From NCBI RefSeq assembly GCF_026385475.1, contig NZ_JANIDW010000001.1, positions 496,001 to 560,000 on the forward strand: a stretch of 64,000 nt of DNA, given 5' to 3'. Below are positions 1 to 64,000 of this stretch, piece by piece (position 1 is the first letter of the stretch; every line of letters begins with the position of its first letter). The notes under the pieces were generated by a model, which was not told the origin of the DNA, ran no database searches, and worked only from the letters and a program-made list of their open reading frames with translations. The DNA is from Bombella saccharophila. GTDB lineage: Bacteria > Pseudomonadota > Alphaproteobacteria > Acetobacterales > Acetobacteraceae. The translations under genes and the position numbers were made by a program.

Positions 1-826
1 GTAGGCTGCCTAAAATACCGATGGGCATATTGCGTTGAGGGTTGCTGGTATCTTGTGCGGCGGTCGAGACAATATCAATGCCGATATAGGCAAAGAAAGC
101 CATACCCGCAGCGCGCATAATGCCGCTGACACCAAAATGCCCGAAACTTCCCGTATTTTGGGGGATAAAGGGGTGGAAATGGCTGACATCGACAAAGGGT
201 GTGCAGACAGCAATAAGCCCAACAATGACCAAAAGCTTAATAAAGACGACCAGCGCATTCAGGCGGGCAGAAAAATTCGTCCCCCGCATGAGCAAAAGTG
301 TGATGATGAAAAGAATGAGCATTGCTGGAAGGTTGCACCACGCATGGGTGGTTTGGCCATTAGGCAAGGTGAGGGTTGTGAGAGGCGGATTAAGGAGGCG
401 GGGGTCTATGAGGATGTTCCAGCCTTTAAGGAGGGAAGTGATGTATCCAGAAGCGCTAGAGGCCACTGCCCCAGCACCAACGGTATATTCCAAAATCAAA
501 TCCCAGCCGATAATCCATGCGATGATCTCACCAAGGCCAGCATAAGCGTAGGCATAAGCCGACCCGCCGGCGGGGAGCATCCCGGCAAGCTCGGCATAGC
601 ATAGCCCGGCAAAACTTGCGGCAATAGCGGCGATGAGGAAGGAGATAACCACCGCAGGGCCAGCATTTTGCCCAGCGGCCACACCGGTGAGGGAGAAAAG
701 CCCAGCCCCAACCGTAACACCAATGCCCATCGTGATAAGCCGCCACGGGCCGAAGACACGCTTTAACCCGTTAGGGTGGTTTGTGGGGGGCGTAACTGGT
801 TTTCTCTGCCAAAGGGGTGTGGTCAT
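1..826 (-). CDS. APC-family amino acid permease, 3' end beyond window
   Basis: About 275 N-terminal residues of an inner-membrane amino acid permease of the APC/cationic amino acid transporter type are visible; the reading frame stays open to the left edge, so the C-terminal half is missing. The ATG start at 826 gives a short basic cytoplasmic leader (MTTPLWQRKPVTPPTNHPNG), followed by the helix-1 signature ITMGIGVTVGAGLFSLTG that lines the substrate site in this family, then several hydrophobic helices. Near the edge is FFAYIGIDIVSTAAQDTSNP, the conserved amphipathic segment of CAT/YfnA-like transporters. Expected role is proton-coupled import of amino acids; the substrate cannot be told from sequence. 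It is divergent from glyA, with about 108 bp between them. Confidence 0.85.
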   Translation of the reverse strand, partial: MTTPLWQRKPVTPPTNHPNGLKRVFGPWRLITMGIGVTVGAGLFSLTGVAAGQNAGPAVVISFLIAAIAASFAGLCYAELAGMLPAGGSAYAYAYAGLGEIIAWIIGWDLILEYTVGAGAVASSASGYITSLLKGWNILIDPRLLNPPLTTLTLPNGQTTHAWCNLPAMLILFIITLLLMRGTNFSARLNALVVFIKLLVIVGLIAVCTPFVDVSHFHPFIPQNTGSFGHFGVSGIMRAAGMAFFAYIGIDIVSTAAQDTSNPQRNMPIGILGSL

Positions 827-934
827 GATGGCCCTCACAGTATTTTTTGAACGTAATTATCCCGCAACGATAGACGCGCTTAGCTCTCACGCCTATAAAA
901 AGGAAGAGTTTTTTTGCAGAGAGATGCGTAGCGA

Positions 935-2230
935 ATGTCCGACAACATCAAAAAATCCACCCTCCATTCCTTCTATCATGCGCCTTTGAAGGAGCGTGAT
1001 GCGGAGGTTAGCGCGATTCTGAATGCCGAGTTGGAGCGTCAACAAGATGGTATTGAGTTAATTGCCTCGGAGAATATGGCGTCTTTTGCAGTGATGGAGG
1101 CTCAAGGCTCTGTTCTGACCAATAAATATGCGGAAGGTCTGCCCGGTCGCCGTTATTACGGTGGCTGTGTTGATGTTGATAAGGTTGAGAATCTTGCCAT
1201 TGAGCGTTTGAAGAAGATTTTCGGCGCGGAGTTTGTCAATGTGCAGCCTCACTCTGGGGCTAATGCGAATCAGGCCGCCTTTATGGCATTGGCTAAGCCC
1301 GGTGATACCATCCTCGGTATGAGCCTCGCAGCGGGGGGGCATCTTACCCATGGTGCCGCGCCGAATTATTCCGGCAAATGGTTCAATGCGGTGCAATATG
1401 GCGTGCGCGGAGAAGATGGTCTGCTCGATTATGAGGAGATGGAGCGTCTGGCTCGCGAGCATAAGCCGCGCATCATCGTAGCGGGCAGCTCTGCGTATCC
1501 GCGTGTGATTGACTTCCCTCGTTTCCGCAAGATTGCTGATGAGGTCGGGGCTTATTTGATGGTCGATATGGCCCATTTCGCTGGGCTTGTAGCGGCTGGC
1601 CTTTACCCAAGCCCGGTTCCTCATGCAGATATTACGACCTCCACAACGCATAAAACATTACGCGGCCCGCGCGGTGGTATCATCATGACGAATGATGCAG
1701 ACATCGCGAAGAAGATTAACTCGGCGGTGTTCCCGGGCCTTCAGGGTGGCCCTTTGATGCATGTGATTGCAGGTAAGGCTGTAGCTTTTGGTGAGGCTCT
1801 GCAAGAGGAGTTCAAACATTATCAGCAGCGTGTGCAAGCTAATGCGCGGGCTCTGGCTGATGAGCTGTTGAAATGTGGCTTCGACATCGTAACAGGTGGG
1901 ACCGATACGCATCTCGTTTTGGTGGACCTGCGTCCTAAGAAGGTGACTGGCAAGAAGGCGGAAGCTCTCATGGAGCGTGCTGGCATTACCGCGAACAAGA
2001 ACGCCGTACCATTCGACCCAGAAAAGCCTTTTGTGACCTCCGGCGTGCGCCTCGGTAGCCCGGCAGCAACAGCCCGCGGCTTTGGTGAGGCGGAATTCCG
2101 CCAAGTGGCACGTATGATTGATGCGGTGCTGAGTGCCGATGAGGAGGATGAAGCAACATTCGCCCGCGTGCGCAAAGAGGTGAAGGAGCTATGCGCTCGC
2201 TTCCCAATTTATGATCGTGCCTCTGCTTAA
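935..2230 (+). CDS. glyA: Serine hydroxymethyltransferase
   Basis: This cytosolic PLP enzyme of 431 residues interconverts serine plus tetrahydrofolate with glycine plus 5,10-methylene-tetrahydrofolate, the main source of one-carbon units. The family signatures are all present: [10 protein letters not shown] near the N-terminus, the GRRYYGG substrate loop, the [10 protein letters not shown] segment, and [15 protein letters not shown] with the PLP-binding lysine at about residue 240. Length is normal for bacterial GlyA. It stands alone, divergent from the permease and convergent with the helicase gene. Confidence 0.97.
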
Positions 2231-2249
2231 AAGGGCTGGTAGCCTGCTT

Positions 2250-2285
2250 CCCTATGGTCGTGATGGTCGCCATTCGGCCATAGGG
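2250..2285. terminator. Hairpin between convergent glyA and helicase genes
   Basis: An 8-bp inverted repeat (CCCTATGG / CCATAGGG) with a smaller ATGG/CCAT hairpin nested inside lies in the 60-bp gap between two convergent genes. The position suits a bidirectional terminator, but there is no clear T-tract on either side. Confidence 0.35.
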
Positions 2286-2293
2286 GGATGGGT

Positions 2294-3451
2294 TTAGAGC
2301 GTCTCGGTCGTGATGATGCGGATGCGGTAATTGATATGTTTTTCAATATCGCGTAGGCGGGCGCGTTCATCAAATGTCGCGAAGGTTACGGCACGGCCTT
2401 GCTTTCCTGCCCGGGCTGTACGGCCAATGCGATGAATATAAAGCTCTGGCGTTTGAGGCAGGTCCATATTGATGACGAGTTGAATATCATCAATATCTAG
2501 CCCACGGGCTGCTATATCGGTTGTTACGAGGATGGCTCCAGCCTGCTCTTGGTAACGCTCTAACGTCTTTTTCCGCTCGCCTTGGGTTTGTCCACCATGC
2601 AGGGCGATGGCTTTATATCGTGCCTTCCTCAACAATTTGGCAACAGAATCAGCCCGCTGTTTCGTTTTAGTAAAAATAATGGTGCGGCCTGTTTTCCCGT
2701 CTTTGAGGTGGGGGGTAGTTTCCAGTAGTTTTTGCAGGAGTGGCTCTTTTTGGTCATCTGTGATGAAGAGGGCTTGCTGGCGAATACGCCGCGGCGTGAC
2801 TTCTTCTTCTCCCGGTTCGACCCGGATAGGGTCTTTTGTTACGCGTTTGGCAAGAGCCATGACAGGCGCAGGCAGGGTGGCTGAGCAAAAGACCGTTTGG
2901 GGACGGTCAGCAATATAGGGGACAAGGGCCGTCATACTGGCTGAGAACTCCTCATCTAAAAGGCGGTCTGCCTCATCTAGCACAAGATAGAGAATATGCT
3001 CTAACGATAGGTCGCCTTTCTCCACAAAATCGAGCAAACGGCCATGAGTGGCAACGATAATATCGGCCCCTTGCGCTAAGGAGAGAGCTTGTTGCTCGCG
3101 TGGGACACCCCCGCAAATCACACGCGTTTTGAGCGGGAGTTGACGGCCCAACTGGCGGCACACTGCTGCGGTCTGCATGGCTAAATCGCGCGTTGGCTCT
3201 AAGATGAGGATGCGCGGGATAGAGGGGGTAGAGCCATCCTCTTTAAGATGAGCAAGTTTTTGGAGGGCAGGGAGAACAAAAGCGGCGGTTTTGCCCGTCC
3301 CTGTTTGGCCGGGTAACAGAACATCCCGCCCTGCCAGAAGGGGCGGAATAGCGTGCTGTTGAATCGCTGTCGGTTTTGTCATGCCCGCTTTTTGTGCAGC
3401 ATGTGTAAGAGCATCGGAGAGGCCAAGGGTGGTAAAATCACTATGGGTCAT
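2294..3451 (-). CDS. DEAD-box ATP-dependent RNA helicase (RhlE-like)
   Basis: A 385-residue superfamily 2 RNA helicase. Visible motifs in order: Q-motif region (PTAIQQHAIP), Walker A GQTGTGKTAAF, motif Ia PTRDLAMQ, DEAD box VLDEADRLLD, SAT motif CSATLP, then in the second RecA fold TTDIAARGLDI and HRIGRTARAG. The protein ends soon after the helicase core, without the long basic tail of many RhlE proteins, so it is a minimal helicase probably working in ribosome assembly or mRNA turnover. I chose the ATG at 3451 (MTHSDFTTLG) because the family begins here; an upstream in-frame start at 3526 would overlap the divergent gene's start. Confidence 0.9.
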   Translation of the reverse strand: MTHSDFTTLGLSDALTHAAQKAGMTKPTAIQQHAIPPLLAGRDVLLPGQTGTGKTAAFVLPALQKLAHLKEDGSTPSIPRILILEPTRDLAMQTAAVCRQLGRQLPLKTRVICGGVPREQQALSLAQGADIIVATHGRLLDFVEKGDLSLEHILYLVLDEADRLLDEEFSASMTALVPYIADRPQTVFCSATLPAPVMALAKRVTKDPIRVEPGEEEVTPRRIRQQALFITDDQKEPLLQKLLETTPHLKDGKTGRTIIFTKTKQRADSVAKLLRKARYKAIALHGGQTQGERKKTLERYQEQAGAILVTTDIAARGLDIDDIQLVINMDLPQTPELYIHRIGRTARAGKQGRAVTFATFDERARLRDIEKHINYRIRIITTETL

Positions 3452-3515
3452 GGAGGATAGTCTTGCTAGAGAGAGGAAATGATGATGGCCTAATACCCGA
3501 GGGAGCCTTTTCACA

Positions 3516-4466
3516 ATGCACGCCACGATTATTGCCGAGGATTATGCCGGGATGCGCTCACAAGGGCGAGGCTTGGCAGAAAGGGCGGGTTTCTCTTGGG
3601 ATTTTCAGCCTGTTATAACACAAAAAGATTCATGGGCCCTTCGCTTACCCGTTCGGTTTTGGCCGCGTTCTTTGGGTCTTTTTGCACCATTTCATCTATC
3701 CTCTGCAACCCGTCTCATTATTAGTATCGGGGGGAAGGGCGGGGTCGCAGGGGCGGCTCTGGGGGCGCATTATGGCCTTCCTGTCGTGCAGATTCAGCAC
3801 CCTAGAGCGCGCCTTTCCCCCTATGCGTTAGTGATTGTTAATGAGCATGATAAGCTTAGCGGGCCGAATGTATTATCTATTCGCACGGCGTTGCATGATG
3901 TCACCCCCGCCCGTTTAGCAGAGGCTGCACAGCGCTGGCATAGTCCTATCCGTGCAGGGGCGGAGAGGGTTCTAGGGGTTCTTCTTGGCGGCTCTAATGG
4001 GCGGTATCGTTTTGAGGAGAGTGAAGCCGCAGCTCTTGCTGCACAAATTGCCCGCTTTATACGCAAAACGTCAGTTCGATGTGTTATCACGCCATCGCGC
4101 CGTACCTCCCCTAAGGCTCTTGCTTTTATGCGTGCGCATCTTCAGCCTTTAGGGGCTGTGGTGATGGATGGCGAGGGGGAGGAGAACCCTTATATGGGCT
4201 TGCTCGCTTGTGCTGATATTTTAGCTGTAACCCAAGATAGTGTCTCGATGATTTCAGAGGCGGTGGCAACAGATAAACCCGTATGTATTTTGCCGCTAAA
4301 GGGTAGGTCTTCACGCATTGAGAGTTTTGTAAAGACCTTACAAAAAGCGGGACGTGTTCAGTCCTCCTTAGATTTAACATCATTTATGCCTTCGCACCAT
4401 CTTGACGATACGTGGTTAGCGGCGGAAGAAGTAAGACGACGTATTCAGCTCGATCAGAAGGGATGA
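3516..4466 (+). CDS. ELM1-like (GtrOC1) family protein
   Basis: A 316-residue protein of the family named after the plant mitochondrial fission factor ELM1 (formerly DUF1022). In bacteria the family is predicted to be a glycosyltransferase-B-like protein, often near cell-envelope genes. Sequence support: an N-terminal fold ending in IISIGGKGGVAGAALG, the VVQIQHPR strand, a second half with VLLGGSNGRYRF, and the C-terminal VTQDSVSMISEAVATDKPV segment, which resembles the donor-binding part of GT-B enzymes. The next gene starts 4 nt after its stop, so the two are probably co-transcribed. Molecular function is unproven. Confidence 0.75.
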   Translation: MHATIIAEDYAGMRSQGRGLAERAGFSWDFQPVITQKDSWALRLPVRFWPRSLGLFAPFHLSSATRLIISIGGKGGVAGAALGAHYGLPVVQIQHPRARLSPYALVIVNEHDKLSGPNVLSIRTALHDVTPARLAEAAQRWHSPIRAGAERVLGVLLGGSNGRYRFEESEAAALAAQIARFIRKTSVRCVITPSRRTSPKALAFMRAHLQPLGAVVMDGEGEENPYMGLLACADILAVTQDSVSMISEAVATDKPVCILPLKGRSSRIESFVKTLQKAGRVQSSLDLTSFMPSHHLDDTWLAAEEVRRRIQLDQKG

Positions 4467-4470
4467 CTTC

Positions 4471-6360
4471 ATGTTGGACATTAAAACTTTTGGACCGCAG
4501 GGCGGTAATGTCCTCTATAAGGCTCTCTCTCACCCGCTGATTGTTGAGGAGATGAAAACGCTGGAGGCGGCGTTAAAAGGCAAGAGAGTTGCTTTTTATG
4601 ACCCTGATAATTACGCCCCTACGTTATGTGGGCTTTATCCCGCTATTCAACCGGCTTTGATTTTAACGCATGATAGTGAGCAAGTTGGTCAGGCTGATGG
4701 CCTAGGCGGGCAGAAGTGCGCCATTGTCCATGCGGCTAATTGTGATGTGGATGCCATCCTCGCTTTGTCATTTGAGGATGCTAAAATGCATTCCCGCCTT
4801 GGGGCATTTATAGGGGCTATACCGCTTTATACATTGGGTATAGCGCGCCTGCCAGATATGTTCTTTCCCTATAAGCGGCCTTATTTGGATAAATGTAATT
4901 TCGCAACTAATTTTGCCTTTTTCCGCGAGACAGAACATTTCAGCACCCGCTTAGTCACGGCGAATTATTGGTCTAATTACGGGGCGGAGTCTTTACGCTA
5001 TTGGCTCCGTCTTTACGATGAGCAGGGCCTTATTCTGGCAGAATGGCATCATGATGTAGAGAACCCCGCCGCCGGTGTGGTGATTGATAGTCAAGAGGTG
5101 AGGGAGCGCTTCAATCTCCCTCATTTTACAGGGCAGCTTTTCATCCATGTGATTGGGGCAAAAGGGCATGATGTCGTAAAATATGCTCTTGATAGTTTTG
5201 GTCGCAAAGGTGACCCGAGCCTTTCTGTGACGCATGACGCTAATGCGTGGCCCTCCATGCGCTTTGCGACCCTTCCCGCGCCTGATGATGATGAGGCCGT
5301 ATATCTCTGGCTGCAAAATAGCCACGGCACAACCATTCCTTCAGGGGCTATAACACTCAACCCTATGGGAGAGGATGAGCATTACCCTATCACTCAGCCT
5401 ATCGGCCCTTATGAGACGGTTGCGCTGGATGTCGGCGCGTTATTGCCTAAATGGCGGTGGCCTGCCCAGTTGGAGTTACGCTCTGGCCAACATCTGGTTC
5501 GCCCACGGTACGAAATTGTACAGCGGGGGCGCACACGCATCGCCCATATGAATGTCGAGCGCGCCAATTTACAACCCGATCCCGCACTTCGCACTATGTC
5601 GCCCCTCTTAGGGCGCGGGTTTGTACTGCCTTTCCCCATCCCTAATCCCGCTTTGTATGAAAGTTTCGTCCAACCCAACCCGATGTCGGAAGCACTAACA
5701 CATATGCCGCTGCGGTTGGATGTGTTTGATGAAGCTGGTCAGGAATGTGGCCAGCACTTTCTCGGCAATTTGCCGCGTAATTATCAAGGGGCGATTGCCC
5801 TGCACGAGCTTCTCCAAAAGCCCGGACATGCAGAGCTTGTATATGACTTCCGCGATGGTGGGGAGGCTGACGGCTGGCCTCATGCTTTAATGCGTTATCG
5901 CCATCGCAAAACGGACCATGCGGCGGAGACGAGCTTTGGCGGGCATATCTTCAACACTATGATGACATGGCGTAACGAGCCGCAGTCTTATGCTGGTCCC
6001 CCGCCGGGACTGACAACTCGGCTCTTTTTAAAGCTTGGTCAAATTCTTGATGGCACAGTACTACGGAGTTTTTGTTACCTGATTTACCCGACCTCCCTGC
6101 GTGAAGGCCGCGCCCCATCCCAAACGCGCTTGCATCTTCATGCTGCTGATGGGGCGGAGCTGGCTCAGGCTGATATTACCATCCAGCCTTCTGGCTCTTA
6201 CCTTCTTCAACCGCATAAGCTGTTTGATGCTTCATTGTTGGACCAAGCAGGGGAGGGCGGTTATGTCTTAATTCGTGACCTAACATGCCGCCTTTTTGGG
6301 TATCATGGTCTAGAGAATGGGGCTGGTGGTTTTTCATTAGATCATATGTTTGGTTTTTAA
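4471..6360 (+). CDS. Conserved protein of unknown function, partner of ELM1-like gene
   Basis: A 629-residue soluble protein that I do not recognise. It has no signal peptide or membrane segment. The N-terminal third contains a nucleotide-binding-like stretch (LKGKRVAFYDPDNYAPTLCG). The remaining two thirds are rich in short beta-like segments with aromatic residues, possibly several beta-sandwich units (examples: LRYWLRLYDEQGLILAEWHH, GAITLNPMGEDEHYPITQP, RFVLPFPIPNP-like turns). The 4-nt gap after the ELM1-like gene implies translational coupling and a shared job, perhaps in envelope polysaccharide work. Codon use matches the core genes, so it is native rather than part of the neighbouring island. 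Confidence 0.6.
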   Translation: MLDIKTFGPQGGNVLYKALSHPLIVEEMKTLEAALKGKRVAFYDPDNYAPTLCGLYPAIQPALILTHDSEQVGQADGLGGQKCAIVHAANCDVDAILALSFEDAKMHSRLGAFIGAIPLYTLGIARLPDMFFPYKRPYLDKCNFATNFAFFRETEHFSTRLVTANYWSNYGAESLRYWLRLYDEQGLILAEWHHDVENPAAGVVIDSQEVRERFNLPHFTGQLFIHVIGAKGHDVVKYALDSFGRKGDPSLSVTHDANAWPSMRFATLPAPDDDEAVYLWLQNSHGTTIPSGAITLNPMGEDEHYPITQPIGPYETVALDVGALLPKWRWPAQLELRSGQHLVRPRYEIVQRGRTRIAHMNVERANLQPDPALRTMSPLLGRGFVLPFPIPNPALYESFVQPNPMSEALTHMPLRLDVFDEAGQECGQHFLGNLPRNYQGAIALHELLQKPGHAELVYDFRDGGEADGWPHALMRYRHRKTDHAAETSFGGHIFNTMMTWRNEPQSYAGPPPGLTTRLFLKLGQILDGTVLRSFCYLIYPTSLREGRAPSQTRLHLHAADGAELAQADITIQPSGSYLLQPHKLFDASLLDQAGEGGYVLIRDLTCRLFGYHGLENGAGGFSLDHMFGF

Positions 6361-6415
6361 AGTAGCCCTCTTGTGTGGGAAGAGAACGAGTGGTAGAAGC
6401 CACTCACCCCATCGG

Positions 6416-6490
6416 GGATGCGTAGCTCAGCGGTAGAGCACTGCCTTCACACGGCAGGGGTCACAGGTTCAATCCCTGTCGCATCCACCA
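6416..6490 (+). tRNA. tRNA-Val(CAC)
   Basis: A cloverleaf of 75 nt with acceptor stem GGATGCG/CGCATCC, D-arm GCTCAGCGGTAGAGC, anticodon loop TTCACAC (anticodon CAC, codon GTG), T-arm with GGTTCAATCC and an encoded CCA end. It is the insertion site of the island to its right: its last 48 bp are repeated at 28860-28907. Confidence 0.96.
6443..6490 (+). repeat. attL of island 1 (48-bp direct repeat, left copy)
   Basis: From the anticodon arm to the CCA end of tRNA-Val(CAC); identical over 48 bp to 28860-28907. The flanking bases differ (CT before and CGC after on the left; TCG before and TAA after on the right). Confidence 0.93.
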
Positions 6491-6605
6491 CGCTTTTCCC
6501 CAGAAAACTGCCGTTTTTCGCTATCCCGAGACAGAGCATCTCTTAGCGATTGACCCAGGTTTAACCGTTTTTGTGGTCATAAGAGTGGGTCAGGGAGAAG
6601 CTTGG

Positions 6606-7796
6606 ATGGCTTTTATTGCCCTGTCCGTGGCAGCTCGGAAGAAGCTGAAACGTCGTCTGGAAAAACATGCAGGGCTTCGCCTGCGAGGGAGTGTGACCAT
6701 AGAAGCGCGCGTTAGCGTCCAGGGTCGGCGTCTCGCGAGGAGTTTTTCTGACAGTTCCGATATTTTCACCAACCTGGATGCCGCCATCGCTTGGCAAGCC
6801 GTTCAAAAGGCGTCTCAGGACGTTCCACAAGGTGTTTGCCAGCCAGTCGTTTCACCGCCTGATCCTGTTCCTGTGGAGACTGTTTCTTCGTCTTCCCCCT
6901 TTGCCGAATGGACAGTGGCTGATCTTCTGAGAAAGTTTGGGCAGTATCATATCGAACAGGGGAAAGTCAGTTACGTGTCCCATATTTCCTCGTTTCTCAA
7001 ACGCTGGAAAAATCTTCCCCTTGTGCAGTGCAAGTTGGGCACATTGCGCGCGGTTCATATTCGCCAGTTTCGTGAGAGCATGAAGGAAAGGGGATTATGT
7101 GCTGCAACGATCAACAAACGGATCGGGTTGATTGAAGTTGCCATCAATTTTCTGAATCGCGAACACGATGCTGAGCTGACCAACTATGCTTCTTCAGATT
7201 ACGTCGCCCATATCAAGAATGCCGACAAGCGCCGGAGCCGCCGCGTCAGTGATGAGGAGCTAACCCTCATCCTCCGCCATTTCAAAGGCCCTACAGCCAG
7301 ACATGCAGCAGCCCTGATCCGTTTCTGCTTCCATCAGGGCACAAGACGCTCGGAAGCGTTCAACATGACCTGGGGCGACGTCGATTTTGACAACCACGCC
7401 ATCCGCTTTCCCAAACACAAGACGATGAATTACGACCAGGAACTTGGCGGGCAGGTTCGTGTCATGACCGGCAAGGCGCGGGACCTGCTGTTACGGCTCA
7501 GGGAGGAGGCAGGCCGTGTTACCGCCTCCCAAAAGGTCTTCAATGCCTATGCAAGAGTGGATGGTTACAGCCTTGCCTTCAGGCGCGCGACCAAAGAGGC
7601 CGGACTGAAAGACATCCGCCTGCATGACCTCCGGCATGAGGCCACCACGCGGATTGCCGCCCTCTGTGGCCATAATACCTCCCTCATCAAGCGTGTTACC
7701 GGCCATCGGGATGATGCCTCCCTGGCCCGCTATACCCATACAAGCACCAACAGCATAGCCATGCTCATGTCCAGGAATGCCATTCAGCATGAATAA
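6606..7796 (+). CDS. Tyrosine recombinase (island integrase)
   Basis: A 396-residue integrase that should carry out excision and integration at the adjacent tRNA-Val. The N-terminal part is an arm-binding-like domain (RLRGSVTIEARVSVQGRRLA), followed by a SAM-like core-binding region (TVADLLRKFGQYHIEQGK). The catalytic domain shows Arg in QGTRRSEAFNMTWGDVD, HDLRHEATTR, the GHRDD histidine and the nucleophile Tyr in LARYTH. I chose ATG 6606 because GGGAGAAG lies about 6 nt upstream; an in-frame GTG lies at 6573. It is paralogous to the next gene, which repeats the same motif set. Confidence 0.92.
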   Translation: MAFIALSVAARKKLKRRLEKHAGLRLRGSVTIEARVSVQGRRLARSFSDSSDIFTNLDAAIAWQAVQKASQDVPQGVCQPVVSPPDPVPVETVSSSSPFAEWTVADLLRKFGQYHIEQGKVSYVSHISSFLKRWKNLPLVQCKLGTLRAVHIRQFRESMKERGLCAATINKRIGLIEVAINFLNREHDAELTNYASSDYVAHIKNADKRRSRRVSDEELTLILRHFKGPTARHAAALIRFCFHQGTRRSEAFNMTWGDVDFDNHAIRFPKHKTMNYDQELGGQVRVMTGKARDLLLRLREEAGRVTASQKVFNAYARVDGYSLAFRRATKEAGLKDIRLHDLRHEATTRIAALCGHNTSLIKRVTGHRDDASLARYTHTSTNSIAMLMSRNAIQHE

Positions 7797-7935
7797 CCAT
7801 GAATGCGCATCCATTTCTTCAATAAACTGCAACGGAAATTTAGGGTAAACTGAAAAAAGTGCTTTTTTTGTAAGTTTATTATTCCATACCTTTGTCTCAA
7901 ATAAAGATTTTGTCTGAGACAACTGGGGAAAAGCC

Positions 7936-9315
7936 TTGCCTGGACCTGCCAACAAATATGAAGGGACTGTTTTCCCCGCTGGTATGCGCCAGCGGGGGAA
8001 GACGGCCATTCAGGCACGGTTCAGCTTTCAGGGGAAGCGTCATGAGAGAACCTTCTCATCCGGACGAACCCTACAGGACAACCTGAAGACGGCCATGCGC
8101 TGGCAGGCTGCACAGAAAGAGGAATTGAAGCTTCGTTCATCCCGGGATCATGGCAGCGTCAAATTTTGCGGAATGACCCTGGAGAGCGGGCTGAGACTAC
8201 TGGACCTTCATTATCGGGCTGAGAAAAAAACCAGCTATCAGGGCTATATCGCCTTCCTACTTCAGAACCCGGAGCAATTTCCCCTTCTGCGCATCCCCCT
8301 GGAAGACCTGCAACGCAGTGACATCACGAAATTCAGAAAGGACATGCAGGCTCCCTATACGGTGCCTGCAGGGCAAGCCTTTTTACGGGGACGGGCCCGC
8401 GTGAAGGGTAAAAGACCACTCAGGGAAAAAACGCGTTCCCGGGCGACGGTCAATAAATACATCAACCTGCTTTCCGTCGTCATTGATCATCTCAATGAGG
8501 AGCATGACGCCGATTTTGAAGATGTCGTAAAGACCGTCAGGAAACTCAAGGGCGCTGACAGGAAACGAAAGCACCGCGTTATGGATGACGAGTTTGCCGC
8601 CATCCTGTCCCACATCCCCGCGCAGGATGCTTCCGATATCGTGGAATTTTTCACCTTTTCCCTCAATCAGGGCACAAGGCGGCAGGAAACCTTCAATCTG
8701 ACATGGGGTGATGTCGATCCTGCCAATTACAGATTGACGCTTCCCCATCACAAGACCGAGGCCCATGACGACGAGGAAGGCGGACAAATCCGCACGCTTA
8801 CCCGGGCAGCGTGTGAACAGATTCAGCGTTTGAGACAGCACTATAAGGCAGTCCATGGCCGGGCACCCGACCCGGAAGCACGCATTTTCACCCGCTATCA
8901 AACCGAAGCCACATACAGCAAGATATTTGCCAGGGCAGCACGGGAAGCCGGGTTGCAGGACATTCGTCTGCATGATCTGAGACATGAGGCGACAACGCGC
9001 ATTGCCCGTGACTGTCGCTATAACAGCACCCTGACCAAAAGCTATACCGGCCACAAGGATGAACGCTCCCTGGCCCGCTACTCCCATGCCAGTCCCCGGG
9101 ATATTCATGACACCGTGCAGCAGTTACAGGTCCAGAACGGCCGGGACGGACAGGCAGCGCAACAGGGATCGTCTCCTCCTTCCGATACTGCCGTGCTGGA
9201 AGCTGACCAGAAAGAGCAGACAGCTCTTGCGAACCTGATTGAGCGCATCAGAAATGATAAAAAATCCAAATCCCTTCTTGTAAATTTCTTCACATCTCTC
9301 TCTGACAGCCTGTGA
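7936..9315 (+). CDS. Second tyrosine recombinase, paralogue in tandem
   Basis: A 459-residue site-specific recombinase resembling the previous gene throughout: QARFSFQGKRHERTF parallels EARVSVQGRRLARSF, QGTRRQETFNLTWGDVD parallels QGTRRSEAFNMTWGDVD, and HDLRHEATTRIA, GHKDERSLARYSH complete the Arg-His-Arg-His-Tyr active site. It has an extra 60-residue hydrophilic tail. The start is uncertain: TTG at 7936 keeps the full N-terminal domain and has GGGGA upstream, while the first in-frame ATG is at 7984. A double-hairpin element (9386-9473) follows its stop, as with two other recombinases in this island. Confidence 0.88.
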   Translation: MPGPANKYEGTVFPAGMRQRGKTAIQARFSFQGKRHERTFSSGRTLQDNLKTAMRWQAAQKEELKLRSSRDHGSVKFCGMTLESGLRLLDLHYRAEKKTSYQGYIAFLLQNPEQFPLLRIPLEDLQRSDITKFRKDMQAPYTVPAGQAFLRGRARVKGKRPLREKTRSRATVNKYINLLSVVIDHLNEEHDADFEDVVKTVRKLKGADRKRKHRVMDDEFAAILSHIPAQDASDIVEFFTFSLNQGTRRQETFNLTWGDVDPANYRLTLPHHKTEAHDDEEGGQIRTLTRAACEQIQRLRQHYKAVHGRAPDPEARIFTRYQTEATYSKIFARAAREAGLQDIRLHDLRHEATTRIARDCRYNSTLTKSYTGHKDERSLARYSHASPRDIHDTVQQLQVQNGRDGQAAQQGSSPPSDTAVLEADQKEQTALANLIERIRNDKKSKSLLVNFFTSLSDSL

Positions 9316-9743
9316 TTTTGAAGCTGCATTTCTCCTTCATGTAACGATGTTCTTCTGTTTCGTGTCCGACCTTCCGTAACTTTATGCCAGCCGTGCAAAC
9401 CAGCGGACACGTTGTGTCCGCTAGCTTGCAAACTGGTCAGGAGGAGAGCAAAGCTCTCCCCCGTGAACCCCCTCTTGATGTCAGAATTGGGGGGAAGCAG
9501 AATGTCCGCTGCCGGACGCGGTAAGCAAGAAGCTGCCATCACATGCACGATGCGTGGGACCGCCATGCGCCCCCAACACCGCCGCTCTTTATCATGGGTC
9601 ACGCACGCTAAAGCAGGCATTGCTACGGCATGAAAGTATCTGTGGCCATCTTGGCGGCTCAGCTGTCGACGTTCATCCATTCATGGCGCAACCTGCGAGC
9701 GGACGCTTGTCCGCCTGCCGATGCTCTGCGTACCTGCAGAAGG
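9316..9743. other. Gene-free stretch with a double-hairpin element
   Basis: Between the second recombinase and the caspase-like gene. The left part holds the two-hairpin element described separately; the rest (9474-9743) has only short open frames with no family features. I see no credible gene. Confidence 0.6.
9386..9473 (-). repeat. Double-hairpin element, copy D (diverged)
   Basis: Read on the minus strand it begins AGGGGGTTCACGGGGG, then a hairpin (GGAGAGC TTT GCTCTCC), then a longer inverted repeat with 16-nt arms (GCAAGCTAGCGGACAC, loop AAC, and its near-complement), then GGCTGGC. Same order of parts as copies A, B and C but different arm sequences. It lies 70 bp after the stop of the second recombinase, in the same relative orientation as the copies after the other recombinases. 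Confidence 0.65.
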
Positions 9744-10856
9744 TTAGCTTCGCTGCGACATTTGTGTCAGCGCGAGGTGGTGAGGGAAATCCTGAAGGAC
9801 TGCTTGAACTAGGGAGCTCTGACTAATATGGGCACCGCCACCACCCCGTTGAAGGGTTTGAATCGCTGCGAACCAGCTGGCACGTCCCGTGCCGGTCAGA
9901 CGAAGACGGGAAACATCACCGCCCGCGCGCGCCCAGATTTCTTGATCTAGAGGGCCTGCCGGGTACAGGTCGGCGAGTATGTTCTCAAGCTCCCGCCAGA
10001 TGCCGCCAGATACGGCGGGGTTCTGATGGGCGGCTATGCCCTTGGCGCCTCCTCGATCGAGCGCGACGGGAAAGTTGTCTTCCAGATCGCTTGCCTTGAA
10101 GATCGGGTGCTGCCGTCCCGGTGCTGCGCCACGGACCTTCTCGGCAACGTAGTTGAAAATCTCGAAGATGCGGATCAACCCGTCGCCATGTGTGCGTGCC
10201 GCGCCTCGCAAGGCGCCCACGAGGTGCTCGGTGAAAAGGCTGTTGCTCGCGCCTGCGAGCACGAGCGAGGTTTCGGATGCTCGCGACGATGCGATCAGGA
10301 CGCGACCGGTCCCTTGCGCCAATCGGTCCAACGACTTTTCGCTGAAGCCAAGATCAGCGATGCTCCCGACTGCCTTGAAGCTACCGGCTCCACCGGAATG
10401 ACAAGCGTCGATAACGACGACGAGGCGTTGAGCTTTGATGCCGGCCAGCAGAGAAGATAACTCGGTCTCCAGCAGAACGGTCGCCGATACATTGCCCGGA
10501 TCGCAATCGACTGGAATCAGCGCGCTCTCAGGACCGTTTGGATCGTCAAGGCGAGCGCCGTGCCCAGAGAAGAAGATCATGACCGTATCGTCAGGCTTGG
10601 CGCGGCTGGCGAGCGCGCTGAGTTCGCGACGGATCGCTTCAAGCGTGGCTTCGCTGTCAAGTAGCGTCGTTACGTTCTTTGGGTCGTAGCCGCAATGCGC
10701 AGGTGAGGTCAGGACGGCGCTCACCTCGCGGGCGTCATTGATCACCGCAGGGGGCAATGGCGATACCTTGGGGTAGGCCGCGATGGCCACTAACAAGGCG
10801 TGCCCATTCGAGAAGCCGGCCTTTTCGATTGGCTTAGGTCGATTATCGTCGTTCAT
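9744..10856 (-). CDS. Caspase-like peptidase (C14) with C-terminal EAD1-type domain
   Basis: A 370-residue soluble protein. Residues 15 to about 270 form a caspase/metacaspase-like cysteine peptidase: the catalytic His is in FFSGHG (about His99) and the catalytic Cys in VVVIDACHSGG (about Cys152), with ALIPVD between them. Residues about 285-365 form a small helical domain (LENILADLYPAGPLDQEIW, then TGTGRASWFAAIQTLQRGGG) matching the end of the next protein; it corresponds to the effector-associated domain 1 type. Such paired domains are thought to bind each other, so this peptidase is the likely effector, recruited and released by the GAP1 hub to kill or arrest an infected cell. Last gene of a five-gene operon, 18 nt after GAP1. 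Confidence 0.88.
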   Translation of the reverse strand: MNDDNRPKPIEKAGFSNGHALLVAIAAYPKVSPLPPAVINDAREVSAVLTSPAHCGYDPKNVTTLLDSEATLEAIRRELSALASRAKPDDTVMIFFSGHGARLDDPNGPESALIPVDCDPGNVSATVLLETELSSLLAGIKAQRLVVVIDACHSGGAGSFKAVGSIADLGFSEKSLDRLAQGTGRVLIASSRASETSLVLAGASNSLFTEHLVGALRGAARTHGDGLIRIFEIFNYVAEKVRGAAPGRQHPIFKASDLEDNFPVALDRGGAKGIAAHQNPAVSGGIWRELENILADLYPAGPLDQEIWARAGGDVSRLRLTGTGRASWFAAIQTLQRGGGGAHISQSSLVQAVLQDFPHHLALTQMSQRS

Positions 10857-10874
10857 AGTCGCACTCGCAGCATA

Positions 10875-13361
10875 TTACCGGTAACCCTTTCCGAGATCGG
10901 GATCGCTGGCGAGATAGCGAACTTGATCACTGTGGGGAAAATCCCGCCTCATCTCATCGAGCAGTTGAGCTGGTCGAGGTCCTCCGCCTCGCCTCATTTG
11001 CCCGATCGCATCCCGCCACCGGGACCGCCCGCTACCGAAGCTCTGCAGGTCCGCGTCTCGTCCTCCGGCTCGACCCCAGATTTCGTTGTAATCGGGCCCA
11101 TTTGGGTAGAGGTCGGCGGCAAGGTCCTCTAGGACTGTCCACTTTTCCTCGTAGGAAACCGCCGATAGCCCGAGCGTCCACCGCGTGAAGGTGCTTATCA
11201 TATCATGGCACACCCGGAGCACCGGTTTAACGTCGTCGCGCCCCATGCGCGCGAGGTGGACCAACTCATCGACGGCGCGGCGCCAGCAGCGGTCAAGGAT
11301 CAGGCGACCGAGCATCTCCGCATCACCCGACGGCAGCGACAGCCGTGCCGTCGCCCAAGTCTGCAGCCAGCGGAGGAAGCGGTGCTCGTCGATCCTGGGC
11401 AGGGCGGAGACGATCCGGACGCTGGTGCCGACGCCGGTCGGCACCAGCGTCCGCAGTGTGCTGTCTAAGCGATCACCTGCGAGGATTGCGGCTTCAAGTT
11501 GCGGGTCCGGTGCGTGGGCGACGTCACCCGTCGAGGCGCGATCGAGCCAGCCGCCGGCTGTGGCTTTCAGGAGGTTGGTCCGGGTGGGATCCGCGAGCCG
11601 CGGCCAGACCTCGGCGCGACGGGCATAGCCGCTCAGGTCAGCCAAGGGGCTCTTGGCGAGTGCCGTGATCAGCTCTGGATCAACGGTGCCCCCATCGAGG
11701 TGTTTCTCAACAACCGAAATAAAGGAGCGCTGCGGGTTGGTTGGCCCCCGCCATGCTTCGGCGTTGGCGGCAAGGGCCTGAGCCCAAAGCTGCTGCGCCG
11801 GCAGGGTTCTGAAATCGACATCCTTCAAGAGCTGGGGCTTTCGCGCGACCTCCTCGGCCGCGATGTGTAGGATGCGCGGGTCAGCCGTTTCGAGCGCTAT
11901 CGCGAGCGACTGCGCCGGCGTAGCCGGCCGCAACGCGGCTCTGAGCCCGTCGAGGTTGCCCGGATCGGCATCGACGGAGAGCTGTTGGCGGACTGCCTCG
12001 CTTGGCGAGAGGCTCGCACCGGCGGCAGACCCGTGTAGGCGAAGCCATCCCTTCATGAGCGCGATGCCCTTCACCGCTTTGCCGGCGTCGTAACTGATCT
12101 TACGAGGTACGGCGTCAGACAGTCGAGCTTCTAAACCCCCGTCCTGCGGGAGGTGGTCGACCAGCGCTTTCAGCGTAGCAGGTCGAGTCTCAGCCCAACG
12201 CCAGAACGCCGCCGAAAACCCAAACGAAGTCGAGCGCGCGGCGGCAACGACTCCCGCGAGGACCGCCCTGCGCCACGGTTCCACCGCGGTCGTGGCCGAA
12301 AGGGCGTCGTCGATCGCGGACAGCATGACCGGATCTTCAGCTTGTAGGAACTTGTTTGCGACCGCCCAGGATTCGAGGCCTGTCCATAGCGTGCTCGCCG
12401 CCGGGAGTCCCGTTGTGCTCAGGTTTCTGAGCAGGAGGGTGTCCGCCACGGCGGCGCCCTGCAGTCTCGAGGCGAGCCTCTCGACCAGCTTTGCCTTGCC
12501 CGCCGTACCCATGGTGGGATCGGGCGAGAGGCGCTCGACGAGCCGAAGGACGGCTACGCAGTCGTCGAAGCTCGGGCTCGAGGAGGAGCCGAGCTCAAAG
12601 GCGCGCTCAAGCAGGGGCAAGTCCGTGAAGCGGTCCAGTCGCGCCCCGATTTCGTGGGCGAAAGCGAGGATAGGCTCAGCCTCCGCGCCTCCGCTCAAGA
12701 TCGCAGTCGAGCGTGACACAGGGGCCGAACCAGAGGTCCCGATGATACGATGACCCGTCCAGCGGGCCGCCAATGCGGTGGGTGTGCAGATGAGCGACGG
12801 CTGGGGCATATCGACCACATCATGCGGACCGAAGCTCAGCCGAAACGCGAACCGGGCGCGGAGTTCGGGCCAAAGGTGGAACCACAAGGCGACGGCTAAA
12901 TCTTCAAACCCTTGAACGCCGACCCGCACCACGGGCCCGGTTCCCCTGGTAGTCAGGGCTTCGGCTGCCGGTTTCAAGTCCGTGGCCGTGGGCGCCGCAA
13001 GGGTAGACGTGGGCACGTTGCACCCTTCAAGCGCATCGGGCGGCTTAGGCGCTGCGATCAGCAGCGCGATAAGTGGCCGCAGGTCAGTCGTCGTTGTCAT
13101 TTCCCTGAGGGGTGCGATGACAGCATGGGAGAGGACCATCCCGGCCCGGGATGCCGTCGGGTCGGCGAAGGTGCGGGCAAGCACGTAGCGGTCGCCGTGC
13201 GGGAAGCCGCTGACGAAGGGCGACCACTTCACCCCGGGAGGCGCTGTGTCGGGCAGGTCGAGGCGCGACGCCAGCTCGGCGGGAACGCGGCTGCGGTCGC
13301 TGACCAGCCGCAAAGCATGCCCGCCGCGCACCTCACCGTATATCGCCTGCTCGACTCTCAT
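10875..13361 (-). CDS. GAP1-type GTPase-associated hub protein with EAD1-type domain
   Basis: A large soluble protein of 828 residues. The N-terminus (EQAIYGEVRGGHALRLVSDR, then SPFVSGFPHGDRYVLARTF and GMVLSHAVIAP) matches the GAP1 N-terminal domain known from GTPase-associated conflict systems; a long Leu/Ala-rich helical middle follows. The last 89 residues (VLEDLAADLYPNGPDYNEIW, FGSGRSRWRDAIGQMRRGGG) are homologous to the C-terminal domain of the caspase-like partner. Family knowledge suggests a hub between the two GTPases and the effector. It follows the small GTPase gene by 18 nt. High GC, unlike the core genes. Confidence 0.82.
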   Translation of the reverse strand: MRVEQAIYGEVRGGHALRLVSDRSRVPAELASRLDLPDTAPPGVKWSPFVSGFPHGDRYVLARTFADPTASRAGMVLSHAVIAPLREMTTTTDLRPLIALLIAAPKPPDALEGCNVPTSTLAAPTATDLKPAAEALTTRGTGPVVRVGVQGFEDLAVALWFHLWPELRARFAFRLSFGPHDVVDMPQPSLICTPTALAARWTGHRIIGTSGSAPVSRSTAILSGGAEAEPILAFAHEIGARLDRFTDLPLLERAFELGSSSSPSFDDCVAVLRLVERLSPDPTMGTAGKAKLVERLASRLQGAAVADTLLLRNLSTTGLPAASTLWTGLESWAVANKFLQAEDPVMLSAIDDALSATTAVEPWRRAVLAGVVAAARSTSFGFSAAFWRWAETRPATLKALVDHLPQDGGLEARLSDAVPRKISYDAGKAVKGIALMKGWLRLHGSAAGASLSPSEAVRQQLSVDADPGNLDGLRAALRPATPAQSLAIALETADPRILHIAAEEVARKPQLLKDVDFRTLPAQQLWAQALAANAEAWRGPTNPQRSFISVVEKHLDGGTVDPELITALAKSPLADLSGYARRAEVWPRLADPTRTNLLKATAGGWLDRASTGDVAHAPDPQLEAAILAGDRLDSTLRTLVPTGVGTSVRIVSALPRIDEHRFLRWLQTWATARLSLPSGDAEMLGRLILDRCWRRAVDELVHLARMGRDDVKPVLRVCHDMISTFTRWTLGLSAVSYEEKWTVLEDLAADLYPNGPDYNEIWGRAGGRDADLQSFGSGRSRWRDAIGQMRRGGGPRPAQLLDEMRRDFPHSDQVRYLASDPDLGKGYR

Positions 13362-13379
13362 AAACGCCGACCTTCTGTC

Positions 13380-14213
13380 TCAGAGGGTGTTAGTTAAGAG
13401 GCGCTGGATCGGCGACGTGAGGTCCGTGGAGCGCTGGCCGCCCGGAAGAACGACGTAGCCGAATTGCTCGGGACCGCGGGCCGCGTAATCTATATCTGGA
13501 TTACGGGGATTGAGTGGCCGCTCCAACGCTGACAGGCCGAGCACGCTCGGTTCGGCCCATACGCTATGCACGAAGCTCGAAAACATGGGGAGCCGCTGAT
13601 CCAGGACCACGGCGGGCTGCTCATCGGTGCCTAACTCGTCCCAGCAGCTCAGGAGAACGCACATGCGGGGGCTCTCCAACGGCTTCGTGCTGATCGCGCC
13701 CCGGATGTAGAGGAGCATCTGGAGCAATTCTATCAGTCGAGCCTGGTCCGAGACCTGAACCTCGCGATTTTCAACGTCGGCGCCTTTCAGCGTTTTCAGC
13801 GGACGCGAGAAGATGTCCTCGCTCACACGCGTTTGCTGCAGCCGAACCAACAGAAGCCAGGCAGGTGCGCCGACGACGCGGGCGCGCCAAGCCGCAGGGA
13901 TGCGGCGCGTCGACGATATAGTCTTGATCTGCTCGCCGCCGTAGTCGGGCCAGACGAGCTCCGCCTTGCGACCGCTGACGTCCGCGATCGGCCAGATGCT
14001 GTCGACATAGGTGGTGGTGGGCGTGTGGCCGGCCGCCATACCTTCGTTCAGGCTCTCCAGCGCGGCCTCGAACGGCTCCAGGTTGGTGGCCGCTCCGTCC
14101 ATCCGCAGTTGGCCGTCACCTTTCATCAGCCGCTTCAGGAGCTGCGCGCCGTAGTGCGTCTTGCCGACGCCCGACTCGCCGATGAGCAGGATGGATCTGT
14201 CGCTGGCACTCAT
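13380..14213 (-). CDS. P-loop GTPase of the DO-GTPase1 type
   Basis: A 277-residue TRAFAC-like NTPase. Walker A is LLIGESGVGKTHYG (about residues 10-20), the switch/Walker B region is ELVWPDYGGEQIK, and CVLLSCWDELG takes the place of the NKxD specificity motif. This matches the first of the two GTPases that co-occur with GASH and GAP1 in conflict systems. The ATG at 14213 is preferred (GAGG five nt upstream); a GTG at 14219 overlaps the previous stop. Probably the regulatory switch that senses a trigger and acts on GAP1. Confidence 0.8.
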   Translation of the reverse strand: MSASDRSILLIGESGVGKTHYGAQLLKRLMKGDGQLRMDGAATNLEPFEAALESLNEGMAAGHTPTTTYVDSIWPIADVSGRKAELVWPDYGGEQIKTISSTRRIPAAWRARVVGAPAWLLLVRLQQTRVSEDIFSRPLKTLKGADVENREVQVSDQARLIELLQMLLYIRGAISTKPLESPRMCVLLSCWDELGTDEQPAVVLDQRLPMFSSFVHSVWAEPSVLGLSALERPLNPRNPDIDYAARGPEQFGYVVLPGGQRSTDLTSPIQRLLTNTL

Positions 14214-14215
14214 GA

Positions 14216-15166
14216 TCACCTCGCGCCGAACATGAAGACGGGATCAGCACTTGAAGCCTCGATGGGCGGCAAGGACACGCGCTCGCGCCGAATCTCGAGC
14301 GTCCAGTCCAGGAGCTCGAGAAGACCTTGACCCGTGTCGGAGGTGTCGTCCGCGCTGGCCGCGATGCTAACCGAGAACTCACGAGCGTCCGGCATAGGGC
14401 CGAGCACGGCATCACGGACGGCCTTCTCCATCTCGGGCGCCACTGCGACGTCCGACTTGGTCCAGACGAGCGCCACCGGACGCCCTGCGCGTTCGGCAGC
14501 CAAGCGGCGCGCCAAAATTTGGAGCGATCCGCGGGCCGAACCCATGTTTGGGCCAGAAAGAGCTTCGCGATCCGCGATGAGCAAGAAGAGGTCAGCGTGC
14601 GCCGCGACCCAGCGAGCGCCTTCACCTTCGACAGCCTCGCGGTTGACTGCCCATTTCTGGAACCACTCACCGGGAGCGTCGGTGAACATGTAGCCGCGAA
14701 CCTCCCCGTTCGCGGTCCTGAACGCGAGGTGGAGGAGACCGGGCGCTCGGCCACTGCGACTGGTCGTGTGCGGCGGAAAGCTGATCTGCTGCCCGGGTGT
14801 CCAACGTAGCGCGCTTGCCACGGCTTCCCATCCGGTAAGCGAGTAGGAGCCCGCAAAACGACGCTGATGGAAACCACTCAGACCGCGGCCGATGAGCAGG
14901 TACCAAGCAGCCAGCAAGGTGGTCTTCCCCGCATTTTGCGGCCCTACGATGCCGACGACTAACGGCTTTGTTCGCCCGGCGACGAAGCCGAGGTCAACCA
15001 GACCGATGGCGCTTCCTGACCAAGGGAGCGGAAGTTCGTCGGTTTTCGTTTCACCCTGCGCTGCCCCGTCCCGGTGCTTCCACTCTGGGCATTTGGCGTG
15101 ATCCAAAAAACCTAGGTCGCAGGTGCTTTCGGGCGCGAAGCACGTAAGTCGAGAGCACTCGGTCAT
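14216..15166 (-). CDS. P-loop GTPase of the DO-GTPase2 type with N-terminal Cys cluster
   Basis: A 316-residue GTPase. The N-terminal 30 residues hold four cysteines (in TECSRLTCFAPESTCDLG and HAKCPEW), likely a small zinc-binding module. The GTPase core follows: Walker A VGIVGPQNAGKTTLLAAW, Walker B FTDAPGEW, and LVWTKSDV as the NKxD-like motif. The ATG shares one base with the stop of the GASH gene (TGATG), so the two are translationally coupled. Together with the next gene it forms the double-GTPase pair of the system. Confidence 0.82.
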   Translation of the reverse strand: MTECSRLTCFAPESTCDLGFLDHAKCPEWKHRDGAAQGETKTDELPLPWSGSAIGLVDLGFVAGRTKPLVVGIVGPQNAGKTTLLAAWYLLIGRGLSGFHQRRFAGSYSLTGWEAVASALRWTPGQQISFPPHTTSRSGRAPGLLHLAFRTANGEVRGYMFTDAPGEWFQKWAVNREAVEGEGARWVAAHADLFLLIADREALSGPNMGSARGSLQILARRLAAERAGRPVALVWTKSDVAVAPEMEKAVRDAVLGPMPDAREFSVSIAASADDTSDTGQGLLELLDWTLEIRRERVSLPPIEASSADPVFMFGAR

Positions 15167-16482
15167 CAAGATTTATGCCCTTGCTTCTTGGCCTCCGCCC
15201 CCTCTTGTGCTGCACGAGCGGCCTGCAACTCTCTGAAGAGCCACGTCGCCCACCCAGGCACGGTCAGCGGCGTTGCTGCCGGAACGCCGACGTGCGCACG
15301 AAAGCCGTCATCGTCGAGGGTCGAGCGGCCGGAGCCGTGTCCGAGGAGCGCCAATACCGGCCCACGGCCTGTCAGGTCCTGAACGAGCTGCGCCGCGGCT
15401 TCCCGCAACGGCGTGAGCTCAGGAGAAGCCATGGCCTCTTCCAAAAGGCTGCGGATTGGCCGCCCTTCGGCGGGATCGAGCGAAGGTAGGGTCAGGACCG
15501 CCTCATGAAGGAAGGCGGCGACGCTGGCCGGCGAAAAGGTCGGCACCTGCTGATGCAAGTCGAACGCCATCAACGCCGCTGCGGTCGACGTCGGCATCCC
15601 ACGATAGCTTACGCGAGCGCTTGGTGAGTAAAGGGTCTCTTTCCACCAGATCAGGTCCGTCCGCCGCTGAAGGCCAGCCGTGCCGCCGGTCACCGCTTGC
15701 AATGCGGCTTCCACATGCGTCGTCACGGCTTGAGCAAGGCCCTTCAAGGGACCGGACAGGTCGATCGGTTCGACATTCGCTTCCTTGCCGAGCGCATCCA
15801 CCGTGTTGGCGATGGCAGCGGCCAAGCGGGTGCTGAACTCCTGGGCCCAATTCTGCGGGTTGCTGTTGGGCCAGTGTGGGTTGGCCCCGGTCGCAGTGTA
15901 TGGACCGGCAGCCGCCAGAATCTGATTCGTGAGCGCCTCCTTATCGACGCTTCCAAACGTCGCCCCCGTGGAGACGGCTTTAGGAGCTTCAAAGGACATG
16001 GCTGGAACGGTGATCGAAGACGGCGTCGCCCATTCTGCTTCGGCTCGCGCGTCGACGCGTCGCTCGATGTTTGCCACCACATCGGTCCAAATCGCGCGCT
16101 CGTTGCCGGCCTCCATGAAAGGCAAGGCATTTCGGGCGGAGGTCACGAAAGCGACGCCGATCGTGTCATCCCCATCAGCTGCATGGACAAGAGCGTCGAG
16201 CAGTATCGCCCGGATCACGGCCACGGGCGTGCCCGAGAAAGTGTTGACGTAGGTGGCCCAGCGCTTCTGGAGCGCTTCGACTACCTTCTTGATGACCGGG
16301 TCATCTGCAGGAGCCTCCGGGTCGAAGGCGATGAGGGCGAACGCCGCGGCCATGGACGGTGTTTTCTTGAGGGTAGCCCCGAGGTCGGCCGCTGTTTCTT
16401 TCAGCCGGTCAAACTTGGAGTCGTCACCACCTACGTTGATAAGACCGGCCCCAAGGAAACGTATCAGAATATCGGTAGCCAC
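15166..16482 (-). CDS. GASH: GTPase-associated all-helical protein
   Basis: First gene of the operon, 438 residues, predicted almost wholly alpha-helical, with no membrane segment or enzymatic motif. Sequence traits matching the GASH family: the N-terminal LIRFLGAGLINVGGDDSKF, the central LQRRTDLIWWKETLYSPS and YRGMPTSTAAALMAFDLHQQ, and a long helical C-terminus. Start is GTG with GGGGGAA upstream. In related loci GASH always accompanies the paired GTPases and GAP1; it may be a sensor or scaffold, but no activity is known to me. Confidence 0.82.
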   Translation of the reverse strand: MATDILIRFLGAGLINVGGDDSKFDRLKETAADLGATLKKTPSMAAAFALIAFDPEAPADDPVIKKVVEALQKRWATYVNTFSGTPVAVIRAILLDALVHAADGDDTIGVAFVTSARNALPFMEAGNERAIWTDVVANIERRVDARAEAEWATPSSITVPAMSFEAPKAVSTGATFGSVDKEALTNQILAAAGPYTATGANPHWPNSNPQNWAQEFSTRLAAAIANTVDALGKEANVEPIDLSGPLKGLAQAVTTHVEAALQAVTGGTAGLQRRTDLIWWKETLYSPSARVSYRGMPTSTAAALMAFDLHQQVPTFSPASVAAFLHEAVLTLPSLDPAEGRPIRSLLEEAMASPELTPLREAAAQLVQDLTGRGPVLALLGHGSGRSTLDDDGFRAHVGVPAATPLTVPGWATWLFRELQAARAAQEGAEAKKQGHKS

Positions 16483-16851
16483 GAATTCCCCCGCGAGTAT
16501 CTATGCCTCTCGGCCTTTTTCTGCGATTCAGACATATAATTTCGAAATATTTTAGGTCAATTTTTCCACGTTAGCTAGACACAAGCTTCGAGCACAAGGA
16601 TGAGGCTGCAATGTCTATCACGGGAGATGGCTGAAAGCGAACCAACGTTCCCGGCCCCAACTCGGTCAAGATAGACCGTGCTGCTTATGTCCGCTGTGCG
16701 GAAAGCTACTCACCGGCACGCATGCCCAAGTAGACGGCGTATGCAGTCATAGATGAAACCTTATTTTTCTGCGCTTTAGGGGGTCAACGGGGGAGGCACT
16801 CCCCCTTGCCAGATGCTCAATGGGTAGCCATTCGACACTGCTGGCTCCCTT
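16483..16851. other. Intergenic region between GASH and recombinase genes
   Basis: Holds the promoter region of the leftward GASH operon and, at its right end, double-hairpin element A. No open frame with family features was found. Confidence 0.55.
16778..16850 (+). repeat. Double-hairpin element, copy A (chimeric arms)
   Basis: Begins AGGGGGTCAACGGGGG, has a hairpin of G-run and C-run (GGGGGAGGCACTCCCCC), then GCTCAATGG-GTAG-CCATTCGAC, then CTGCTGGCTCC, abutting the stop codon of the next recombinase. The long inverted repeat is mismatched: its left arm equals the left arm of copy B and its right arm equals that of copy C. Confidence 0.8.
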
Positions 16852-18243
16852 TTAAAACGTTCCCTTTTTGAAGGCTGTTTCCGGGTAGCTTATTGCCTCC
16901 ACTGTTTGTTTGAGATTGGCTATTGAAATGCCGGTCAGATATGTGGTGGTGCCCTGACTTCTATGGCTCGCCTCGTGACCCAGAAGCTTATCTATCCAGA
17001 TTTCCCTGATGTCTGCGCTGGCGTTTCTCAGTTGTGTGGAAACGGTATGCCGGAAGGAATGAAAGGTAATTTCAGCTGGGAGGCCAAGGCGGGTCTTGAG
17101 TTGGGAGAAGGCCCTGCTCAATGTAGCCCCTCTGTCTTTCTGTTTAGACCCATCAAGGCCGGGTATGAGGTAATCGCTTTTGGTGTTGTCCTTGAGGGCC
17201 AGCACACCGGCCTCAATCAGCTTTGAATGCACTGGCAGAATACGAGTGCCAGCTTCGGTCTTCGGCGACCAGCCGTCTTTAGTATGGGGCCTGACCATAA
17301 AGCAGGGAACCTCCTCGATGGTTTGCAGGTCTTCTTTCCGTAACGTGCAAATCTCCCCCAGTCTCATGCCTGTATAGGCAGCGATAAGTGTCACGAGCCG
17401 GAAAGTGGGTTCAGGCACCAAGGCGCTATGCCATGAAGAAGAAGCCAGTAGTGCCAGTTCCTGTGGTGTCCAGCTTCGTCGCACAGTCTTGGGGGCACTC
17501 TCAAAGTGCCAGCCCGACCATGGGTTCTTTGTTACCAGTTCCCGTTGCACCAGTTGGTTCCATAAGGCGGACAGGCGGAGCATGTGGTTTTTCACGCTTT
17601 TATTGCTCAGGGTAGGGAGACCATCAGACTTGGCCCTCTGTGCCTCCTGTTGCAGCGTCAGACTGCTTTTGCCCTTGCCCAGTGTTGCGGGCAGGGCAAG
17701 AAGCAGGTCACGAAAGGCTCCGGCCTGACTGCCGCCTACGTCACTGACAGGCGCATCCCCAAAAGCCCTGATATAAAGGGCAACCGTTCTTTTGGTTGCA
17801 TCTCTAGTATCGGTGCTGGCCTTGGGGTTGCGCAAGACAAACTGCTCCAAGGCATCGGAGAGCATAAGAACGGACGGTTTCTTCTTCGTGCTTTGAGGCT
17901 TCCTGACCACTTTACCGGTCAGCTTCTCCCTCGGTTTGAGGCTTTTCCGTTTGGGGGTAGAGGTTGCCTCCTCTTCCTGAGCATTCTTCTCTGGTTCCAG
18001 CGTTACTGGGCTTTGGAAGGTGAGGAGAGAGGACAGTTCCTTGCCAGAGAACCGGCCTTGCATGGTTCTGGCTTTATGGAAGACTTCACCTGTACGGGCA
18101 TAGAGGGCAGCAGCCCGTTGGCGGGCCAGAAACTTGCTTTCGGTTTGCAGGGAGAGGGAGATTTCTGTTTTGCCAAGGCAGGCTTGCAGCACGACCGGAA
18201 CGGCACGGCGGAAGTGGTAATGAGAGCCGATAAGACGCAGCAT
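16852..18243 (-). CDS. Tyrosine recombinase with DUF6538-like N-terminus, copy 1
   Basis: A 463-residue site-specific recombinase. The N-terminus MLRLIGSHYHFRRAVP is the short beta module seen in DUF6538-type integrases. A basic linker (RKPQSTKKKP) leads to a core-binding domain and a catalytic domain with Arg in YTGMRLGEICTLRKEDLQ, HSFRHTVSTQLRN, LLGHEASHRSQG and the Tyr in TTTYLTGIS. I used ATG 18243 because the domain begins there. It is clearly paralogous to 25764-27137. An element of the double-hairpin family abuts its 3' end and a tRNA T-arm-like sequence lies about 100 bp before its start. Confidence 0.9.
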   Translation of the reverse strand: MLRLIGSHYHFRRAVPVVLQACLGKTEISLSLQTESKFLARQRAAALYARTGEVFHKARTMQGRFSGKELSSLLTFQSPVTLEPEKNAQEEEATSTPKRKSLKPREKLTGKVVRKPQSTKKKPSVLMLSDALEQFVLRNPKASTDTRDATKRTVALYIRAFGDAPVSDVGGSQAGAFRDLLLALPATLGKGKSSLTLQQEAQRAKSDGLPTLSNKSVKNHMLRLSALWNQLVQRELVTKNPWSGWHFESAPKTVRRSWTPQELALLASSSWHSALVPEPTFRLVTLIAAYTGMRLGEICTLRKEDLQTIEEVPCFMVRPHTKDGWSPKTEAGTRILPVHSKLIEAGVLALKDNTKSDYLIPGLDGSKQKDRGATLSRAFSQLKTRLGLPAEITFHSFRHTVSTQLRNASADIREIWIDKLLGHEASHRSQGTTTYLTGISIANLKQTVEAISYPETAFKKGTF

Positions 18244-18341
18244 GTGAGTTCCCAGACTGGGAAGACAACCGGGAAAGTCCCGTTCACCTATCACCATCCG
18301 GTTTTATGGCGTCTTTTCAAGGCTGTAGCGTAAAAGTCTGA

Positions 18342-18354
18342 GGGACTCGAACCC
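18342..18354 (-). repeat. tRNA T-arm-like sequence before recombinase copy 1
   Basis: On the minus strand reads GGGTTCGAGTCCC, a standard T-stem/loop, followed by TCAGACTT. No full cloverleaf surrounds it. It points in the same direction as the recombinase gene, as a tRNA 3' end does at the attL of an integrated element, so it is probably a residual attachment sequence. Confidence 0.5.
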
Positions 18355-18524
18355 GCTCGCTTTGGTCGCAACCAACCAGACAACCCATTGAAACAGAACG
18401 ATAATTTCAGACGAAATCATCCTTCACATGGTGACTGCGGGTTCACTCTGCGGGCAAACCCGTGGGGCAGTCAAGACAGTGGCGTAGGGTTTAATCTAGC
18501 GGATTGCTTATCAGTGTTTCGTTG

Positions 18525-18570
18525 TTGAATAGCGCCAATAGCTTCTGTTATGTAATACGAATTGTATTAC
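18525..18570 (+). promoter_or_regulatory. Promoter and operator of the toxin-antitoxin operon
   Basis: TTGAAT and TATGTA are spaced by 18 bp, a plausible sigma-70 promoter. The -10 runs into a perfect 7-bp inverted repeat (GTAATAC - GAATT - GTATTAC, 18552-18570), 11 bp before the antitoxin start. AbrB/MazE-type antitoxins bind such palindromes to repress their own operon. Confidence 0.6.
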
Positions 18571-18581
18571 GGAGATGTGTC

Positions 18582-18809
18582 ATGGAAACAGTTGTTGTGC
18601 GGAAACAGGGAAACTCTATCGGAATTACTCTTCCTGCTGAAACACGTATTCGGCTTGGTCTGGAAGTTGGGCAGGAACTCACACTTGTTGAGATGGCCGA
18701 TGGCATTAAGCTGGTGAAGCGTAATTTGAAGTTGGAACGTCAGATGCAAATGGCGCGTGAGACGCTTCGAGAGCAGGCTGATGTGCTTCAGGAACTGGCT
18801 AAGCGATAA
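18582..18809 (+). CDS. AbrB/MazE-type antitoxin
   Basis: A 75-residue protein with the swapped-hairpin AbrB/MazE DNA-binding fold: VVVRKQGNSIGITLPAETRI followed by LGLEVGQELTLVEMADGIKL, then a helical C-terminus (LKLERQMQMARETLREQADV) that would neutralise the toxin. The ATG at 18582 has GGAG about 9 nt upstream and fits the family start. Its stop overlaps the toxin ATG by one base (TAATG). It pairs with a Doc-family toxin rather than MazF. Confidence 0.88.
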   Translation: METVVVRKQGNSIGITLPAETRIRLGLEVGQELTLVEMADGIKLVKRNLKLERQMQMARETLREQADVLQELAKR

Positions 18810-19207
18810 TGACGGAGAAACCAGAGTTTCTTGAACCTGATGTGGTGTTGTTTATGCATGACCAAGCACTCAGGGAATATGGCGGAACACAAGGCGTCAA
18901 AAGCGAAGATTTGTTGCATAGCGCGTTAGCGCGGCCAGAAAATCGTTGGCATTATGCCGAGAGTGAAGCGCCGGATATGGCTACTCTGGCCGCTGCCTAT
19001 GCTTATGGTATTGCTCGTAACCACCCTTTTAATGATGCAAATAAACGGACAGCTTGGAGTTGTTGCGTACTGTTTCTGAGAGTGAATGGGGTGCGTATTC
19101 AGGCCCCTGCATCAGAGGCGGTCGAGGTTATGGTGACACTTGCTTCAGGGGGTATAGAAGAAGAGGCATTTGCTGTCTGGTTACGACAGCATTTCGTTTG
19201 TCATTAA
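18809..19207 (+). CDS. doc: Doc-family toxin (Fic fold)
   Basis: A 132-residue death-on-curing toxin. The core motif is complete: RNHPFNDANKRTA, matching HxFx(D/N)ANKR, needed for phosphorylation of elongation factor Tu by Doc proteins. The upstream helices (FLEPDVVLFMHDQALREYGG and GVKSEDLLHSALARP) are also typical. There is no visible damage, so the toxin is probably active and may stabilise the island or act in defence. It is coupled to the antitoxin by overlap. Confidence 0.9.
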   Translation: MTEKPEFLEPDVVLFMHDQALREYGGTQGVKSEDLLHSALARPENRWHYAESEAPDMATLAAAYAYGIARNHPFNDANKRTAWSCCVLFLRVNGVRIQAPASEAVEVMVTLASGGIEEEAFAVWLRQHFVCH

Positions 19208-19243
19208 AGTTTTCTCTGCAAGTTGCGGCGCGATATTTAGGAT

Positions 19244-19314
19244 AGCCAGCAGTGTCGAATGGCTACCCATTCGACAGCAGGCAAGGGGGAGTGACCATCC
19301 CCCGTTGACCCCCT
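19244..19314 (-). repeat. Double-hairpin element, copy C (inverted relative to A and B)
   Basis: On the minus strand: AGGGGGTCAACGGGGG, a hairpin (GGGGGA TGGTCAC TCCCCC), then a perfect palindrome with arms GTCGAATGG / CCATTCGAC around GTAG, then CACTGCTGGCT. It begins 36 bp after the doc stop codon and forms an inverted pair with copy A around the recombinase and toxin-antitoxin genes. Confidence 0.8.
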
Positions 19315-19502
19315 TTATCGTATGAAATCTGATCTGTTTATGTGGAGCTTTGCCCATAAAGCCAGTCCTCTCTCAGGCCAAATTATAGCTTATGCACCTT
19401 TTCGAAAAACCGGGACCATTTCTCTTGCAGGGCTGACACAGTATTCCAGAAAAGATATGCTTCCCATAATCAAGCCTAACACAGAAAGCTGAACGTACTG
19501 CC

Positions 19503-22451
19503 ATGGCCGACTCCTTGAGAGACCTTATTCTTTCCCTTCTCCCTGAAGACGGATCGACCATCGGAAATCAGCGCTTACTGACCGCTCTGCAAGAGCATCT
19601 GCCGAAGCTAAAAGAAAGCCGCTATCAGGCGGAGAGGGATGAATTAGCCGCCGAAGGCTTGCTTATAAAGGGCAAAGGGCGCGGGGGCTCCGTTGCTCGC
19701 GCAAAGCCCGTCGCCCAGTCGCTCAGCAAATCAACGTCGGGACAGCCACACGCATCGCCTACAATCGATTCCCCAGGCGCCAATGCCTATCTTTATCCGG
19801 ACAAGGCTATAATGCGCCCGGATGTTGGGATGGAAGCACAGTTCTCAAATAAGAAGACACCGAAAACCTACCGTTACGATTCAAGTCTCGCCCCCGAACT
19901 GGCATGGGATGAAAATGCGGAGCGTGACTTTGCGGAGTGGCTGCTGGCGCTGATAGCCGAAGCAGCAGACAAGGGCGAGGCCACCGTGTTTGCCCAGCCG
20001 CAGGTATGGCAGGGAACAAATGAGTGCTTTTTTTCTCTTTCGCAATGCGCAGCCCGGTTACGCAGCCTCACGAAACCCTTCCTGAATTGGGCAGGTAAGG
20101 CCGAGCGCCGACAGATCTCAGTGCCCACGCTTCCTCTGTTCGTTCACGAGCGCCATTCCACCCAAGCTATCCTCGATACCCTGCAATCTCACAAGGCAGT
20201 CGGCACCAATCTCGACCTGTTCGGCGACACGGACTTGGACGTTGCCGACAGATTGGATGCCTACGAGCATAAGGGGCCATGGACCAATCGCCTTGTCCTT
20301 GGGGATTCGTTGCAGGTTATGAACTCTTTGCTCGAATATGAGGGGATGGGTGGTCAGGTGCAGATGCTCTACTTCGATCCACCCTACGGCGTGAAATACG
20401 GATCGAACTTTCAGCCCTTCGTTCGCAAGAACCGGGTCAACCACGGCTCCGACGACGAAATGATCCGTGAACCAGAAATGGTGAAAGCCTACCGGGATAC
20501 ATGGGAACTGGGGCTTCACTCCTATCTGACCTATCTGCGTGACCGATTAATGCTGGCGCGCGAGCTACTGACTCCTTCCGGTTCAATCTTTGTTCAGATT
20601 TCCGACGACAACGTACATCATGTTCGGGAAATTCTGGATGAGGTATTTCCCGGTGGTTTTGTCTCGCAAATCAGCTTTCAAACGACATCAGGTTTCGATT
20701 CTACGACTTTGCCCACGATGGGCGACTTTTTGCTTTGGTATTCCAAGGACAAGGATACCGTTCGCTATAATAAGATTTTCCAGCCGCAGCCCATCGAACT
20801 CGGAAAAGGCAATGCGACATGGGTTTTGTTGCCAGATGGGAGCTACCGAGGGGTCAATGCCGCTGAAAAGCGCGGCGAAGCCGAATTGCCTAAAGATGCC
20901 AAGCTCTACAATCCCGATAACATTCAGTCGCAGAACGCCGCCTCCGAGCCTCAACCCTTCGAGTTTGAAGGCAAAACATATCTGCCCGGTGGCAATTCGC
21001 ACTGGAAAGCCAACTACCCAGACGGAATGAACAGGCTGGGTAAGGCGGGGCGCATCCATGTCGCCAAAAATAGCGTCCGCTATCGACGCTACGCAGACGA
21101 CTTTCCCTTCCAGCAACTGGGCAATATCTGGACCGACACCATCACCGGCAGTTTCACCGACGATAAAGTGTATGTTGTTCAGACCGGGGTGAAGGTTGTC
21201 GAGCGGTGCATCCACATGACGACCGAGCCAGGCGACCTCGTGTTGGATATCACTTGCGGCTCGGGCACCACCGCCTACGCGGCCGAACAATGGGGCCGGC
21301 GTTGGATCACCGTAGATACATCGCGCGTGCCGATTGCGCTGGCCCGGCAGCGTCTTCTGACTAGCACATTCCCATGGTATAGGCTCAGGAATCCAGCCCA
21401 AGGCCCTGCAGGCGGTTTCATCTATGAGCGCAAGCGGAACAATAAGGGCGTGGAAGTCGGCGGTCTTGTTCCGCGCATCACACTCAAATCCATCGCCAAC
21501 GATGAAGACCCAAAGCTGGAAACAATCATCGACCGCGCCGAGGTGAACGACAAGGTCACCCGCGTTTGTGGCCCCTTCACGGTCGAAGCCACCATTCAAG
21601 CGGCGATGAATATGGAGGAAGATTTCACCGCCCCGTCGCCGCACCCGACAAGCGATAGTCCGCGCGCCTACCTGGATCGTATGATCGAGGTGCTGCGCCA
21701 GAGCAAAACGCTCAATTTGCCCGGCAATATCACTGTGGAACTGGAAACCGTCAGCCCACTTGCCGACCGTGAATATCTCCATGCCGAGGGAACCGCCCGT
21801 AACGGCACGGAGAAGCGCATCGCCATCGTGTTCGGTCCCGAAGATGGCGCGATCGGTTCCGAATATGTGTTCAACGCCCAAACTGAGGCGTTACGGCAGG
21901 GCTATAGCCAACTCTTCCTGTTCGGCTTCGCCATCGACGCCAATGCGCGGGGGATGCTGGCGAAGTTGAAACTGCCCACCATCTACATCGCCGTTACGCC
22001 GGACGTGGTGATGTCCGACTTGCTCAAAACTAGCAGGTCGAGCGAGATTTTCTCGATTACCGGTCTCCCGGACGTGCGGCTGGAAGAAGCTGGCAAGAAC
22101 AAGGACGGGACTCCGCTTCACCGCGTTGTCATCAAGGGGCTGGACATTTTCCGCCCCGATACGATGGAAACGGACGAAGTGAAGGCGGAAAATCTGCCAT
22201 GCTGGATGCTCGATACCAACTATAACGGCATGGCATTCTTCGCCTCGCAAGTATTTTTCCCAAAGACAAGCGCATGGGATAACCTGCAAAAATCCCTCAA
22301 AGGACAATTCGCCGAAAACGTATGGGAACATCTGGCCGGGACGGTAAGCGAGCCATTCACGCTTGGCGATAAGCGACGCATCGCGGTCAAGGTCATCGAC
22401 GAGCGCGGCAATGAATTGATGACCGTCAAGACGCCGGGAGGCGATAACTGA
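19503..22451 (+). CDS. mod: Type III restriction-modification methyltransferase subunit (Mod)
   Basis: A 982-residue DNA methyltransferase of the N6-adenine/N4-cytosine class. Order: a helical N-terminal region (about 1-260, with a winged-helix-like start), GDSLQVMNSL, the catalytic motif FDPPYGVKYG (about residues 291-300), the specificity region, and the AdoMet-binding motif VLDITCGSGTTAYAAEQWG further on, an arrangement normal for the beta class. It is longer than E. coli-type Mod (about 650 residues), with a C-terminal domain of some 350 residues. The downstream gene overlaps its stop by one base (TGATG), so the two subunits are translationally coupled. Mod alone recognises and methylates; with Res it cleaves unmodified DNA. 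Confidence 0.92.
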   Translation: MADSLRDLILSLLPEDGSTIGNQRLLTALQEHLPKLKESRYQAERDELAAEGLLIKGKGRGGSVARAKPVAQSLSKSTSGQPHASPTIDSPGANAYLYPDKAIMRPDVGMEAQFSNKKTPKTYRYDSSLAPELAWDENAERDFAEWLLALIAEAADKGEATVFAQPQVWQGTNECFFSLSQCAARLRSLTKPFLNWAGKAERRQISVPTLPLFVHERHSTQAILDTLQSHKAVGTNLDLFGDTDLDVADRLDAYEHKGPWTNRLVLGDSLQVMNSLLEYEGMGGQVQMLYFDPPYGVKYGSNFQPFVRKNRVNHGSDDEMIREPEMVKAYRDTWELGLHSYLTYLRDRLMLARELLTPSGSIFVQISDDNVHHVREILDEVFPGGFVSQISFQTTSGFDSTTLPTMGDFLLWYSKDKDTVRYNKIFQPQPIELGKGNATWVLLPDGSYRGVNAAEKRGEAELPKDAKLYNPDNIQSQNAASEPQPFEFEGKTYLPGGNSHWKANYPDGMNRLGKAGRIHVAKNSVRYRRYADDFPFQQLGNIWTDTITGSFTDDKVYVVQTGVKVVERCIHMTTEPGDLVLDITCGSGTTAYAAEQWGRRWITVDTSRVPIALARQRLLTSTFPWYRLRNPAQGPAGGFIYERKRNNKGVEVGGLVPRITLKSIANDEDPKLETIIDRAEVNDKVTRVCGPFTVEATIQAAMNMEEDFTAPSPHPTSDSPRAYLDRMIEVLRQSKTLNLPGNITVELETVSPLADREYLHAEGTARNGTEKRIAIVFGPEDGAIGSEYVFNAQTEALRQGYSQLFLFGFAIDANARGMLAKLKLPTIYIAVTPDVVMSDLLKTSRSSEIFSITGLPDVRLEEAGKNKDGTPLHRVVIKGLDIFRPDTMETDEVKAENLPCWMLDTNYNGMAFFASQVFFPKTSAWDNLQKSLKGQFAENVWEHLAGTVSEPFTLGDKRRIAVKVIDERGNELMTVKTPGGDN

Positions 22452-25400
22452 TGGGCGCGCGGCAAAAGCAAGAACCGACGGTTACCGTTCCAGAGGTCGA
22501 ATCTCCGATTATCAACTCGCCCTTCATCGAGCCCCAATGCCATTGGCAGATTGAGCGCGGCAAGGTGCCCGTAAAGGCCAACGGGCGACGTCGGGCCAGC
22601 TACTTCTATCGCGTTCCCGAACATTCGGGCCGGGGACGGCGTGGCCGTGCTGAAGCCGATCTCTTCGAGGATGTGAAAGGAGAAGAGGTTGAACTGCAAA
22701 TCGTCAACCTCATCCGCGAGCGTGTAAAGGAATGGCGCGAAGGAACGCGCTCCGGTAGCGTCGCCTATGATGGCGCATCATTGGTGACGAAGGAGTTGCT
22801 AGACCTCTGGCGCAGTGACGAACGAATGCAGCGCCTGTTCTTCGCGCAAATTGAGGCCGCCGAGACTATCATCTTTCTGGTCGAGGCCGCCGATATCTAT
22901 CGCAAGGGCATCCCCGAAATTCCGAAGGATGAGCCGGGTCTGGCGACGAAGGCAGAGGGGGTGCGTGCCTTCCTCCGCTACGCCTGCAAAATGGCAACCG
23001 GCTCCGGCAAAACGACCGTCATGGGAATGCTCGCCTCATGGTCGATCCTGAACCGCGTTGCCGCACCGCGTGATGACCGTTTCTCTGATACGATCCTGAT
23101 CGTCTGCCCCAACGTCACCATTCGGGAGCGCCTTCAGGAACTGGACCCCGCTCTTGGTGACCTAAGCCTTTACCGAACCCGCCAGCTTGTGCCGCCGCAC
23201 CGCATGGAGGAATTACGGCGTGGCGAGGTGATGATTGCCAACTGGCACCGCCTTGCCAAGAAGGAAAGCAACACTGTCAACGGCGATTCTGCCAAGGTCG
23301 TTAAGGCAGGTGAACCGGTCGAAGTGGTGAAGAACGCTGGTAAGGCGAACGAAACTATCGAAACCAAGTATTTTGAGTCTGACGCTGCATGGTTCAAACG
23401 CATCCGTCGCGAGCTTGGTAGTGGCAAAGGCCGCAGTCCGCACTGGTTGATTTTCAACGACGAAGCCCACCACGCCTACAGGCGCGGTGATAATGCCGAA
23501 GGCGACGAACAGACGTTGGATGAGGACAAAGACCTCGCCAAGAAGAATGCCCGTGAGGCGACCATCTGGATCGAGGGCCTTGACCGCATCCACAAACTAG
23601 CTGGCGGCAGCCGTCGTCGTGGCGTCACCCTTTGCGTCGATTTGTCCGCCACGCCTTTCTACATTCAAGGTTCAGGAAACGAGGTTGGCAAGCCCTTCCC
23701 GTGGGTTGTGTCCGACTTCGGATTGCTGGACGCCATCGAATCCGGCCTTGTGAAGATCCCACAACTGCCATCCCGTGATGTAAGTGGCGCTGAAGAAGCT
23801 GCTTATTTCAATATCTGGCGTTGGGTGCAGGCTAAAGCGAAGGAAGATGGTTTTGGCACAAACATCACGCCGGAAATTGTCATGAACTACGCAAGCGCCC
23901 CCATCAATCTTCTGGCAATCGAATGGCACCAAAGGTTTCTCGAATGGGAGCAGTTTGCCAAAGCGCAGCACAAACACCCGGTACCCCCGGTATTCATTGT
24001 CGTCTGTCGTGATACTGCCGTTGCGCGAGAAGTACATGGCTGGCTTGCCACAGGCGAAGGCGGGTATGGTGAGGCTCCGGTATGGTTCCGGAATACACCT
24101 GGTCAAGAAGTAACGGTTCGCATTGATTCCAAGGTGATCGAGGACATCGAGGAAGGTGGCTCGAAGGATGAAACCCGTCGCCTCCGCTTCATTCTCGACA
24201 CCATCGGTAAGGCTGAATGGCCGGGTGGCAAGGTGCCAGACGAATGGGCCGAGCTTGTCCGCAAGCACAACGACAAGGCGGCGAGTGACGATAACGACGG
24301 CTCGCTTAAATGGATCGATGAGCGGATTCCGCCGGGCCGCGATGTGCGATGCATCGTGTCAGTCGCCATGTTGGCCGAGGGCTGGGATGCTAACACCGTC
24401 ACGCATATTGTCGGTTTGCGCCCATTTGGTTCGCAGCTTCTTTGTGAGCAGGTGGTCGGACGTGCGTTGCGGCGTAAGAACTATGCACTCAACGAGGAAA
24501 CGCAGATGTTCGCCGAGGAAACCGCTAAGGTTTTCGGCGTGCCGTTCGAACTGATCCCATTCAAGGTGTCGCCACCCGGCCCTACGCCCCCGCAGCCTGA
24601 TCCTAACCATATCTACTCCGTACCAGAAAAAGCCGAATTCGAGATCACGTTTCCAGTTGTCACTGGCTATTACCAGTCTGGCCAGTTCGATGTTTTCGTC
24701 GATTGGGAACAGGTGGCGAAAGTCACCATCGATCCGATGAAGATTCCGCAGACCGTGGAGTTAACCCCTCTCACCACGTCAGATGGCACACTTGCCGCCT
24801 ACGGCCCCGGCGAAAAGCCAGTCCTATCTTTACAGGACTGGCGGGCGATGTTCCGTGAGCAGCAGGTAGCTTTTCGGCTGGCGAAAGAGATTTGCGCCCG
24901 CTGGACCGTCGATAACGGTGCTGCGGCAGTGCCGATGCAGGTCTTGTTTCCCAAAGTCGCCTTCGCCGCCAAACGCTTTCTCGTCGAAAAACTGCACCGC
25001 AAGGGCGACAGTCAGCCATGCGATGTGCTGCTGGTCGGCGAGTATATGCAGGCGGCCGTTGGTGCGCTGTTGGAAGCGATCAAGAAAGGCTCTTCGACAT
25101 TGGATGCTGAAGTGGCCGTCATCCCGCAGGGCGCTGCCGGGTGTGGCAGCACACTTTACGTGGATTTTTACACAACCAAACCGATATATCCCGTGACTCG
25201 ATGCCACCTAAACGCGATGGTTGCAGACACAAAGCGATGGGAGCAAAGCGCTGCTTTCTTGCTCGATAGCCATCCGGGTGTCCGTCGCTGGGTCAAGAAC
25301 GACCGGCTGGGTTTCTTCATTCCCTATCGCAATCGTGGCATTCAAGCCCGTTATATTCCCGACTTCATCGTTGTGACCGACAAGAGCATAAACGTGATTG

Positions 25401-25600
25401 TCGAAATCAAGGGGCAGGTTACAGATAGCGCGGACACCAAAGCAAAGGCTGGCGTACGCTGGGTCAGCGGCGTTAACCGACTGGGCACTTATGGCGAATG
25501 GGCATACCTGTTCGTGACTGATCCAGGCCGTGTCGCCGAGGCACTCAATACATATACAGTTGCGAAAAGCACAGACGGTTCTTTCGAGCTAACAGCCTAG
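22451..25600 (+). CDS. res: Type III restriction-modification nuclease/helicase subunit (Res)
   Basis: A 1049-residue superfamily 2 helicase-nuclease. Walker A is CKMATGSGKTTVMGM (Lys about 187), motif II IFNDEAHH, motif III DLSATPF, and C-terminal helicase motifs are in SVAMLAEGWDANTVTHIVGL and LLCEQVVGRALRR. Near the end, RYIPDFIVVTDKSINVIVEI followed by KGQ is a PD-(D/E)xK nuclease core (Asp, then Glu-x-Lys). No frameshift or stop is seen, so the restriction enzyme looks functional. It partners with the Mod subunit directly upstream. The site recognised cannot be predicted. Confidence 0.93.
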   Translation: MGARQKQEPTVTVPEVESPIINSPFIEPQCHWQIERGKVPVKANGRRRASYFYRVPEHSGRGRRGRAEADLFEDVKGEEVELQIVNLIRERVKEWREGTRSGSVAYDGASLVTKELLDLWRSDERMQRLFFAQIEAAETIIFLVEAADIYRKGIPEIPKDEPGLATKAEGVRAFLRYACKMATGSGKTTVMGMLASWSILNRVAAPRDDRFSDTILIVCPNVTIRERLQELDPALGDLSLYRTRQLVPPHRMEELRRGEVMIANWHRLAKKESNTVNGDSAKVVKAGEPVEVVKNAGKANETIETKYFESDAAWFKRIRRELGSGKGRSPHWLIFNDEAHHAYRRGDNAEGDEQTLDEDKDLAKKNAREATIWIEGLDRIHKLAGGSRRRGVTLCVDLSATPFYIQGSGNEVGKPFPWVVSDFGLLDAIESGLVKIPQLPSRDVSGAEEAAYFNIWRWVQAKAKEDGFGTNITPEIVMNYASAPINLLAIEWHQRFLEWEQFAKAQHKHPVPPVFIVVCRDTAVAREVHGWLATGEGGYGEAPVWFRNTPGQEVTVRIDSKVIEDIEEGGSKDETRRLRFILDTIGKAEWPGGKVPDEWAELVRKHNDKAASDDNDGSLKWIDERIPPGRDVRCIVSVAMLAEGWDANTVTHIVGLRPFGSQLLCEQVVGRALRRKNYALNEETQMFAEETAKVFGVPFELIPFKVSPPGPTPPQPDPNHIYSVPEKAEFEITFPVVTGYYQSGQFDVFVDWEQVAKVTIDPMKIPQTVELTPLTTSDGTLAAYGPGEKPVLSLQDWRAMFREQQVAFRLAKEICARWTVDNGAAAVPMQVLFPKVAFAAKRFLVEKLHRKGDSQPCDVLLVGEYMQAAVGALLEAIKKGSSTLDAEVAVIPQGAAGCGSTLYVDFYTTKPIYPVTRCHLNAMVADTKRWEQSAAFLLDSHPGVRRWVKNDRLGFFIPYRNRGIQARYIPDFIVVTDKSINVIVEIKGQVTDSADTKAKAGVRWVSGVNRLGTYGEWAYLFVTDPGRVAEALNTYTVAKSTDGSFELTA

Positions 25601-25690
25601 TAATACAGGTTGGTTTAATAACGTCGGGGATAGTCGCGCTGATAGCTAAAACGGGCGAATTGCTCCCCATCGTTGCGGGCGACAGAAAAA

Positions 25691-25762
25691 AGGGGGTCAA
25701 CGGGGGGTATCTCCCCCTTGCCAGATGCTCAATGGGTAGCCATTGAGCACTGCTGGCTCCCT
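25691..25762 (+). repeat. Double-hairpin element, copy B
   Basis: AGGGGGTCAACGGGGG, then a G-run/C-run hairpin, then a perfect palindrome with arms GCTCAATGG / CCATTGAGC around GTAG, then ACTGCTGGCTCCC, ending one base from the stop codon of the second DUF6538-like recombinase. Same orientation as copy A. Confidence 0.82.
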
Positions 25763-25763
25763 T

Positions 25764-27137
25764 TTAAATCGTCATGTTTGCAAAGGCTGTTTCCGGGTAG
25801 CTGATTGCCTCTATGGTTTGCTTGAGGTTGGCTGTTGAAATGCTGGTCAGGTAGGTTGTGGTGCCCTGACTTTTATGGGTGGCTTCATGGCCAAGGAGAC
25901 GGTCAATCCACACCTCTCGGATGTTGGCATCCGCGTTTCTGAGTTGGGTGGAGACGGTATGCCGGAACGAGTGGAAGGTGATTTCTGCCGGCAGGCCGAT
26001 ACGGGTTTTGAGTAATGAGAAAGCCCTGCCAAGGGCGGCGCTCCTGACACCCTGTTTTGAGGTTTCCAAGCCGGGAATGAGGTAGGGGCCTTCCGTGGTC
26101 TCTGTCAGCACCAGCACACCGGCTTCAATCAGTTTTGAATGGACTGGCACCATACGAGTGCCAGCTTCTGTCTTGGGTGCCCAGCCGGTTTCGGTGTGAG
26201 GTCGGATAAGGAAGCAAGGGATACCGTCAACGGTCTGGAGGTCTTCCTTGCGTAGGGTGCAGATTTCGCCCAGCCTCATACCAGAATAGGCTGCAATAAG
26301 GGTGACCAGCCTGAAGGTCTGTTCTGGCACCGAAGTGCTGTGCCATGAGGCAGAGGCCAGCAAAGCGAGTTCTTTTGCTGTCCAGCTTCTCCTGACGGTC
26401 TTCTGCCCATTCTCAAAATTCCAGCCTGTCCACGGGTTACGTGTGACCAACTCCCTCTGGTGTAACTGGTTCCAGAGGGCAGAGAGGCGCATCATATGGT
26501 TCTTGACGCTTTTCCCGCTCAGGGTCTGTAAACCTTCCTCTCTGACTCTCTGTGCTTCTTCCTCAAGGGTAAGACTGCTTTTGCGTTTGCCCAGTGATGC
26601 AGGCAGTGAAAACAGGAGGTCACGGAATGCCCCAGCTTTTTCGCCCCCTATGATGGACACGGGCGCATCTCCAAAGGCTTGCAGGAAAAGGTCTACGGCC
26701 CGCTGGGTCGCTTTCTTGGTGTCAGCACTGGCATGGGGGCTGTCCAAGACAAAGCGTTTCAGGGCACCGGAGAGCATTAAAGGTTGGGCTTTGGGTGCTC
26801 TGGCTGGTTTCTTCACTGTTCGGGGTTTTGGCCTCGGTGCTGAAACTGGCACGGACCCCGTTTCATGAGCAGATGAAGGCAGGTTCACGCTCTGCAAATC
26901 CCGCAGTGAAACCCGCAGTCCCTCAAGCCTGCTTAAAGCGTCTGGTTCAGAGAGGGCCAGATGGGTCTGAGAGAACAGTTCAGTGGTTCTGGCGTGAAGG
27001 AGGGATGCCCGTTTGCGGGCTTCATTCTGGTAGCCGGTTTTCAGGGAAACCCAGATTTCCCGCCGTTTTAAGGCTACTCGCAGGGCAGGGGGAACGATAC
27101 GGCGGAAGTGGTAGGTGGTGCCTCGGACGCGGAGCAT
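25764..27137 (-). CDS. Tyrosine recombinase with DUF6538-like N-terminus, copy 2
   Basis: A 457-residue paralogue of the recombinase at 16852-18243, collinear along its length: MLRVRGTTYHFRRIVP, SLTLEEEAQRVREEGLQTLS, SVKNHMMRLSALWNQLHQRE, YSGMRLGEICTLRKEDLQ, HSFRHTVSTQLRN, LLGHEATHKSQG, TTTYLTSIS. All catalytic residues are kept. ATG 27137 is preferred because the N-terminal module begins there, though the frame is open to 27173. The two copies lie in the same direction and bracket the toxin-antitoxin and type III restriction genes. Confidence 0.9.
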   Translation of the reverse strand: MLRVRGTTYHFRRIVPPALRVALKRREIWVSLKTGYQNEARKRASLLHARTTELFSQTHLALSEPDALSRLEGLRVSLRDLQSVNLPSSAHETGSVPVSAPRPKPRTVKKPARAPKAQPLMLSGALKRFVLDSPHASADTKKATQRAVDLFLQAFGDAPVSIIGGEKAGAFRDLLFSLPASLGKRKSSLTLEEEAQRVREEGLQTLSGKSVKNHMMRLSALWNQLHQRELVTRNPWTGWNFENGQKTVRRSWTAKELALLASASWHSTSVPEQTFRLVTLIAAYSGMRLGEICTLRKEDLQTVDGIPCFLIRPHTETGWAPKTEAGTRMVPVHSKLIEAGVLVLTETTEGPYLIPGLETSKQGVRSAALGRAFSLLKTRIGLPAEITFHSFRHTVSTQLRNADANIREVWIDRLLGHEATHKSQGTTTYLTSISTANLKQTIEAISYPETAFANMTI

Positions 27138-27239
27138 AAAATCTTCCCTCGGTGGGGAAGGACGATGGAGCAAAGACAGCCTTTGCCCCTCATTCAGCCG
27201 AAAAATCGTGCTATTTCAGGTGTCTGTGGTGCGAACTGC

Positions 27240-27251
27240 GGGACTCGAACC
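27240..27251 (-). repeat. tRNA T-arm-like sequence before recombinase copy 2
   Basis: On the minus strand reads AGGTTCGAGTCCC followed by GCAGTTCGCACCA, which resembles the T-arm, acceptor strand and CCA end of a tRNA. No anticodon arm is recognisable upstream. It sits about 100 bp before the recombinase, the same place as its counterpart at 18342-18354, and is probably a residual attachment sequence. Confidence 0.5.
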
Positions 27252-27322
27252 TGCATCAACCCGTAGTGACACTTTTCTAACTTATTGAAATGGCGTAGAG
27301 AATATAATGAGCTGTCTTCCAA

Positions 27323-27508
27323 TTAGATTTTTCTTTTTAACATTGGTGAAGCATTCTGGGAAGATGTAGGCATGGTTGGACCCGGTTTTGTGCGAAATGC
27401 TTTTTCCCCGTGCATTCCAAGAATATTTACATACCAGTCGAATGATATATCAATGTCATTGACGTTCAGAACAAGATGATCGATCGCTATAACGGATAAG
27501 GCGGACAT
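27323..27508 (-). pseudogene. Truncated VOC (glyoxalase-fold) gene
   Basis: The first 30 codons (IDHLVLNVNDIDISFDWYVN, then ILGMHG) match the start of a VOC-superfamily protein and are very close to the gene at 49343; even the leader before the ATG (GAACATGGAGA) is shared. After that the frame loses similarity and ends at 61 residues, whereas the family needs about 120. A broken IS lies 25 bp upstream of its start. Confidence 0.7.
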
Positions 27509-27533
27509 AATACGTCTCCATGTTCGTGAGGTG

Positions 27534-28490
27534 GGGGGGGTCTAAAAACCTTTGTCTGACTTTTCTTGTGCCTGATTTCAGGCTTTTGATGTGTTGATTT
27601 TCGCTCTGGGTTTTGAGCAGAGCGAGGGGGGCACGCTCTGTATTGCTACGCGCTCGTGTTAATCCGCTCCAAGAGGAGAAAGCGGCGCATATTATAGACG
27701 ATATTGGCCAGCCCGACCTTCATGGTGGCCCGCGTTATGCCTACGGTTCGGACAAACAGCCCCGTCTGTGATTTCTGATCGGCAAAGACATGCTCGACAC
27801 GCGACTGGATAACGGATTTTCCTGCATTGGATCTCTGGATATGGCATGGCATAGGCTTGAGATGCGGCTTTTTCCTGTGAACCTTCGAGACAACGCCCTG
27901 CTTTTCCATGAAGGCTTCATTGGCTTTTGAGCGGTAGGCTGTATCCGCCCAGACATCAGACGCCGTATTGCTGCGATCAAGAAGTCCCTCACGTAGATCC
28001 GCCTTCTCCGCACTGGTATTGCGCTGCTTTGGAGCCGCTACCAGCGTAGCATCTAGGATCTGACCTGACATCGGCAGATAACCGGCATTCCGCAGGGTCG
28101 TATCAAAGCGGTTGAACAAAACATCAATGGCTTCCGCCTGTGTCAGACGCTCACGAAACAGCCATACCGTTCTGGCATCAGGTACACGGTCCGACAGTCC
28201 CAGACCTAAAAAGCGCATGAAGGAGAGACGGTCGTTGATCAGCTATTCTGTCCGTTCATCGGACAGATTGTTGAGTGTCTGGATCAACAGGATCTTGAAC
28301 ATCAGCACCAGATCAAACGGCGGACACCCGCCTTTGCTCCCGTTTGAATAGGCCAGTGCTCTGTCCAGCTCCGGCGGAACACCTCAAAATCCACAATCCG
28401 AGAAAACGCTTCTCCTCATTCCTCCAACCAGAACCGGGAAAATGGAATCACAGCGTAGGCCTCAATACCAAGAGGTTTTTAGAACCCTCC
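27534..28490 (-). mobile_element. IS5-family insertion sequence, defective
   Basis: About 957 bp bounded by imperfect 18-bp inverted repeats: GGAGGGTTCTAAAAACCT at the right end (complement of 28473-28490) and the same with two changes at 27534-27551. The enclosed transposase is inactivated. The ends define it well; target-site duplication could not be made out. Confidence 0.75.
27646..28455 (-). pseudogene. IS5-family transposase, inactivated
   Basis: Recognisable blocks are MRFLGLGLSDRVPDARTVWL, GQILDATLVAAPKQRN, then LREGLLDRSNTASDVWADTA and NAGKSVIQSRVEHVFADQKS, as in IS1031-like transposases. Three kinds of damage are visible. The middle of the protein is missing: AEKADLR runs straight into EGLLDR, where family members have roughly 80-90 more residues. 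There is a TAG in NLSDERTE-stop-LINDRLS. A frameshift lies near DFEVFR, with a further stop upstream. It cannot encode an active enzyme. Confidence 0.85.
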
Positions 28491-28859
28491 ATGCACATGA
28501 TCGGCCCTGTTTTCTCGTACACTCGGCACAGCCAAGTCCGCATTACGTGACTTTGCTGATTTCTCTGTTCAAGCTTAATCATAATGCCTTGGTGAGGGCG
28601 CGTCATCCTGCGTAGCAATGACACGTTATCGGCCTGCAGGATCAGTACTGCTGCTGAATTGTAGCGGCCCATCAGCTTTAGTCTGGTGAGTTCTCAATTG
28701 GTTTGCAAGTTTGTTTTTTATTGTCTTAGGTTCGTCCAAAAGCTTGACCCAGATTTATAAGCTTTTTCATCCTTTTAACCATGGTGTGTTTGTCTTCGGG
28801 ATTAGCTGTAACACTAGAGAAACTTGGGTTTTTTGAAGATAAAGAAGCGTGTGGGATCG
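28491..28859. other. Gene-free right end of island 1
   Basis: AT-rich DNA between the IS end and the right attachment repeat. Only short open frames without family features; nothing identifiable. Confidence 0.5.
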
Positions 28860-28907
28860 GCCTTCACACGGCAGGGGTCACAGGTTCAATCCCTGTCGCA
28901 TCCACCA
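28860..28907 (+). repeat. attR of island 1 (48-bp direct repeat, right copy)
   Basis: A perfect copy of the last 48 bp of tRNA-Val(CAC). The 5' half of the tRNA is missing, so this is an integration scar and not a gene. Confidence 0.93.
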
Positions 28908-29291
28908 TAAAGCTTCCTGAAAAGTGAGTGTTTTTAGATATCGGTAACGGCCGGTATGTTGTTCATCGTCATTTACGCATGATCGTGAAAATGTGCGAGC
29001 GTCCAAGAGTTTTGCCCATTCATTTTTAGGGATTTCCCTCTGCCATAAGTGCCCCTTTCTTTAATGGCATGGTCCAGCGCGATCATATGGAAGCAGCGGC
29101 CGCATCTGTAATGGGGAGATGCACTGATGATAGAGGGTCGGCTGTGTAGCCTCATTATCGTGCCTATAGAGCACGTTACCGTCATGCTAAAGATAACAAT
29201 TATTACAGAGCGGAGCATAAGCCTTGCTGGCACGTTTGCAGCGTGCAAATTGTGGAAGATAGCTAAGCTCTATTGCGTATTGGGGGTAGTG
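28908..29291. other. Intergenic region right of island 1
   Basis: First core DNA after the island. A minus-strand frame around 28973-29120 (LDHAIKERGTYGRGKSLKMN) might be a transposase scrap, but I cannot assign a family. No complete gene is seen. Confidence 0.4.
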
Positions 29292-30320
29292 ATGCGGGGA
29301 TTTGTTGCGGGTATTTTGTGTTTTGTGGCGTTTGTTTTGATGCCTGGTTTGGGTGTTTGTGCTGATGGGATACCGCCTATAGAGGAGGGGTTGAAGATGG
29401 TTGCGGCGCAGCAGCAATATGCGTTGCAACGGATGGGCTTGAGTGCGGCGTTAGCGCGGCAGGCTTTGTGGGGGGCGAAGTATAAGCCTGAGTCTATGTG
29501 CGCGCAGCATGTGAGTTTGCTGTTGAGCGGGTATGATGCGTTGCATCCTGAGTTCCCTGATGATGGGCCGCCGGATAAGGATAGGCAGGAGCGTATTCGC
29601 TTAGCGAATTCTGGGTCATGGCGATTTGTTTACGATATTGAGCAGGTGCATATTTGTAGTAAGGCCTTTTTGGATAAGACGCCTGCGAAGCCTGCTTATA
29701 ACCCGGAGAATGATCCTGTTCAGATTATGGCGCGAAGTTTTCAGCAAGACCGGCAGGGGATGATTGATGAGATGGTGCAGGCCGGTGTGGAGAAGAATGT
29801 TGCGGAGAGTGCGGCTATATTGGTGACTTCCCAGAAGGGAAGGTATAAAGAGTGTGCTAGGATTATATATCATATGTATGTGGATGGTATTCGTGGGGGG
29901 TTAGACCCTGAACTCGTTAGGGAGATGAATACACCTGATCCTAATACAGCGGAAACAGATTGTGACATTGGGCGGATGTATCAAGATCCGAATGCGGAAG
30001 ACCCTTATGCGCCATCGATTGAGCGGTTATTGAAGGCTTTTCGGGAGGACCGGAAAGGGACGATTAAGAGGTTGAAGAAAGCGGGCGTCCGATGGGATCA
30101 TGCTGAGGATGCGGCAGATTTAGTTCTTTCCCAGAAGGGGCGTTATTGGCGTTGCGCGGTTATTGTAGGGGGGTTGTTGGATAATATGGGGTATGAGTGG
30201 GGAGATATTACCCATCATGTAGATGCGATAAATAAAGGGTTTTATTATGTAGGTAGTGGCATGGGGGATGGGGTTTGCGATGTGGATAATATGAATCATG
30301 ACCCACGGGAGGGATGGTAG
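29292..30320 (+). CDS. Exported protein with internal repeats, function unknown
   Basis: A 342-residue protein starting MRGFVAGILCFVAFVLMPGL, a typical Sec signal peptide with likely cleavage after GVCA-DG. The mature part has two clear repeats of about 50 residues: SFQQDRQGMIDEMVQAGVEK through SQKGRYKECARIIYHMY, and AFREDRKGTIKRLKKAGVRW through SQKGRYWRCAVIVGGLL. A weaker first unit may lie near residues 40-90. Each unit keeps one cysteine after the SQKGRY motif, so disulfides are possible. The open frame extends upstream to 29127, but the signal peptide fixes the start. I do not recognise the family. Confidence 0.65.
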   Translation: MRGFVAGILCFVAFVLMPGLGVCADGIPPIEEGLKMVAAQQQYALQRMGLSAALARQALWGAKYKPESMCAQHVSLLLSGYDALHPEFPDDGPPDKDRQERIRLANSGSWRFVYDIEQVHICSKAFLDKTPAKPAYNPENDPVQIMARSFQQDRQGMIDEMVQAGVEKNVAESAAILVTSQKGRYKECARIIYHMYVDGIRGGLDPELVREMNTPDPNTAETDCDIGRMYQDPNAEDPYAPSIERLLKAFREDRKGTIKRLKKAGVRWDHAEDAADLVLSQKGRYWRCAVIVGGLLDNMGYEWGDITHHVDAINKGFYYVGSGMGDGVCDVDNMNHDPREGW

Positions 30321-30722
30321 AGCAAGGGGTTAAGTTGCTCCGTTATGAGGTGGTTTTTGGCCGAGATTGGTGCGGATGCAATCTATGGTTGTGTGCCATT
30401 TGTTACCCTCTGTATTGGTTGAGGGTTATAGCTGTAGAGGCTAGCATATTAAGTTAGTTTACTTTTAGGACTATTATTCTTCCCTTTTAGTTCAGCGTAA
30501 TTGTTTTTAGATGGGGTGCGGTTATTGGTTTTGTTTTTAATGAAACAGAGTGTAGCGTTGTATGTGATAAAGACAAAACATTCTTTATTAAAAAGTAATT
30601 TTAATTTTATCTCTTACAATGGTTATTCTGTTTGCCGGGAGTTGACTTTTAAAGGGGGATAGGAGAAGAGAGCGTCTATATATCTGTAGAGCGGTATTCG
30701 TCGGTTCATGAAGGGAACTGGG
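30321..30722. other. AT-rich intergenic region upstream of manC
   Basis: About 400 bp with no credible open frame. Presumably holds the promoter of the next gene; no clear regulatory site stands out. Confidence 0.5.
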
Positions 30723-32135
30723 ATGATTGTTCCTGTAATATTGTCTGGGGGGTCTGGTACGCGGTTATGGCCAGTCTCGCGTAAGAGCTATCCCAAGCAG
30801 TTTTGTGCGCTTTTAGGGCAGGAGACACCCTTCCAGGAGACTGTGCAACGGACGAAGCTGCTTGGATTGCAGGCCGCTCCCATTATCGTGGGGAATTGTG
30901 ACCATCGTTTTGTCATGGCCGAGCAGCTGCGGCAAGTTGGGATAGAGGGTGCGCGGATCGTGCTGGAGCCAGTCGCGCGTAACTCCACAGCGGCGATGGC
31001 AGCGGCGGCATTTTGGCAGGCTAAAACGGATGATGAGGCCATTTTATGGTTTATGCCAGCTGATGCCGCGATTACAGATATCCCCGCTCTACAAGAGGCG
31101 GTCTCTCAAGCGCGAGAAGCCGCCGAGAAAGGTTATATTGCGACATTCGGCATGACACCCACAAAAGCTGAGACAGGCTATGGGTATATTGAGCAAGGCA
31201 AAGCGTTAGACGGTACGCAGAAAGCGTTTCATATCACGCGCTTTCTTGAAAAACCGAATGAGGAGGAAGCAAAACGCCTTTTAGCAGCGGGGAAATATCT
31301 TTGGAACTCCGGCATGTTTATGGCGCGAGCTAAGGTGTTTTTGTCTGAGTTAAAGGCTCTTGCTCCAGAGATTTACAATGCGGTTGAGCGTTCGGTTGAG
31401 AATGTTCAGACAGATTTAGGCTTTCTTCAGCTAGAAGCAGAAAGCTTTGCCCAAGCGCCGTCTATCTCGGTAGATTATGCGGTGGCGGAGAAAACGCAAC
31501 GTGCTGCTGTGGTGCCTGCTCATTTCGGCTGGATGGATGTTGGGAGTTGGGATGCCGTTTGGGAGCTAACACCTAAGGATAGTGACGGCAATGCAACGCG
31601 AGGCAATGTCTTTTTAGACAGAGCCAAGAATTGTTATGTACATTCTGATAGTGTTGTTGCGACGGTAACAGGCGTGGATGACCTTATCATCATCGTTACC
31701 AAAGATGCTGTTATGGTTTCACATCGCGACCGTGCACAAGATATTAAACACATGGTCTCACGCCTCCGGGATGAAGGTCGCGGTGAAGCTGAGAAGCATG
31801 TGCGCATGTACCGCCCTTGGGGGTTTTATGAGAGTTTGATTCAGGGTGATCGCTTCCAAGTGAAGCGTATCCATGTGAGTCCGGGGGAGAAATTATCGCT
31901 CCAAAAACATTTTCATCGTGCTGAACATTGGGTTGTTGTTGCTGGTACAGCCCTTGTAACGCGTGATGATGAGGTCCTTACGGTTAAAGAAAATGAGAGT
32001 GTTTATTTGCCATTAGGGGCTGTTCACCGGTTAGAAAATCCCGGCCGTATCCCGATCACCTTGATTGAGGTGCAGTCTGGCCCTTATTTGGGAGAGGATG
32101 ATATTGTGCGGCTAGAGGATGTATATAAACGTTAG
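30723..32135 (+). CDS. manC: Mannose-1-phosphate guanylyltransferase / mannose-6-phosphate isomerase
   Basis: A 470-residue bifunctional type II enzyme making GDP-mannose for exopolysaccharide or LPS. The N-terminal nucleotidyltransferase domain shows VILSGGSGTRLWPVSRKSYP and KQF (GTP-binding signature), MPADAAI and the FLEKPNEEEA segment. The C-terminal cupin isomerase domain, from about residue 355, has RPWGFYESL, SPGEKLSLQKHFHRAEHWVV with metal-binding histidines, and a closing GAVHRLENPG. I chose ATG 30723 because AAGGGA lies seven nt upstream, whereas the in-frame ATG at 30708 has no ribosome-binding site. It stands alone. Confidence 0.92.
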   Translation: MIVPVILSGGSGTRLWPVSRKSYPKQFCALLGQETPFQETVQRTKLLGLQAAPIIVGNCDHRFVMAEQLRQVGIEGARIVLEPVARNSTAAMAAAAFWQAKTDDEAILWFMPADAAITDIPALQEAVSQAREAAEKGYIATFGMTPTKAETGYGYIEQGKALDGTQKAFHITRFLEKPNEEEAKRLLAAGKYLWNSGMFMARAKVFLSELKALAPEIYNAVERSVENVQTDLGFLQLEAESFAQAPSISVDYAVAEKTQRAAVVPAHFGWMDVGSWDAVWELTPKDSDGNATRGNVFLDRAKNCYVHSDSVVATVTGVDDLIIIVTKDAVMVSHRDRAQDIKHMVSRLRDEGRGEAEKHVRMYRPWGFYESLIQGDRFQVKRIHVSPGEKLSLQKHFHRAEHWVVVAGTALVTRDDEVLTVKENESVYLPLGAVHRLENPGRIPITLIEVQSGPYLGEDDIVRLEDVYKR

Positions 32136-32244
32136 CCTCTTACTGAAATGTTAGATTTTAGAGGCTATAGCCCTCATTGAAAGATAGAGACGCCTCCCCA
32201 TATCCTAGCAGGAATGAATTTTCTTCGAGTTGGGAGAGTTGGCT

Positions 32245-32625
32245 ATGCTTTACACGCATGTTGCCTTAGGGACGAATGATCTTGCACGCGCTAAGAAGTT
32301 TTATGATGCGTTATTCTCCGTTATGGGCGGGAAAGCTCTAGGCGAGGCGATGCCTGGTAAGCTGCTTTATGAAAAAGACGGCCAGATGTTCATGATTGGT
32401 AAGCCAATTGATGGTAACCCGGCTTCGGTAGCGAATGGTTTTACACTAGGATTTGCTCTTAGGAGTGAAGATGAGGTGAAAGCATGGCACAAAGCTGGCA
32501 TTGAACATGGCGGCTTGGATATTGAGAACCCGCCGGGGGTACGGAATGTGGGTGATGCGCAATATTTTCTAGCTTATTTGCGTGACCCAGATGGTAATAA
32601 GCTCTGTGGTCGTTACGACCTGTAA
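32245..32625 (+). CDS. VOC-family (glyoxalase/bleomycin-resistance fold) protein
   Basis: A 126-residue single-unit VOC protein: THVALGTNDLARAKKFYDAL opens the first beta-alpha-beta module and YFLAYLRDPDGNKLCGRYDL closes the second, with the usual DPDGN turn. His5 and a C-terminal acidic residue could bind a metal. Members range from lyases to dioxygenases to binding proteins, so the substrate is unknown. ATG 32245 follows GGGAGAG; the upstream in-frame TTG is less likely. Confidence 0.85.
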   Translation: MLYTHVALGTNDLARAKKFYDALFSVMGGKALGEAMPGKLLYEKDGQMFMIGKPIDGNPASVANGFTLGFALRSEDEVKAWHKAGIEHGGLDIENPPGVRNVGDAQYFLAYLRDPDGNKLCGRYDL

Positions 32626-32713
32626 TGGGGAGGGGCGAGCATTCCGTAATGGTTTGCCTGCTGTCTTTCATGTGCTAACGCTGCGGGCTGTCTGAGATAG
32701 AAAGAGGTTTTAG

Positions 32714-33067
32714 ATGTCTATATCTTCTATGCTGAAGCGGACTTGCTTGTTGTCCGGTATGGCACTCGGGTTGTGTGCTGCATCATTGGGTGTAGCAGCG
32801 TCCCAGCCTGAAGCAGATTCTGCTGGAGTGAAGCAAATCACGACGCAGTTTTCCGGCTCTGTGAGTCCTGCTGGTGCGGTTTTGGATAATAAAACAGGCA
32901 AGATTATCGGCGAGATTGATCGCGGTGGCGTTGTTTATAACAACCAAGGTAGTGCCGTAGGGTCTGTCGATGATAACGGCTTGGTGCGCAATAAAGCTGG
33001 GACGCCTGTTGCTCAAGTCGCAAAGACAAATAAGCTGGCAGGTGTAGCTTTTCTTTTAGAGCAATAA
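32714..33067 (+). CDS. Small exported protein with short repeats
   Basis: A 117-residue protein with a Sec signal peptide (MLKRTCLLSGMALGLCAASL, cleavage near VAA-SQ). The mature part contains three consecutive units of about 13-15 residues with the pattern hydrophobic-G-x-hydrophobic: KIIGEIDRGGVVYNN, SAVGSVDDNGLVRNK, TPVAQVAKTNKLAG. This suggests a small beta-solenoid. Function unknown; likely periplasmic. Confidence 0.65.
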   Translation: MSISSMLKRTCLLSGMALGLCAASLGVAASQPEADSAGVKQITTQFSGSVSPAGAVLDNKTGKIIGEIDRGGVVYNNQGSAVGSVDDNGLVRNKAGTPVAQVAKTNKLAGVAFLLEQ

Positions 33068-33078
33068 GATACGCTGTT

Positions 33079-33113
33079 ACTCTTTCCCTATTCTTTGGAA
33101 GTAGGGAAAGAGT
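33079..33113. terminator. Strong hairpin between convergent genes
   Basis: A perfect 12-bp inverted repeat (ACTCTTTCCCTA / TAGGGAAAGAGT) with an 11-nt loop just after the small exported protein and overlapping the last codons of the convergent amidohydrolase gene. A T-tract is lacking, but the place and strength suit a bidirectional transcription end. Confidence 0.5.
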
Positions 33114-33984
33114 GTGCCATTGCTGATAAGATGTCTGTTAGGTCTTTTTGCATAGTTGTAAAATGGCGATTGGGTTTTAATGTTCCTAAATTTACATAAC
33201 AAGCACGGTTAATTTCGATCTGTAGGCTTTGTTTATTTTCTTCCATTACGCCGTACCGGCTTGTTATGTATCCACCTGGATAGGGCACATTACGTTGGAC
33301 GTGATACCCTTTAGCGGTGAATAAATCTTCAGCCATACTGATGAGATCATGAGAACATGTGGTGCCGTGCTTATTGCCGAGCACAATGTCGCATGGCCTT
33401 GCCTGGGCTAATGGTGGCATGGAGTGAATATCTAACAAAATTGCCGTGCCAAATTGCTCAATGAGGGATTCCAGCGTTGTGTGGAGGGCGTGATGATAAG
33501 GTTGCCAATAATGGGTAAGGCGCGTTCTGGCCTCTTCAACTGGTAAGCAATAACGGTAAATACTTTTCCCCGGCGCTAGACAGCGCGGTATGACGCCATA
33601 GCCTGCGCGTACTTTTGCACTATGGATGAGGTCTTGTTCAATAAGGGGGGGAGAAAACATGCTGGCATCAAGCTCCCGCCAATCCCGATTTACGTCGCAA
33701 AAGCTTCGTGGAAATAGTGCTTGAATGAGGCTGAGGCCATGAGCGGGGAGGTCTTGTAGGAGTTCATTGATAAAACGATCCTCCATGCGCTCTAGTTCAT
33801 TGAGGGGAAGAATAGTCGTTTTGAGAAAATCTGTAGGATAATTTCGCCCGGAATGTGGGGATGATAACAAAAAGGGAGTCCGGCTCTTACAAGGAGGGAG
33901 CTGTATCCCAACGGCCTGGGAAGGGCGAAGCGGGAGTGCGCACGGAGGTTTTTGAACTTTTTTCACAATGGAGGCTTGCCACAT
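33088..33984 (-). CDS. N-formylglutamate amidohydrolase
   Basis: A 298-residue member of the N-formylglutamate amidohydrolase family. The end product of one histidine-degradation route, N-formylglutamate, is split to formate and glutamate. Family motifs: FLLSSPHSGRNYP near residue 40, FPRSFCDVNRDWRELD, ILLDIHSMPP with probable metal-binding Asp-His, and the C-terminal PYPGGYITSRYG with LQIEINR. The open frame reaches 34029, inside the neighbouring tRNA, so the ATG at 33984 is the better start. No other hut genes are nearby, so a broader deformylase role is possible. Confidence 0.85.
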   Translation of the reverse strand: MWQASIVKKVQKPPCALPLRPSQAVGIQLPPCKSRTPFLLSSPHSGRNYPTDFLKTTILPLNELERMEDRFINELLQDLPAHGLSLIQALFPRSFCDVNRDWRELDASMFSPPLIEQDLIHSAKVRAGYGVIPRCLAPGKSIYRYCLPVEEARTRLTHYWQPYHHALHTTLESLIEQFGTAILLDIHSMPPLAQARPCDIVLGNKHGTTCSHDLISMAEDLFTAKGYHVQRNVPYPGGYITSRYGVMEENKQSLQIEINRACYVNLGTLKPNRHFTTMQKDLTDILSAMAHSFPTSKE

Positions 33985-34021
33985 CTTATAGGGCAAGGTA
34001 AATACCCTCTCACACCAAGAG

Positions 34022-34096
34022 GGGCGCATAGCTCAGCGGTAGAGCACTACCTTGACATGGTAGGGGTCACAGGTTCAATCCCTGTTGCGCCCACCA
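34022..34096 (+). tRNA. tRNA-Val(GAC)
   Basis: Complete 75-nt cloverleaf: acceptor GGGCGCA/TGCGCCC, D-arm GCTCAGCGGTAGAGC, anticodon loop TTGACAT (anticodon GAC, codons GTC/GTT), T-arm GGTTCAATCC and encoded CCA. No island is attached here. Confidence 0.96.
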
Positions 34097-34592
34097 CTCC
34101 TCTGGTGATTATCTCCTTAAATAATTGATGTGTGTTAAACGCAGCGGCGGGAATGTCCAAGGCTGTTTTTGTCGCTGCTATTGATGCTGTATGTCAGCAG
34201 TAACGATGAATATGGTTCAAGGCGTAATGAAAAACCTTGTTACTTGCGTGAAGATAGCATGGGCATCGTGTTTTCTCTACATCTTTTAAAGGAAAGATGT
34301 TGTGCCATGTCTAAAATGCAATTCATCTATACCTTGTGAAAGAGAGTGAAAATAAACCCTTCGTGATCCTGATTATAATATGTTGTAAAATAAGTATTTT
34401 ATATCAGTGATAGATTTATCTTATATTTCAGGATCGTAAATGGAGATATTCCGTAACAAGGGGCGATTGCCAATCCCTTTTAGGCAGCTTTAACCTCCCC
34501 GCAGAGGCCGGGGAGTATAAAAATCTTCCCGCTTGTCGCTAGGCTTCGTAATTCTGCGAGGCCGTTATTTCAGTGGAGAGGATGTACTTAAA
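34097..34592. promoter_or_regulatory. Long leader region upstream of glucose-fructose oxidoreductase
   Basis: About 500 bp without a gene. Its one clear structure is a GC-rich hairpin at 34495-34515 (CTCCCCG - CAGAGGC - CGGGGAG) inside AT-rich DNA, 77 nt before the start codon and followed by TATAAAAAT. It could be an mRNA leader structure or the end of a small upstream transcript. No known riboswitch was recognised. Confidence 0.4.
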
Positions 34593-35837
34593 ATGAATGC
34601 TCATTCATCATCCAAAAAAACGGTTAATACAGGCCGTCGGCATGTTTTGGGCGCCCTTGGGGCTTCCATCGTAGCAGGGGGGGCAAGCTCCGCTGTGGCG
34701 CAGTCTCTTGGTTTCCCAGCACCGCCGGCTGGCTTGGGGAAACGCCCTTATCCGAATCTTCTTCGCCCGCTAAATGATGGCCCGCGTAAGTTTGGTTATG
34801 CCATTGTTGGTCTTGGCAAATATGCTGTGAACCAGATTCTGCCTGCTTTTGCAGAGTGTGAATATGCGAAGGTTACAGCTCTTGTCAGCGGTGACATCGA
34901 GAAGGCACGTCGTCTTGGCAAGCATTATGGTATTGAGGAATCTCACCTCTATACATACGACACGTTCGATAAAATCGCGCAGGACCCGGAAGTTGATGCC
35001 GTGTACATCATTCTGCCGAACTCCCTGCATGCTGATTTTACGGAGCGTTCTTTCCGCGCTGGCAAGCATGTGCTGTGTGAAAAGCCAATGGCTGTCACGG
35101 TGGAAGAATGTCAGCGTATGATTAACGCTGGTAAGAAAGCTGGCAAGAAGCTGATGATTGGCTATCGTTGCCACTTCGACCCCGTTACACATAAAGCTAT
35201 TGAGCTGGCACGCACCAGCATCGGTAAGCCACAGATTATCAGCACAGATAACGGCGATAATACCGACCCGACCGATCCTACCTACCAGTGGCGTCTAACA
35301 CGCGCGCTATCTGGCGGTGGTGCGCTGATGGACCTCGGTATTTACGGGGTGAACGGCTCTCGTTACATGCTGGATGAGGATCCGATTGAGGTTCAGGCCA
35401 CAATCATGCCGCCATCTGACCCGATGTTCCGTGAGATTGACGAGACAATCGTTTGGATCATGCGGTATCGCTCTGGCGCGGTGGCACATGGTAGTGCCTC
35501 CTTTAACGTCAATGCGATGTCCCGCTTCAACCTGCAAGGGACGGAAGCCTCCCTGCGGATGGATCCTGCAACAAGCTACTGGTGTAACAGCGTAAGCCAC
35601 TGCACAAGTGGGGATACACAAACATGGTCCACACCGATGTTCACCATCCCAGCATTGAACCAGTTCTCCGCTCAGCTAGACCATCTAGCCATCAGCGTAG
35701 CTAATAACACACCGCTCGCTGCAACGGGTGAAGAAGGCATGCAGGATGTGCGCTTGATTCAAGCTATGTATCAGTCTGCTAACTCTGGTAGTCGCCCTGT
35801 CTCCACTGATTGGGGTGACTGGCGTAAGACCATCTGA
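34593..35837 (+). CDS. gfo: Tat-exported glucose-fructose oxidoreductase
   Basis: A 414-residue periplasmic Gfo/Idh/MocA enzyme with tightly bound NADP, which oxidises glucose to gluconolactone while reducing fructose to sorbitol. The N-terminus has a twin-arginine signal (GRRHVLGALGASIVAGGASS). The Rossmann start FGYAIVGLGKYAVNQILPAF, YIILPNSLHADF, VLCEKPMAVTVEECQRMI, LMIGYRCHFDP, GGGALMDLGIYGVNGSRYML and EEGMQDVRLIQAMYQSA are strikingly close to the Zymomonas enzyme. ATG 34593 follows GGAGAGGA by 10 nt. Periplasmic sugar oxidation fits an acetic acid bacterium. A strong terminator follows. Confidence 0.93.
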   Translation: MNAHSSSKKTVNTGRRHVLGALGASIVAGGASSAVAQSLGFPAPPAGLGKRPYPNLLRPLNDGPRKFGYAIVGLGKYAVNQILPAFAECEYAKVTALVSGDIEKARRLGKHYGIEESHLYTYDTFDKIAQDPEVDAVYIILPNSLHADFTERSFRAGKHVLCEKPMAVTVEECQRMINAGKKAGKKLMIGYRCHFDPVTHKAIELARTSIGKPQIISTDNGDNTDPTDPTYQWRLTRALSGGGALMDLGIYGVNGSRYMLDEDPIEVQATIMPPSDPMFREIDETIVWIMRYRSGAVAHGSASFNVNAMSRFNLQGTEASLRMDPATSYWCNSVSHCTSGDTQTWSTPMFTIPALNQFSAQLDHLAISVANNTPLAATGEEGMQDVRLIQAMYQSANSGSRPVSTDWGDWRKTI

Positions 35838-35862
35838 TCGTCCTTTAAGACGCTCTGATAAG

Positions 35863-35897
35863 GAGGGGGCCGCATGGAGCATGTGGCCCTCTTTTTT
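35863..35897 (+). terminator. Rho-independent terminator after gfo
   Basis: GC-rich stem (GAGGGGGCCGCAT / ATGTGGCCCTC, one wobble and a bulge) with a five-base loop followed by six T residues, 25 bp after the stop codon. Confidence 0.88.
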
Positions 35898-35911
35898 GTG
35901 GGTAAGATATA

Positions 35912-36379
35912 TTAAGAGGCTATCGTGGCATCCAACCAGCCTTGCAACATGTAGGCTGCGGCCATTTTATCGACCACGTCTCCGCGTTTTTTACGGCTCA
36001 TATCGGCTTCTTGAATCAAAAAGCGATTTACAGCACTGGAGGAGAGCCGCTCATCCCATAAGCAAGCAGGTATATTAAGACGCTCGCTTAAATCTTTTGC
36101 CCAATCATGAGCAGCACGAGCAGCAGGGCCGAAGCTGCCATCAAGGGAGAGGGGAAGGCCGACAACGATTCCCCCTATTGCATGCTGGGTGCATAATTCC
36201 TGAAAGATTGGCAGCATCTGTTTAAGTTTTTTTCGCATCACAATGGTAAGGGGTGAAGCCAGCATGAGCGATGTATCAGACAGGGCAAGGCCTATCTGCT
36301 TACTGCCAGGGTCTATCCCCAGAACAGAATGTGAAGGTTGAAGCTGATTACGTAGCTCCTGTGGATTGAATAGTGTCAT
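35912..36379 (-). CDS. ruvX: Putative pre-16S rRNA nuclease / Holliday junction resolvase-like YqgF
   Basis: A 155-residue RNase-H-fold nuclease of the YqgF/RuvX family, which finishes 16S rRNA 5' ends. SVLGIDPGSKQIGLALSD carries the first catalytic Asp, GGIVVGLPLSLDG follows, WDERLSSSAVNRFL holds the second acidic residue, and KKRGDVVDKMAAAYMLQGWL the third. It is divergent from gatC, 68 bp away. Confidence 0.92.
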   Translation of the reverse strand: MTLFNPQELRNQLQPSHSVLGIDPGSKQIGLALSDTSLMLASPLTIVMRKKLKQMLPIFQELCTQHAIGGIVVGLPLSLDGSFGPAARAAHDWAKDLSERLNIPACLWDERLSSSAVNRFLIQEADMSRKKRGDVVDKMAAAYMLQGWLDATIAS

Positions 36380-36447
36380 AGCAAGAGGGTATGATCCTTT
36401 CTAAAGCTGTGAAGCTAACGTAACGCTTTTTGTGAACAGGACTATAC

Positions 36448-36735
36448 ATGTCGCTTGACGTGAAAACAGTGGCAAAAATGGCCAGACTGGCAAGAATTGG
36501 TCTTTCTGAGGAGGAGCTACAGGCTCATCAGAAAGAAATGCAGGGAATTATCGGCTGGGTCGATCATCTCAATGAGGTTGATATTACAGATGTCCCCCCG
36601 ATGGTCGGCACGGGTTTGGCCCAGCCACGCTTGCGTGATGACAAAGTAACGGATGGAAATTGCCCAGAAGCCGTCCTCTCCAACGCACCGGAGCGTGAAG
36701 GTCCCTTTTATACCGTGCCGAAGGTGGTGGAATAA
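36448..36735 (+). CDS. gatC: Aspartyl/glutamyl-tRNA amidotransferase subunit C
   Basis: A 95-residue GatC, the small belt subunit wrapping GatA and Gat[40 protein letters not shown] and the closing [13 protein letters not shown] are diagnostic. First gene of gatCAB; its stop overlaps the gatA start (TAATG). Confidence 0.95.
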
Positions 36736-38222
36736 TGAGCAGCCTGTTTGATTACACATTAGCATCCGCACGGGATGCTTTGCGCGCCCGCAAGATTTCC
36801 GCTGTGGAATTGGTCGATGCCCATATTGAGGCTATTGAACGCCTTGATGATGGGTTAAATAGCTTCATCACTCGTACGCCAGAGCAAGCGCGCCTTGCCG
36901 CGAAGGAGGCAGATGCTGCTTTAGCAAAAGGGGAAGGGGGGCCTTTATGTGGCCTGCCAATCGGCTTGAAAGACCTTTTTGCCACCAAGGATGTTCGCAC
37001 AACGGCTGCGAGTAAAATCCTTGATAATTTCGTCCCCCCTTATGAGAGCACGGTGACAGCTAACCTCAAGCAGGATGGAGCTATCTCTCTTGGTAAGCTG
37101 AATCTTGATGAGTTCGCTATGGGGTCCACCAACCTAACCTCCGCTTTTGGCGGGGTGATGAATCCATGGCAACGGCGTGGCTCCACAGCGAAGTTAGTGC
37201 CCGGTGGGTCCTCTGGTGGTTCTGCCGCAGCAGTGGCGGCGGGGTTGGTTCTTGGGGCTACTGGGACGGATACGGGCGGTTCCATCCGCCAGCCTGCGGC
37301 TTTTTGCGGTATTGCAGGGGTTAAGCCGACTTATGGGCGTTGTTCCCGCTTTGGGACCATCGCCTTTGCAAGCTCTTTAGACCAAGCGGGCCCGATGGCG
37401 CGTAACCTGCAAGATTGCGCTATTTTGTTGGAATCTATGGCAGGGTTCGACCCAAAAGATTCTACAAGTGTGGATAAACCCGTCCCACATTATGAGGCGG
37501 CCTTGGGGCGAGGCGTGAAGGGCCTAAAGGTGGGGATTCCGAAAGAATATCGGATTGATGGCCTCCCAGCTGAGATTGCCGCTGTTTGGGACCAAGGGAT
37601 TGCCTGGCTTAAAGAGGCAGGGGCCGAGATTGTCGATATGTCTCTGCCACATACACAATATGGCCTCCCAGCTTATTATATTGCAGCTTTGGCGGAGGCA
37701 TCCTCCAACCTTGCGCGGTATGATGGTGTGCGTTTTGGTGAGCGCGTAACGGGGGCATCACTGGATGCTCTTTATGAAGCAACGCGTGCAGCGGGCTTTG
37801 GTGAGGAAGTAAAACGCCGTATCCTGCTGGGTACTTATGTGCTGTCCTCCGGCTATTATGATGCGTATTATCTGCGCGCGCAAAAGGTTCGTACCTTGTT
37901 ACAGCGGGACTTCTTGCAGGCTTACGAAAAGGTAGATGTCATCCTCGCCCCAACGGCACCTTCTGGGGCTTTTGCATGGGATGAAAAACCAACTGACCCC
38001 GTGCAGATGTACCTTAATGACGTCTTTACCGTGCCTGCTAGCATGGCCGGTGTGCCTGCTTTGTCCGTACCTGTAGGGTTGGATAGCCACGGCGTGCCAC
38101 TTGGCTTGCAGTTAATTGGTCGCTTCTTTGATGAAGAAACACTCTTAGCCGCGGGCTCCGTTTTGGAGAAAGCAGCGTCCTTTACCCATCGTCCTACTAT
38201 CCATGCAGGGGTATCAGCATGA
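36735..38222 (+). CDS. gatA: Aspartyl/glutamyl-tRNA amidotransferase subunit A
   Basis: A 495-residue amidase that frees ammonia from glutamine for correcting Glu-tRNA(Gln) or Asp-tRNA(Asn). The catalytic triad is present: Lys79 in LPIGLKDLF, Ser159 in [14 protein letters not shown], Ser183 in [12 protein letters not shown]. Length and motif spacing are normal. Overlaps gatC by one base and gatB by four (ATGA), so the three subunits are translationally coupled. Confidence 0.96.
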
Positions 38223-39679
38223 GCGCGTATCGAATCACTGGTGAAACTGGCGCATGGGAAGTGGTCATCGGGTTGGAAGTCCACGCCCAGATTGTAAGCC
38301 AAGCGAAGCTATTTTCTGGGGCCTCTGCCTCCTATGGCGGGGAGCCTAACAGCCATGTTAGCCTGATTGATGCAGGCTTCCCTGGTATGCTGCCTGTCTT
38401 GAACCGTGAGTGCGTAGCCCAAGCGGTACGGACAGGGCTTGGCTTGCGAGCGCAGATTAATCTTTTCAGTCGCTTTGACCGGAAGAATTACTTCTATGCG
38501 GATTTGCCGACAGGCTATCAAATTAGCCAGTTTGAGCATCCAATCGTGGGGAAGGGCACTGTCGAGATCGAGCTAGCCGATGGTGAAACCCGGCATATCG
38601 GCGTGACCCGGATGCATATGGAGCAAGATGCCGGGAAGTCCATTCACGACCAAGACCCGACACGCTCTTTCATCGACCTCAATCGCGCTGGTGTGGCGTT
38701 GATGGAGATTGTGAGTGAGCCCGATATTCGCTCCCCAGAAGAAGCCGGGGCGTATATCCGCAAATTACGGCAGATTCTGCGTTATTTGGGGACATGCGAT
38801 GGCAATATGGAGGAAGGCTCCATGCGTGCGGATGTCAATGTCTCTGTCCGGCGTGAAGGGGAAGAGGGCTATCGTACGCGCTGCGAGATTAAGAATGTGA
38901 ACTCCGTACGCTTTGTCATGCAGGCGATTGAAGTTGAAGCGCAGCGTCAGGTTGATGTGTGGGAATCTGGTGGGGAAATTGACCAAGAGACCCGCCTTTT
39001 TGACCATGTAAAGGGCGAGACGCGCTCTCTGCGGACCAAGGAAGATGCGCATGATTACCGCTACTTCCCAGAGCCGGACCTCCTGCCTTTGGTGCTAGAG
39101 CAATCTTGGGTGGATGAGCTGAAGGCGGCTCTGCCAGAATTGCCAGAGGATAAGCGCGCACGGTTGGAGAAAGAATACGGCGTCTCTCGCTATGAATCGG
39201 GCGTTCTGACGGCTGAACAATCTGTAGCGGACTTTTACGAGACAGTGGCACGCGGGGCAGATGCACGCTTGGCGACAAACTGGATTTTGGGTGATTTCTT
39301 CGCAGCATTGAATCGAACAGGCCGGACGATTGAGAATAGCCCGGTCTCTGCTGAATCATTGCGTGAGCTTCTTGCCTTGATAAGTGATTCCACCATTAAC
39401 GGGAAAATCGCAAAAGAGGTTCTCGAAGATATGGTGGAGACAGGTGATAAACCTTCCGCCATTGTGGACCGTAAGGGCCTCCGCCAAGTGACGGATACAG
39501 GCGCGATTGAAGCGGCAATTAGCGAGATTTTAGCAGCGAATGCGGATAAAGTTGCTGAATATAAGAGCGGCAAAGATAAGCTCTTTGGCTTCTTTGTTGG
39601 GCAAACGATGAAAGCCATGAAAGGTAAAGCCAACCCGGCCATGGTTAATGAGTTGCTGAAGAAACTTTTAGCCTCATAA
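38219..39679 (+). CDS. gatB: Aspartyl/glutamyl-tRNA amidotransferase subunit B
   Basis: A 486-residue GatB, the kinase and tRNA-binding subunit that activates mischarged tRNA with ATP. Signatures: [48 protein letters not shown]-type region, [20 protein letters not shown], and [13 protein letters not shown]; the C-terminal helical YqeY-like tail ends [15 protein letters not shown]. It lies 92 bp before tRNA-Ser(GCT). Confidence 0.96.
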
Positions 39680-39771
39680 AATCGTAAAAAGAATGGTGTA
39701 GGGGGCTTTACGTCACGCGCGTTTCCCCCTACAAAACGTCCTGCAAACGCCGTGTAAAAACCGTTTATAGC

Positions 39772-39864
39772 GGAGGGGTGGCCGAGAGGCTGAAGGCGGC
39801 GGTTTGCTAAACCGTTATACGGGTAACTCCCGTATCGTGGGTTCGAATCCCATCCCCTCCGCCA
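39772..39864 (+). tRNA. tRNA-Ser(GCT)
   Basis: A class II tRNA of 93 nt: acceptor GGAGGGG/CCCCTCC, D-arm GCCGAGAGGCTGAAGGC, anticodon loop TTGCTAA (GCT, codons AGC/AGT), long variable arm (TACGGGTAACTCCCGTA) and T-arm GGGTTCGAATCCC, CCA encoded. It is the insertion site of island 2. Confidence 0.95.
39848..39864 (+). repeat. attL of island 2 (17-bp direct repeat, left copy)
   Basis: TCCCATCCCCTCCGCCA, the 3' end of tRNA-Ser(GCT), repeated exactly at 49086-49102. Confidence 0.8.
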
Positions 39865-39958
39865 AGATCCTTTTCCCCGGGAAACTGCCGTTTTTGAGGT
39901 TTTTCTTTTTCCTTGTGTCTCGTGCACGTGTTACGTGTTGACCATGGGAAAAGATACA

Positions 39959-41357
39959 ATGCCCAATTTTATCATACGACGTCGTGACGGCTATTATTTC
40001 CGGGCACGACTCTCGCCGCGTTTACAGAGCGTTTCGGGCAGGAAGTCGTTCTCTCCCTCCAGACGACCGATTATCATCAGGCCCGCAACCGGATGTCTCA
40101 TGTGCTCAAAACCTTCCGGGATTATCTGGATCGGGGGCTTCTGACCGACCGCAAGGCGCTCCTTGAAACGCTCCGGAAGACTGTCTCCAAGGGAAGCACC
40201 CCTGATGACACTTACGCAGCGGAACGGGAGGCCGGTTGATGTTCCTGTATGGCCAGTCGAAATTCCAGGCGCTTTATAAGGCCAATGCCGAACAGGCCAA
40301 GCACTTGGCGGCTCTTCGCTCTTTCTTGAAGATAGGCGAACTGCCCAAGTCTGCCACGGTGCCGAAGTCAGACAATCATGAGGATGCCCTACGCTGGTTA
40401 CTGGAAGGCCGTGGCAGGCTTATCTGGATGAATTCTGGCAGGATAATCCCGGTTATGCGGCCAAGAGCGTCTCAGGCATGAAAACCACCTTTTCCTATCT
40501 TGAACGGGTATGGAAGAGGAAGCCGCTTGGCAGTCTGGTCAAGCGTGACCTTGTCGATGTGGCCGATTTCCTGCGCGACTTTGTCAGTGAGCGTCACCAG
40601 CGCCCTTTGAGCTACAAGGCGATCCAGCGCCAGCTTGGCGAGGTCAGGAGCTTCCTGCGCTGGGCGATTGGCAAGGATTACCTGTGAAGGATGACGGTTT
40701 TGAACTGGTCCGTTCCCGCAAGCCAACCATGGAAGAAAAGAATGCCCAGGACAGGCGACGTTCCTTTACCCATGCCGAATTGAAGCGCTTTTTCCAGTCG
40801 GATGCTTTTGCCGCGACGGGACAGGATGATGGCTGGTGGCTTGCGGTCCTGTGCGCCATGACAGGGGCGCGGGGTGGAGAGCTTATGGAAGCGCCCTCCG
40901 AATTGGTCATGATTGGGGACATTCCCTGCATTGACCTCCGGTCCGGAAGGCGGGCATAAAAACCAAGAATGCCTTTCGCCTGGTTTCGGTGATTGACGAA
41001 CTGAAAGAGCTTGGCTTTCTTGACTATGCGGCTCGTCAGAAGCGATTGGACCGTCCTCTCATCTATGGTGAAGGACCCTCAGGCCGACTGCGTTCCGAGC
41101 AGGCCAGCATGACCCGGTTGAACCGGCTGATCCGTACGGTTTTCCCCGATGATCTGGACCTCATGGGATATTCCTTCCGGCATCATTTCCGGCAGATGCT
41201 GTCTGCCTCCAATATTGGACTGGAACTATCCAACAAGGTTTTTGGTCATCGTGGTGGGAAAACCTATGAGCGTTATGGAAAGGGCCTGTCGGAAGCTGAA
41301 GCGCAGGTTTTTGTGGAGAAGGTTCATTTTCCTTTTTCGTTGGCCTTTCTTTTATAA
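39959..41357 (+). pseudogene. Island 2 integrase, broken by frameshifts and stops
   Basis: Pieces of a DUF6538-type tyrosine recombinase can be followed through different frames: MPNFIIRRRDGYYFRARLSP (39959), QARNRMSHVLKTF-like text after a shift, ALYKANAEQAKHLAALRSFL (40236), SYLERVWKRKPLGSLVKRDL (40478), RRSFTHAELKRFFQSD with AMTGARGGELMEA (40684), and MGYSFRHHFRQMLSAS with FGHRGGKTYERYG (40989). The last holds the His-x-x-Arg, His and Tyr of the active site. At least four frame breaks separate the pieces, so it is not functional. Confidence 0.85.
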
Positions 41358-41401
41358 TGGGAACTGTCTTTCAAGGGGAAGGCCTCAGTAAAATGAGCAT
41401 G

Positions 41402-42091
41402 GGTGTTGGGGCCGCCCTGCCGAAATAACCGCTGATTTCTCAAAGGGATGTTGCATGTTCTGCGGACGGGTTGTCCCTGGCGGGACAGGCATGAACGCCA
41501 CGGCATATGGAACTCCGTTTATGTCAGATTTCACCATCGGGCTGAACGGGGCGTGAGGGATGCTTTGCTTCAGACTCTTATAGATCTGGGACTGAATGAT
41601 GGCTGGCAGCATATGATTGATGGTATCATCGTCCGTACTCAATCACAGGCCACGGGTGCAAAAGGGGGCTCATTGAAGAAAAGGTTTTAGTCGATCACGC
41701 GGCGGCTTTACGAGCAAAAGTCGCGCCCGATGCGACAATCAGGGATGCCCTTTCGGTTTTGTCCTCATCAGGAGGTCAGGTTTCAGCTTATAAAGCTACA
41801 GATGCCTTGCTGGTGTTGCCGGTTTTAAACTCCGGGCCATGCTGGCTGAACGAGGCTATGACGGCGACAGTTTTCGCCAGGATCTGTTTCTAGGTGGTAT
41901 CCTGCCGTCCATTCCATCACGCAAAAGCCGAAGTGTACCGTAGAAAACAGACTGGCAGTGCTACTAAGGGCGCAGCTGCATCGAGTGGATGTTCAACCAT
42001 CTCAAGCGGAGGCAGCGCATTGCAAATCGCTACGACAAGACAGCTTTGTCCTTCATGAGCTTTTTCAAGTTCGCCGCCGCAAAACTCTGAC
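41402..42091 (+). pseudogene. IS5-family transposase remnant, left of the GTPase pair
   Basis: FLKGMLHVLRTGCPWRDRHE, GIWNSVYVRFHHRAERGVRD and LLQTLIDLGLNDGWQHMIDG mark an IS5-family (IS4-Orf1 type) transposase. The rest is visible only in scattered frames (RSRGGFTSK at about 41705; ESFFKFAAAKL-like text near 42060). Several frameshifts and stops; inactive. The reading direction is towards the GTPase genes. Confidence 0.8.
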
Positions 42092-42204
42092 TTAACTCTT
42101 TGTCAAAATAACCTAAGCATTTCGGTCACTGTCAATCCCGTGGCTGTTTATCTTAAGATCAATTTGGTCCTTAAATACGATGATTGAGCTTGCGTAATAC
42201 TTAA

Positions 42205-43992
42205 CTACGGGGTAGGCAATTGTCTCACATTAATTAGCTTGATCAGTTCTTCAATACGTCGCTTCAGATTTTGGAAATCCACAGCTCCAGACTTTCGTTC
42301 ATTGCGCTTTCCGACAAGATCTTCAACGGTTTTATCTATGGCAAGTAACTCAGAATCGTAAAACTCTTTGGAAAACAATTCGAATTGCTCCCAAAATAAA
42401 GCCTGAACTGACAAGGCAGAATCCCGATAAGCGGAACGAACGCCGTCGCGCGCGTTGCGGAGTTGTAGATAGTGCTGTTCCTGCTGACGGTCTTCAGCGA
42501 TCTGTGCGAAGACTGACAAGACACCGCCAATTGCGGAAACGCACCGACCGGCATTTCCGATTGCCCGGGCTACATTGACGGCCCCCCAAGGTCGGAATTT
42601 TACGCCAAAAAATCTCCCGACGTTGTAGACAACCTTATGCGCGTCACTTCCCCGAGCCGCCGTGGCACTGAACGCGGAAACTCCCTCAGCAGTAGATCCC
42701 GTGGCCCATCGAGCTGTCCAGTTCCCGATGTCCTTTGCAACGCTTCCGATCTTCTTGGCTTTGACGGGCCAATCGGCAAGAACTTCTACTTTTGAAGGCG
42801 AGTTCCATGCCAGGGATGCGAAGTCGCCGAGATAAGCGTCCCTAGGTGCTTCGCCTTCAACCTGTCCAGTCAGTTCACGCGCGAGTACGCCATCACGGAG
42901 GGCTTCCAACTGATGGCGCAACTCGCTGAATTCTGTCTCGATGCATAAACGAGCCTCTTCAGAAAGCGCCTCACTGCGAGCATTGGCATTGGCCTGGGCA
43001 CGGGTATGAAGTGCTTCGACGTCTTTCTCGGTTTTGCCTGGCTCGATCGACTCTGCAACCTCGTCGCCATAACTCCCGATATCGACGACAGCTCTTGCGA
43101 TGACACCATTCATCGTTGCGCGCAAACGACCTCGCGATGCGAGAAAAATGCTTCGCTTGCGATGAAGGAGTTCGAGCGCGGCACGCTCTTGAGGAAAATC
43201 CGTTGATAGTAGCGCAGACGCTTGTTCTGCAATGCCACGCATCGTGAAGAGCGGCGCCGACAAGCGACCTGTCAAACCACGCTCTGCTATAAATCCGTTG
43301 AGAGCGTCCATAAGCGTTCCGATGTTGGCAAGCTTGAGGAGGTCTATGCGATCCTCTTCGTCAGCGGTTTGTGCTTCAATCCATGACTGGGCGTCGACGA
43401 AGACACCACGGAAATCCTCAAGGACGAGCGGTGCCGTGACCTTCTCAATGTCGCCTTGCTTCGTCTCAGGCGAGCCTGGATCTTGGCCCATCTTGTTTAC
43501 AACAAGGAGCATCCGGCGCGCGTGCTGACGCCCGAACGCAAGCTCTCGAAAGTGGCGCCCGATCGTATCGTCAAATAGCTCGTTCGTAACAACGAACACG
43601 ATGAGATCGGCGCGATCGATTATTGCGTAGGTCTTCTCGTCGTGGTCGGGCCGTCCCGCATGTACGCCCGGCGTATCGAGGAGCCGAACCCCCTCCCAGT
43701 CGTAAGCTGTAACCGAGTCGGTGCAGACGTTAGCGTCGATCACGATGTCCTCGCGGCCCGTGAGGACACGAAGGATTGTTGACTTTCCCGCATTATACTG
43801 CCCGACGAAGGCTATGGTAAGAGGGGGGACGCGCTCGAACGAACCCCCAGTGATCCGTACCTCATCCACCTCGCGCTCGAGAGCTCTGACCTTTAGATCC
43901 TCTGAACGCGCGGTAGCCGCGCGCAGATCACTCTGAACTTTCTGGGTCGCCGAGAGAATTTCGCCAAATTCGAAAGAAGCTTTATCAGACAT
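42205..43992 (-). CDS. Dynamin-like GTPase, downstream member of a pair
   Basis: A 595-residue protein. A short helical lead (to about residue 55) precedes a dynamin/GBP-like GTPase domain: P-loop IAFVGQYNAGKSTILRVLTG (Lys70), switch I threonine in DANVCTDSVTAYDW, G3 VRLLDTPGVHAG, G4 LLVVNKMGQDPG. A long helical region follows, with a Gly/Ala-rich hydrophobic patch around residues 490-520 (AIGNAGRCVSAIGGVLSVFA) that could be a membrane paddle. The ATG at 43992 has GGAGAGG upstream; it overlaps the end of the preceding gene by 8 nt. Similar paired bacterial dynamins act in heterotypic complexes on membranes. Apparently intact, in contrast to its surroundings. Confidence 0.78.
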   Translation of the reverse strand: MSDKASFEFGEILSATQKVQSDLRAATARSEDLKVRALEREVDEVRITGGSFERVPPLTIAFVGQYNAGKSTILRVLTGREDIVIDANVCTDSVTAYDWEGVRLLDTPGVHAGRPDHDEKTYAIIDRADLIVFVVTNELFDDTIGRHFRELAFGRQHARRMLLVVNKMGQDPGSPETKQGDIEKVTAPLVLEDFRGVFVDAQSWIEAQTADEEDRIDLLKLANIGTLMDALNGFIAERGLTGRLSAPLFTMRGIAEQASALLSTDFPQERAALELLHRKRSIFLASRGRLRATMNGVIARAVVDIGSYGDEVAESIEPGKTEKDVEALHTRAQANANARSEALSEEARLCIETEFSELRHQLEALRDGVLARELTGQVEGEAPRDAYLGDFASLAWNSPSKVEVLADWPVKAKKIGSVAKDIGNWTARWATGSTAEGVSAFSATAARGSDAHKVVYNVGRFFGVKFRPWGAVNVARAIGNAGRCVSAIGGVLSVFAQIAEDRQQEQHYLQLRNARDGVRSAYRDSALSVQALFWEQFELFSKEFYDSELLAIDKTVEDLVGKRNERKSGAVDFQNLKRRIEELIKLINVRQLPTP

Positions 43993-46165
43993 GTGCGCGG
44001 TCCTCTCCAATCACCTTAATGCGTACGTCCACGAGACGGCTGGCAAGGGAAATATTACTACCACGTTTTCCGATAGCTCGCCCTACTTCTTTCTGTGGGA
44101 CACGAACTAGAGCCGATCGGGCCGAGATTGATACATTCGTGGGTAAGACATTGGCAGGCCGCAGGGCAGCAGCTATCTTCTGAGCGACAGGAACCTCTGG
44201 AATCTCATCAACCCACTCGTTGATCGCGCGACCCACTTCTTTGCAGAATGCTGCGTTTTCGATATTCCCCCTCCAAAGGAACTTGATGCGAACGCCAGGA
44301 TCACGAACTACACGGGCTATTAGAGCTTCTTCCACGGGCATGTGAATGAATTGCCCCGTGCGGACAAGAAGGCGGCGATTGAGCCCCTCAACAATGGTAG
44401 CTACCTGACGGGCCCCATCATCCAGGGATCGAGAAATCCTGCCCATGCCAGTATAGAACTGCCGTGTATCCTTACGAATCGCGCGGACCAATCGGCTTGT
44501 CACACTGTCATAGAACCATTTCTTCAAGCTGCTAGCGACTTCACGCTCAAGGTTATCGATATTTTTGCGAAGATCGGAGGTCACCTTTGCCTTCTGACCT
44601 TGAAGTTTCTTCTCGCGATCGTTAAAAAACCACGATAGCCCTAGAGGGATCACACTAATGACACCAGCGGTCAGCCCAATTGGGTTCCAAAAGTTCGCGG
44701 CGCCAAAGTACCCCGCTACAGCGGAAACGCTGGCCATGGCCCCCCCTGCGGCAGAGAGCCAATGCAGGGATCGCTTCACATCCCACGGATCAAATTGTGA
44801 TGGGTTGGCGGTGTCGAACTCTCCTATCACTTTCGACTTTACTGACATTTCTCGTGAAAACTCATCGAGGCAAGCGCGAAGTTCATCAAGGATAACCGTC
44901 TGCTGACGTTTGAGCCAGCCCTGGATGTCGAGCGCTACCACCTTTTGATTCCAGCGTTCACCGACATCCTTTCGTTCGATATTTTCGTCAATGAACGCAG
45001 ACAGCGATGCGCGGAGCGGCTGCACGAGCTGGCTCGCTTCCGTCTCTACACGGGTCTTTGTTGCCCGGATGAAGCCATTAAGCCAGGCGTCAAGCTCTTC
45101 GAATTTATCTTTAAGGTGATGGGCCACTTGCCTCACAGTTTTTGCTTGCTTACCAAGCTCCTCTTGGAGATCAAGCAACGAAATTTGGGTACCATCTATG
45201 ATGGTCTGCAATCGACGGACAATACCTCGTTGGGAAACTTCTACCTCAAGTGCGTGAAGGAGTTTTCCAAGACGAGAGTAATCCGCAAGAAGTTCCGCAT
45301 CTTCTTTATACTCGGGACGAGTAGAAAAATATGCTGCCTGTGCATGGATCGGGTATATCTCCACATTGCTCATGCCAAGATAATCACGGGCAAGCTCGCA
45401 GATGCGGTCGAAATGTCCACGGATCTCGTTTTCGTTAAATATGCTTCGTGGATCTTTCAGAAACCGACGCATATTTACTGATTTTTCGAGATCTCGCTTG
45501 ATATTCAATACGAAAATTATCGGTTTGTTCTGCTGGCGCAACTCCCTCATACCTTTGAACGATTCCTCCTGAACCCCGTCGGAGCTGACAAGAAACAATA
45601 CGACGTCGGTCTCGTCGATTACCGATATTGCCTGCGCGCGATCCTCTTCACCCTCGTACGCCCCGATACCAGGGGTATCAATGATGCGGAGGGAGTTCCA
45701 GACGTACTCGCGCACGTCGCGAGTTGTACGCTGGGCACCCTTACCAATAGTGGTACCATCGCCGCCAGTAAGCGTCTCACGGATCGTGCTTTTGCCTGCC
45801 ATCGTTCGGCCGAAGAGCGTGATCGTAAAACGATTGAGGACACTCTTCTTGGTATGGAGAGCAGTCCTTGTTGCACAGAGAGAGTCCACTAGCGTCGTCT
45901 CAAGCTTTGCGTCGAGTTCCTGAAGTCGTGTTCTGGCGTCTTCAATGGCTGCGCCATCAGTCGGGACACGACGCGCAATAGCTGCCATTGATGCCTTCAG
46001 TTTCCGCCCAACCTGCTCGGCATCGTGGAGGGCACTAACGGCGACTTTAAATTCCTCTCGGGCGACATGTGCGCACTGCCTGAGTGCTCGGTGATATGCG
46101 TCGCTGTGTCTATTATCTTGATGAGATGATATGATATTGTTTCGACCTTTTTGTGAGTTACCCAT
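43985..46165 (-). CDS. Dynamin-like GTPase with C-terminal NusA-like KH motif
   Basis: A 726-residue protein, first of the pair. After about 105 helical residues comes a GTPase domain: P-loop ITLFGRTMAGKSTIRETLTG (Lys125), switch threonine in GKGAQRTTRDVREY, G3 LRIIDTPGIGAYEG, and IIFVLNIKRDLEK at the G4 place (NxKRD instead of NKxD). Long coiled helices follow, then a hydrophobic double segment (residues about 465-510: GAMASVSAVAGYFG, IGLTAGVISVIPLGLSWFF) resembling a membrane hairpin. The last 45 residues contain VPQKEVGRAIGKRGSNISLA, with the GKRG loop at 699-702, a close match to NusA KH domains and thus a likely RNA-binding end. ATG 46165 is preferred over an upstream TTG. Confidence 0.78.
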   Translation of the reverse strand: MGNSQKGRNNIISSHQDNRHSDAYHRALRQCAHVAREEFKVAVSALHDAEQVGRKLKASMAAIARRVPTDGAAIEDARTRLQELDAKLETTLVDSLCATRTALHTKKSVLNRFTITLFGRTMAGKSTIRETLTGGDGTTIGKGAQRTTRDVREYVWNSLRIIDTPGIGAYEGEEDRAQAISVIDETDVVLFLVSSDGVQEESFKGMRELRQQNKPIIFVLNIKRDLEKSVNMRRFLKDPRSIFNENEIRGHFDRICELARDYLGMSNVEIYPIHAQAAYFSTRPEYKEDAELLADYSRLGKLLHALEVEVSQRGIVRRLQTIIDGTQISLLDLQEELGKQAKTVRQVAHHLKDKFEELDAWLNGFIRATKTRVETEASQLVQPLRASLSAFIDENIERKDVGERWNQKVVALDIQGWLKRQQTVILDELRACLDEFSREMSVKSKVIGEFDTANPSQFDPWDVKRSLHWLSAAGGAMASVSAVAGYFGAANFWNPIGLTAGVISVIPLGLSWFFNDREKKLQGQKAKVTSDLRKNIDNLEREVASSLKKWFYDSVTSRLVRAIRKDTRQFYTGMGRISRSLDDGARQVATIVEGLNRRLLVRTGQFIHMPVEEALIARVVRDPGVRIKFLWRGNIENAAFCKEVGRAINEWVDEIPEVPVAQKIAAALRPANVLPTNVSISARSALVRVPQKEVGRAIGKRGSNISLASRLVDVRIKVIGEDRAHV

Positions 46166-46214
46166 GACGTATCGCCTCAACCCTATAGATTGCTCCGGGA
46201 TTTGCGGAGACTGG

Positions 46215-46390
46215 TTTGCATAAATTATGTCCCATCAGGGACAATCCGTCCGTAGAACATGTAACATACCCCTAAGAAATCGGCGATTGTCTTCAGCGGG
46301 TGCGTCCAATACGCGCGTTCAGGTGGAAGAAGCGGGTCAATCATCGCTCATTCCTGATCTGTCAGATCACCTCATGCCATCTCCGCTCCA
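46215..46390 (-). pseudogene. IS5-family transposase remnant, right of the GTPase pair
   Basis: On the minus strand, pieces LTDQE, IDPLLPPERAYWTHPLK and, after a shift, NRRFLRGMLHVLRTDCP match the start of the same kind of transposase as the left remnant (NR-stop-FLKGMLHVLRTGCP). The copy stops after about 60 codons, next to the start of the GTPase genes. The two remnants are inverted relative to each other. Confidence 0.75.
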
Positions 46391-46467
46391 CCTTATCGTC
46401 TGCGTTGAAGCAACCACTGAAGCAGAACTCAGACAGATTGTATAAATCTTTTGTCAATGCAGCCTAA

Positions 46468-46492
46468 GGGCGCATCCATGCTGGATGCGCCC
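46468..46492. other. Perfect hairpin, candidate origin of transfer
   Basis: An 11-bp perfect inverted repeat (GGGCGCATCCA - TGC - TGGATGCGCCC) followed within six bases by CAATCCTGTC. MOBP-type relaxases nick within a YATCCTG|Y consensus next to such a repeat. It lies about 290 bp before the MobC/relaxase remnants. The match to the nick consensus is partial. Confidence 0.4.
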
Positions 46493-46780
46493 CCAATCCT
46501 GTCTATTATTCCTCCTTATTCAGGATCGGGATTGAATGGCCTGTCGCTGGCTTCCCTCACGATCCTGTTTTCCTGCCGGTTCCATCTGCAACAGACAACC
46601 GATTTTGCTGTGACGTTTCCGCTTGTTGCGATACTGGACCGCGGACCGGTCATATCGTCTAGGGCGGCTTTCATGATCGTCGCCGCGTCAAAATTGCACG
46701 ACAACCCGCTCATGACGTCCGTCATTCGCACCTGCTTTCCGCTCAATGGCGACGCTATTTTGCAGAAATGGGGGCTGGCC

Positions 46781-47155
46781 ATGTGTCCATCCATTCCTCC
46801 AGTACAGCCGCGGAAAAGCGTTTCCCAGGTCATTCAGCTGCGCGTTCCACAGGCTCTCCATGACGAGCTCCGGCAGGCCTGCTAGGCCCATGGCATTACC
46901 CTCTTCGAGCTGGTTTGCGCCCTGATCCTCCGCCAGCCGGTTCGGACCGCCTCCAGCAAGCGTGCCCTGGGTGACATCGCACAGTTGGTGGGGGAGCTGC
47001 GCCGTCAGGGAGCTCTGCTCAACATGCTGGCCCGTTCCGAGTGGACGTCGGGACTCCGTCAGGAGATGATGACAACCCTCCGGGCTGTCCAGCGTCTCGC
47101 CGCCCAGATTTGGGAACAGCTAGAAAGGGAGCAGGATGTACATCAAGCTCGTTGA
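46781..47155 (+). pseudogene. MobC-like relaxosome protein with a premature stop
   Basis: The frame begins MCPSIPPVQPRKSVSQVIQL, then RVPQALHDELRQAC, is cut by TAG at 46883-46885, and continues without a further break through HGITLFELVCALILRQPVRT and QLVGELRRQGALLNMLARSE to 47155. This gives a 124-codon ribbon-helix-helix/MobC-like protein with a single nonsense change. The end overlaps the relaxase start, as in mob operons. Confidence 0.7.
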
Positions 47156-48838
47156 CAGTGCCCGACGCAGCAGTAAGCGCGAACGGATCAGCGGCCTCCT
47201 GCGCTATATCACCAATCCGGGCTCTCGGATTACTGGTGAAAAATGTAGCCATGCCGAGGCCATCATTTTTGTGGCTCATCCCGCAATAGGGTCGAGGAAC
47301 GCCGCAAGCTCGTTCATGCCCTCATGGATGAGCTGGGACTGTCCGATCATCAGGCGGTCTGGGCGCTGCATGAGGATACGGCCCATCCTCATCTCCATCT
47401 GGTGATAAACCGGGTTGATCCTCTGACGGAAACACTCACCGAAATCAATAAAGGCTGGCACATCAAGGCCCTGAAACAGGCCCTGCACAGGGTGTTGCGC
47501 AAGCTGGATTACACAGTCAGTCCTGAACGCCCCGTTATGATGATAAAGGAAAGCGCCTCAATCCGCGTCCCCGAAAAGCGCTCAGCCAGCAGGCCCAACG
47601 CTTCGAGCGTTATCACGGTATGGCCAGTGCGGAACACCTCGCCCGGACGCGATTGGCCCCGCTTACCGAGAAAGCCAGCAGCTGGGCAGAGCTTCATGCC
47701 TTGTTCCGGAAGAAGGGCGCTACCTTCAAGCGGAAGGGCCGTGGTCTGGTCATCATGCTGGAAGGACAGGCCGTCAAGGCCGGCGTTATGGGCCGGACCT
47801 TTTCCCGGGTGGCGCTGAGAAAACGTTTCGGGGCTTTTGAGGAGGGGATCTTTTCCCGGCCACTTGACAGGGCAGACATGCTTTTTGCTTGCCGGAAGGA
47901 CAGTGAGGCCCAGAAGGAGATGCAGTGCCGCGCCTGGTACAGTGAGCGGAATAGGCTTTACCGGTTCACTCTGTCAAAACAGCTTGCCGAAATCAGGGAT
48001 TGGTAGAGCCGGGAATGACAGCAGATCCATGACGTGGCTCGGGCTTATGGTTGGGCCGACTTGCTGTCCCTGTGTCTCCTGCTGGAAAGCCAGGCAGCGT
48101 TCCGGCGGGCCACGGTCAGGGATCAGGCCTGGCTCTGGAAGCAGCAGCAGATCCTACCTGGAACATTGCAGCGGCTTTCCTGGGCCCGGTACCGGGGAGA
48201 ACGTGCCAAGCGTCATGATGGCTTGCGGGGAACGTAGGTCTGGAAGGGATCACTGTTTCCCGAGCGGAGCCGGCATCAATCATTGCTGGAGCAGTACAGA
48301 CTGGTCATGTCTTCTGCCGGCTCTGGCATTCATTATGTGAAAGCCAACCGGGAAACGGCCTTCACGGATAGGGGGCAACAGATTCTGGCCAGGAAACACA
48401 CGACCGATGAGGACGTGCTGGCCATGCTGCGTCTGGCTGAGGAACGCTATCCCCGGGGCTTTACCCTGCAGGGCTCGGAGCAGTGGAAGGCCCGGGCCAC
48501 CCGGATTGCCCGGGAGAACAGGATCAGTTTTGAAGGCTGGTACCAGGGCAAACGACCTAGCCCCGGAGCGCGGGACAGAGATCGGGCCCTGCAGCAGACC
48601 GAGCGGGAGGGTAAGCCCGGTTATATGGATCTCACCTTCTGGAAGATCCTGCCTGAAACCTGGCGGGAGCAGGAACGGGAGCTGCACCGGACGCCTATGC
48701 ACGCTGGCTGGCAGAGGAACAGTTCGGGCCTCGGCTTCGGTATGCGTTTGACCGGAGTTGCCGTCGGATCACCGACCATCCGCATGACTCGGCAACGCAG
48801 GAGGCTTTCAGGGAAGCGGGGCGGCGCATGGAGGTGAT
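47136..48838 (+). pseudogene. MobA/TraI-type relaxase, broken
   Basis: The start MYIKLVDSARRSSKRERISG then LLRYITNP is intact. After a frameshift near 47280 comes VWALHEDTAHPHLHLVINRV, the metal-binding histidine motif of MOBP relaxases. A second shift near 47580 leads to FRKKGATFKRKGRGLVIMLE and then RYSERNRLYRF-like text up to a stop at 48006. Two more stops precede the C-terminal part (SSAGSGIHYVKANRETAFTD, IARENRISFEGWYQGKRP), which resembles LPD7-like extensions of such relaxases. Not functional. Confidence 0.82.
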
Positions 48839-49342
48839 GTGAGGAACTGTTTTGATCGACAGGAGACACCCCGACAAATGGCAGGGCTGTAGAGGACGAA
48901 AACGCAAGCCATGGGAAAGGCCGAAAGTATGCTTGCGTCCGTATAGACAGGAGGATTTTTTGGACAGAAGCCGTTAAACCGCTTAAGAGCGGTATTACAC
49001 GTTTGCGTTCCACAGGGACAAACCAGAATTGGCGCGTTCCCGTAGGTATTGGGCTTTTGCAGTTGAGAGGAACTTCAAATAAAGGTCCCATCCCCTCCGC
49101 CACGGGTTTCCACTAAAAAGCAAAGCGTACCTCACAAATAGGAGCGTTTTCTATTTCTGTGGTCCCCAGCGAGGCCCCCAATTTTTCTGCGCCTCTTACA
49201 ATTAGTCCGTCTCTTCGTCGCAGTCTGTTATACTCTTGGCAAAATGGTATAGAATTGGATGTCTAGCTGTTTTGGGGTTAGCGAAAGCTTTTCGTCCGCT
49301 TCCTGTTATCACGCAGTCGCAGCATGAACATGGAGATAGACC
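48839..49342. other. Right end of island 2 and flanking gene-free DNA
   Basis: No credible gene. Holds the right attachment repeat at 49086-49102; what follows is core DNA leading to the VOC pseudogene. Confidence 0.5.
49086..49102 (+). repeat. attR of island 2 (17-bp direct repeat, right copy)
   Basis: TCCCATCCCCTCCGCCA, identical to the end of tRNA-Ser(GCT); upstream bases (GG instead of AA) and all tRNA structure are lacking. Confidence 0.8.
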
Positions 49343-49751
49343 ATGCCTACTTTATTTGTTGAAGCGATTGATCATCTTGTTCTGAATGTTAATGACATTG
49401 ATGTATCGTTTGATTGGTATTCAAATATTCTTGGAATGCGAGGGAAGAAGATTGTTTCAAAAAAAAAGTGGCGTGCGAAAAAATATACTTTTCTTTGGTA
49501 GTCAGAAAATAAATCTTAGACAGAAGGATATATCGCAAGAAGATTGGTTCACAGCAAGGCATCCTCTCGAGGGAACAGCAGACTTGTGTTTCCTTGTCAG
49601 TCTGTCCGCAGATGATGTTGTAAAGCATCTGACACATCATAACGTAAAGATTGAATGTGGACCTGTAATAAAAGAAGGAGCCCGTGGGAAAATTTCCTCC
49701 GTTTATTGTCGTGATCCCGATGGGAATCTGATCGAATTATCCTCTTATTAA
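49343..49751 (+). pseudogene. VOC (glyoxalase-fold) gene with a frameshift in a run of nine A
   Basis: The first frame encodes MPTLFVEAIDHLVLNVNDID then VSFDWYSNILGMRGKKIVSK and stops after 52 codons. From the poly-A tract at about 49459-49467 the next frame carries on with the rest of the fold (DWFTARHPLEGTADLCFLVS through YCRDPDGNLIELSSY). One base gained or lost in the tract would restore a 136-codon VOC protein. It could be a pseudogene, a sequencing error, or slippage-controlled expression. A truncated relative is at 27323-27508. Confidence 0.75.
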
Positions 49752-49898
49752 AGAGTCGGTTTCTTTGCCAGTATATTTCTAGGATGTGTGGCAATCGTTA
49801 AATAGCTCTAGCACGGATATTATGATGGTCATCTTTCCATTGCTAGAGCTTAGAAAATTATATTGTGATTTGTTTGGCTATCATGAGTTTTATATATA

Positions 49899-50390
49899 TT
49901 ATACTTTATTCTTGAAAAATAACAAACAAATCACACAAATCGGGAGGAATATTTGAAAAAAATAAAATGATATAAAGAACAATTGGCTACTAGTTATTTT
50001 GTTTTTATCATCATAACTAATTTGTGTTGTAAGTTGTATTTCCTCGTAGCCATAGTTTTTTAACTTCTCTTCAATATCTTCTCCAACTTTTACGGCACTA
50101 ATAAGAAAGTTTCTGTACCATTTTTCTGCACAGAAGCAGCTAAGAGCAATGATAACATAAAAAAATAATATAGAAATTATAATATATTTTTCATTGTTTA
50201 TATCTGAATCTTTCAACAGGTAAGCAGCGAATAAGAAAAGAGCCGAAAAACAAGTTCCGAGTAATCCTCTTACGCGCATACTAATATCGTTAAAATGTTC
50301 TTGTGTATCAATGACTCTTTTCCATGCCTCTAGATAAATATTAACTGAAGCAATTTTATCGTCTTCTGTTCTTCTAACTCCAAACATCAT
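49899..50390 (-). CDS. AT-rich orphan membrane protein, function unknown
   Basis: A 163-residue protein with an amphipathic start (DKIASVNIYLEAWKRVIDTQ), the conserved-looking EHFNDISMRVRGLLGTCF, two closely spaced membrane helices (about residues 45-65 and 75-95), a charged soluble stretch, and a third hydrophobic segment at the C-terminus (FFISFYFFQIFLPICVICLL). The overall build resembles small SLATT-like membrane effectors, but I cannot assign it. ATG 50390 follows AAAGGA by 7 nt and is better than 50420. Base composition is much richer in A+T than the neighbours, which suggests recent acquisition. Confidence 0.65.
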   Translation of the reverse strand: MMFGVRRTEDDKIASVNIYLEAWKRVIDTQEHFNDISMRVRGLLGTCFSALFLFAAYLLKDSDINNEKYIIISILFFYVIIALSCFCAEKWYRNFLISAVKVGEDIEEKLKNYGYEEIQLTTQISYDDKNKITSSQLFFISFYFFQIFLPICVICLLFFKNKV

Positions 50391-50465
50391 GATTCCTTTC
50401 TCATGAAAAAGTTTCACCATTTTATTTATTGTATAGTAGAGTAGCTTATGTGTCAGCTAATAATA

Positions 50466-50494
50466 TAAAAAAGGGACGGCAGAAAAACCGTCCC
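50466..50494 (-). terminator. Rho-independent terminator of gpmA
   Basis: On the minus strand, GGGACGG - TTTTTCTG - CCGTCCC followed by six T, 28 bp after the gpmA stop. Confidence 0.9.
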
Positions 50495-50521
50495 CTTCTT
50501 TAACAAAGTAAAGCCAGCAGC

Positions 50522-51274
50522 TTACTTAGCCTTGCCCTGGTTAGCTACGGCAGCAGCCTTAGCGGCGATTTCTTCCGCATCGCCGAGGTAATAATGCTTC
50601 ACAGGTTTAAAGCTCTCATCGAATTCATAAACCAAAGGCACACCGGTGGGGATGTTCAGGTTGAGGATTTCATCCTCTGTCATGTTATCCAGATATTTCA
50701 CCAGGGCGCGCAGGGAGTTCCCGTGGGCTGCGATGATGACCTTCTCACCCTTTTTGATACGGGGCAGAATGCTCTTTTCCCAATAAGGGATAACGCGCTC
50801 AATGGTGAGGGCGAGGCTCTCTGTGGTGGGAAGCTCATTAGGGCTAAGATGAGCGTAGCGTGGGTCATGGCCGGGGAAACGCTCGTCAGACCGCTCCAGA
50901 GCAGGGGGGGTAACAGCAAAACCGCGACGCCATTGCTTAACTTGCTCATCGCCATATTTCTTGGCGGTCTCGGCTTTGTTCAGCCCTTGGAGCGCACCAT
51001 AGTGACGCTCATTAAGACGCCAGTTTTTCTCAACAGGGAGCCACGCTTGGTCCACACCATCAAGAATGTTCCACAATGTATGGATTGCGCGTTTTAGAAC
51101 GGATGTATAAGCGAAGTCGAAGGAATAACCTTCTTTACGCAGGAGCTCACCCGCTGCTTTGGCTTCGCTACGTCCTTTCTCGGATAAATCCACGTCATAC
51201 CAACCGGTGAAACGATTTTCTTGATTCCATTGGCTTTCGCCGTGACGAACCAGAACAAGCTTGGTTACAGCCAT
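50522..51274 (-). CDS. gpmA: 2,3-bisphosphoglycerate-dependent phosphoglycerate mutase
   Basis: A 250-residue cofactor-dependent mutase of glycolysis, interconverting 3- and 2-phosphoglycerate in the cytosol. The phosphohistidine motif [20 protein letters not shown] opens the protein; [20 protein letters not shown] carries the catalytic Glu, and [20 protein letters not shown] the second His. Length matches E. coli GpmA. It is a single gene with its own terminator. Confidence 0.96.
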
Positions 51275-51436
51275 GATGAACTCCTTAATACATAAGGTTT
51301 AACGACAGGGAGAGAGTGCGCCAGTATGGCAAGAACTGCAAGGCCTTCGCTAGGATTTACGCTCATTTTGATGCATGGCCGTTATGAACTTCGAGAAAGG
51401 CCACGACATAACTACATGGCCTTTCTCTGATAGTGG

Positions 51437-52726
51437 TTAGCTCTTTTGTTTTTCGTGCTCTTCAATGTAACGGCGTGCTTCTGGTGAAATACGGAGTGTC
51501 ATCGTTAAGCCTGCTGTAATGAGGTAAATGATGGCAAACGTCCAAATGACGTAAGACATCCCTGTGCCAAAAATTACTTCGCAGAGGGATACAATGGCCG
51601 GACCAACCCACGTTGAGGCCCCAGCCCCTAAGCCAAGAATAGAGAGGGCTGCGGCTTTCTCGCGGGGGCAGATTTGCGGCATAAGCCCAGAGAGAGGCAC
51701 AAAGGCTGCGATGGAGGCCCCATATAAAATCCCAACTGCAGCGGCAGCGGCAAAATTACCCGGATACCAAAGGGGAATGTAATAAAAGAGGGGAATGGTA
51801 ATAAATCCACCAATCCCACCAAAGACAGCCACAACAAAACGATAGCCTATTTTATCGGCCACCATGCCAGAGATGAGGTTAACGATAATATTGCTCAAGA
51901 AAATCAATGATAGAAGGTTTAGCCATTGCCCAAGAGTAAAACCTAAATGGTCCACAAAGAAGCCCGGCATAATAGCGAGGAAGGCATATTCGGAGGAGGT
52001 ATCAACTGTTCTTACAATGCCAGCAATGAGGGTTTTAGGCTCCCGCCATATGATGCTGATAGAGCCTAAAAACGCCTTTTTAGGGGAGACATCAGCGGGG
52101 AGAAGGCGTTTTGTCCCAGTTGGTTCATGTGTAAAAAGGAGGGCCAATAACCCGCCAATAACGACAAGACCTAAAGAGCACCAGAAGGTATTGATTTCAC
52201 CAATCGCAGGGATTGCGAAACGGGCGAATTGAGAGCCTAGAGTTGGCAGCCCAGCTGAGAAGGAAAACCAAAACCATCCAGCCGCCGCACCTAACATTGT
52301 GCTTGGGGTTGCTGCGGCAATCCAAACTAAGAACCCATAGGCGAAGAGGGGATAAGCAAAACCGCGTAACGTGTAAAAAGTGAGGATCCACGTGCTATTA
52401 TTAGGCGTCAGCCCGCAAATGAGAAACCCAACCTCTAAGACGGCCCAGAGAATGAGGCCAATCCACATAACCTTTTTAGGCCCCATCAGGTCCGATAGGG
52501 GGCCAGCAAACCATGCAGCAAGCATGACGGTAATCCCGTAGCAGGTGAATAATTCATTCACGAAGCTTTGCGGATGACCCGTATGAAGCATGAATGTGTC
52601 TAGGTAACCTGCCTCTACCCCATCGCCGACCATGAAAAGCAGTTGCCCGACAAAGGCCCAGAAGAGTGCTTTTGGGATGCCTATTTTCTCGACAAAACTT
52701 GTTTTTGTGTTCAAAGATTCTGCCAT
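51437..52726 (-). CDS. MFS transporter, RbtT/DalT/CsbX polyol type
   Basis: A 429-residue permease with about 12 membrane helices. FMVGDGVEAGYLDTFMLHTG in helix 1 and AWFAGPLSDLMGPKKVMWIG (the loop 2-3 motif of the major facilitator superfamily) match the ribitol/D-arabinitol transporter group. The second half repeats the pattern (NLISGMVADKIGYRFVVAVF). It likely imports a sugar alcohol by proton symport, which suits an acetic acid bacterium oxidising polyols. No polyol dehydrogenase gene is next to it. A good ribosome-binding site (GGGAGAGG) precedes the ATG. Confidence 0.85.
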   Translation of the reverse strand: MAESLNTKTSFVEKIGIPKALFWAFVGQLLFMVGDGVEAGYLDTFMLHTGHPQSFVNELFTCYGITVMLAAWFAGPLSDLMGPKKVMWIGLILWAVLEVGFLICGLTPNNSTWILTFYTLRGFAYPLFAYGFLVWIAAATPSTMLGAAAGWFWFSFSAGLPTLGSQFARFAIPAIGEINTFWCSLGLVVIGGLLALLFTHEPTGTKRLLPADVSPKKAFLGSISIIWREPKTLIAGIVRTVDTSSEYAFLAIMPGFFVDHLGFTLGQWLNLLSLIFLSNIIVNLISGMVADKIGYRFVVAVFGGIGGFITIPLFYYIPLWYPGNFAAAAAVGILYGASIAAFVPLSGLMPQICPREKAAALSILGLGAGASTWVGPAIVSLCEVIFGTGMSYVIWTFAIIYLITAGLTMTLRISPEARRYIEEHEKQKS

Positions 52727-53153
52727 TAAAAACCTCTCCCATTATGTAAAGGAAGATGGAAAAGTTATCACAACTGGTTTTCTACCTTCCTCTTGATGAA
52801 GACTGAGTTTCTATGAGAGTGAGCAGCCTCTCAAATATACTAGCCTATAATGTAAGGCTTATTTTGTTACAGCCATCATACATCTATAAGCTTAGGAATG
52901 CGGGCTTTGTATCACAGGTTTTTTCTTTTTTCAATTAGGAATTATAGAGGATAGAATGATGTTATATCTTTTATTACTTCTTATAATTTGATGATTATTG
53001 TTAAAAAGAATCTTCAGTATGAAGAAGAGGTAAAGATGTAACAGTGTTTAAACCTCAACGGAAAAAGAGATGGGGAGGAGAAAATTTTAGTTGCGAAAGA
53101 ATGTCATTATCATTAGCGTGAAAAAAGATTAGCCAGTCAGAGGCGGAACCTAG
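52727..53153. other. Intergenic region between the MFS and bfd genes
   Basis: About 430 bp of AT-rich DNA between divergent genes, with promoters for both. A Fur-box-like site lies at its right end. No open frame of interest. Confidence 0.5.
53100..53116. promoter_or_regulatory. Fur-box-like site before bfd
   Basis: On the minus strand TAATGATAATGACATT, close to the Fur consensus (GATAATGATAATCATTATC), about 40 bp before the bfd start. Would give derepression in low iron. Confidence 0.55.
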
Positions 53154-53417
53154 ATGATTATATGCTCATGCAATGGGTTGTCTGACAGAGATGTACAGGC
53201 GGCAATTCAGGCCGGAGTCGTGAGGCTTTCCGATATTTATGCGGCACGTCAGTGCCGGGTAAAATGTGGGAATTGCGTAAAGGGTGTGGCCTGTTTATTA
53301 AAAGCGGCGCGTGAGACAAGGTGCCCATGCCCCACAACCTTAGAGCTAGAAGAACAAATGGCAGCTCAAGCTGTTGGGGATGAAGAGCTGGTTACAAAAA
53401 AAGAGGCCTCCCTATAG
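53154..53417 (+). CDS. bfd: Bacterioferritin-associated ferredoxin
   Basis: An 87-residue [2Fe-2S] protein. Cluster ligands are Cys4 and Cys6 (MIICSCNGLSD) and Cys38 and Cys41 (CRVKCGNCVKG), the Bfd arrangement; the helical BFD fold lies between. It reduces bacterioferritin to release stored iron. It faces bfr convergently, with a shared hairpin covering its last codons. The C-terminal 25 residues beyond the usual Bfd are extra and acidic. Confidence 0.92.
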   Translation: MIICSCNGLSDRDVQAAIQAGVVRLSDIYAARQCRVKCGNCVKGVACLLKAARETRCPCPTTLELEEQMAAQAVGDEELVTKKEASL

Positions 53418-53427
53418 GGAAGCCTCC
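53396..53427 (-). terminator. Terminator of bfr, within the end of bfd
   Basis: On the minus strand, GAGGCTTCCC - TATA - GGGAGGCCTC followed by seven T. The stem also serves as a weaker stop for bfd. The T-tract lies in bfd coding sequence (codons for Lys-Lys), so the terminator and coding region overlap. Confidence 0.88.
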
Positions 53428-53457
53428 TTTATAGAAGTAATTAATAACAGTGATTAA

Positions 53458-53952
53458 TTACTCGCCGCTATTCTGGTCGGCACTCTCGGAGTTCAGGGTG
53501 ATATAACGCTCAATACCGATCTGTTTGATGAGGTCGAGTTGTGTATCAATGAAGTCCTCATGAGATTCTTCATCTGCAAGGATGCGGAAGAGCAGGTCAC
53601 GGGATACAAAATCGCGTACGCTTTCGCAGTAAGCAATGCCCTCGCGGATTTTCTCCAGGGCTAGTGCTTCGACTTTCAGATCGCATTCTAGAATTTCTTG
53701 AACATTCTCACCAATCTGAAGCGGGTTGAGGTGCTGTAGATTCGGCAGGCCGCCCAAGAAAAGGATGCGCTCAATCAGCCAATCAGCATGGCGCATCTCC
53801 TCAATTGATTCTTCATATTCTTTCTTACCGAGTTTGGTAACACCCCAGTGATTTAACGTACGAGAATGCAAAAAATATTGGTTAATGGCCGTCAACTCAT
53901 TTGCCAATTGTGCGTTAAGGAACTCAATAACCTTCGGGTCTTTTACAGCCAT
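53458..53952 (-). CDS. bfr: Bacterioferritin
   Basis: A 164-residue ferritin-like subunit forming the 24-mer iron store. Ferroxidase ligands appear in NELTAINQYFLHSR (Glu18), EESIEEMRHADWLIERILFL (Glu51, His54), the central Glu in IREGIAYCESV, and ADEESHEDFIDTQ (Glu and His). The haem-ligand Met52 in EEMRHAD is present, as in haem-binding Bfr. A Fur-type palindrome lies about 110 bp upstream. Confidence 0.95.
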   Translation of the reverse strand: MAVKDPKVIEFLNAQLANELTAINQYFLHSRTLNHWGVTKLGKKEYEESIEEMRHADWLIERILFLGGLPNLQHLNPLQIGENVQEILECDLKVEALALEKIREGIAYCESVRDFVSRDLLFRILADEESHEDFIDTQLDLIKQIGIERYITLNSESADQNSGE

Positions 53953-54061
53953 GATGGCCTCCTCAATAAAGTGATAAAAGTAGGAACGTCTCCAACGAGA
54001 GCGGATATAATATCGCTTCTGTAAAAAATCAATAAAAAAATATTATTTATGTATTCGTACT

Positions 54062-54076
54062 TGATAATCATTATCA
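54062..54076. promoter_or_regulatory. Fur-box palindrome between bfr and nitroreductase genes
   Basis: TGATAATCATTATCA, a perfect 7-1-7 palindrome matching the core Fur consensus. It lies 110 bp before bfr and 229 bp before the nitroreductase gene; the rest of this 350-bp gap is AT-rich and holds no gene. Confidence 0.75.
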
Positions 54077-54304
54077 TATACTTTCAATTGAAAAAGATTA
54101 TCACCTTCATTCTTTGAGGAGTCCTATTTCTCTTATATTTTCTTCATTTTGGGAGGAGATAATTTGTATGATCAATTATTCTTTTTAGTGTGTTCAAATA
54201 TTGTTGGACGAATAGAAGAGGGAGGTTCTACTTTTTTAAATGCTTTACGGGGTCTTTTTTGTTTGATATGAATGGAACCATTAACCACAAAACGGAGAGA
54301 GATG

Positions 54305-54961
54305 ATGGACCTCCCCCATATTTTGCAGACACGTTACACGACGAAGGCTTATGATAAGACACGCCGTATCCCTGAAGAGACGTTTAAACAGTTGGTTGCG
54401 GCTTTGCGTTATAGCCCGTCTTCTGTAAATGCTCAGCCGTGGCATTTTATTGTTGCTGACGATGAAGCTGGTAAGCAACGTCTAGCGAAGGCAACTCCAG
54501 AAGGGAGCGCGCTAGCATATAATAGAGGGAAGATTACGGATGCCTCTCATGTTGTTTTGCTATGCGCACGTAATGAGCTAACAGAATCGTACTTGCACTC
54601 CGTGTTAGAGCAAGAAGAAAAAGACGGTCGTTATCAAGATGCTAAGGCGCGTGATGAGTTTGCAGCAGCACGTGCGGGTTATGTGCAACAGCATAAGACA
54701 GCGGGCGATGTAGCCCATTGGAACCAAAAGCAAGTTTATCTAGCACAGGGCTTCTTGCTGCTTTCCGCCGCTATGTTGGGGATTGATGCAACCCCAATTG
54801 AAGGGTTCTTGCCGGAGGTAATGTCTAAAGAGTTTGGTTTGGCAGGAAAGGGGCTGACTCCGCTTGTTGTGGTCGCACTTGGTTATCATGCCGAGAGCGA
54901 TAATAATGCTAAAAGACCTAAATCCCGCCTTGCAGAGAAGGTATTATTCTCTAAAGCGTAA
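54305..54961 (+). CDS. NfsB-like NAD(P)H nitroreductase
   Basis: A 218-residue flavin (FMN) enzyme of the oxygen-insensitive nitroreductase family, near NfsB. RYTTKAYDKTRRIPEE and RYSPSSVNAQPWHFIVADDE hold FMN-binding residues, and PIEGFLPEVMSKEFGL and LTPLVVVALGYH close the fold. ATG 54305 is chosen because GGAGAG lies five nt upstream; the ATG at 54302 is also possible. Activity may be as a quinone or nitroaromatic reductase. The Fur site upstream raises a possible link to iron, but it may serve bfr only. Confidence 0.88.
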   Translation: MDLPHILQTRYTTKAYDKTRRIPEETFKQLVAALRYSPSSVNAQPWHFIVADDEAGKQRLAKATPEGSALAYNRGKITDASHVVLLCARNELTESYLHSVLEQEEKDGRYQDAKARDEFAAARAGYVQQHKTAGDVAHWNQKQVYLAQGFLLLSAAMLGIDATPIEGFLPEVMSKEFGLAGKGLTPLVVVALGYHAESDNNAKRPKSRLAEKVLFSKA

Positions 54962-55023
54962 GACTACGCAGTGGTCAGGGGGTCACCTCTGGCCACAAAA
55001 AAAACAGCCTTTTTTAGGGATAC

Positions 55024-55114
55024 TGGCGGAGAGAGAGGGATTCGAACCCTCGGTACGCTATTAACGTACACACGCTTTCCAAGCGTGCGCCTTAAGCCGC
55101 TCGGCCACCTCTCC
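55024..55114 (-). tRNA. tRNA-Ser(GGA)
   Basis: A class II tRNA of 91 nt on the minus strand: acceptor GGAGAGG, D-arm GCCGAGCGGCTTAAGGC, anticodon loop TTGGAAA (GGA, codons TCC/TCT), long variable arm, T-arm GGGTTCGAATCCC and encoded CCA. A run of eight T follows shortly after its 3' end. No island is attached. Confidence 0.95.
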
Positions 55115-55140
55115 AGCGAGCGTTGCCGCGGACAATATCA

Positions 55141-55794
55141 TTATTTAAAGGTCGCGCAAGCCCCTTTTTGAGAATTTTTTATAAAGGCTCTTATCTTTGC
55201 TGTAGACTTTATACCGGGGCTATCTTCCACGCCGGAGGAAACGTCAACAGCTCGTGTTTTACTGGTAAAAACAGCCTTTGCTACATTATCGGGCGTTAGT
55301 CCCCCTGCTAATAGCCAAGGGGCGGGGGCATGCCATTGGTCGGTTAGTTTCCAGTCAAAGCTGCGTCCTAATCCACCAGGACGATTATCCCCGGTTTGTG
55401 CAGGGGCCTCGATGACATAACCGTCCATAGCTGTGGAGTGTGGAAGGTCCTCCTTATTCGAGATGCCTCGGGCGAGCCAGACTTGTTTGCCTGTTGTGTT
55501 TTTTAGGTGAATGGCGGTGTTTTCATCTGTGTAGAGTTGTAAAATATCCAAAGGAACATGGCGTAAAATTGTGAGAACGTCCATGTAAGTAGGGCGCACA
55601 AACAAGCCAACACGTAGCGGTCCCCCTTGTGCGGGAGGGGGGACAGCAGCATGTAGAGCAGCCGCACATTCTGGGCTTATGAAGCGTGGAGAGGCAGGAT
55701 GAAAAACTAACCCAACCCAACGGGCCCCCAAAGCATCACACGCTTTTATGTCCTCAACCCGTGTTAGGCCGCAGATTTTAACATCTACCTTCAT
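55141..55794 (-). CDS. trpF: Phosphoribosylanthranilate isomerase
   Basis: A 217-residue TIM-barrel enzyme of tryptophan synthesis. The catalytic Cys is in VKICGLTRVEDI, the Asp in RAVDVSSGVEDSPGIKS, and LLAGGLTPDNV is the phosphate site. It overlaps pyrF by four bases (ATGA), so the two are coupled; the trpB and trpA genes that often follow are absent, and a tRNA comes next. Confidence 0.93.
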   Translation of the reverse strand: MKVDVKICGLTRVEDIKACDALGARWVGLVFHPASPRFISPECAAALHAAVPPPAQGGPLRVGLFVRPTYMDVLTILRHVPLDILQLYTDENTAIHLKNTTGKQVWLARGISNKEDLPHSTAMDGYVIEAPAQTGDNRPGGLGRSFDWKLTDQWHAPAPWLLAGGLTPDNVAKAVFTSKTRAVDVSSGVEDSPGIKSTAKIRAFIKNSQKGACATFK

Positions 55795-56510
55795 GAAGAG
55801 GCTGTTTTTAATTCATCTTGTATGGCTTGGGCTACGGCAGCAGGGTCTTCCGCACGCGTGATGGGGCGACCAACTACGATCCAATCTGCCCCAGCTTCAG
55901 CGGCTTGAGTGGGTGACATAACGCGTTTTTGGTCGTCAACGTTATTACCAACGAGGCGAATACCCGGTACGATCAGCTCTGGTTTATGGCCAAGCTCTTC
56001 CCGCAGGGCGGTGAGCTCGTGTGCTGAGCAAACCAAGCCGTCTGCCCCTGCTTGAATGGCCATTTTCCCAAGCCGTACAACCTCCTCAAGAGGTGTAGAA
56101 TCAATCCCTACTTCGGTGAGACTTTGCTCATTCATACTTGTTAATACAGTAACAGCTAGCAATTTTGGTCTGTCTGGCCCACCGTTAAATGCTTCCTCCA
56201 AAGCACCGCGTGCACGCGCAATCATCTCTGGGCCACCAAGGGCATGGATAGTGGTCAAGAAGGGACGAATGGGAGCAAGGGCTTTTAACCCTGCAGCGAC
56301 GGTGTTGGGAATATCATGGAGTTTGAGGTCTAAAAATAAAGCGTGACGTTCGCTTAAAGTACGAACAGCATCTAACCCACAAGCATAGGTAAACTCCAAC
56401 CCCAATTTAATGGCGTCGACTTTACCCTCCAGCATAGAAGCCCATTGTGAGGCTTGGTCATAAGAGGCTGTATCAAGGGCGGCGATAAGACGGGTACGTG
56501 CGGCGGACAT
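55791..56510 (-). CDS. pyrF: Orotidine-5'-phosphate decarboxylase
   Basis: A 239-residue group I enzyme, last step of UMP synthesis. LIAALDTASYDQ, KLGLEFTYACG and the catalytic LFLDLKLHDIPNTVAAGLKA (Asp-Lys-Asp) are clear, as are VPGIRLVGNN and WIVVGRPITRAEDP for phosphate binding. Middle gene of lapA-pyrF-trpF, 11 bp after lapA. Confidence 0.95.
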   Translation of the reverse strand: MSAARTRLIAALDTASYDQASQWASMLEGKVDAIKLGLEFTYACGLDAVRTLSERHALFLDLKLHDIPNTVAAGLKALAPIRPFLTTIHALGGPEMIARARGALEEAFNGGPDRPKLLAVTVLTSMNEQSLTEVGIDSTPLEEVVRLGKMAIQAGADGLVCSAHELTALREELGHKPELIVPGIRLVGNNVDDQKRVMSPTQAAEAGADWIVVGRPITRAEDPAAVAQAIQDELKTASS

Positions 56511-56521
56511 GATATAAAAGC

Positions 56522-56851
56522 CTAATTCTGCTGGGTAGATATAGTTGCTTCTGGAGAGGTGTTTTGCGCCATTTTGAGCTGATCTAAGCGTTGGTGAAGC
56601 TCAATAAGCTGCTTTTGTGCGTTCCGTAATTGAGATTCAGCCTTTCTAGCCCGTCTGCGTTGGCGAATATCCCCCGCGGCACCGAGGATGAAGCCAAGGA
56701 TAAGGGAAGGCACTGCTAAAAGAGCGATTAGCTTTCCCATGCCAATGGAAATGCCAAAAGAGGCAAGCCAAACGGTTGTACCATCCAGATTGCTCATAGA
56801 GAAAATGGCAATAAATGCCAAAAAGAGAACGATGATTAGAAGTCTTATCAT
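56522..56851 (-). CDS. lapA: LapA-domain small membrane protein
   Basis: A 109-residue inner-membrane protein of the LapA (DUF1049) family: a first helix (LLIIVLFLAFIAIFSMSN), a conserved turn, a second helix (LIALLAVPSLILGFILGAAG), then a basic and coiled-coil tail (RKAESQLRNAQKQLIELHQR). In E. coli the homologue works with LapB in LPS assembly control. First gene of the operon with pyrF and trpF; AGGAG lies six nt before its start. Confidence 0.85.
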   Translation of the reverse strand: MIRLLIIVLFLAFIAIFSMSNLDGTTVWLASFGISIGMGKLIALLAVPSLILGFILGAAGDIRQRRRARKAESQLRNAQKQLIELHQRLDQLKMAQNTSPEATISTQQN

Positions 56852-57085
56852 AGGGCTTCTCCTATCCGGCCTCAGGAGGGGAACATAAGGTAGGCATCGA
56901 GGTTGTAAAACGTGTTAAGCGATTAGCAGCAATTCTAGAAGAAGTTATTTGGTATGTCATCATAGGCTTAGTAAATTAGGTTTGGAAACATAGAGATGAG
57001 GAGCAGATGCTCCCTAAGAAGATAATTTTCTGATATAATTTCAGCAAGCACTCTTCTTTAGTACGAAAGGTTAGCAGACAGACAT

Positions 57086-60000
57086 ATGGACCAGACCGGG
57101 ATTTTTTTCGGCGCAACTCCGAGTCAAAACGTTAAGATTCCTGTTTGGTACGGGTTTGATGCTGCATGGTATCGTCGTCGTTATGCACATGTGCTGAGAG
57201 CAATGGGTATAGAATTGGACGACCAAACGCTTGCTGAGCGGTGGGAGGCGGGTGAGATAGAAGGGGTCACCTCGCCTAACCGATATTTTGATGAGGAATG
57301 GTATTTAAGATATTATCCTGATGTACGTCGCAGCATAGAAGAACAGGGAATTTTTCGCAGCGGTTTTCAACATTACATCGAGGTTGGTTGTCAAAGTTGT
57401 GTAGGCCATTGGTTATTTTCTGCCGAATATTATCTTAAAGAAAATCCCGATTATGGTTTACGTGCCTTACGTAACGCTGGTTATGTTAATGCGTATGATC
57501 ATTTTTTATCTGTTGGTGATCATCATTTTCGGACGCCGCATCCTTTTTTTGAACCTGAAGTTTTTGTACGGGAATGTTTAAATAAGGATATCCCGTTTGA
57601 TCCATCCCAAGGGACATTTTCTCAATATTTGTCTCTTGAACATGCGGAGATGGGCAGACTGCGCACCTCCTGGTATTTTGACCCCTCTTGGTATCTTGAG
57701 CAATATCCTGATGTAAAAGAGCTGATTAAGACTGGTGATTTTATCAATGCGCTTCATCATTACTTATGTTGTGATGAGCCATCTCAGTTTAACCCTAACC
57801 CTTATTTTGATGAAACGTATTATTTAGAAACTTATCCAGATGTACGCGAAGCCGTAAATCAAGGGGCTTTTCGTAATGGGTATGCGCATTTCATGCGTAG
57901 CGGTATTCGTGAGCAGCGTAATCCATCTACTGCATTAGATATGCGGGCTTTTATAGAGAGTTTAGATCTTCCTGCTGCACTCCATCGCGCTCATGCGGAG
58001 AATCCATTTCATTTGTGGGTGATGCGGCAGGAAAAAGGCGATGACGTTGCTCATTCTGCTGTTTCGTCCACGGCTGCTAGAGCCTTGGCGTTAAAGAAAA
58101 TAGAAGCAAGTTTACCGTCTTTATTTCGTCAACCGTTACGGTTTGAGGCACATTCTATTCCTTCCTTAACAGTAATACTTTTTTCACAAGGGAATTACTT
58201 GTTAGATATTGCAAGTCTCATATCTCTTCAGATGCAAGGGATAGCGGGATTGCAAATTATTTGGGCAGGCCCAAGTAATCACGTGGTACAAGGGCGACTT
58301 AATAATAGCATTGAGGGAATTGAGTATTATAATGATGATGAGCATCTGTCATCTTGGCAACGTTTAGGAAAAATTCTTCCCTTAGTCCGCAGTGACCGTA
58401 TTTTGCTGATGGAATCAGGGATGCAGCTTCTGCCAATGACATTGCCTGCCGTGTTGCAGGCTATGGCTGTGCCTCACGTGGGGGGAAGTGGGAAAATTCT
58501 AGCAGCCAATAATCAAGTTTTAGAGGCTGGTAGTGCCGTTTGGCGAGATGGCAGTGTAACATTATGCGCGCAAGGGGCAGAGGCGTTAGCGCAGTCAGTC
58601 AGCTTTGAGCGTGAAATAGACGCTGTGCAAGGGGGATTGCTTTTTTGCCAGCGTAAAGGCCTTGAGCAAGCCTTGGCTTATTTGGAAGGACAAGAGGCTG
58701 CCCCTCTCTTTACGTGTCTTTCTATTGCCTTAAGGGCCATAGGGGAGACATTGTTTTATTGGCCGTTAGTGCAAGCCAAAGCGTTACATGCAACGGTAGA
58801 AGGTTACGTCAATACGCCGGTTTGTAGCGCGTTATTACGACGGCTTTTCCCTAATTTTTTACCAACCCACGCTATTTCATCCCGCGGGACAGTTATGGAA
58901 GGAAAAAGCCGTCCTAAGGTGATGATGTTGTTTCCTCACCTACCTCGCACGGTAGAGGGAGGACCAGCGCGACGTATTATTCAACAAATTCATCTTTTTC
59001 GCCGGCTAGGGTGGCGGGTAATGATCGTCGGGTTAGATCGTGGAGAAGAGGATAGGCTCGTTATCCCAAGGGATTATCCTTCTGATACAGAATGCTGGCG
59101 TGGTGTAGGGGATATAGCGGCGTTTTTACAGCAGCATCAAAATGGTGTGGATTTATTTTGGTTAGCAGGGACGGCCACATTAAAGCGGGTTGGACCTGTC
59201 TTGGCCTCTGGGGAATGGCTGTCCTCTGAGAAGAGGATTATCCTAGATGTTGTGGAGCAAAATGGCGTTGGAATAAAAGCTGCAGAAAGGCATTTGCGAC
59301 GTCTTGTCGGCATGGTAGATGAGCCACAAATCTTGCTAAAAGAAGCCCAAGAAGAGCTTGAATATGCTTGGCTGTGCCAAGGCATTGTTGCTGGTGATGT
59401 ATCAGATGTTACTCTTCTTCGCCGTTTAGGATATGGTAATGTTGTTCAGATACCTTATGCGGTTGCCCCACAACATATAGCTCATGATGGGCATGGAACT
59501 TTTCAGCAACGCAATGGTGCTTTGTTCCCCCTCCCTATTTATCATGCGGGGGATGCGGGGCATGACGGGTTTGACTGGTTTTGTCTCTCTGTTATGCCTC
59601 ATTTGCAACGATATTTTGATGCACAATTGTCGATAGGGGTTAGCGGGTACCATCATCCTCTTGTTGATATTGGTTTTTATGAGCGTATGGCTCCTTTGGA
59701 TGGCCTAGCCGAAAAAGGGAAGCTCTCCTCGTTTTTAGAAAAATGCCGTGTTGTGGTCGACCCTGCGCGTGTTTTAGGTATGCAAGCTTTAGAAGTGTTG
59801 GAAGCTGCAGCGCAGGGGGTTCCAGCTATATTAAGCACACCACAGATGGAGCGTTTGGGCTGGAAGGATGAAGAGGAAGCCTTAGATGGTGGGTTTAATG
59901 CTCCCGAGCATTTTGCTCAGCAAGTCATTCGGCTTTATGAAGATCCAGACTTATGGGCAAAATTACGGGATAATGCTCATGCCTTTGTGTGTCGGGAGCA

Positions 60001-60301
60001 TAATGCTCAGCGTCAGTATGAAATTTTTAAAGCTTTTATAGAAGGTCTCTCTCAAAAAACTAAAATTGCGGAACGTCCTTTGGAGAGGGCTGATAACCAA
60101 CAGTCTCGGGCGTTTGCTCCAGCACCCTTATATGTAAAACCAAAGCCACATTTAGTGCCAGAGCCACATAATGCGACGGATCATGAAGAAGATGATGAGC
60201 CAGACGAGGTGGAGGATGATCTTGCTCCCTTGCCAACACGTCTTGGCGTAACATTATCTAATAATCCTGATGCAAACGGGGATGCACAAACAGATGAATA
60301 A
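57086..60301 (+). CDS. Large glycosyltransferase with N-terminal WYL-YPDV repeats
   Basis: A 1071-residue protein. Residues 1 to about 290 hold six units of about 45 residues with the pattern FDxxWYLxxYPDV...HYxxxG; clear examples are YFDEEWYLRYYPDVRRSI, YFDPSWYLEQYPDVKELI and YFDETYYLETYPDVREAV. A middle region resembles a family 2-type fold with conserved residues lost (LTVILFSQGNYLLDIASLIS). The C-terminal part from about residue 610 is a GT4-like domain (GGPARRIIQQIHLFRRLGWR, ending in VLEAAAQGVPAILSTPQMER). The tail is acidic and disordered. No signal peptide. Likely builds a surface polysaccharide. The next gene overlaps its end by 8 nt. Confidence 0.78.
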   Translation: MDQTGIFFGATPSQNVKIPVWYGFDAAWYRRRYAHVLRAMGIELDDQTLAERWEAGEIEGVTSPNRYFDEEWYLRYYPDVRRSIEEQGIFRSGFQHYIEVGCQSCVGHWLFSAEYYLKENPDYGLRALRNAGYVNAYDHFLSVGDHHFRTPHPFFEPEVFVRECLNKDIPFDPSQGTFSQYLSLEHAEMGRLRTSWYFDPSWYLEQYPDVKELIKTGDFINALHHYLCCDEPSQFNPNPYFDETYYLETYPDVREAVNQGAFRNGYAHFMRSGIREQRNPSTALDMRAFIESLDLPAALHRAHAENPFHLWVMRQEKGDDVAHSAVSSTAARALALKKIEASLPSLFRQPLRFEAHSIPSLTVILFSQGNYLLDIASLISLQMQGIAGLQIIWAGPSNHVVQGRLNNSIEGIEYYNDDEHLSSWQRLGKILPLVRSDRILLMESGMQLLPMTLPAVLQAMAVPHVGGSGKILAANNQVLEAGSAVWRDGSVTLCAQGAEALAQSVSFEREIDAVQGGLLFCQRKGLEQALAYLEGQEAAPLFTCLSIALRAIGETLFYWPLVQAKALHATVEGYVNTPVCSALLRRLFPNFLPTHAISSRGTVMEGKSRPKVMMLFPHLPRTVEGGPARRIIQQIHLFRRLGWRVMIVGLDRGEEDRLVIPRDYPSDTECWRGVGDIAAFLQQHQNGVDLFWLAGTATLKRVGPVLASGEWLSSEKRIILDVVEQNGVGIKAAERHLRRLVGMVDEPQILLKEAQEELEYAWLCQGIVAGDVSDVTLLRRLGYGNVVQIPYAVAPQHIAHDGHGTFQQRNGALFPLPIYHAGDAGHDGFDWFCLSVMPHLQRYFDAQLSIGVSGYHHPLVDIGFYERMAPLDGLAEKGKLSSFLEKCRVVVDPARVLGMQALEVLEAAAQGVPAILSTPQMERLGWKDEEEALDGGFNAPEHFAQQVIRLYEDPDLWAKLRDNAHAFVCREHNAQRQYEIFKAFIEGLSQKTKIAERPLERADNQQSRAFAPAPLYVKPKPHLVPEPHNATDHEEDDEPDEVEDDLAPLPTRLGVTLSNNPDANGDAQTDE

Positions 60302-61709
60302 GATGATCTCAGGCGTTCTTCATTATGTTGATGAGCAGCAAGATGTTGCCCGCGAGCGGCTTTTTGATTTGCTGCGCATCCCTAGCATTTCCACGCAAAA
60401 GGAACATCGTGAGGATTGTCGCCGCGCTGCACAATGGTTGGTTGAGGAGTTGCGCACTATAGGCTTTGCAGCAGAGACGCACGATGTCAAATGGGCTGAG
60501 CCGGGGCATCCGATGGTTGTTGGCCATGCCGATGAGAATGACGCTTATGCCAAGGCTGGGCAAACGCATGTTCTTTTCTATGGGCATTATGATGTTCAGC
60601 CAACGGACCCGGATCATCTATGGCATAGTAAGCCTTTTGAGCCGTGCATAAAGGAGGATGAAACGGGACGGAAGGTCATCGTGGCACGCGGAGCAAGCGA
60701 TGATAAAGGACAGGTGATGACCTTTATCGAGGCCTGTCGAGCGTGGAAGGCGGTGCATGGCCGCTTGCCTGTGGCGGTGACTATCCTTTTGGAAGGGGAG
60801 GAGGAAACAGGCGGAGAGAATCTATTGCCTTTCCTCAAGGCGCATCAGGCTGATTTACGCGCTGATATCGCCCTTATTTGCGATACGGCGATGCCTAATC
60901 GTCATACCCCAGCCATTACAACCTCTCTGCGCGGTACGGTGGCGGAGGAGATTTGTCTAACAGCGGCTAAGCAAGATTTACATTCTGGCATGTATGGCAA
61001 TGCGGCGGCTAATCCTGCTTATTTGTTATGTCGCCTTATTAGTGGCCTGCGCGATGAAACAGGCCGCATCACCTTACCCGGTTTTTATGATGGTGTGGCC
61101 GTGCCAGATGGGCAAACGCGGGCACAATGGGCGCATTTATACCCTGATGATTCTGCTTTGTTAGGTGAGGTTGGCTTGTCTCACGCGGCAGGGGAGCAAG
61201 GCTTTAGCGCAATAGAGCAAACATGGTGTCGTCCTAGTTTTGAGGTTAATGGCATTGGCGGTGGGTACCAAGATGATGGGTTTAAAACCGTTATCCCGGC
61301 TCAAGCCTCAGCAAAATTATCGTTTCGCCTTGTGCCGGGGCAGGACCCGTTGAAGATTCGGGAGGCATTTCGGGCTTATGTGCGTGATAACCTGCCAGAG
61401 GATGTGACTGTCACTTTTACATCACATGGGGCCTCTGCTGGTTTTGCGGTGGAAAAAGAGAGCCCATATCTTGCCGCAACACTCAAAGCCTTGAGTGAAG
61501 AATGGGGCGAGCCAGCCGTTACAACGGGCTGTGGTGGGTCTATCCCCGTTGCGGAGGAAGTCCGGCATGCTTTGGGGATGGATGCCTTGATGGTGGGGTT
61601 TGCTCAAGCGGATGATCATATTCATTCCCCTAATGAGCAATATGGTTTTGAGTCTTTTCATCATGGGATCCGCTCTTGGGTGCGCATTCTCGCAGCCTTA
61701 GCGGAGTGA
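60294..61709 (+). CDS. M20-family metallopeptidase (dipeptidase)
   Basis: A 471-residue di-zinc peptidase. VLFYGHYDVQPTDPDHLWHS carries the first metal His and Asp; ARGASDDKGQVMTF the bridging Asp; LLEGEEETGGENL the general-base Glu pair; ICDTAMPN another metal Asp; and DDHIHSPNEQYGFESF the last His. The dimerisation domain between is intact. It belongs to the dipeptidase group related to carnosinases. ATG 60294 overlaps the preceding gene by 8 nt; an ATG at 60282 is an alternative. It ends 6 bp before pdxA. Confidence 0.92.
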   Translation: MNKMISGVLHYVDEQQDVARERLFDLLRIPSISTQKEHREDCRRAAQWLVEELRTIGFAAETHDVKWAEPGHPMVVGHADENDAYAKAGQTHVLFYGHYDVQPTDPDHLWHSKPFEPCIKEDETGRKVIVARGASDDKGQVMTFIEACRAWKAVHGRLPVAVTILLEGEEETGGENLLPFLKAHQADLRADIALICDTAMPNRHTPAITTSLRGTVAEEICLTAAKQDLHSGMYGNAAANPAYLLCRLISGLRDETGRITLPGFYDGVAVPDGQTRAQWAHLYPDDSALLGEVGLSHAAGEQGFSAIEQTWCRPSFEVNGIGGGYQDDGFKTVIPAQASAKLSFRLVPGQDPLKIREAFRAYVRDNLPEDVTVTFTSHGASAGFAVEKESPYLAATLKALSEEWGEPAVTTGCGGSIPVAEEVRHALGMDALMVGFAQADDHIHSPNEQYGFESFHHGIRSWVRILAALAE

Positions 61710-61715
61710 GACGAT

Positions 61716-62723
61716 ATGAAGGCGGCACCACTCGCACTCACAATGGGTGATCCCGCTGGCATAGGGCCAGAATTAACAGGCCGTGTTTGGCAGGCATTGC
61801 GGGATACGGGATGTGTCTTTTTCTGGATTGGTGACCCGACTTTGTTGGGTGAGGCGATTGTATGGCAAGAGATCACTCACCCAGCAGAGGCGAGAGCTTG
61901 TTTTGCCCATGCTTTGCCCGTTCAGAGGGTATCGTGCCCGGAGGTTGTGCAGCCGGGTAAGCCCTCTCCACAAAATGCCCCCGCAGTTATAGAGAGTATA
62001 AAACAAGCTGTGCATTATAGCTTGGCGGGTCAGGCTGGGGCTGTGGTGACTAACCCGATTGCTAAGCATGTATTAGCGGCTGCGGGGTTTCCTCATCCGG
62101 GACATACGGAGTTTCTTGCCTCCTTATGTAAGGCTTCAGGGCAAGAGGTGATGATGCTCGCCTGCCCAGAACTGAAGGTCGCTTTGACGAGTATTCATGT
62201 TTCTCTCCAGCAGGCCATTAAGTGTTTATCGGCGGAGCGTATTGTTGAGGTCAGTAAAATCACGGCCAAGGCTCTAAAGCGTGATTTTGGGCTTACGAAT
62301 CCTAGATTGGCTATTGCAGGTCTTAATCCTCATGCTGGGGAGCATGGCATGATGGGGGATGAGGAGGTGCGGATTATCCGCCCTGCTATTGAGGTTCTTA
62401 CTAAAGAGGGCATTAATGTTATTGGCCCGATGCCCCCTGATACGATGTTTAGTGCCGCTGTGCGTAGCCATTATGATGCGGCGATTTGTTTATATCATGA
62501 CCAAGGGCTTATCCCTGTAAAGACTCTTGATATGGCAGGGGGGGTGAATATCACGCTGGGCCTTCCCATTATTCGGACCTCACCTGACCACGGTACAGCT
62601 TTTGATATTGCCGTGGGGCGTGGAGGAAAAAGCCGTGCGGATTGTTCTAGTCTTTTATCAGCGATGAGAATGGCCCATGATATGGCGCATCAACGGGCAG
62701 TGACTGAGTCTCACTGCAAGTGA
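61716..62723 (+). CDS. pdxA: 4-hydroxythreonine-4-phosphate dehydrogenase
   Basis: A 335-residue NAD-dependent enzyme of pyridoxal phosphate synthesis, oxidising 4-phosphohydroxythreonine. [17 protein letters not shown] opens the fold; [20 protein letters not shown] with GHTEFLA provides a metal His, [18 protein letters not shown] the second, and [14 protein letters not shown] with [14 protein letters not shown] the last. It lies directly before pdxJ, the enzyme using its product (18-bp gap). Confidence 0.95.
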
Positions 62724-62741
62724 GCAAGAAAGGATAAGCCG

Positions 62742-63437
62742 ATGATTCGTCTTGGTATTAATGTGGATCATGTTGCGACATTACGAAATGCGCGTGGTGA
62801 GGCTTATCCAGACCCTGTGCGCGCGGCAGAGCTCGCTCTACAGCATGGTGCTGATGGGATTACCGCGCATTTGAGGGAAGATCGCCGTCATATCCGAGAT
62901 GAAGACGTAAAACGGCTGCGTGCTTTGCCCGCTCCACTTAATTTTGAGATGGCTGTTACCGATGAGATGGTCGCTATTGCGTGCAACTTAAAGCCTCATG
63001 CCTGCTGCTTAGTGCCTGAGAGACGGGCGGAATTGACAACTGAAGGCGGCTTGGATGTGATCGGTCTGCGCGATCATCTCGCTCCGCATATCACGCGCCT
63101 GCTTCAAGCGGGTATCCGTGTTTCTTTATTCATCGACCCAGAGCCAGAGGCTATCCGCACTGCTGCGGCCTTGGGGGCCCCGGTGATTGAGCTGCATACG
63201 GGGGGCTATGCTGCAGGCAAAGCGGGCGAGTTGGAGCGGTTGCATCAGGCTGCCCGCATTGCTGGGGAGGTAGGGTTGGAGCTCCATGCGGGGCATGGGC
63301 TGACCTATGAAAATGTTACGCCGATTACAAAATTACCGCATCTCAAAGAGTTAAATATAGGGCATTTTCTAATCGGCGAGGCCATTTTTGTTGGGTTGGG
63401 GCCCTCGGTAAGGCGGATGAAGGATTTATTGTCGTAA
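62742..63437 (+). CDS. pdxJ: Pyridoxine 5'-phosphate synthase
   Basis: A 231-residue TIM-barrel enzyme that joins 1-deoxyxylulose 5-phosphate with the PdxA product to pyridoxine 5'-phosphate. [52 protein letters not shown] and [16 protein letters not shown] are diagnostic, with catalytic His and Glu in place. AGGAT precedes its ATG. With pdxA it forms a vitamin B6 pair. Confidence 0.96.
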
Positions 63438-63448
63438 TATCAGCCCTT

Positions 63449-64000
63449 TTATTCCTCAGGGTTATTAATAATAGGCAGGCCGTTATCGCCCTGTTGGATA
63501 TTAATTAGCCCATGGTTACGGGGAACATCTGGTATTGTTCCATCCTTAGGGGCAGGCTGGATGAGAGGTGTGCCGGGCTTATGCTTATAGAAAGGTACAT
63601 ATTTACCCGATTGGTCTGAATAGGTGGCTTTGGGGCTCTGCTCTGGCGTTGGTGTAGAATGGAACGCAGAGATTGGCCCCATAGGCCAGATGCCTGGTGC
63701 ATCCCGCATTGTCCCTTCTGGCTGACGCGCACAGCCGCGTGTAAGCATGGAGCAAATGCCATCTTGGCCGAGATACTCATCATCATCACCCGCATAATGG
63801 ACTTCTGAAACGCGGTCGTGATCTATACGGACGAGCATACGGCAGCTAGCCCCAGCCCCACCAAAAATAGATTGATACGCACTAATGGCCGCACTGGCAG
63901 GAATCAAACCAGAATCCGGAAGAGAGGGAATAGAACGATTAATGTCATATTCCCAAACAGCTGTTGTATCGTTTAACGTCTTTGTCGAATTAGGGCCGCC
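63449..64000 (-). CDS. Conserved protein of unknown function, 5' end beyond window
   Basis: The last 183 residues of a protein; the frame is open to the right edge, so the start is not seen. Features: VWEYDINRSIPSLPDSGLIP, a probable disulfide pair (GASCRMLVRIDHDRV and DGICSMLTRGCARQPEG), and a Pro/Gly-rich low-complexity C-terminus. The cysteines and Pro-rich tail suggest a periplasmic or lipoprotein-like product, but the N-terminus is needed. Convergent with pdxJ, with only 11 bp between the stops. Confidence 0.6.
   Translation of the reverse strand, partial: GGPNSTKTLNDTTAVWEYDINRSIPSLPDSGLIPASAAISAYQSIFGGAGASCRMLVRIDHDRVSEVHYAGDDDEYLGQDGICSMLTRGCARQPEGTMRDAPGIWPMGPISAFHSTPTPEQSPKATYSDQSGKYVPFYKHKPGTPLIQPAPKDGTIPDVPRNHGLINIQQGDNGLPIINNPEE

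What the first reader, a model, noticed from the sequence alone, without database searches (positions are those of the whole stretch)
42205..46165. Pair of dynamin-like GTPases, one fused to a NusA-like KH domain
Two intact overlapping genes in an otherwise ruined island encode large GTPases of the dynamin type, each with a P-loop, DTPG and helical stalk-like regions; the first also has a hydrophobic hairpin that could insert in membranes. The first ends with VGRAIGKRGSNISLASRL, which matches the GxxG loop and following helix of NusA KH domains. A membrane-remodelling GTPase with an RNA-binding end is an unusual combination: it could sense RNA (phage or ribosomal) and trigger membrane action through its partner. 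Dynamin pairs such as LeoA-type proteins and the antiphage role of Bacillus DynA are precedents for the GTPase part only.
Basis: partly seen in the sequence, partly recalled or inferred. Interest (0 to 1): 0.85.

Follow-up and report, generated by a model that had tools for sequence, protein, structure and literature searches.

The report
Antiphage-type dynamin pair with NusA-like tail
Two neighbouring bacterial genes encode a known type of antiphage membrane-remodelling GTPase pair, and one partner ends in a pair of RNA-binding domains related to those of the transcription factor NusA; nearly the whole family shares this tail, which gives a concrete lead on what these systems sense.

Summary
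The two intact overlapping genes encode a LeoBC-LeoA dynamin pair, the kind catalogued as the LeoABC/"Dynamins"/Eleos defence system (PADLOC LeoBC 1.8e-103, LeoA 3.6e-112). LeoBC ends in a NusA-type KH1-KH2 module: NusA profiles match it, and the predicted structure (pLDDT 94) superposes on the RNA-bound M. tuberculosis NusA KH pair (Z 15.7, 2.3 A over 126 residues). KH1 has lost its GxxG loop; KH2 keeps GKRG.

It is not a local fusion: 82 of 84 aligned LeoBC proteins carry the module. In one large clade both loops are gone, so domain libraries miss it, but profile comparison and a second predicted structure still give NusA. On a tree built without the module, KH2's loop was lost once. Some relatives sit inside BREX operons or beside type I RM or Dsr2 genes. 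The window's pair is the intact cargo of a decayed 9.2-kb element in tRNA-Ser(GCT). RNA binding, defence and any link between them are untested. Verdict: apparently undescribed feature of a known system.

The parts
43985..46180 (-). LeoBC-type dynamin-like GTPase with C-terminal NusA-type KH1-KH2 module (731 aa; ATG at 46165)
   Evidence: PADLOC LeoBC 1.8e-103; intact frame
42205..44010 (-). LeoA-type dynamin-like GTPase, partner (601 aa from TTG; ATG at 43992 overlaps the LeoBC stop)
   Evidence: PADLOC LeoA 3.6e-112; family profile finds LeoA structure 4AUR at 7.5e-18
45785..45811 (-). LeoBC P-loop GRTMAGKST (residues 124-132)
45668..45679 (-). LeoBC G3 motif DTPG (residues 168-171)
44624..44752 (-). 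LeoBC hydrophobic paddle-like hairpin (residues 477-519)
   Evidence: hydropathy; counterpart segments in relatives
44186..44317 (-). LeoBC KH1, reduced: GxxG loop lost (residues 622-665)
   Evidence: hhalign to NusA; model
44003..44188 (-). LeoBC KH2, complete (residues 665-726)
44060..44071 (-). KH2 GxxG loop GKRG (residues 704-707)
43777..43803 (-). LeoA P-loop GQYNAGKST (residues 70-78 counted from TTG)
39772..39864 (+). tRNA-Ser(GCT), attachment site of the element; its last 16 bases (39849-39864) are one end repeat
49087..49102 (+). second copy of the 16-bp repeat CCCATCCCCTCCGCCA, far end of the element
   Evidence: a single copy in three congeners without the pair
39957..41357 (+). broken tyrosine-recombinase-like integrase remnant
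   Evidence: stops in the frame; assignment from the reading of the sequence and its position beside the tRNA, no Pfam hit for the last fragment
47324..47818 (+). broken MobA/VirD2-type relaxase remnant
   Evidence: Pfam Relaxase 2.3e-12, 60 residues only

Best explanation
This is a LeoBC-LeoA (LeoABC/'Dynamins'/Eleos-type) dynamin pair carried by a decayed integrative element. LeoBC and LeoA come from overlapping genes and probably form a hetero-oligomer that inserts the LeoBC paddle into the membrane and changes it in a GTP-dependent way during phage infection. LeoBC carries at its C-terminus, directly after the last stalk helix, a tandem KH module related to that of NusA, with KH1 reduced and KH2 complete (GKRG). 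Most likely KH2 binds single-stranded RNA, or RNA held by a transcription complex, and this gates or places the dynamin, linking an RNA-level sign of infection to membrane action. Shown by computation: gene pair, family, KH1-KH2 homology and fold, purifying selection, mobile and partly defence context. Inferred: RNA binding, gating, membrane action, antiphage effect of this copy.
For: LeoBC/LeoA profiles, LeoA structure 4AUR. NusA KH1-KH2; family-wide. GKRG kept in the Acetobacteraceae group (L014 with GKGG) and net module charge +6 to +7 where the KH2 helix is kept, about -1 where it is lost. dN/dS of the module 0.154 against 0.139 for the GTPase domain (window vs Acetobacter malorum). Only intact cargo of the element. 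Relatives inside BREX operons and beside RM or Dsr2. A dynamin, DynA, gives phage resistance (PMC8844932); LeoABC and Eleos are listed as defence systems (PMC13335696, PMC11811056).
Against: No experiment. KH1 is degenerate here, and both GxxG loops are gone in most of the family, so RNA binding cannot be the shared function of all modules. NusA's own KH pair has a negative net charge, so charge is weak evidence. The defence neighbourhood was not measured against a background rate. LeoA of ETEC was reported in the periplasm and linked to vesicle release (PMC4159319).
Confidence: 0.5

Rival explanations
1. The module is a NusA decoy or a docking surface for a protein (a phage antiterminator, an RNA polymerase part, or LeoA itself), not an RNA sensor. 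The dynamin is released or assembled when that protein binds.
For: Fold and the R.PG, E and LAQQL positions are conserved while the GxxG loops are lost in the large clade. NusA KH1 is itself a protein-binding site: AR2 binds it and blocks RNA binding; phage lambda Q and N act through NusA (PMC7171158).
Against: The window's own clade keeps GKRG and a positive module, which a pure decoy would not need. The known lambda N and Q contacts lie mainly on the NusA NTD and AR domains, which LeoBC lacks.
Confidence: 0.22
2. The module is a relic turned structural: it only packs on the neck or partner and helps oligomer assembly, with no ligand.
For: Loss of both loops across the largest clade with the fold kept; the Pseudanabaena protein has lost the KH2 half.
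Against: Single retention of a full GxxG in the window's group and Acidovorax, and of GK[DE]H in their kin; a GREG loop in L088; purifying selection like that of the GTPase domain.
Confidence: 0.18
3. The pair is not a defence system but serves envelope upkeep or vesicle release, as proposed for LeoABC of ETEC.
For: Michie et al. 2014 report roughly half the vesicle release when leoA or leoB is removed (PMC4159319).
Against: Present in 2 of 11 congeneric genomes, both of one species, on a tRNA-integrated element; in 1 of 397 other sampled genomes of the phylum. Relatives lie inside BREX operons and beside RM or Dsr2. A KH module fits the cytoplasm better than the periplasm (inference).
Confidence: 0.1

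Closest known systems
LeoABC / 'Dynamins' / Eleos defence system (PADLOC LeoA and LeoBC; Michie et al. 2014, PMC4159319)
   Same: Same gene order LeoBC then LeoA, profile matches over nearly all of both proteins except the LeoBC end; island-borne
   Different: The NusA-type module at the LeoBC end is not mentioned in the 2014 paper (no 'KH domain' or 'RNA'), and alignments to the PADLOC LeoBC profile stop before it
NusA KH1-KH2 (for example 2ATW, M. tuberculosis NusA with RNA)
   Same: Collinear sequence similarity and fold over both KH domains, 34% identity in the structural alignment, KH2 GxxG kept
   Different: No NTD or S1 domain; KH1 loop lost; fused to a dynamin
Bacillus subtilis DynA
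   Same: Bacterial dynamin with a phage-resistance effect: it delays lysis (PMC8844932)
   Different: Two dynamins in one chain; no KH module that I know of; chromosomal, not a LeoBC
Era and Der (GTPase plus type II KH or KH-like domain)
   Same: P-loop GTPase joined to a type II KH domain; GTPase domains match weakly
   Different: No stalk or paddle; single KH; no detectable sequence match of the module to Era, in a test that also fails to link NusA and Era

Membership tests
LeoBC-LeoA (LeoABC/Dynamins/Eleos) system | LeoBC protein | tested here: met
   PADLOC LeoBC 1.8e-103 over residues 32-603
LeoBC-LeoA (LeoABC/Dynamins/Eleos) system | LeoA protein directly downstream | tested here: met
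   PADLOC LeoA 3.6e-112; overlapping genes; 78 of 79 complete relatives have the same order
LeoBC-LeoA (LeoABC/Dynamins/Eleos) system | protects against phage | not testable with these tools
   needs phage challenge
LeoBC-LeoA (LeoABC/Dynamins/Eleos) system | passes the DefenseFinder Eleos models | not tested
   those models are not on hand; identity with Eleos rests on PMC11811056 and my own knowledge
Dynamin-like proteins | GTPase motifs G1 and G3 | tested here: met
   both proteins
Dynamin-like proteins | stalk and membrane paddle | tested here: inconclusive
   homology over full length to LeoA/LeoBC and a hydrophobic hairpin in LeoBC; full-length fold not predicted
NusA-type KH1-KH2 module | sequence homology to NusA KH1-KH2 | tested here: met
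   hhalign 2.1e-14 with shuffled and reversed controls; hmmsearch of the PDB gives NusA for the first 15 hits
NusA-type KH1-KH2 module | type II KH fold of KH2 | tested here: met
   pLDDT 94 model with alpha-beta-beta-alpha-alpha-beta order; Z 15.7 to NusA
NusA-type KH1-KH2 module | GxxG loop in KH2 | tested here: met
   GKRG, residues 704-707
NusA-type KH1-KH2 module | GxxG loop in KH1 | tested here: not met
   loop deleted; present as GREG only in L088
NusA-type KH1-KH2 module | binds RNA | not testable with these tools
   needs binding assay
NusA transcription factor | NTD and S1 domains, NCBIfam NusA cut-off 253 bits | tested here: not met
   36.8 bits over the KH part only; it is not a NusA
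Era/Der GTPases | KH domain of Era type | tested here: inconclusive
   hhalign 0.06-0.13 to Era, in a test that also misses NusA against Era; NusA ranks far above other KH proteins in fold comparison

The most novel reading that the evidence does not exclude
LeoBC/Eleos dynamins are sensors of phage transcription: an ancestral NusA-like KH1-KH2 module read nascent or antitermination RNA to trigger membrane action, and in most lineages it has since become a NusA-mimicking decoy that detects phage proteins instead.
Probability: 0.2. Interest if true: 0.92.

Novelty: new variant of a known kind. Interest (0 to 1): 0.75.

Why it matters
I found no report of what triggers antiphage dynamin pairs. 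If the larger partner carries a NusA-related module, hidden in most members because the diagnostic loops are gone, there is a testable sensor hypothesis for a widespread system, with natural variants (loop kept, half kept, lost) to compare. It would also be, to my knowledge, the first dynamin joined to a nucleic-acid-binding module of the transcription machinery, which would tie RNA or transcription sensing to membrane remodelling.

Tried and rejected
Chance KH-like motif: rejected by profile, profile-profile and fold evidence with shuffled controls. Recent fusion in this strain only: rejected, the module is family-wide. Era-type KH: no support, but the test separates poorly. Housekeeping gene: rejected by patchy distribution and context. 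The profile of the loop-less modules alone finds no NusA in the PDB by hmmsearch; only profile-profile and fold comparison do. Phage records hold no relative. No held paper has dynamin, KH domain and NusA together; of those with 'bacterial dynamin' and 'KH domain' I opened one and it is unrelated (ANKHD1). The NusA-RNA structure paper and two papers on the defence system that I looked up by DOI are not held, so an earlier mention of the module cannot be excluded. The full-length LeoBC and the heterodimer were not modelled because the two structure jobs went to the modules.
Full report
What is there. On the minus strand, 43985-46180 and 42205-44010 are intact open frames of 731 and 601 aa. The ATG of the second overlaps the stop of the first (ATGTCTGA), so the two are probably translated together. 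PADLOC profiles identify them as LeoBC (1.8e-103, residues 32-603) and LeoA (3.6e-112, nearly full length). A profile of LeoA relatives finds the LeoA crystal structure 4AUR as best PDB hit, 7.5e-18. Each has a P-loop and DTPG; LeoBC has a hydrophobic hairpin at residues 477-519, where dynamins have their paddle.

The KH claim. Standard libraries agree, though Pfam only just: KH_1 6.7e-4 (above its cut-off when the C-terminus is scanned alone), NCBIfam NusA 2.2e-9. Closer study shows a tandem module. Residues from VVRDPG (624) to about 726 align collinearly with the whole KH1-KH2 of NusA (hhalign 2.1e-14). KH1 has lost the stretch that holds its GxxG loop; KH2 keeps AIGKRGSNISLASRL. AlphaFold2 on residues 590-731 gives pLDDT 94.0 and pTM 0.86, with KH2 as alpha-beta-beta-alpha-alpha-beta and GKRG between the two central helices. 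Foldseek against the PDB ranks M. tuberculosis NusA bound to RNA first (2ATW, 4.2e-9), and NusA entries fill the first 17 places. VIA gives Z 15.7, rmsd 2.3 A over 126 residues, 34% identity.

A family feature. A scan of one genome for each of 84,980 species found 92 relatives, of which 80 were kept; IMG/VR gave 4 more. In 78 of 79 complete loci LeoA follows LeoBC directly, median gap 8 bp. Of 84 aligned LeoBC proteins, 82 have a C-terminal module of at least 85 residues in this position. In most of them Pfam and NCBIfam see nothing: of 52 modules scanned, 5 hit KH_1 and 10 hit the NusA profile. The loop-less modules still align to NusA (8.2e-6, score 43.6 against a shuffled maximum of 17.4), as does the gamma/beta group (1.6e-4, 36.3 against 20.2). 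The Trichococcus module, modelled from an alignment of loop-less members only, has pLDDT 92.6; NusA is top by Foldseek (1.9e-4) and VIA (Z 11.4, 3.2 A over 119). A Lentisphaerae protein (L088) has a complete KH1 loop GREG and aligns to NusA on its own at 3.6e-10. A NusA profile run over 22 whole genomes matched, apart from NusA itself, the LeoBC gene in five genomes (L116, L118, L119, L121, L122 by their coordinates), among them a split Vibrio LeoB, plus two weak hits elsewhere.

Evolution. On a tree of the GTPase and stalk only, with the module left out and LeoA as outgroup, the loop-less members form one clade (64 rows, SH-aLRT 98) and the state changes once. The window's Acetobacteraceae group and a gamma/beta group keep the KH2 helix; the former and Acidovorax keep GxxG, the others have GK[DE]H or GKDR. 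This is a quick tree with long branches (L088, L007), so the order of the deepest forks is uncertain. Between the window and Acetobacter malorum the module's dN/dS is 0.154 and the GTPase domain's 0.139; other pairs are mostly saturated. The module carries a net charge of about +6 to +7 where the KH2 helix is kept and -1.4 on average where it is lost. NusA's own is -2.4, so charge is suggestive only.

Setting. The pair lies on a 9.2-kb element between an exact 16-bp repeat, one copy being the 3' end of tRNA-Ser(GCT) (39849-39864 and 49087-49102). Beside the tRNA is an integrase-like gene broken by stops; a transposase remnant and a relaxase remnant follow. Three congeners without the pair have the tRNA with a single copy of the repeat in the fetched stretch. 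The pair occurs in 2 of 11 genomes of the genus, both of one species; the closest named record is Parasaccharibacter apium (98%). In relatives the pair sits between PglX and PglZ of BREX operons (Halomonas L017, Stutzerimonas L020); in Vreelandella L019 PglX precedes it and a PglZ-like start follows. Others lie beside Dsr2 (Acetobacter L011), type I methyltransferases (L012, L040, L049, L093) or a WYL regulator (L013). No background rate was computed for these neighbours.

How it may work. From the literature: bacterial dynamins are mostly encoded in pairs and are thought to act as hetero-oligomers on membranes (PMC4159319, PMC6104087), and DynA delays lysis after phage infection (PMC8844932). 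NusA's S1-KH1-KH2 part binds RNA, and its KH1 is also a protein-binding site used for autoinhibition (PMC7171158). Inference: in LeoBC the KH pair follows the last stalk helix and so should lie near the neck and GTPase domain, where ligand binding could gate nucleotide turnover or assembly. In the window's clade RNA is the likeliest ligand. In the loop-less clade RNA binding by the usual route is improbable, so there the module is either a docking or decoy surface or a scaffold. Sequence alone does not separate these.

Against what is known. The gene pair is a member of a known kind, LeoABC/'Dynamins', which PMC11811056 groups with Eleos. The 2014 LeoABC paper contains neither 'KH domain' nor 'RNA' as a word start, alignments to PADLOC's LeoBC profile stop before the module, and no held paper joins dynamin, KH domain and NusA. 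Two papers on the defence system that I looked up were not available, so novelty of the module is likely but not proven.

Noticed in passing
window 39772-49102: A decayed integrative element of 9.2 kb in tRNA-Ser(GCT), flanked by an exact 16-bp repeat. The gatB to MFS-gene interval that holds it varies from about 6 to 40 kb between congeners where both lie on one contig, so it may be an integration hotspot.
   Followed up: partly
L045 11920-12534, L048 11592-12173, L054 11847-12443, L055 11888-12448, L059 7339-7899, L061 11931-12488 and others: In one clade from rumen and gut Bacillota (15 loci) a third gene of about 190 aa follows LeoA closely. It has no convincing Pfam or PADLOC match and may be a further component.
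   Followed up: partly
L007 5449-7974 (Pseudanabaena plasmid): LeoBC relative with an N-terminal extension, ending about 65 residues early, so the KH2 half is missing.
   Followed up: no
L022 7998-11834 (Vibrio diabolicus): LeoBC split in two frames (235 and 416 aa) and LeoA also in two (255 and 318 aa); the LeoB-like half still matches the NusA profile. True split genes or frameshifts were not distinguished.
   Followed up: no
L019 11944-15325 (Vreelandella sedimenti): After LeoA comes a 195-aa frame resembling the start of PglZ, then a PDC-M16A gene, as if PglZ had been cut short by another insertion.
   Followed up: no
L088 7719-10181 (Lentisphaerae): LeoBC relative whose KH1 keeps a full GREG loop and whose module has net charge +14; it may be closest to the ancestral form, but it sits on a long branch.
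   Followed up: partly
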